DNA of 19,975 nucleotides from Sandarakinorhabdus sp. (GTDB taxonomy: Bacteria; Pseudomonadota; Alphaproteobacteria; Sphingomonadales; Sphingomonadaceae), in NCBI GenBank assembly GCA_025458465.1, contig JALOSK010000103.1, positions 1 to 19,975 of the forward strand, written 5' to 3'. The notes under the pieces are model-generated. The model did not search any database. It had not been told where the DNA came from and worked only from the letters and a program-made list of their open reading frames with translations. The position numbers and the translations under genes are program-made. Shown in pieces: positions 1-19,975 of the stretch. Each line of letters begins with the position of its first letter. Within the stretch, counting starts at the first letter, position 1.

Positions 1-1
1 C

Positions 2-1318
2 TATCCGGCCATGGCGCCGACCATGCGCCCGGCCGAAGCCAGCCCCGGCAGCGATGCCGGCGCCGAAATCCTGGGCATGGTGCGCAGCTGGCACTGGCAG
101 GACGGGCTGCACCCGGTGCTGGTGCTGGGCTGGATTGCGCAGGGCTTTGTGGCGGGCGCGCTGAAATGGCGATCCCACATCATCTGCGACGGCCCGCGCG
201 GCAGCGGCAAATCCACATTGATGGACCTTATCAAGGGCTTGATGCACAAGGGCTGGATGGTGACGGCCAGCGATGTAAGCCCGGCCTTTGTTTACCAGAA
301 AATGCAGACGCGGGCGCAGCCGGTCTATTTTGACGAGTTTGAAGGCGGCGGCGACCCGCGCCGCAAGGAAGCCGTGTTGACGATCCTGCGCCAGGCATCC
401 AGCGGCGGCATGGTGGGGCGCGGCGGCGACGACCACAAGAGCCACGAATTCCCGGTGCAGTTTCCGGCCATGCTTTCCAGCATCATCCCGGTGAACCTGC
501 CCAGCCAGGACGAAAGCCGCATGGCGCGGGTGCAGCTGCTGCCGCTGGAAGATCGCAGCCTGGACCATGAAACCCGGCTGCCCGATCTATCCCCTGCCCG
601 GCTGACCCGGCTTGGCTGCGCGCTGATGCGGCGCATGATGGACCAGTGGCACCGCTGGCCGGCCACGCTGGCCGCCTACAAGCGCGCGCTGGAAGAACAC
701 GCCGGCTTTGAGGCGCGGCTGCAAGACACCTACGGCACGCTTTTGGCGTGCGCGGATCTGGCGCTGTATGACAGCCTGCCATCGGCCGACGAGATTGCCG
801 ACAAGGCGCGCGCCCTGCTGGCCATGCTGGCGCCGCAGCTGGCGGAAAGCGAGCGCGATCAAGACCGCTGCCTCATGCACCTTTTGCAATCGACGATTGA
901 CCGTGGCCAGGGCGCGCGGCGCACCGTGGCGGGATGGCTGCGGCAGACCGCCGCCTTTGATGCCGATGGCAATGTGGACACGGCCAAGCGGCGCGAGGCG
1001 CGCGAGGCGCTGGCCACTGTGGGGCTGCGGCCCGTGGTGGAAATCAGCGACCGGCCGGGCGCCGAGCGCGGCGACCGCACATTGCTGGCGGCCGACGCGC
1101 GCGCGCTGATGGTGGCCAATGATCATCCCGGCCTTGCGCGGATTTTCAACGATACGCCGTGGCCAGGAAAGGCTGGCACGGCCGGCGCCTGGGTGACGGC
1201 GCTGCGGCGCTGCAACGGCGCCAGGGCGACCGACAAGCCGATGAAGGTGGGCAACATCGCCAAGCGCGGCACCATCGTGCCGGTGGCGCAGGTGATGGAT
1301 TGGGATGACGCGGGGTGA
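2..1318 (+). CDS. Phage replication P-loop ATPase (primase/helicase-like), 5' end outside window
   Basis: The reading frame is open to the window edge, so the N-terminus is probably missing; the first in-window ATG is at 11. Counting from that ATG, a Walker A motif GPRGSGKST lies at residues 61-69 and a Walker B-like strand PVYFDEFE at about 104-111, with D108 and E109 as the acidic pair. A serine/arginine-containing segment near residues 155-170 could hold sensor or arginine-finger residues. The remaining 250 residues are helical and show no domain I recognise. The layout fits the C-terminal ATPase half of phage or plasmid primase-helicase proteins (DUF927-like or superfamily 3-like), which unwind DNA at an origin. 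The GGTTAC repeat region 1.9 kb downstream is a plausible target, but that link is inference. The ATPase call is firm; the exact family is not. Confidence 0.7.
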   Translation, partial: YPAMAPTMRPAEASPGSDAGAEILGMVRSWHWQDGLHPVLVLGWIAQGFVAGALKWRSHIICDGPRGSGKSTLMDLIKGLMHKGWMVTASDVSPAFVYQKMQTRAQPVYFDEFEGGGDPRRKEAVLTILRQASSGGMVGRGGDDHKSHEFPVQFPAMLSSIIPVNLPSQDESRMARVQLLPLEDRSLDHETRLPDLSPARLTRLGCALMRRMMDQWHRWPATLAAYKRALEEHAGFEARLQDTYGTLLACADLALYDSLPSADEIADKARALLAMLAPQLAESERDQDRCLMHLLQSTIDRGQGARRTVAGWLRQTAAFDADGNVDTAKRREAREALATVGLRPVVEISDRPGAERGDRTLLAADARALMVANDHPGLARIFNDTPWPGKAGTAGAWVTALRRCNGARATDKPMKVGNIAKRGTIVPVAQVMDWDDAG

Positions 1319-1348
1319 GGCGTTGCCTGGCCTTTCCCCGCGCCATGG

Positions 1349-1378
1349 CGCGGCCAGCTGCGGGGGCGGCTGGCCGCG
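1349..1378. terminator. Hairpin between convergent genes, possible bidirectional terminator
   Basis: A perfect 10-bp inverted repeat (CGCGGCCAGC paired with GCTGGCCGCG) with a 10-base loop lies between the stop of the rightward ATPase gene (1318) and the stop of the leftward operon (1389). The right side is followed only by GTTTC, so there is no proper U-tract. Position supports a terminator; sequence alone does not prove it. Confidence 0.4.
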
Positions 1379-1386
1379 TTTCATGG

Positions 1387-1734
1387 CTAGAGCAGGACCA
1401 GCTGGCCCACATCGCCGGCCACGACGCGGCGGGCCAGATCGAGACGGGCGGGCGCGTGGAAGCGATGGCTGGCCAGCACAGCGGCGGCCAGCTGGCGATC
1501 CGCGACAATCAGGGCGACCAGGGCGGCATCAACCCGCGCGCCCTCGCCATGCTCAAAGCAGTTATCCGCGGCCCGCGTGCCCAGCGGCGGCACCGCCTCG
1601 CCATCGGGCATGGCGAACCGGCCGCCGGCCGCCTGGAAGCGCACCAGATCGGCGAACAGCCGGGCGCGGCGGCAGGGGCTTTGGTGCAGGCTGGCGCGGT
1701 GCACGGCATCGTAGCTGCTGGCGGTGATGCGCAT
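1387..1734 (-). CDS. Hypothetical protein, 115 aa, last gene of leftward operon
   Basis: I do not recognise a family. The 115-residue product starts MRITASSYDAVHRASLHQ and is rich in Ala, Arg and His, with alternating charged and hydrophobic residues suggesting a small soluble helical protein. It begins three bases after the stop of the 69-aa membrane protein, at an SD-stop-start junction reading GGAGGGC-TAA-GCC-ATG, so translation is probably coupled. The strong ribosome-binding site and tight spacing are the main reasons to accept it as real. It ends 71 bases from the convergent ATPase gene. The opposite strand is also open here as part of a much longer frame, but that frame lacks protein-like character and would overlap the DUF932 gene. 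Confidence 0.55.
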   Translation of the reverse strand: MRITASSYDAVHRASLHQSPCRRARLFADLVRFQAAGGRFAMPDGEAVPPLGTRAADNCFEHGEGARVDAALVALIVADRQLAAAVLASHRFHAPARLDLARRVVAGDVGQLVLL

Positions 1735-1747
1735 GGCTTAGCCCTCC
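1728..1747 (-). repeat. 20-bp direct repeat, copy at the start of the 115-aa gene
   Basis: Identical to 1941-1960. It covers the ribosome-binding site, the TAA stop of the upstream gene and the first codons (ATG CGC A) of the downstream gene on the minus strand. The two copies are 213 bp apart and bracket the 69-aa membrane gene. Confidence 0.85.
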
Positions 1748-1947
1748 CCACCGCTGTGCCAGGCCAGCAGCAGGGCAGCGCCCGCAAACAGACCCGACGC
1801 CATGGCCAAGACAAGCCCCAGCCCGCACAAGGCCGGGCTGGCGCCATCGGCGGCGATTTCGGTGAAGGCATGGCAGGCGCCCAGCAGGCAGCCGGCAAAC
1901 AGGCATTGCGCAGCGCCCAGCAGGGCGAGGCGGTGACGGGTGCGCAT
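1738..1947 (-). CDS. Small two-helix membrane protein, 69 aa
   Basis: The product has two hydrophobic stretches, about residues 8-28 and 40-64, separated by a short acidic turn containing TEIAADG, so it likely forms a helical hairpin in the inner membrane. A few residues before the first helix are basic (MRTRHR), favouring an N-in orientation. It starts three bases after the stop of the 54-aa gene, with GGAGGGC as ribosome-binding site overlapping that stop. It could be holin-like, a superinfection-exclusion protein or another membrane effector; nothing in the sequence decides. The gene is bracketed by identical 20-bp repeats (1728-1747 and 1941-1960), which suggests it was added to the operon as a unit. 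Confidence 0.6.
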   Translation of the reverse strand: MRTRHRLALLGAAQCLFAGCLLGACHAFTEIAADGASPALCGLGLVLAMASGLFAGAALLLAWHSGGEG

Positions 1948-1960
1948 GGCTTAGCCCTCC
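1941..1960 (-). repeat. 20-bp direct repeat, copy at the start of the membrane gene
   Basis: Identical to 1728-1747, with the same arrangement: end of the upstream gene (GGAGGGC-TAA), GCC spacer, then ATG CGC A of the next gene. The flanking bases on both sides differ between copies, so the identity ends exactly at 20 bp. Confidence 0.85.
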
Positions 1961-2115
1961 ACATTCAGGCTGGCGGCATCGGCGGTGAGGATTTCGGCGC
2001 ACTGCAGCAGGCGCACCAGTTCGGCCGCCCATGCGGCGGCTTCCCGGTGCTTGCCGCACATCTTGAAGGCGATGGCCTTGGCCAGAGCGCGGGCGGTGGC
2101 GGAACGATCAATCAT
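1951..2115 (-). CDS. Hypothetical small protein, 54 aa
   Basis: A 54-residue helical protein starting MIDRSATARALAKAIAF and ending with Glu-Gly before TAA. It contains a Cys in KMCGKHREAAAW and a second in LLQCAEIL. The ribosome-binding site GAAAGG lies about 8 bases before the ATG. The stop codon overlaps the initiation region of the following membrane gene. The composition (Ala-rich, amphipathic, high GC at third codon positions) and operon position support a real gene. I do not recognise the family. It may be a small phage regulatory or counter-defence protein, but that is a guess from context. Confidence 0.6.
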   Translation of the reverse strand: MIDRSATARALAKAIAFKMCGKHREAAAWAAELVRLLQCAEILTADAASLNVEG

Positions 2116-2178
2116 GGCGGGAACCTTTCAGCAGGGGCGCCCGGCCGGCCGTGGGCCATGCCGGGCGCGATGGCGGTT

Positions 2179-3021
2179 TCAGGCGGTGGCCTTGATGGCC
2201 TGCATTTCCTGGGCCAGCGTCCACAGGGCGCGGTTGAGGCCGACATTCTGATCAATGCCATTGATGGCGCGGGTGCTGGCGCGGCGGATGCGCCCGCGTT
2301 CATCCTGCTTGCGGCCGATCAAGCCGCCCCGGATGATGTTTTCCTGCACGACGTTGAGCGTTTCCCACAGGCCCGGCCCGGCATCTTCCCGGCGGCGCGG
2401 GCGCAGCAGCTGGGCGGCGGTGACGGGGGGCTGATCCTCCCCATAGCGGGCGACCAGGGCGGCGCGGGCAAAGGCGCCCTGTTCCGGCGGCGAGAGGCGC
2501 AGCGCCTTCATTTCGGCCGCCGCATCGATCAGGCGGGGGAAATCCTGGGCGACCGTGTAGGCGCCTTCGATAATCTGATCCTGAATGTTGCCCTTGTGGG
2601 GCACGCGGACTTCTTCAAACTTGCTGCCGGCAATCAGGCTATTCGTGCACACGAAGCGGATCAGGCCGGCAAACATCTGATAGCTGCTGCTGCCGTTGTG
2701 GCTGTTGACGATCACGACTTCCGCGGCTTCCTGGGCGTTGATATCCCCCACCCGGCGAAGGCGCAGCATGTGCTTGGTGTGGCCGATCTGGCCGGCATCG
2801 CGGCTGCGGGATTGCGCGGCAAAGAAGGGCTGCCAGCCTTCGCGGCGCAGGCCATCCACCAGCTTGATGGTGGGCACATAGACATAGCGGCTGCTGCGGC
2901 TTTCGTGCGCATCATCGGCGAAGATCGACGGGCAGACGGCGCGCAGCTGGGCATCTTCCAGCGGGGTGCGGCTGCTGATGGCGAGATGACCGCGACCGAA
3001 ACGGGTGGCGAGAGTGTGCAT
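2179..3021 (-). CDS. DUF932 family phage/plasmid protein
   Basis: A 280-residue protein matching the DUF932 family from end to end. Recognisable segments are YVYVPTIKLVDGLRREGWQP (46-65), HTKHMLRLRR (81-90), VNSHNGSSSYQM (105-116), NVVQENIIRGGL (223-234) and GIDQN (255-259). The family is common on phages and plasmids and its biochemical role is unknown. I chose the ATG at 3021 rather than an upstream one at 3123. It has a good ribosome-binding site (AGAAAGGG, 6 bases before the start), and the extra 34 residues would run through the promoter and operator. It is the first gene of the leftward operon; 63 bases separate it from the 54-aa gene. Confidence 0.9.
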   Translation of the reverse strand: MHTLATRFGRGHLAISSRTPLEDAQLRAVCPSIFADDAHESRSSRYVYVPTIKLVDGLRREGWQPFFAAQSRSRDAGQIGHTKHMLRLRRVGDINAQEAAEVVIVNSHNGSSSYQMFAGLIRFVCTNSLIAGSKFEEVRVPHKGNIQDQIIEGAYTVAQDFPRLIDAAAEMKALRLSPPEQGAFARAALVARYGEDQPPVTAAQLLRPRRREDAGPGLWETLNVVQENIIRGGLIGRKQDERGRIRRASTRAINGIDQNVGLNRALWTLAQEMQAIKATA

Positions 3022-3069
3022 GTGAGGCCCTTTCTGACCATAAGGCGCCTTGCCCAACTGCCCGGCGCC

Positions 3070-3087
3070 TGTCCTAATCTTAGGACA
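3070..3087. promoter_or_regulatory. Perfect 18-bp palindromic operator
   Basis: TGTCCTAATCTTAGGACA is an 8-bp inverted repeat around a 2-base centre, typical of the dyad bound by a dimeric helix-turn-helix phage repressor. It overlaps the predicted -10 and start point of the leftward promoter 49-66 bases before the DUF932 ATG. It does not resemble the alphaproteobacterial LexA box (GTTC-N7-GTTC type). The cognate regulator is not in this window. Confidence 0.75.
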
Positions 3088-3107
3088 GAAGCGGGCGCGC
3101 TTGTCAA
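3077..3107 (-). promoter_or_regulatory. Sigma70-type promoter for the DUF932 operon
   Basis: Read on the minus strand, a perfect -35 TTGACA lies at 3107-3102 and a TAAGAT -10-like hexamer at 3082-3077, spaced 19 bases apart. This is slightly long but usable. The -10 sits inside the palindromic operator, so a bound repressor would block RNA polymerase. Confidence 0.55.
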
Positions 3108-3181
3108 GCCCGCCCGCGCCCATTATTTTGCCCCGCGCCCCAGCCCTTTGATTTCTATCATGAATTGGCGTGGCGACGGGC

Positions 3182-3258
3182 GGTTACGCGGTTACGCGGC
3201 GGTTACGCTGGCCGTAACGCCTAAGCCATTGAAGGCGAAGGCAGGTTACGCGGTTACG
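3182..3258 (+). repeat. GGTTACG repeat cluster, left arm
   Basis: Five direct GGTTACG units at 3182, 3190, 3201, 3244 and 3252, plus one inverted GTTACG core at 3213-3218. The first two and last two are spaced exactly 8 bases apart, giving GGTTACGCGGTTACG-like tandem pairs. Confidence 0.8.
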
Positions 3259-3333
3259 GTCTTGCGGGCGCGCGCGCGTGTAGCGCGGCGAGGGGCTGGG
3301 GGGGGAGTGTGCCCTTCACGCGCGCGCGCGGCG

Positions 3334-3436
3334 CGTAACCATGTAACCAACAACCAACAAAGGGGGATTAACCTTTATATATCAGGGGGTTGGCGCGGTT
3401 ACGAAGGCGGTTACACTGTGGTTACGCTGTGTAACC
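3334..3436. repeat. GGTTAC repeat cluster, right arm, with inverted units
   Basis: Two inverted units (3334-3340, 3342-3348), three direct units (3397, 3409, 3420) and one inverted unit (3430-3436). The last direct and inverted units form a 6-bp stem GGTTAC/GTAACC with a 5-base loop at 3420-3436. The AT-rich segment lies inside this span. Confidence 0.75.
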
Positions 3437-3490
3437 GGCGGCGGGCGCCTGGTGGCCGGCCGGCGCGGATCGATAAAATAGGGGGCGGAT

Positions 3491-3513
3491 ATGGCCGCGC
3501 CGCGTGATGGGGG
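3491..3513 (+). pseudogene. Out-of-frame N-terminus of the small terminase gene
   Basis: ATG 3491 follows an AGGGGG ribosome-binding site 6 bases upstream and encodes MAAPRDG before the G run at 3509-3513. Downstream of the run, the coding sense continues in the other frame into the small terminase. This is the likely original start, separated by a one-base indel. Confidence 0.45.
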
Positions 3514-3603
3514 CCGCCGCCGGCGCCGCAGCCGCTGCTGCCGCTGCTGGATGCCCACGAGATCGAGGCGGCGCGCGACCAGGGCGCCAGCATCGGTAAG
3601 GCG

Positions 3604-3996
3604 GTGGCCGAGCAGGCGCGGCGGCCGGGCCGGCCGCGCGGGGCGCTGAACAAGCGCACGGCGGCCTTTCGCGAGGCGATCCTTGCCCGATATGCGCACC
3701 CGGCCGAGGCGCTGGCAGCGGCCTACAGCCGGCCGGTGGACACGCTGGCGGCCGAATTGGGCTGCACGAAGCTGGAAGCCTTCGGGCTGCAAATCCGGGC
3801 CGCTGGCGAGCTGCTGCCCTACATCGAGAGCAAGATGCCGGTGGCGGTGGGCGTGCAGGCCGAGGGGCAAATTCGGTTTGTGCTGGCGGCCGACAATGGC
3901 GCCCAGGTGATCGATGGTGGGCAGCTGACCGGGCTGGACGCGCTGGCTATGGGCATCGGCCAAGCCATTGAAATTGCAGCAGGTGAAGGCGAATGA
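3604..3996 (+). CDS. Putative small terminase subunit, N-terminus displaced by a frameshift
   Basis: In this frame the first usable start is GTG 3604, giving 130 residues with an Arg-rich N-terminus (RRPGRPRGALNKRTAAF, about 6-22), a helical middle and LLPYIESKMPVAV around residues 70-82. This resembles small terminase subunits of alphaproteobacterial phages, which recognise phage DNA and recruit the large subunit. Position directly before the large terminase supports it. The same frame reads protein-like upstream to about 3511 (PLLPLLDAHEIEAARDQG) but hits a stop at 3505. A good ATG at 3491, preceded by AGGGGG, runs in the neighbouring frame (MAAPRDG) up to a run of five Gs at 3509-3513. One extra G would join both into a 168-residue protein. 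The stop overlaps the next possible ATG by ATGA. Confidence 0.6.
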   Translation: MAEQARRPGRPRGALNKRTAAFREAILARYAHPAEALAAAYSRPVDTLAAELGCTKLEAFGLQIRAAGELLPYIESKMPVAVGVQAEGQIRFVLAADNGAQVIDGGQLTGLDALAMGIGQAIEIAAGEGE

Positions 3997-4391
3997 TCGG
4001 CCGCGACGAACAGGCGCCGATGAACGGCACGCGCCAAGCCGCTGGAATTGCTGCGCAATCGGCGCCGCGCCGTCAGCTTTCCCGGTTGACGGGCGCGGCG
4101 CTGGCCGGCGGCAGCAGCTGGGCGGCAGCGGGCGCGGATCGGCGCGGCGGCCGGGCAGGCGCGGCGGCGGCCGACGGGGGGCGCCCCCCCCAACGCGCGC
4201 GCGCTCTCATGCTCGGCATCGGCACAGGGTGCACAAAATTCTGGGGCAAAATGGCCCAAACGCGAAAAAAAGACGGTCCCGGCCGGGTGGGGCGGGGCAG
4301 CGCCGGCGGGCGCGGGATCGGGCGCGGGACAGGGCACGCGATTGGGCCAAGCCCGCAGCATGGGCACGGGTGCCGGGCGGTGCGGCCATGA
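3993..4391 (+). CDS. Doubtful 132-aa reading frame between the terminase genes
   Basis: An ATG at 3993 overlaps the small terminase stop (ATGA) and gives a 132-residue product ending just past the large terminase start. The first 60 residues are Ala/Gly/Arg-rich and low in complexity; the rest is Gly-rich and does not look like a folded protein. No motif is recognisable. The 390-base interval it fills (3997-4387) contains no better gene on either strand. A run of seven Cs near 4185 and a run of seven As near 4265 make frame errors possible. It may be a short coupled gene, a degraded gene or non-coding spacer. Confidence 0.25.
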   Translation: MIGRDEQAPMNGTRQAAGIAAQSAPRRQLSRLTGAALAGGSSWAAAGADRRGGRAGAAAADGGRPPQRARALMLGIGTGCTKFWGKMAQTRKKDGPGRVGRGSAGGRGIGRGTGHAIGPSPQHGHGCRAVRP

Positions 4392-5884
4392 GCGGGTTCG
4401 AAATCGTTACCAACTGGAAGGCGCCGGGGCCGGTGGCCGCTGCCTTCTGCAACACGACGGCCTTTGTGGCGGGCATCATGGGGCCGGTGGGCAGCGCCAA
4501 GACCACCACGGCCCTGGTGCGCATCCTGAAAGCGGCGGCGGCGCAGCGGCCCAGCCCGATTGACGGCGTGCGGCGATGCCGGGCGCTGGTGCTGCGCGAC
4601 ACGTTTGTGACCCTGAAACGCACGGTGCTGAACACCTGGCACAGCTGGTTTCCCAAGACGGTTGGCCAGTGGGTGGAAGGCCCGCCGGCCCGCCACACGC
4701 TGATGCTGGTGCACCCGCTCGACGGCGGCCCGGTGGAATTGATCGTGGATTTCATGGGGATCGGTGATGACAGCGTGGAAAACCTGCTGCGATCCTATGA
4801 ACCGACCGTGTTCTATGTGAACGAGGCCGACCTGTTGAGCTTTGACGTGCTGGCGTTCCTGGTGCAGCGCGTGGGCCGCTATCCTTCTCGAATTCATGGC
4901 GGGCCGACCTATTACGGTGGGTGGCTGGATTTCAACGCGCCCGAACAGGATCACTGGCTGCACGAATTGTTTGTGGAAAACATCATTCCTGGCAGCAACG
5001 GCAAGCCTGCCAAAGGATATGAATTCTTCAAGCAGCCGGGCGGGCTGGAGCCGAATGCTGAAAATCGGGCCAATTTGCCAGCGACGTATTACGAGAAGAT
5101 TATTGAAAATCAGCCAGAGTGGCTGGTGCGCCGCATGGTGCACAATGAGTGGGGCTATAGCCGCGACGGCAAGCCGGTTTACATGGACTTCAACGACAAG
5201 CTGCATGTGCGGCCGGGCCTGAAACCGATCAAGGGCATTCCCATTGGCATCGGCGCCGATGCCGGGGGCACGCCGGCCGCCACCTTTGGCCAATGGCTGC
5301 CGGGCGATGTGTGGCATGTGCTGGCCGAAGTGGTGACGGGCCCGAATGTGGGCGTAACGCGCTTTGGTGAAATGATCCTGGAAGTGCTGGCGCGCGACTT
5401 CGAGGGGTGGCCGGTGCGCGATTGCTATGGCTGGATCGATCCATCGGCGGCCTATGGCGGCGACGAGGAAGGCAATGATCCGGCGTTCCTCGACAAGCTG
5501 AGGCGTGTGACAAAAATCCCGTTCCGGCCCACCGCCACCAACAATCCGCGAATGCGGCAGGAGGCGGTGCGCAAGCAGCTGCGGCGCCTGGTCGATGGCA
5601 AGCCGGCTTTCCTGCTTTCGGACAAGTGCAAGGTGCTGCGCAAGGCGATGAACAGCGCCTATCGCTACAAGCAGCTGCGCGGGATCGGCAACGCCGGCCG
5701 CCATGACACGAAGCCCGAAAAGAACGAACACAGCCACGTGGCCGAGAGCGCGGAATATCTGCTGCTGGGCGGCGGCCTGGGCATGGCCGGCGTGATGGGC
5801 ACGGCCAGCATGAGGGGCGTCATGGGACCACTGGGCGGCGCCATGGCGACGGCGGACAATGATTATTCCATCTTTGGAGACTGA
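4388..5884 (+). CDS. terL: Phage terminase large subunit
   Basis: A 498-residue packaging motor. The N-terminal ATPase shows Walker A GPVGSAKT at 32-39 and a Walker B-like strand VFYVNEAD at 141-148, with E146 as likely catalytic glutamate. The C-terminal RNase H-like nuclease shows D291 in GIGADAG, D351 in WIDPSAA and an acidic position near E453 in HSHVAESAEYL. It would cut concatemeric DNA and drive it into the prohead through the portal. The frame stays open 420 bases further upstream, but that stretch is Arg-rich and repetitive, and MSGFEIVTNWKAP looks like a natural N-terminus. The ribosome-binding site at 4388 is weak. The short proteins after it and the portal at 9671 complete the packaging context. 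Confidence 0.93.
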   Translation: MSGFEIVTNWKAPGPVAAAFCNTTAFVAGIMGPVGSAKTTTALVRILKAAAAQRPSPIDGVRRCRALVLRDTFVTLKRTVLNTWHSWFPKTVGQWVEGPPARHTLMLVHPLDGGPVELIVDFMGIGDDSVENLLRSYEPTVFYVNEADLLSFDVLAFLVQRVGRYPSRIHGGPTYYGGWLDFNAPEQDHWLHELFVENIIPGSNGKPAKGYEFFKQPGGLEPNAENRANLPATYYEKIIENQPEWLVRRMVHNEWGYSRDGKPVYMDFNDKLHVRPGLKPIKGIPIGIGADAGGTPAATFGQWLPGDVWHVLAEVVTGPNVGVTRFGEMILEVLARDFEGWPVRDCYGWIDPSAAYGGDEEGNDPAFLDKLRRVTKIPFRPTATNNPRMRQEAVRKQLRRLVDGKPAFLLSDKCKVLRKAMNSAYRYKQLRGIGNAGRHDTKPEKNEHSHVAESAEYLLLGGGLGMAGVMGTASMRGVMGPLGGAMATADNDYSIFGD

Positions 5885-5888
5885 TGAC

Positions 5889-6176
5889 ATGGCGGTGAAA
5901 CTGGCAGCACTTCCAATGATCCTGGGCGCAACGGCCATCGGCGCGACCACGGCGGCGCTGCCGGCGTTGCTGGCCAAGAAACCCAAAGGCCCGACAATTG
6001 CGCCGCCGGTGACGCGCGATGATGCGTTGGAAGCGGCGCGCCGCGATGACGAGCTGCGGCGGCGCACCGGATCTGCGGCCAACATCATTGTTCCCGATGG
6101 CGCGGGCGAGGCCAGCACCGCCAGCGCCAAAAGCGAGGCCAGCACCGCCAGCGCCAAAACCTTGCTGGGCGAGTGA
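5889..6176 (+). CDS. Small phage protein with hydrophobic N-terminus, 95 aa
   Basis: The start at 5889 lies four bases after the terminase stop. Residues 4-30 form an Ala/Leu-rich hydrophobic segment that could be a membrane helix. It is followed by a Pro-containing linker and a charged helix (DDALEAARRDDELRRRTG, about 40-57). The C-terminus ends TLLGE. Small proteins with an RRR-G...I segment and a TLLG tail are frequent near terminase and portal genes in tailed phages, but I know of no assigned function. A 27-bp tandem duplication near the 3' end repeats EASTASAK. The head-gene position suggests a minor virion or assembly role. Confidence 0.75.
   Translation: MAVKLAALPMILGATAIGATTAALPALLAKKPKGPTIAPPVTRDDALEAARRDDELRRRTGSAANIIVPDGAGEASTASAKSEASTASAKTLLGE
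6108..6161 (+). repeat. 27-bp in-frame tandem duplication
   Basis: Two adjacent 27-bp units, 6108-6134 and 6135-6161, differ at one base near the end. They encode EASTASAKS then EASTASAKT inside the small post-terminase protein. The near identity suggests a recent slippage duplication. Confidence 0.85.
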
Positions 6177-6187
6177 AAGGACCAACG

Positions 6188-6745
6188 ATGACGAGGAACC
6201 AAGACCAGGCGGCGGCCGAGGCGGAAGCCAAGGCCAAGGCCGAAGCGGAGGCCAAGGCGGAGGCCGAGGCGGTGGCGGCCGACGCGGAAGCCAAGGCCAA
6301 GGCGGAGGCCGAAACCCTGCTGGAAGCCACGGAAATCGCCGAAAAAGGCCCGCTGATGCTGGCCAGCGGCATTGCCGAGGCCGATGCCGAAACCCTGTGG
6401 CAAGCCCCGTTGCGGCGGGCCTTCGTGACGCTGCACGGCACGGCTGTGCTGATCTTTGGTTCTGGCAGCAGCGACGGCAGCACTACGGTTTACGCCGTGC
6501 CCGGCGCGCCGGTGCTGGACGTGAGCGGGCCGCAGTTCGCTTATGTGAACGAGCGCCTGGTGTGGAACGGCAAGGCCGAGCTGGTGGGCGGCCCCGCGCT
6601 GGGCCTTGGCCGCAGCGTTACGCATGTGGCGCTGGCCGATGGCCCGGATGGGCCGGTGCGGGCCGTGGCGCCGCTGGGCGCGCCGATCCATTGGCGGCCG
6701 GGTGAAGCCTTTGGCTTTGGCCCTGGCGCCTTCGTGTTCGCTTGA
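6188..6745 (+). CDS. Coiled-coil/beta virion-region protein, 185 aa
   Basis: Residues 5-45 are an Ala/Glu/Lys-rich repeat (units such as AEAKAKAEAE) predicted as a long helix or coiled coil. Residues 70-185 form a Gly-rich, beta-strand-like domain (VTLHGTAVLIFGSGSSDG, then YAVPGAPVLDV). I chose ATG 6188 over GTG 6173 because AAAGGA lies 6 bases before it; GTG 6173 overlaps the previous stop and has no spaced ribosome-binding site. The helix-plus-beta plan could suit a spike-anchoring or neck protein, but this is inference and the family is not recognised. An exact 20-bp repeat (6221-6240 and 6284-6303) lies in the helical part. Confidence 0.7.
   Translation: MTRNQDQAAAEAEAKAKAEAEAKAEAEAVAADAEAKAKAEAETLLEATEIAEKGPLMLASGIAEADAETLWQAPLRRAFVTLHGTAVLIFGSGSSDGSTTVYAVPGAPVLDVSGPQFAYVNERLVWNGKAELVGGPALGLGRSVTHVALADGPDGPVRAVAPLGAPIHWRPGEAFGFGPGAFVFA
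6221..6303 (+). repeat. In-frame direct repeats coding the Ala/Glu/Lys helix
   Basis: The 20-base unit at 6221-6240 recurs exactly at 6284-6303, 63 bases later and in frame, with GAGGCCAAGGC-like fragments between. It encodes AEAKAKA heptad-like stretches. Internal slippage is the likely origin. Confidence 0.7.
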
Positions 6746-6755
6746 GGAGGCAGAC

Positions 6756-7100
6756 ATGAGTGAAATTCGGATTGAGCAATTCCCCGGCGCCGGCACCGAT
6801 GGCCGCGAAACCGTGCAGATGCCGGTGCTGGACTTGACGGCGGATTGCCTGACCGTGGCCAGCGGTGCCGCCGCCGCTGCGAGCGCTCCGCTGGACCCCA
6901 AGACGCGCGTGATCGGCATTCGCGCCAGCGCCGGGCCGGTGGCGGTGCGCATCGGCAGCGGCAATGCCGCCGCCGTGGCGGGCCAGCTGGCGACGGCGGC
7001 GGCCGGGGCATCGGTGAACCAGGACGAATATCGGTTCTTTGCCGTGCCGCCCGCGCTGCACGGCAAAGCCGATGTGCGCGTGGCCGTGATCGACCGATAG
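6756..7100 (+). CDS. Small beta-rich virion-region protein, 114 aa
   Basis: A strong ribosome-binding site GAGGAGG lies 5 bases before ATG 6756, ten bases after the previous gene's stop. The product starts MSEIRIEQFPGAGTDG and has alternating hydrophobic strands with Ala/Gly-rich loops (TRVIGIRASAGPVAVRIGSG, then EYRFFAVPPAL), consistent with a compact beta domain of the decoration or fibre-base kind. No catalytic motif is visible. It sits directly before the 844-aa spike-like gene, so a role in attaching or assembling the spike is possible; the sequence does not prove it. Confidence 0.7.
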   Translation: MSEIRIEQFPGAGTDGRETVQMPVLDLTADCLTVASGAAAAASAPLDPKTRVIGIRASAGPVAVRIGSGNAAAVAGQLATAAAGASVNQDEYRFFAVPPALHGKADVRVAVIDR

Positions 7101-7110
7101 GGGGCAGGCC

Positions 7111-9645
7111 ATGCGGATGTGGGGCACTGGATTTGGCGGCTTTGGCGCGGGCGGCGGCACGCCGCCTGGGCCACCAGGCGTGTCGCTGTCGATCACCGGC
7201 AGCCCGCCTGCCACGGTGCGGCAGTTCACGGCCTATGAATTTGTGCCGGTCGTGAGCGGTGGCACGCCGCCTTATACGTTTGCGCTCACATCCGGCACGC
7301 TCAATAGCGATTTTGTGATTGACCCTGAAGCCGGCACAATAACCAGTGCAAGCGCTGTTGAGTTGACAGCAATGACTGATTTGCGGCTGACCGCAACGGA
7401 CGCGGCCGGAAATACAGCGACGCTCGGGCCGTTCTCGATCACGCCGCAGCAAGTGTTCTCAATTGTGGACACTGGCGCCAGCGGGCGCAGCTTGGCAGCG
7501 ACAGGATGGGTGCCGCCGGCGGCCGTCGAGCAAGTGCTGATTGCCATGACAATTCGCATGGAAGGGTATCCTGCAAATAATCGCCGCATGTTTGTGTTGC
7601 ACCAAACCGGCTCAACATCAAATGTGGGCCTGCTGGTGACTGTGGAGCCGACGGCCCAGCGCATTGGTTTTAGCATGACCAACAACACGGCCTATCGTGT
7701 GTGGACTTCTAACGCCACGCCGGTGGGCCGCACGTTGCAGATATTTGCCCAGCTCACCACGTTGAGCGCTGCTGGCCGCACCACGCCAATCACGCGCGCG
7801 CGGCTATGGGTAAACGGCGTGTTTCAGCCTGGCGAAGTGGCATGGGGCGCTGCTGGGCCTGCTTCGCCAGCAGCAAATTATGCGCAATTAGAGTGCTTTG
7901 GCGTGTCCAATGCTAGCGTGCCTGATGTGTCGCTGGGCTATTTATGGGCAAAGTGTGGCACGTTGGCAGATTTTGGGCTGGTGAACTTTGATGATCCGGC
8001 GGAGCGCGCCAAATTCGAAATGGGCGTGCTTGACCCGGTGAGCGGCGTCGTAGCGACGGGCATTGGCACGCTGACGCCTGACGTGTTCGTCCACGACACG
8101 TCTGCCAATTGGCAATCGGGCGCCATCGCCAACCGTGGTGCGGCTGGTGCGTTTGCGATCCCACGCATCAACGGCACCTATTCGGATGGTGCGCTTTGGC
8201 AAGATGCGGCGTTCACGCTTGGCAATCCGGCGCCGACAAGCCGCACGGCGTTCACAAGCAACAACATCACGCTGAACTTTGCCAGCGCGCGCACCGGTGG
8301 CCAGTTTGCCAACGCCTATCTGTGGATTGATAACACTGCGGGGATCAACTTTACGACCGATCCGCCATCAGTGCAGCGCAACCGTCCGTTCCGAGATCGT
8401 GCGGGCACCGCCGGACTGGGCTGGGATAGCGGGGCAGAGCATAATCCGGGCAGCGTGGCCAAAATCGCCAGCCATCCAACCTTGCAAGGTGACGGAGCGC
8501 GGCAGGGGTATGATTTTTACCAAGACCCGGCCAATTATCATGTAAGCTATCAGGATAGCTTCAACATTGACCCTGGCCGCACAGGCACGCCTCTTGCCCT
8601 GACAAGTGGCACGCTGGTGAAATACGTCAGCAACAGCACGGTGAACTTCGTAAGCGGGGCGACCCAATCCGGCCGCGACAACCAAGCGCGCGCCGTGGCC
8701 TTCAGCTTTGACGTGCCGCCTGACACCACAAACCTGTATTTCATGCCGCGCCAGAACGGCGTTCCGTTGGTTGATGGCTTGGGCCGCAGCGCGTGGATTA
8801 TCAGCCGCAACAGCGCAGGCGTATTTCAGCCTGATATTTCCATGCTGCCCAATATCGCCACGCCAACGGGCGTAACGCTGCCGCCGGCGGTGGCGCTGTA
8901 TAATCAAATTCTGCGGTGGCAATCAGTAAGTCATTTGAATTTTGGCACAGCGCGTAATCTGGCCGCTCCATCGCAGATGACAAATTATGGCCGCGAAGCG
9001 ACGCTTCTGACCGGCAACATTGCGCTGTTGATGTGCATGAGTGCACTGACCAGCGATCAAAAGGCATTTTTAGCAGAAGCCATGACGCAATATGGCATCT
9101 TCCTTGCGCGCCATATCGAGACTGGTGTGAACAACAGTGGCACCACTGGCATGGGCAACACGAGCACGGGCCGCAAAATGGCGCTGGCTATTGCTGCTCT
9201 GGTGACGGGCAACGCGCGGCTGCAAGATGCGCTCGCCAGCGCCACGACATCAAAGCAGGTGTATGCTGAAGACATTCAAATCCGGCCTGTGACGGCTGCC
9301 GATCAAGCAGAATGGCCGGGCACTGTCTATGACACGCTGCTTGGGCAAGGCGAGTGGACTGGTGGCAACCAGACGACCGGCGACCTAGTGCCTGCATGGA
9401 CAACTGGCGAAAATGAGGCAGTGGAATATCGTCACAATTGGGCAAGTGCAATGATCCTGCACTATTGCGCAGTAAAGGCCATTCCAGGGCTGCAAACGCT
9501 GTGGAACAATACGCTGTGGCTGCAATACATGGAGCGCTATTATCAGACCGAGCTTGGACGTGGCTTTGCTGGCGATACAGGCAACGTTGACCGTATGGAC
9601 AATTTTGGTCGCCAATTCCGGGCGCAAAATCCGGGGCTGTTTTGA
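7111..9645 (+). CDS. Large tail spike/fibre-like protein, candidate receptor-binding protein
   Basis: An 844-residue protein. Residues 1-24 are Gly/Pro-rich and may be a virion anchor. Residues 25-110 look like an Ig/cadherin-type domain of the He_PIG kind (VVSGGTPPYTFALTSGTL). Residues 110-300 resemble a lectin-like jelly roll. The middle to 600 is a repetitive beta region, and residues 620-844 are mostly helical (NIALLMCMSALTSDQKAF; HNWASAMILHYCAVKAI), possibly an alpha/alpha toroid as in polysaccharide-active enzymes. No active site can be named. Base composition is clearly lower in GC than the neighbours (for example 29 of 60 bases GC at 9421-9480 against 45 of 60 at 14521-14580). This fits acquisition from elsewhere. 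Its place between terminase and portal is unusual for a spike gene. Confidence 0.65.
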   Translation: MRMWGTGFGGFGAGGGTPPGPPGVSLSITGSPPATVRQFTAYEFVPVVSGGTPPYTFALTSGTLNSDFVIDPEAGTITSASAVELTAMTDLRLTATDAAGNTATLGPFSITPQQVFSIVDTGASGRSLAATGWVPPAAVEQVLIAMTIRMEGYPANNRRMFVLHQTGSTSNVGLLVTVEPTAQRIGFSMTNNTAYRVWTSNATPVGRTLQIFAQLTTLSAAGRTTPITRARLWVNGVFQPGEVAWGAAGPASPAANYAQLECFGVSNASVPDVSLGYLWAKCGTLADFGLVNFDDPAERAKFEMGVLDPVSGVVATGIGTLTPDVFVHDTSANWQSGAIANRGAAGAFAIPRINGTYSDGALWQDAAFTLGNPAPTSRTAFTSNNITLNFASARTGGQFANAYLWIDNTAGINFTTDPPSVQRNRPFRDRAGTAGLGWDSGAEHNPGSVAKIASHPTLQGDGARQGYDFYQDPANYHVSYQDSFNIDPGRTGTPLALTSGTLVKYVSNSTVNFVSGATQSGRDNQARAVAFSFDVPPDTTNLYFMPRQNGVPLVDGLGRSAWIISRNSAGVFQPDISMLPNIATPTGVTLPPAVALYNQILRWQSVSHLNFGTARNLAAPSQMTNYGREATLLTGNIALLMCMSALTSDQKAFLAEAMTQYGIFLARHIETGVNNSGTTGMGNTSTGRKMALAIAALVTGNARLQDALASATTSKQVYAEDIQIRPVTAADQAEWPGTVYDTLLGQGEWTGGNQTTGDLVPAWTTGENEAVEYRHNWASAMILHYCAVKAIPGLQTLWNNTLWLQYMERYYQTELGRGFAGDTGNVDRMDNFGRQFRAQNPGLF

Positions 9646-9670
9646 TGGGCCCACAGCAAAAAAGGATCGC

Positions 9671-11305
9671 ATGATGGAACCGCTGATCAGCAAGCTAAAG
9701 CAGCGTTACGCGACCATGCTGGGGGAGCGCGCGCAGTGGGAAAGCCATTGGAGCGAGATCGAGCGGCGCGTGAGCCCGCGCGGCGATGTGCTGCGGCGGC
9801 CGGCGGTGGGCGGGCGGCGCACCGAGTATATCTTTGAAAGCACCGCCACGCTGGGGCTGGAACGCTTTGCCGCTGCCATGGTGGGGCTGGTGGCGCCGCA
9901 GGGCCAGCGCTGGCACACGCTGACCACCACCGATCGCCGGCTGATGGCTGATATCCAGGTGCAGCGCTATCTTGAGGAGGTGAATGACCTGCTGTTTGAC
10001 TATCGCTATTCGGCGAGCAGCGGATTTTCGACCAACCTGTTCGAGTGCATGATCCAGTTGGGCAGCCTGGGCACGGCGCCAATCTATATCGAGGATCAGC
10101 CGGCCAGCGGCATCAGCTACCGCGCCATGCACATCACCGAATGCTGCATCGATGTGGATCACCAAGGCCGGGTGGACACGGTGGGCCGCGAATTCGACTG
10201 GACGGCGCGGCAGGCCAAACAGAAATGGGGCATCGAGGCCCTGCCCCGCCAAGTGCGCGAAGCGCTGGACAAGCCCGACCGCAAATTCACGTTCTGCCAG
10301 ATGATCGCGCCGCGCGCCGATTATGATCCGAACCGCATGGACGCGAAAGGCAAGCGCTGGGGCAGCTGGTTCTGGCTGAAAGACAGCGGCGATGCCATCA
10401 TTGCCGAAGGCGGCTTCAACACCATGCCGATCCCGGTGGCGCGCTACACCACGGCGCCGCGCGAGAATTATGGCCGCAGCCCGGCCATGATGGTGCTGCC
10501 CGATATCAAGATGATCAACGAGATGGCCAAGACGGTGATCCGCAGCGCGCACCGCAACCTGGACCCGCCGCTGCTGACCGCCGATGATGGCGTGCTGACA
10601 CGCATCCAGACCCGGCCCGGCGCCATCAACATCGGCGGCCTGAATTCGCGCGGGGACCAGATGGTGCGCCCGCTGCAAACCGGCGGCAGCCTGCCCGAAG
10701 CCCTGGAACTGCAAGCGCAGACGCGGCAGACGATCAAGGACGCCTTTTTCGTGAGCCTGTTCCAATCGCTGGTGGACGCGCCCGACCGCATGACGGCGAC
10801 CGAAGTGCTGGAACGGATGCGGGAACGCGGCGTGCTGCTGGCGCCGGCCGCCGGCCGCATCGAGACCGAACTGCTGGAACCGCTGATCACGCGCGAGCTG
10901 GACATTCACGCGCGCGCCGGCCGCCTGCCGCCGATGCCGGAGGCGCTGGCGCGGGCCGGCGGCGATGTGAAAGTGGTTTACCAGAACCCCATGAGCCGCG
11001 CGGCCAAAGCCGAGGAAGCCACCGGCTTTTTCCAGCTGGTCAACGCCATCACGCCGCTGGCCGCATCGGAGCCGGAAATCCTGGACGCGCTGGACATGCC
11101 GGCGGCCGTGCGCGGCATCGCCAGCATCATCGGCGTGCCGGCACGCTGGATGCGCAGCGTGGAGGAAGCCAAGGCGCGGGCCGATCAGCGCACGCAGGCA
11201 GCGCAAGTGCAGCAGCTGGCGGCGGCAGCACCGGCGGTGGCCGGCGCCACGCTGGACCTGGCCCGCGCCGAGCAGCTGGGCGGCGGCCTGGAAGCGGTGA
11301 TCTAG
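9671..11305 (+). CDS. Portal protein (T7-like head-tail connector)
   Basis: A 544-residue protein starting MMEPLISKLKQRYATMLGER and matching the podovirus head-tail connector family: an early helical part with WESHWSEIERRVSP, a central part with NYGRSPAMMVLPDIKMINEM near 265-284, and a C-terminal helical tail rich in Ala and Gln. Twelve copies would form the ring through which DNA enters and leaves the capsid. AAGGA lies 4 bases before ATG 9671 and 7 before ATG 9674; the second may be the true start. The gene follows the spike-like gene by 25 bases, and the GC-rich composition returns here. Confidence 0.92.
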   Translation: MMEPLISKLKQRYATMLGERAQWESHWSEIERRVSPRGDVLRRPAVGGRRTEYIFESTATLGLERFAAAMVGLVAPQGQRWHTLTTTDRRLMADIQVQRYLEEVNDLLFDYRYSASSGFSTNLFECMIQLGSLGTAPIYIEDQPASGISYRAMHITECCIDVDHQGRVDTVGREFDWTARQAKQKWGIEALPRQVREALDKPDRKFTFCQMIAPRADYDPNRMDAKGKRWGSWFWLKDSGDAIIAEGGFNTMPIPVARYTTAPRENYGRSPAMMVLPDIKMINEMAKTVIRSAHRNLDPPLLTADDGVLTRIQTRPGAINIGGLNSRGDQMVRPLQTGGSLPEALELQAQTRQTIKDAFFVSLFQSLVDAPDRMTATEVLERMRERGVLLAPAAGRIETELLEPLITRELDIHARAGRLPPMPEALARAGGDVKVVYQNPMSRAAKAEEATGFFQLVNAITPLAASEPEILDALDMPAAVRGIASIIGVPARWMRSVEEAKARADQRTQAAQVQQLAAAAPAVAGATLDLARAEQLGGGLEAVI

Positions 11306-11308
11306 GCC

Positions 11309-11638
11309 ATGGCCAATTGGGCAATGAAATTGGCCCGCAACGTGGCCGAGCGCTACCTGCACGAACGGCGGTGGCGCCGCTGGCAGGCGTATCGCGCGCT
11401 GTTCCAGGATGGCGACGGCAAACTGACGGCAGAAGCGGATATCGTGCTGGGCGACCTGCGCGATTTCTGCCGGGGCCATCAATCCACCTTTGACCCCGAT
11501 CCGCGCGTGCACGCCCTGATGGAAGGCCGCCGCGAAGTGTGGCTGCGCATCGCCGAGGCGCTGGCCATCGATGAACCCATGATGATGCGACTGGATGCCA
11601 ACCGACCCACAATCAGCGAGGGAGACGACAATGAGTGA
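11309..11638 (+). CDS. Bbp19-like phage protein
   Basis: A 109-residue protein with the Bbp19-type pattern: RALF at 29-32, VLGDLRDFC at 46-54, a ST pair at 59-60 and EGRREVWLRI at 72-81. The family is named after a Bordetella phage BPP-1 protein, is common next to portal genes in podoviruses, and has no proven function. The gene starts three bases after the portal stop. Its last codons lie in the 45-bp repeat shared with the scaffold start region, and its stop overlaps the ATG of the Tad2-like gene (ATGAGTGA). Confidence 0.82.
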   Translation: MANWAMKLARNVAERYLHERRWRRWQAYRALFQDGDGKLTAEADIVLGDLRDFCRGHQSTFDPDPRVHALMEGRREVWLRIAEALAIDEPMMMRLDANRPTISEGDDNE

Positions 11639-11643
11639 CGATC
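11599..11643 (+). repeat. 45-bp direct repeat, copy 1, at the Tad2-like gene start
   Basis: Identical to 12095-12139. It covers the last Bbp19 codons, the ribosome-binding site GAGGGAGA, the ATG and the codons for MSDD. Flanking bases differ between copies. The offset is 496 bp. Confidence 0.95.
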
Positions 11644-12074
11644 TGACATGCGCAGCAATGCGAACCTTCATTGGCACGAAAGTGGTGCAAGCCAAGAGCG
11701 CCATCAAGGATGACGTGATTGGCTACAAGGTGGTCTATCCCGATGGCTATGAAAGCTGGTCGCCGCCGGAAGCATTTGAGGAGGCTTATCGGCTGACCGA
11801 CGACTTCACCATGTCCTTTGGTCATGCCCTGGTCATGCTCAAGCGTGGAGCCAAGCTTACGCGGGCGGGCTGGAACGGGAAAGATATGTTCATCTTCCTG
11901 GTGCCCGGCTCACATTTCAAGGTGAACCGTCCGCCCCTGTTGGGCATCTACCCGGAAGGCACCGGCATCGATTATCGCCCGCACATCGACATGAAAACGG
12001 CGCAGGGCGACGTGGTGCCGTGGGTGGCCAGCCAGAGCGACTTGCTGGCCGACGATTGGGCTGTGGTGGTCTGA
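11631..12074 (+). CDS. Tad2-like (DUF2829) Thoeris anti-defence protein with N-terminal extra domain
   Basis: A 147-residue protein. Residues 61-146 match the DUF2829/Tad2 family along their length: MSFGHALVMLKRGAKLTR (61-78), GWNGKDMFIFLVPG (80-93), NRPPLLGIYPEGT (99-111), YRPHIDMKT (115-123), VPWVASQSDLLADDW (129-143). Tad2 proteins are phage counter-defence factors that bind the cyclic ADP-ribose-type signal made by Thoeris and so stop effector activation. Residues 12-54 (IGTKVVQAK...GYKVVYPDGYESWSP) form a second small domain seen in other short phage proteins, of unknown role. The start at 11631 has GAGGGAGA 5-7 bases upstream and overlaps the Bbp19 stop. The gene sits inside the head operon, so it would be made late, and it is bracketed by 45-bp repeats. 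Confidence 0.88.
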   Translation: MSDDLTCAAMRTFIGTKVVQAKSAIKDDVIGYKVVYPDGYESWSPPEAFEEAYRLTDDFTMSFGHALVMLKRGAKLTRAGWNGKDMFIFLVPGSHFKVNRPPLLGIYPEGTGIDYRPHIDMKTAQGDVVPWVASQSDLLADDWAVVV

Positions 12075-12094
12075 CCGACACGCCGGCCCAATCT

Positions 12095-12139
12095 CAACCG
12101 ACCCACAATCAGCGAGGGAGACGACAATGAGTGACGATC
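12095..12139 (+). repeat. 45-bp direct repeat, copy 2, at the scaffold start
   Basis: Identical to 11599-11643. Here the first 32 bases are intergenic; the copy supplies the scaffold ribosome-binding site, ATG 12127 and codons for MSDD. Recombination between the copies would remove the Tad2-like gene exactly and leave Bbp19 overlapping the scaffold start. Confidence 0.95.
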
Positions 12140-13104
12140 CGAATGAAGGCGGCGGCGCGGGCGGCGGTGGCGCAGGCGGGGACGGCGTAACGCCGGCCAG
12201 CGCGGCGGGGCTGCTGGGCGCGGCGGCCGAAGGTGGCGGCGGTGGCGCGGGCGGCGCGGGCGGCGGTGCTGGTGGCAGCGGTGACGGCCAGAAGGGCGAG
12301 GCGCCGGACTGGTGGGGCACGCTGGCCGACACGGCGCCGGACAAAAAGACGCCGAGCGACCGCAAGTGGATCGAAAACAAGGGCTTCAAATCGCCGGCCG
12401 AAGCGATTGCCGCCTATCGCCAGCTGGAAAACCAGTTTGGCAGCGGTGAAAAGCTGGTGCTGCCCAAGGACGCCAACGATGCCGATGGCTGGAACCGCGT
12501 GTTTACCGCGCTGGGGCGGCCGGAAGCGCCCGAAGGCTATGACGCCAAGCCGCTGGGCGACCAGGTGGACCCGGCCTTCTTTGGCGAATTCGCCAAGGCA
12601 GCACACGCGGCCGGCCTGACGCAGCGGCAGGTGGAGGCCGTGGCAGAATTCAACAACCAGCAGCTGGCCGCAGCGGCGACAGCCCAGGCGCAGCGCGAGA
12701 AGGCGGAAGGCGCCGAATTGCGCAAGACCCACGGCGCCGCGCTGGAAACCATGATGGCGCACACGGATCGGGCGCTGGCCGCCTATGGCTTTACCGAGCA
12801 GGAAGCCATTGCCATGCGCCAGGCGCTGGGCGTGAAGCGATCACTGGAATTCTTTGCCAAGCTGGGCAGCGGCATGGCGGAAGATGGCCTGCCCGGCAAT
12901 GGCAACAAGGGCGGCGGCGGGGATCTGGCGCGGGGATCTGGCGACCATGCTGCAACGCAAGCAGCAGATCATCAAAGACCCGGAACTTGCCGGCAAGCTG
13001 CGGAACGGCGACCCGGCGCTGAAAGCCGAATGGGATGCCATCAACGCAGCCGAGGCCGCGCAACTGGAAGCGCAGCGCCGGGTGGCGTGATTTCAGGCTC
13101 TTGA
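12127..13104 (+). CDS. Head scaffolding protein, C-terminus frameshifted
   Basis: The gene lies between portal and capsid genes and is read from ATG 12127 with the ribosome-binding site in the 45-bp repeat. Residues 8-55 are almost pure Gly/Ala. Residues 60-265 are charged and helical (WIENKGFKSPAEAIAAYRQL; VEAVAEFNNQQLAAAA), the pattern of T7-like scaffolds that template capsid assembly and then leave. A 13-bp tandem duplication at 12918-12943 shifts the frame. After about residue 268 the product becomes Arg/Gly/His-rich nonsense and ends at 13104 (325 residues). The natural tail is visible in the next frame to 13090. With one 13-bp copy removed the protein would be 316 residues. The scaffold C-terminus usually contacts the coat protein, so the lesion should matter. 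Confidence 0.8.
   Translation: MSDDPNEGGGAGGGGAGGDGVTPASAAGLLGAAAEGGGGGAGGAGGGAGGSGDGQKGEAPDWWGTLADTAPDKKTPSDRKWIENKGFKSPAEAIAAYRQLENQFGSGEKLVLPKDANDADGWNRVFTALGRPEAPEGYDAKPLGDQVDPAFFGEFAKAAHAAGLTQRQVEAVAEFNNQQLAAAATAQAQREKAEGAELRKTHGAALETMMAHTDRALAAYGFTEQEAIAMRQALGVKRSLEFFAKLGSGMAEDGLPGNGNKGGGGDLARGSGDHAATQAADHQRPGTCRQAAERRPGAESRMGCHQRSRGRATGSAAPGGVISGS
12918..12943 (+). repeat. 13-bp tandem duplication inside the scaffold gene
   Basis: CGGGGATCTGGCG occurs twice in a row (12918-12930 and 12931-12943). Thirteen is not a multiple of three, so the duplication moves the downstream reading frame. Confidence 0.9.
12932..13090 (+). pseudogene. Displaced C-terminal segment of the scaffold protein
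   Basis: In the frame one base away from the scaffold frame, this segment encodes GDLATMLQRKQQIIKDPEL, then KAEWDAINAAEAAQLEAQ, and stops at TGA 13088-13090. It is charged, amphipathic and protein-like, unlike the same stretch in the scaffold frame, and is the expected basic helical tail of the scaffold. Confidence 0.75.
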
Positions 13105-13107
13105 CGG

Positions 13108-13138
13108 CGGGCGGCACGCTGTGAGAGTGTGCCGCCCG
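13108..13138 (+). terminator. Strong hairpin between scaffold and capsid genes
   Basis: A 13-bp stem with one G-U pair (CGGGCGGCACGCT with AGTGTGCCGCCCG) and a GTGAG loop lies just after the scaffold gene. No U-tract follows, so it may be an attenuator or an RNA-stabilising or processing hairpin rather than a full terminator. The rest of 13139-13299 shows no gene. Confidence 0.45.
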
Positions 13139-13299
13139 TGATCGCCGGATAAGGCTGGGCCAGTGCCCTCGCCCCCGGCCGGTGGCAACACCCACGGCGA
13201 CGATCACCGCCCGCGACAGGCCAGCGCATCGGCCAGGACGGCCCGGCAACTCCGACAAGCCTCCGACCCTCAAGCATCGCTTTTGGATTGGAGCGCATC

Positions 13300-14226
13300 A
13301 TGTCTGTCAACGTTACCGCCACGCAAATCGTTCAGTTCAAGAACAACATGGAGCTTTCGCTCCAGCAGACCCGGCCGAAGCTGTGGCCGCACCTGACCGA
13401 GGAAAGCGCCAGCGGCCGGCTTTCCGAGCTGACCAACCTGATCGGCCCGGTGCCCGGCCAGGAAGTGGACGAGCGCCACGGCGAAACCAAATACAACAAC
13501 ACGCCGCATGACCGGCGCTGGGTGGCCAAGCGCAAGCCCTATACCTATGCCGACCTGGTGGACAGCGATGACCAGCTGCGCGCTGGCATCGATCTGCAAG
13601 GCGCCTATGTGCGCGCCGGCACCGCCACGATCAATCGCGGTTATGACGAGCGCTTCCTGCAAGGCTTTTACGGGGTGGCGCAGACCGGCGAGACCGGCAG
13701 CACGCTGGTTTCGTTCCCCGCCGGCAACATCATCGCCGCAGACGTGGGCGCCGGCACCGCGACCGGCATGAACGTCGAAAAGCTGATCGTGGCCAAGCAG
13801 CTGTTCATGGCCAACGAAGTCGATCTGGACATGGAAGAACTCTATGTTGCGCTGACCAGCGTGCAGTATGGCCAGCTGCTGCGCGACCTGCGCGCCACGA
13901 GCCGCGATTTCGTGAGCCAGCAGCAGATGACCGTGATCGAAAGCGGCAAGCTGCCGATGCTGCTGGGCTTCAACTTCATCCAGATTGAATATGGCAACGC
14001 CAACAGCTTCCCGCTGGCGGCGCCGCTTTCGCTGGATGGCAGCGGCCGGCGCCGCGTGCCGGTGTGGTGCAAGAGCGGCATGGCCGGCGGCGTGTGGGAA
14101 AAGCTGTTTGCCAGCATCGACACCCTGCCGGGCCGCAACCACAGCACGCAGGTTTATGCCCGCATGGACGTGGCCGCCGCCCGCACGCAGGAAGGCAAGT
14201 GCCTGCAAATCCTTTGCGCTGAATAA
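13300..14226 (+). CDS. Major capsid protein
   Basis: A 308-residue protein starting MSVNVTATQIVQFKNNMELS. Its position after portal and scaffold, its length and its sequence style fit the capsid family of alphaproteobacterial podoviruses and related phages (Phage_capsid_2 type). Visible segments include RRWVAKRKPYTYADLVDSDD around residues 73-92, a Gly/Ala-rich loop before GMNVEKLIVAKQLF, and a beta-rich C-terminus ending QILCAE. I chose ATG 13300 over TTG 13288 because TTGGAG lies 6 bases before it. The gene is flanked by two strong hairpins, which may set its expression apart from neighbours. Confidence 0.88.
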   Translation: MSVNVTATQIVQFKNNMELSLQQTRPKLWPHLTEESASGRLSELTNLIGPVPGQEVDERHGETKYNNTPHDRRWVAKRKPYTYADLVDSDDQLRAGIDLQGAYVRAGTATINRGYDERFLQGFYGVAQTGETGSTLVSFPAGNIIAADVGAGTATGMNVEKLIVAKQLFMANEVDLDMEELYVALTSVQYGQLLRDLRATSRDFVSQQQMTVIESGKLPMLLGFNFIQIEYGNANSFPLAAPLSLDGSGRRRVPVWCKSGMAGGVWEKLFASIDTLPGRNHSTQVYARMDVAAARTQEGKCLQILCAE

Positions 14227-14237
14227 CCCCCCCGGCC

Positions 14238-14266
14238 GGCGGCGCGCCCCCGACCGGCGCGCCGCC
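14238..14266 (+). terminator. GC-rich hairpin after the capsid gene
   Basis: A perfect 10-bp stem (GGCGGCGCGC with GCGCGCCGCC) with a 9-base loop starts 12 bases after the capsid stop. AATC follows rather than a U-tract, so partial termination or mRNA 3'-end protection is more likely than full termination. Confidence 0.45.
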
Positions 14267-14297
14267 AATCGGCCACCAGAACAAGGAATTTTGACCC

Positions 14298-14756
14298 ATG
14301 GCCCGTTTCTTCACCCCGCAGACCATTGGCAACCTGGACGGCACCACGCCGCCGGTGCGGCAGGCCCCCGGCCTGATGCACGCCAAGCTGCGCATCATCC
14401 CTGCCCGCATCGATCTTGCCCAGGTGGGCGCCACCATCACCACCGCCGATGAAGTGGTGCTGGGCAAGGAATATGATGGCTATCGCTTTGCCTTTGGCAT
14501 CATGAACGCCAGCGTGACCATGGGCGCCAGCGCCCAGCTGGCCGTGGGCACCAGCCCGACCCACGCCAGCAATGGCCAGTATCGCGCGGCGGCCGTGTTC
14601 ACCACCGTCAACACGCCGACGCTGTTTGGCCTGGCGGCGGCGCAGCAGGCCAACCCGCCTGCGGCCGAGCGCCTGGTGTTCCTGACCGTGGGCGCCGCCA
14701 ACCTGCCCACCAGCGGCCTGCTGAACATCGATCTTTATTACAGCTACGTCGGATAG
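14298..14756 (+). CDS. Small virion-region protein after the capsid gene, 152 aa
   Basis: ATG 14298 follows AAGGA by about 10 bases. The product begins MARFFTPQTIGNLDGTTPPV and has many short hydrophobic strands with Gly, Thr and Ala loops, ending LLNIDLYYSYVG, which suggests a beta-sandwich. Genes in this place often encode decoration or head-completion proteins, but I do not recognise the family. It is flanked by the hairpins at 14238 and 14777, so it may form its own transcript segment with modest read-through. Confidence 0.75.
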   Translation: MARFFTPQTIGNLDGTTPPVRQAPGLMHAKLRIIPARIDLAQVGATITTADEVVLGKEYDGYRFAFGIMNASVTMGASAQLAVGTSPTHASNGQYRAAAVFTTVNTPTLFGLAAAQQANPPAAERLVFLTVGAANLPTSGLLNIDLYYSYVG

Positions 14757-14776
14757 GGCCGCCCTCGCTTGGCCCT

Positions 14777-14817
14777 GGGGCCGGCCGGTGCGGGGGCGTG
14801 CCGGCCGGCCCCTTCCT
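14777..14817 (+). terminator. Likely rho-independent terminator
   Basis: A perfect 12-bp stem (GGGGCCGGCCGG with CCGGCCGGCCCC) with a 12-base loop is followed directly by TTCCTTG. This is the best terminator-like structure in the window. It separates the capsid-region genes from the tail genes, which have no obvious new promoter, so read-through is probably needed. Confidence 0.6.
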
Positions 14818-14841
14818 TGACCCAGCCCCAGGAGAGCCGAC

Positions 14842-15036
14842 ATGCCGGCACGCCAATATCAAATCGCCGTGGGCGCCAAGGCCAGCGCCGTGGCCGTATC
14901 CACCCCGGCCGATTTCGGCCCCAACCTGGTGCGCCTGCAAATCGATTATGTGGCCGGCCTGCCGCGCCAGCGCGTGATCGAGGCCATCGAAGAACTGAAA
15001 GAAGCCTTGATGGAAGGCGCATGGCCGCCGGCCTGA
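14842..15036 (+). CDS. Hypothetical small protein before the tail genes, 64 aa
   Basis: AGGAGAG lies 5 bases before ATG 14842. The 64-residue product has a beta-like N-terminal half (YQIAVGAKASAVAVSTPADF) and a charged helix near the end (VIEAIEELKEALMEG, about 45-59). The family is not recognised. Strong initiation signals and the fit between capsid and tail genes support a real gene. Confidence 0.65.
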   Translation: MPARQYQIAVGAKASAVAVSTPADFGPNLVRLQIDYVAGLPRQRVIEAIEELKEALMEGAWPPA

Positions 15037-15052
15037 CCGTGGAGGCGGGCGC

Positions 15053-15196
15053 ATGGCCAGCTGGATCGAGATTGCCAACGCCGCGCTGGTGCGCATGGGA
15101 TATGGCACCACGCTGACCGCGCTGGACGAGGCATGGAGCGGGATGCCGAATTGCGCGCCCACCCATGGAACTTTGCGCACCGCCGCGCGCAGCTGA
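15053..15196 (+). pseudogene. N-terminal fragment of tail tubular protein A
   Basis: ATG 15053 has GGAGG 7 bases upstream and encodes MASWIEIANAALVRMGYG, then LTALDEA, the usual opening of gp11-like tail tubular A proteins. After residue 27 the frame turns to nonsense and stops at 15194. The continuation MERDAELRAHPWNFA is in the next frame from 15133. Intact relatives, as I recall them, have about 19 residues between the LDE segment and RAHPWNF; here about 7 remain. A small deletion with frameshift is therefore the best explanation. Confidence 0.6.
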
Positions 15197-15582
15197 CTGC
15201 GCTTTCCGTGGCGCCGGCCTTTGGCTTCACCCACCAGTATCAATTGCCCGCGGATTGGCTGCGCTTTGTGAAGCCGGAAGATTGCCACGAATGGGCCATC
15301 GAAGGCGGCATGATCCTGGCCAATGACGCTGGCCCGCTGAATATCCATTATGTGCGCCGGGTGGATGAACCGGGCCTGTTTGACCCGCAGTTTGCCATCC
15401 TGCTGGCCCTGCGCGTGGCCATGGCCATCTGCGAGGAACTGACCGGCAGCGCCTCCAAGAAACAGGCCATCACGCTGGAACTGCGCGAGGCGCGGGCCGA
15501 AGCGCGGCGGATCGACGGGCAGGAAAACCCGCCAGAGGATCGCGCCGAAAGCGATTGGCTGCTTAGCCGGGAAGCCCCCTGA
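15133..15582 (+). CDS. Tail tubular protein A (gp11-like), main part
   Basis: A 149-residue frame from ATG 15133 begins MERDAELRAHPWNFAHRRAQ, the conserved core of T7 gp11-like adaptor proteins, continues with YQLPADWLRFVKPEDCHEW and ends with a helical segment rich in Ala, Arg and Glu. In podoviruses this protein forms the ring joining the portal to the nozzle. The normal N-terminus lies in another frame upstream (15053-15196), so the gene is probably broken; re-initiation at 15133, with GAGG close by, might still give a truncated product. Its stop overlaps the next ATG (TGATG), so tail tubular B is translationally coupled. Confidence 0.78.
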   Translation: MERDAELRAHPWNFAHRRAQLTALSVAPAFGFTHQYQLPADWLRFVKPEDCHEWAIEGGMILANDAGPLNIHYVRRVDEPGLFDPQFAILLALRVAMAICEELTGSASKKQAITLELREARAEARRIDGQENPPEDRAESDWLLSREAP

Positions 15583-17816
15583 TGCCGCAGGCCATCGCGC
15601 AGACCAATTTCAACGGCGGGGAAATCAGCCCGCGCCTGGCCGGCCGGCCTGACCTGGCGGCCTATCAGATCGGGCTGGCCGAGTGCCGCAATTTCGTGCC
15701 GCTGCTGCAAGGCCCGGTGACGAAGCGGCCGGGCACCATCCATGCCGAACTGGCCAAGGTGCAGGGCGAGGCATCGCGGCTGATCCCCTTTGTGCCGCGC
15801 AGCACCCAAGCCTATGTGATCGAGGCCAGCAGCGGCGTCTTTCGCTATTTCACCAACAATGTGCAGCTGGAAAGCAGCCCCGGCGTGCCGCTGGAAACGC
15901 CGACACCCTACACGGCCGCCGATATCGCCCGGCTGAACTGGCACCAGAGCAATGATGTGCTTTACCTGGTGGACGGCCGCCAGCAGCAGCGCCAGCTGCG
16001 CCGGCTGACCGCCACCACGTTCAGCCTGGGCCCGCTGGTGCTGCGCGGCGGCCCGTTCAAGGACCAGAACCGCGACAAGGCGACGACGATCAGCGCCAGT
16101 GCGGCGACCGGCACCATCACGCTGGTGGCCACGCAGCCGATTTTCCAGGCCGGCCATGTGGGCAGCCTGATCGAACTGGAAGCCATCGATTTCCGCAGCA
16201 TCCGCGCATGGGAACCGGCGGCGCAGGTGAACATCAACGACCTGCGGCGCAGCGACGGCAAGGTGTATCGCTGTGTGGCGCGGGCCACTTCCGGCCGCAC
16301 CGGCAGCGTGCAGCCCACCCATAGCGAAGGCCAGGAATGGGATGGCACCGCCTTTGGCAAGGACGTGAACGACAAGGACGCGCTGGGCGTGCTGTGGGAA
16401 TATGTGCACGGCCGGTTCGGGATCGCGCGCATAACCGGCTTTACCAGCAGCTTTACCGTGCAGGCGACCGTGGAGCAGCGGCTGCCCGATGATGTGACCG
16501 GCGCCGGCAGCACGTTCCGCTGGGCGCATTCGGCCTACAGCGATGTGGAAGGCTGGCCGGAAACGGTGACAGTGTGGAACGAGCGCCTGATCTTGACCAA
16601 GGGCAACCGCATCGATGCCAGCGTGGTGGGCGATTTCCCCAATTTCGCGCGCCGCACCGATGCCGGCCTGCTGGCGCCCGATCAGGCATTCACCTACCGG
16701 CTGCCGCAGGCCGGGCAAATCCTGTGGACGGAAACGGATCGCCAGCTGCTGCTGGGCACGGCCACGGCCGAATATTCCATTGCGGCCGTGAACCAGGCGG
16801 CGGCCGTGAGCGCCACCAACATCGCCGCGCCGCGCCAAAGCCAATATGGCAGCAACCCGGTGCGCGTGCTGGGCGCCGGCACGCGCACCCTGTTTGTGCA
16901 GCGCGGCGGGCGCAAGCTGCGGCAGATGGGCTACAGTTTCCAGGATGATCGCTATGTGGCGCCCGATCTGACCGTGCGGGCGCAGCATGTAACGCGCAGC
17001 GGCATTACCGCCATGGCGCTGCAAAACGAGCCGGAAGCGCTGATCTGGTGCACGCGCGGTGATGGCCAGCTGCTGACGCTGACCTTTGCCGAGGATGAAC
17101 AGGTGCGCGGGTGGGCGGTGATGCCGCTGGGCGGCGCTGATGCCGCCGTGGAAAGCCTGTGCGTGGTGCCTGCGCCCGACAACAGCTATGACCAGCTTTG
17201 GTTGCAGACGCGGCGCACGGTGGGCGGGCAGGTGCAGCGCGCCATTGAATATCTGGCGCCCTTCCGCGACGAGGCCGACCCGCTGGCCGATGCCTATTTC
17301 GTGGATGCCGGCCTGACCTATCGCGGCGCGCCGGCCAGCACGTTCACCAACTTGCAGCACCTGGCCGGCGAGGCGGTGATGGTGCTGGCCGATGGCGCCG
17401 TGATCGGGCCGCTGACCGTGAGCGGCGGCGGCAGCATCACCCTGCCCGAAGGCCGCACCGCCAGCGTGGTGCACGCGGGCCTGCCCTATACCGCGCGGAT
17501 CAAGACCATGCAGCTGGACCCGCCGGCCGCCGAGGGCAGCAGCCAAGGTCGCCTGAAACGCGCCGTGCGCGCCGTGCTGCGCCTGCTGGACACGGTGGCA
17601 ATGAAGATGGGATCACCGCCGGGCCGCCTGGACGATGTAACGCGCCGGCCGCAATCGATCCCGCTGGGGCAGGCGGTGCCCGCCTTCACCGGCGATATTC
17701 AGATTGGCGTGGATGGCCCGCACGAAGCGCGCGGCGTGCTGGTGATGGAAAGCGCCGAACCGTTGCCGGCCACGATCCTGGCCGTGTTCCCGGCCTTTGA
17801 CGTGGGGGCACCGTGA
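15582..17816 (+). CDS. Tail tubular protein B (gp12-like nozzle protein)
   Basis: A 744-residue protein with the family N-terminal signature NFNGGEISPRLAGR (9-22) and RNFVPLLQGPVTKRPGT (36-52). The body is beta-rich, as expected for the nozzle that closes the short tail. Its length is near that of T7 gp12 (about 790). Start and stop both overlap neighbours as TGATG, so tubular A, tubular B and the gp13-like gene form a coupled set. The frame is intact, in contrast to the broken tubular A gene before it. A 732-residue frame on the opposite strand is a composition shadow. Confidence 0.92.
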   Translation: MPQAIAQTNFNGGEISPRLAGRPDLAAYQIGLAECRNFVPLLQGPVTKRPGTIHAELAKVQGEASRLIPFVPRSTQAYVIEASSGVFRYFTNNVQLESSPGVPLETPTPYTAADIARLNWHQSNDVLYLVDGRQQQRQLRRLTATTFSLGPLVLRGGPFKDQNRDKATTISASAATGTITLVATQPIFQAGHVGSLIELEAIDFRSIRAWEPAAQVNINDLRRSDGKVYRCVARATSGRTGSVQPTHSEGQEWDGTAFGKDVNDKDALGVLWEYVHGRFGIARITGFTSSFTVQATVEQRLPDDVTGAGSTFRWAHSAYSDVEGWPETVTVWNERLILTKGNRIDASVVGDFPNFARRTDAGLLAPDQAFTYRLPQAGQILWTETDRQLLLGTATAEYSIAAVNQAAAVSATNIAAPRQSQYGSNPVRVLGAGTRTLFVQRGGRKLRQMGYSFQDDRYVAPDLTVRAQHVTRSGITAMALQNEPEALIWCTRGDGQLLTLTFAEDEQVRGWAVMPLGGADAAVESLCVVPAPDNSYDQLWLQTRRTVGGQVQRAIEYLAPFRDEADPLADAYFVDAGLTYRGAPASTFTNLQHLAGEAVMVLADGAVIGPLTVSGGGSITLPEGRTASVVHAGLPYTARIKTMQLDPPAAEGSSQGRLKRAVRAVLRLLDTVAMKMGSPPGRLDDVTRRPQSIPLGQAVPAFTGDIQIGVDGPHEARGVLVMESAEPLPATILAVFPAFDVGAP

Positions 17817-18253
17817 TGGCCAGCACAGCGATCAACATCCGCAATATGGAAGCGGCCGACCTGGATGCTATCGATCTGCAACCGCGCCAGCAGCATGAGC
17901 GGCCATATTTGACCCTGGCCCATGCCGAGCGCCTGGTGGCCAGCGATTGGGCGTGGACCATCGAGGATGATGCCGGCGTGCTGGGCGTGCTGGGCCTGCT
18001 GCCCTACATGCCGCAATCGGCACTGGCCTGGACGTTTTGGGCGGATCGATCAAAACCGCACTTCCTGTGGATCACGCGGGAAATCCGCCGCGTGCTGGAT
18101 GACGCGCCCTGGCGGCGGATCGAGGCCACGACGCGCGCCGATTGGCCAGAGGCCGGCCGCTGGGCACGGCTGTGCGGCTTCACCCATGTGCACACGCTGC
18201 GCCATTGGGGGATGGACGCGACCGACCATCACCTGTGGGAGCGCATCAAGTGA
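17816..18253 (+). CDS. Internal virion protein gp13-like, GNAT fold
   Basis: A 145-residue protein with the layout of an N-acetyltransferase-like fold: an N-terminal strand and helix (INIRNMEAADLDAIDL), a central strand pair (WAWTIEDDAGVLGVLGLL, about 42-59) and a C-terminal RWARLCGFTHVHTLRHWGMD segment. T7 gp13 holds the same place after gp12 and has a similar acyltransferase-like fold. The role may be structural rather than enzymatic; no clear acetyl-CoA-binding RxxGxG/A motif is visible. ATG 17816 overlaps the previous stop; GTG 17813 is an alternative three bases earlier. Its stop overlaps the following GTG start. Confidence 0.75.
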   Translation: MASTAINIRNMEAADLDAIDLQPRQQHERPYLTLAHAERLVASDWAWTIEDDAGVLGVLGLLPYMPQSALAWTFWADRSKPHFLWITREIRRVLDDAPWRRIEATTRADWPEAGRWARLCGFTHVHTLRHWGMDATDHHLWERIK

Positions 18254-18813
18254 CGGCCGCGCTGGCACCCATCGGCATCGGCCTGATGGCCGGCGGCCAG
18301 GTGCTGGGCGGCATTGCCGGCCTGCAATCGGCCAATGCCAATGCGCGCGCCGCCGAAGCCGAAGGCGACATGCTGCTGCGCGACGGCGTGGCCACGGCCG
18401 AGCGGGTGCGCAACCAGGCGCGCATGGTGCAGGGTGAAGCCGTGGCAGCACAGGGCGCCAGCGGCTTTCAGCTGGGCACCGGCAGCGCCATCGATGTGCT
18501 GCTGGAAAATGCCATCAACGCCGAAGTGGATATCATGACAGCGCGCACGCGCGGCGAGAATGCCCGCGCCGCCAAGCGCACCGAAGCCGCCAACATGCGC
18601 GCCGCCGGGCGCATGGCGCTGGTCCAGGGCCTGATCGGCGCGGCGGCCAGTGTTGGCATGGGGGCGGCCAGCGGCGCCTTTGGCGGCGGCGGCGCGGCGG
18701 CGGCACCCACCAGCAGCGGCGGCCTGCTGGCACCGGCGGCTGTGGGCGGCGGCACCGGCATTCCAGGCTGGGGTGGCCTGCCCGGCATTGGCGGCATGGG
18801 AAGTTTCGGCTGA
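18250..18813 (+). CDS. Internal virion protein gp14-like
   Basis: A 187-residue protein started by GTG 18250 overlapping the previous stop (GTGA), with GGGAG 8 bases upstream. The N-terminus is hydrophobic and Gly-rich (LAPIGIGLMAGGQVLGGIAG), followed by a long helical Ala/Glu/Arg segment with GASGFQLGTGSAIDVLLEN (about 73-91) and a Gly/Ala-rich tail. This is the pattern of T7 gp14-type internal core proteins, which are ejected with the genome and help form the channel through the outer membrane. The next gene begins inside its stop (TGATG). Confidence 0.82.
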   Translation: MTAALAPIGIGLMAGGQVLGGIAGLQSANANARAAEAEGDMLLRDGVATAERVRNQARMVQGEAVAAQGASGFQLGTGSAIDVLLENAINAEVDIMTARTRGENARAAKRTEAANMRAAGRMALVQGLIGAAASVGMGAASGAFGGGGAAAAPTSSGGLLAPAAVGGGTGIPGWGGLPGIGGMGSFG

Positions 18814-19975
18814 TGGCGCGCATTCCGATCATCACCAGCGACTTGAACGCCGGCACGGCCGTGAGCCTGCCGCAGACGACGCCGCAGCAATTCGGCGCCG
18901 GCATCGGCGCGCAGGTGCAGGCCGCCGGGCAGGACATTGCCCAGCTGGCGCTGCAACGGCGGCGCGACGATCAGCGCACCATGGCCGGCACGCGCCTGGC
19001 GCAGCTGGCCGTGACCGCTGCGCAGACGGCAGCCGAACGCCGCCAGAATGCAGCGGCCGGCGGCGCCGGGCACAGTGAAGCCGTGCTGGCCGCATTCGAT
19101 CAGGCGGCGGCATCGGTGCTGGACGGCATCGATGAACCCGAAGTGGCCAACTGGACTCAGCGGCAGATCGCCGAGGAACGCGCCCGCATCACCATCAACG
19201 AAAGCGGATGGGAAGCCGGCAAGCGCGCCGAAAAGCTGGTGCTGGACTATAGCGAGGGCGACAATCTTGAGCGCACCCAGCTGTATGCCAATCCTTCCAT
19301 GGATGGCCTGCAAACCGCGCTGGCGCGCCGCAAGGGCGTGATCGACGGGCTTTCCGGCATCGATGGCAACACCCGCGAAAAGCTGTGGACCGAAAGCCGC
19401 AGCGGCCTGACCCTTTCCATGGCCCAGGGCATGGCCGAGCGTGACCCCTACCAAGGGCGCCAGCTGATCGAGAGCGGCGCGCTGGCCGGGCTGGTGGATG
19501 CCGACAAGCTGCAAAGCCTGAAAAACCGCGTGGACGTGGAAATCCGGGCCATCGAGGCCGCCCAGGAGCAGGCGCGCCGCGCGGCCGAGGCCGAGGCCCG
19601 CCGCGCGGCGGCCGAGGCCCGCGCCGAAGCGCGCGAGCAGCGCCGCATGATCGGCGACCGCATCCGCGACAGCCAGGATTATCTGCGCGACGGCGGCACC
19701 ATCGCGCCCGCCGAACTGCGCCAGCTGACCAGCGCTGCCTTGCAGATCGGCCGGCCAGAACTGGCGCGCAGCGTGCAGCGGCTTGGCCTGACCAGCATCG
19801 TGAACCAGGAATTGCGGGGCCGCAGCCCGGCAGAAATCCAGGCATCGGTGAACGCGCTAAGCGCACAGATCAACAAGGCGGGCGACAAGGCGCCGGCCGA
19901 ACTGCTGATCGCCCGCGATGCCGCCAGCGACAAGCTGGCCAGCGTGCAGCAGCAGCTGACCCGCGACCCGCTATC
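18813..19975 (+). CDS. Internal virion protein gp15-like, 3' end outside window
   Basis: At least 387 residues are visible; the frame runs off the window. It starts at ATG 18813, overlapping the gp14-like stop. The sequence is strongly helical with few aromatic residues. It has an N-terminal segment MARIPIITSDLNAGTAVSLP, repeated Gln-rich helices (QFGAGIGAQVQAAGQDIAQL) and an Ala/Arg/Glu coiled coil at about 245-280 (QARRAAEAEARRAAAEARAE). Position and character match the gp15/gp16 class of ejected core proteins, which build the trans-envelope DNA conduit. A C-terminal lytic transglycosylase domain may follow beyond the window. Confidence 0.72.
   Translation, partial: MARIPIITSDLNAGTAVSLPQTTPQQFGAGIGAQVQAAGQDIAQLALQRRRDDQRTMAGTRLAQLAVTAAQTAAERRQNAAAGGAGHSEAVLAAFDQAAASVLDGIDEPEVANWTQRQIAEERARITINESGWEAGKRAEKLVLDYSEGDNLERTQLYANPSMDGLQTALARRKGVIDGLSGIDGNTREKLWTESRSGLTLSMAQGMAERDPYQGRQLIESGALAGLVDADKLQSLKNRVDVEIRAIEAAQEQARRAAEAEARRAAAEARAEAREQRRMIGDRIRDSQDYLRDGGTIAPAELRQLTSAALQIGRPELARSVQRLGLTSIVNQELRGRSPAEIQASVNALSAQINKAGDKAPAELLIARDAASDKLASVQQQLTRDPL

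Follow-up and report, generated by a model that had tools for sequence, protein, structure and literature searches.

How did a gene of the Tad2 family come to lie between two genes of a phage head region, and why is it bordered by two identical stretches of DNA? The question is raised by a Sandarakinorhabdus sp. contig (JALOSK010000103.1), of which the whole stretch of 19,975 nucleotides is referred to here as the window. From portal to capsid, all features lie on the plus strand. The portal (head-tail connecting) gene (9668–11305; PF12236, 387.7 bits) is followed by a Bbp19-like gene of 109 amino acids (11309–11638; PF25181, 51.9 bits), whose stop overlaps the next ATG by 8 nt. Then come the Tad2-like gene, a scaffold-like gene (12127–13104 as the open frame runs in the window; phrog_3742, 2.5e-28) and the major capsid protein gene (13303–14226; PF19821, 177.9 bits). 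The name scaffold is given to the phrog_3742 protein by its position between portal and capsid and by custom, the PHROG having no assigned function, and the protein also has a weaker match to a protease family. Further upstream, between the terminase and the portal, an 844-residue open reading frame (7111–9645) has no clear Pfam family; it is possibly a host-binding or tail protein outside its usual place.

The sequence-only reading had reported that positions 11599–11643 (copy A) and 12095–12139 (copy B) are identical, and a direct comparison within the window finds the identity to be exact over 45 bp. The pair cannot be extended to the left, while to the right one mismatch is followed by two matches, giving 47 of 48. 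The starts of the copies are 496 bp apart, and between them lies a segment of 451 bp (11644–12094) that holds the Tad2-like gene, counted from its native start, with 14 nt before it and 20 nt after it. The direct repeats exactly border the extra gene. No other exact direct repeat in the window is as long, the runner-up being 27 bp, and in simulated sequences of the same length (n = 100, order-2 Markov) the longest exact repeat is 22 bp. The 45-bp repeat occurs twice, and no more, in the whole of a 25,560-bp IMG/VR record that is discussed below. Each copy was also said to hold a ribosome-binding site, an ATG and MSDD codons; this is confirmed by AGCGAGGGAGACGACAATGAGTGACGATC, which is present in both copies and comprises the Shine-Dalgarno-like GAGGGAG, the ATG and MSDD codons and one further base.

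The bases of the repeat can be assigned to two different genes. Read in the Bbp19 frame, copy A begins with the last base of the A97 codon and goes on through the final 12 codons (N98 to E109) to the stop, which sits within ATGAGTGA, the start of the next gene. Among 11 aligned Bbp19 proteins (own included), residues L95, D96 and R99 do not vary and P100 hardly does, and because these C-terminal residues are conserved, the end found in copy A is native to Bbp19, overlapping the start region with its ribosome-binding site, ATG and MSDD codons. Among the relatives, an 8-nt overlap with Bbp19 is the commonest arrangement of the scaffold start, seen in 43 of 101 loci (starts were picked by a simple Shine-Dalgarno/ATG rule, which gave a candidate for 101 of 102 loci), and ATGAGTGA is found at this overlap in, for example, L009, L016, L032, L087 and L096. 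The nearest scaffold protein (P0122, 46% identical) opens with MMTDGGEQGG and that of the window with MSDDPNEGGG. These starts make it most likely that the MSDD codons belong to the scaffold gene. Copy B is a non-coding duplicate of the Bbp19 3' end placed ahead of the scaffold ATG, together with the ribosome-binding site, ATG and first codons of the scaffold.

The Tad2-like gene can be read from two starts. Its presumed translated form begins at the ATG in copy A (11631–12074, PF11195) and has 147 amino acids with the leader MSDDLTCAA, while the native form (11658–12074) has 138 and begins MRTFIGTK. The 11 nearest homologues (P0002–P0012, 69–77% identical) are 136 residues long, open with MQTFIGTK, MKTFIGTK or MRLFIGTK, and their start aligns with the methionine at 11658. 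Since the closest homologues begin at this internal methionine, the MSDDLTCAA leader was captured and is foreign to the family. An MSDD leader is found in none of the 59 homologue starts listed, and a few remoter homologues bear other short N-terminal extensions. By eye, no Shine-Dalgarno-like stretch precedes the native methionine, while the captured ATG is preceded by GAGGGAG. The proposal that the duplication gives the cargo and the displaced scaffold each a start signal is supported.

When the flanks are joined in silico, an intact Bbp19 gene and its 8-nt overlap with the scaffold are restored. The geometry described in the sequence-only reading is correct: if the two copies recombined, 496 bp would be lost and an 8-nt overlap between Bbp19 and the scaffold ATG would result. 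The GC content of the insert (0.592, against 0.663 for the window) falls at about the 11th percentile of 451-bp stretches, which is a weak signal. The duplication, its chimeric make-up and the overlap that reappears on joining the flanks can all be read off the letters of the window, and the simplest history would be that a single original Bbp19/scaffold overlap was parted by the insertion of 451 bp and duplicated on the way.

We consider it very probable that the Tad2-like segment was inserted at the Bbp19/scaffold overlap and that the overlap was duplicated in the process, so that both genes kept a start signal. In this history, a podovirus-like phage would have gained a promoterless single-gene segment (451 bp, Tad2/DUF2829 family) in its late head operon, the left joint of the segment falling just past the fourth scaffold codon and the right joint 45 bp upstream, which duplicates the overlap. 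Copy A would still serve as the end of Bbp19 and would now also supply the start of the Tad2-like gene, which fuses MSDDLTCAA to the N-terminus of the protein; copy B would keep a dead piece of Bbp19 and restore the ribosome-binding site and ATG of the scaffold. The duplication would have originated through illegitimate recombination with offset joints. It may have been selected, because random insertions in the overlap would survive only if the scaffold's ribosome-binding site and ATG are kept; the survivors would then be only the offspring with a duplicated overlap, as the scaffold needs its start. The Tad2-like gene would be translated with the late head operon and coupled to Bbp19 via the 8-nt overlap.

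A repeat can also arise from a mis-join in an assembly, and a second assembly bears on this. IMG/VR contig 3300037462_000126 (25,560 bp; loci L008, L302 and L303) is essentially the same phage and contains both copies at the same spacing; the window and this contig may not be independent samples. A comparison along the full length of the window gives a single substitution and four small length changes between the two sequences; two of the length changes are tandem copies in the window, and none of the differences is at the 45-bp repeat. Therefore, at least one of the assemblies has local errors or the sequences are variants, which is what could be said for an artefact. However, the repeat and the insert are identical in both assemblies, the captured start reads in frame into the insert, and copy B provides the start of an otherwise open scaffold frame, so that we hold a mis-join to be very improbable.

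The length changes are observations in their own right. At 6106–6159, in a small open reading frame behind the terminase, a 27-bp unit stands twice in tandem in the window and once in the IMG/VR contig; further on, at 6208–6330, lies a repeat region rich in alanine and glutamate. Within the scaffold gene, a 13-bp tandem duplication at 12919–12943 (GGGGATCTGGCGC), which the IMG/VR contig (L008) does not have, shifts the frame and is either an assembly error or a real variant. Two stretches of the IMG/VR contig, 37 bp near 3510 and 36 bp near 15131, are missing from the window. The small tandem copies show that one assembly, or the population, varies at short repeats.

The occupancy of the junction in related phages was compared by profile scans. 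The first six-frame scan covered 278 loci, of which 145 have both Bbp19 and scaffold, and the Tad2-like gene occurs together with Bbp19 in seven loci, all of them from the window's own phage. In the total of 303 loci, 160 have a Bbp19 hit; far from standing at this place in all relatives, the Tad2-like gene is present in 10 of these, and all 10 are the own phage. This distribution, the chimeric make-up and the restored overlap bear out the suggestion that the repeat is the footprint of an insertion.

Extra DNA at the same place is, however, not special to this phage. Loci sharing an identical 150-bp stretch were merged, which gave 118 and later 128 distinct loci (three of the 145 loci lack collinear plus-strand hits and were omitted from the first set and included in the second). 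The gap between Bbp19 and scaffold is at most 200 bp in 102 of the 118 collinear loci and larger in 16 (own included), and in the later set it exceeds 200 bp in 17 of 128, again with the own phage included; near-identical relatives are kept as separate rows, and these counts do not equal independent events. One of the loci counted is L089 (BcepC6B), whose 283 bp are in part an annotated gene overlapping Bbp19. The gap between portal and Bbp19 likewise exceeds 200 bp in 17 of 128 loci, the window's phage not among them. A hotspot special to the Bbp19/scaffold junction is thus rejected, as both gaps are large equally often; the junction is permissive, not special.

Pfam and PHROG scans of 10 chosen proteins (nine from between Bbp19 and scaffold, one from L170) reveal a varied cargo. 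L028 carries an HNH/endonuclease-VII-type protein (phrog_3322), L223 an endonuclease VII (PF02945) and a protein weakly similar to glycosyltransferase 9 (24.4 bits, cut-off 22), L230 a glycosyltransferase-9-like protein (29.3 bits), and L275 and L236 have DUF5856 proteins. By sequence, the cargo of L278 is of the same kind as that of L236, while the cargo of L231, L253 and L251 has no family match and in L292 no cargo was identified in the approximately 690 bp at the junction. A protein similar to that of L230 also lies between Bbp19 and scaffold in L227, L234 and L244, as judged from the sequences by eye; L246 is 99.9% like L244. In L028, the last codons of the endonuclease-like gene (6256–6786), which lies between Bbp19 and scaffold, overlap the scaffold start by 8 nt (ATGGATAA). 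This is the overlap that Bbp19 itself has in L030, i.e., another way to restore the junction.

In the 16 other loci with a gap above 200 bp, exact flanking repeats do not exceed 11 bp, against 45 bp in the window's phage; for L215, L028 and L246, the comparison of the flanks took in at least about 120 bp to the left and right of each joint. The sequence-only reading had named different cargo between the repeats as possible support. In part this is what is seen, as other cargo does occur at the junction, but the repeats do not accompany it, and there is no sign of cargo exchange between repeats at those 16 loci. The same result fits a young event in the window's phage, and the insertion is likely recent; gene conversion could keep the copies identical, so recency is likely rather than firm.

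Two further loci share sequence with the Tad2-like protein. In L170, a distant phage in which no Bbp19 is detected, a protein with the N-terminal domain of the Tad2-like protein and another C-terminal part (phrog_1761) is encoded directly upstream of the scaffold (3004–3369). It is probably an independent recruitment, shared descent at this place being less likely than two recruitments. In L106, which has no Bbp19, Tad2-like and scaffold-like hits lie about 3 kb apart.

Direct repeats at both ends of an insert are also what a transposon, a homing element or an integron-type cassette with a target-site duplication would leave, and the endonuclease genes at the same junction in L028 and L223 could be taken in the same sense. 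A length of 45 bp is, however, long for a target-site duplication. The longest inverted match near the ends of the insert is 5 nt, and the Tad2-like gene is the only gene recognised in it, with no transposase. No core of the form GTTRRRY, the motif given for integron attC sites (PMC9892861), is found in 11580–11660 or 12075–12160. No Rfam family reaches its cut-off, the one match (14.7 bits against 45) being at chance level, and folding does not go beyond shuffled sequences (z of 0.21 on one strand of copy A and 0.70 on the other, 0.90 for 12060–12139). With neither core, inverted ends, Rfam match nor fold, integron, transposon and structured-RNA readings were rejected, and we regard a mobile element of this class as extremely improbable.

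If the insertion left a repeat, then recombination between the copies may excise the gene again. One alternative to a single past insertion is an active, reversible single-gene cassette, in which the population mixes carriers and excised forms and the gene is turned on and off via the repeats. An excised junction would preserve both reading frames, and 45 bp of identity at a distance of 496 bp is a plausible substrate for recombination. However, the insert is present in both assemblies. A search of IMG/VR with the exact 29-base core of the repeat found the own phage only, with both copies present and no excised or single-copy junction. The window belongs to a genome bin that is 76% complete and gave no 16S hit; in this bin, a search with the 1141-base junction matched over its full length only the window itself, besides six short weak matches. 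No recombinase is recognised in the insert, which has no site-specific features. Ten window proteins gave no Pfam hit to a recombinase, and none was recognised in the rest of the IMG/VR contig, where open reading frame lists were read by eye and not exhaustively. The precisely excisable cassette of the sequence-only reading finds no support in these searches. Thus, although excision is possible in principle, an active cassette seems quite unlikely, and the related idea of the repeat as a reversible switch, by which the promoterless Tad2-like gene is gained and lost precisely in the virus population with capsid assembly unharmed, is best treated as doubtful.

No empty site was found at the nucleotide level; the junction of the relatives compared as DNA is homologous in its proteins and in the overlap, but their sequences are too diverged for the 45-bp repeat. 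The nearest Bbp19 proteins (P0138–P0146) are 49–59% identical and known as protein sequences only, and a whole-word literature search for Bbp19 under that name returned nothing relevant. Among annotated phages two records match, at 67–73% over 13% and 5% of the query. A search with the portal found a match in 13 of 298 genomes of the host family (own included, best other 38%) and in 19 of 396 genomes of the order (own included, best other 44%). These matches are therefore too distant for a nucleotide comparison.

Comparisons can be made with other phages in which a repeat-flanked insert is seen next to single-copy relatives. Genes 43–46 of the Cluster C1 mycobacteriophage LRRHood (PMC3029335) are additional DNA in a single phage, with a short direct repeat on each side, one in the end of the preceding gene and the other ahead of the following gene. 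The repeat is single in relatives and one of the cargo genes is proposed to act against rival phages (PMC3029335). The differences are that LRRHood has four genes in 1.35 kb, a 29-bp repeat and close single-copy relatives, while the window's phage has one gene, a 45-bp repeat and no close relative. In Cluster O, Corndog gene 14 lies between copies of a 17-bp repeat of which the other Cluster O genomes have one copy, where the neighbouring genes meet; for YungJamal gene 60 the flanking repeats are imperfect and 24 bp long (PMC4351075). Both are reported there as single genes in one genome, flanked by direct repeats, as in our case, and in the relatives of Corndog and YungJamal the repeat is single at a gene junction; their repeats are shorter, and the account of these two genes does not describe the capture of a start at a head-gene overlap.

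The insert also resembles a phage moron in that it parts two genes which lie side by side in relatives. However, the typical moron is described as bringing its own promoter and terminator (PMC3029335), whereas here no more than 14 nt before and 20 nt after the native gene belong to the insert, which borrows the start signals of the scaffold. Gene starts carry repeats in Cluster K phages as well, the Start Associated Sequences, but these are reported throughout the genome (PMC3203893), unlike the two-copy repeat of the window's phage. Repeat-flanked insertion is thus a kind of event already known in phages, and this case stands out by its longer repeat, its captured start codon and a cargo with a possible anti-defence role.

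These comparisons also bring in the most credible of the alternatives, namely that the cassette was acquired by homologous recombination with a partner, either a phage or an excised circle, that carried the Tad2-like gene beside the same or a similar overlap. Acquisition of this kind has been proposed for LRRHood and Corndog gene 14, and with it loss by the same route would be expected. The anatomy is indeed alike, with the 29-bp repeat of LRRHood covering the end of one gene and the region upstream of the next, and the 17-bp repeat of Corndog lying across a gene junction. In contrast, the exact 29-base core occurs in a single IMG/VR contig, which is this phage's own, the other 16 insert-bearing loci lack a flanking repeat above 11 bp, and no donor of the Tad2-like segment was found among the sequences searched. 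We therefore see acquisition from such a partner as possible but rather unlikely, and insertion with duplication of the overlap remains the preferred reading.

The Tad2-like protein matches PF11195 with 91.2 bits (cut-off 25), and the PDB Tad2 chains 9eib_A and 8v3e_E match residues 51–137 of the 138-residue form at E-values of about 2e-19. The likeness to Tad2 (PF11195) sponge proteins is thus in the C-terminal domain, which matches both Pfam and the solved chains, while the window protein differs by an extra N-terminal IGTK...SWSP domain and by the captured leader. The N-terminal domain is also present in the Tad2-like homologues listed. In the 298 genomes of the host family, three have a match to the gene, including the own genome, and the other two match the C-terminal domain only. 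Tad2 proteins are reported to sequester the signal nucleotides of Thoeris or CBASS (PMC12043709, PMC13299392). From family membership, a putative anti-immunity role is possible, in which the protein would act against an immune signal, binding gcADPR, His-ADPR or cyclic dinucleotides and so blocking Thoeris or CBASS. Expression with the late operon would be odd for such a protein.

The locus is an unusually readable case of gene entry into a packed phage operon. The two copies reveal the origin of the bases and the positions of the joints, as well as the way in which the incoming gene gained its start codon and the displaced gene kept one. A possible anti-immunity gene has been placed among late head genes, which makes the timing of its expression a testable puzzle. 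If the repeat did act as a switch, an anti-defence gene without a promoter could be carried or shed via duplicated start regions. More generally, if the proposed history is true, tightly packed phage operons would be able to take in promoterless genes by duplicating a gene overlap.
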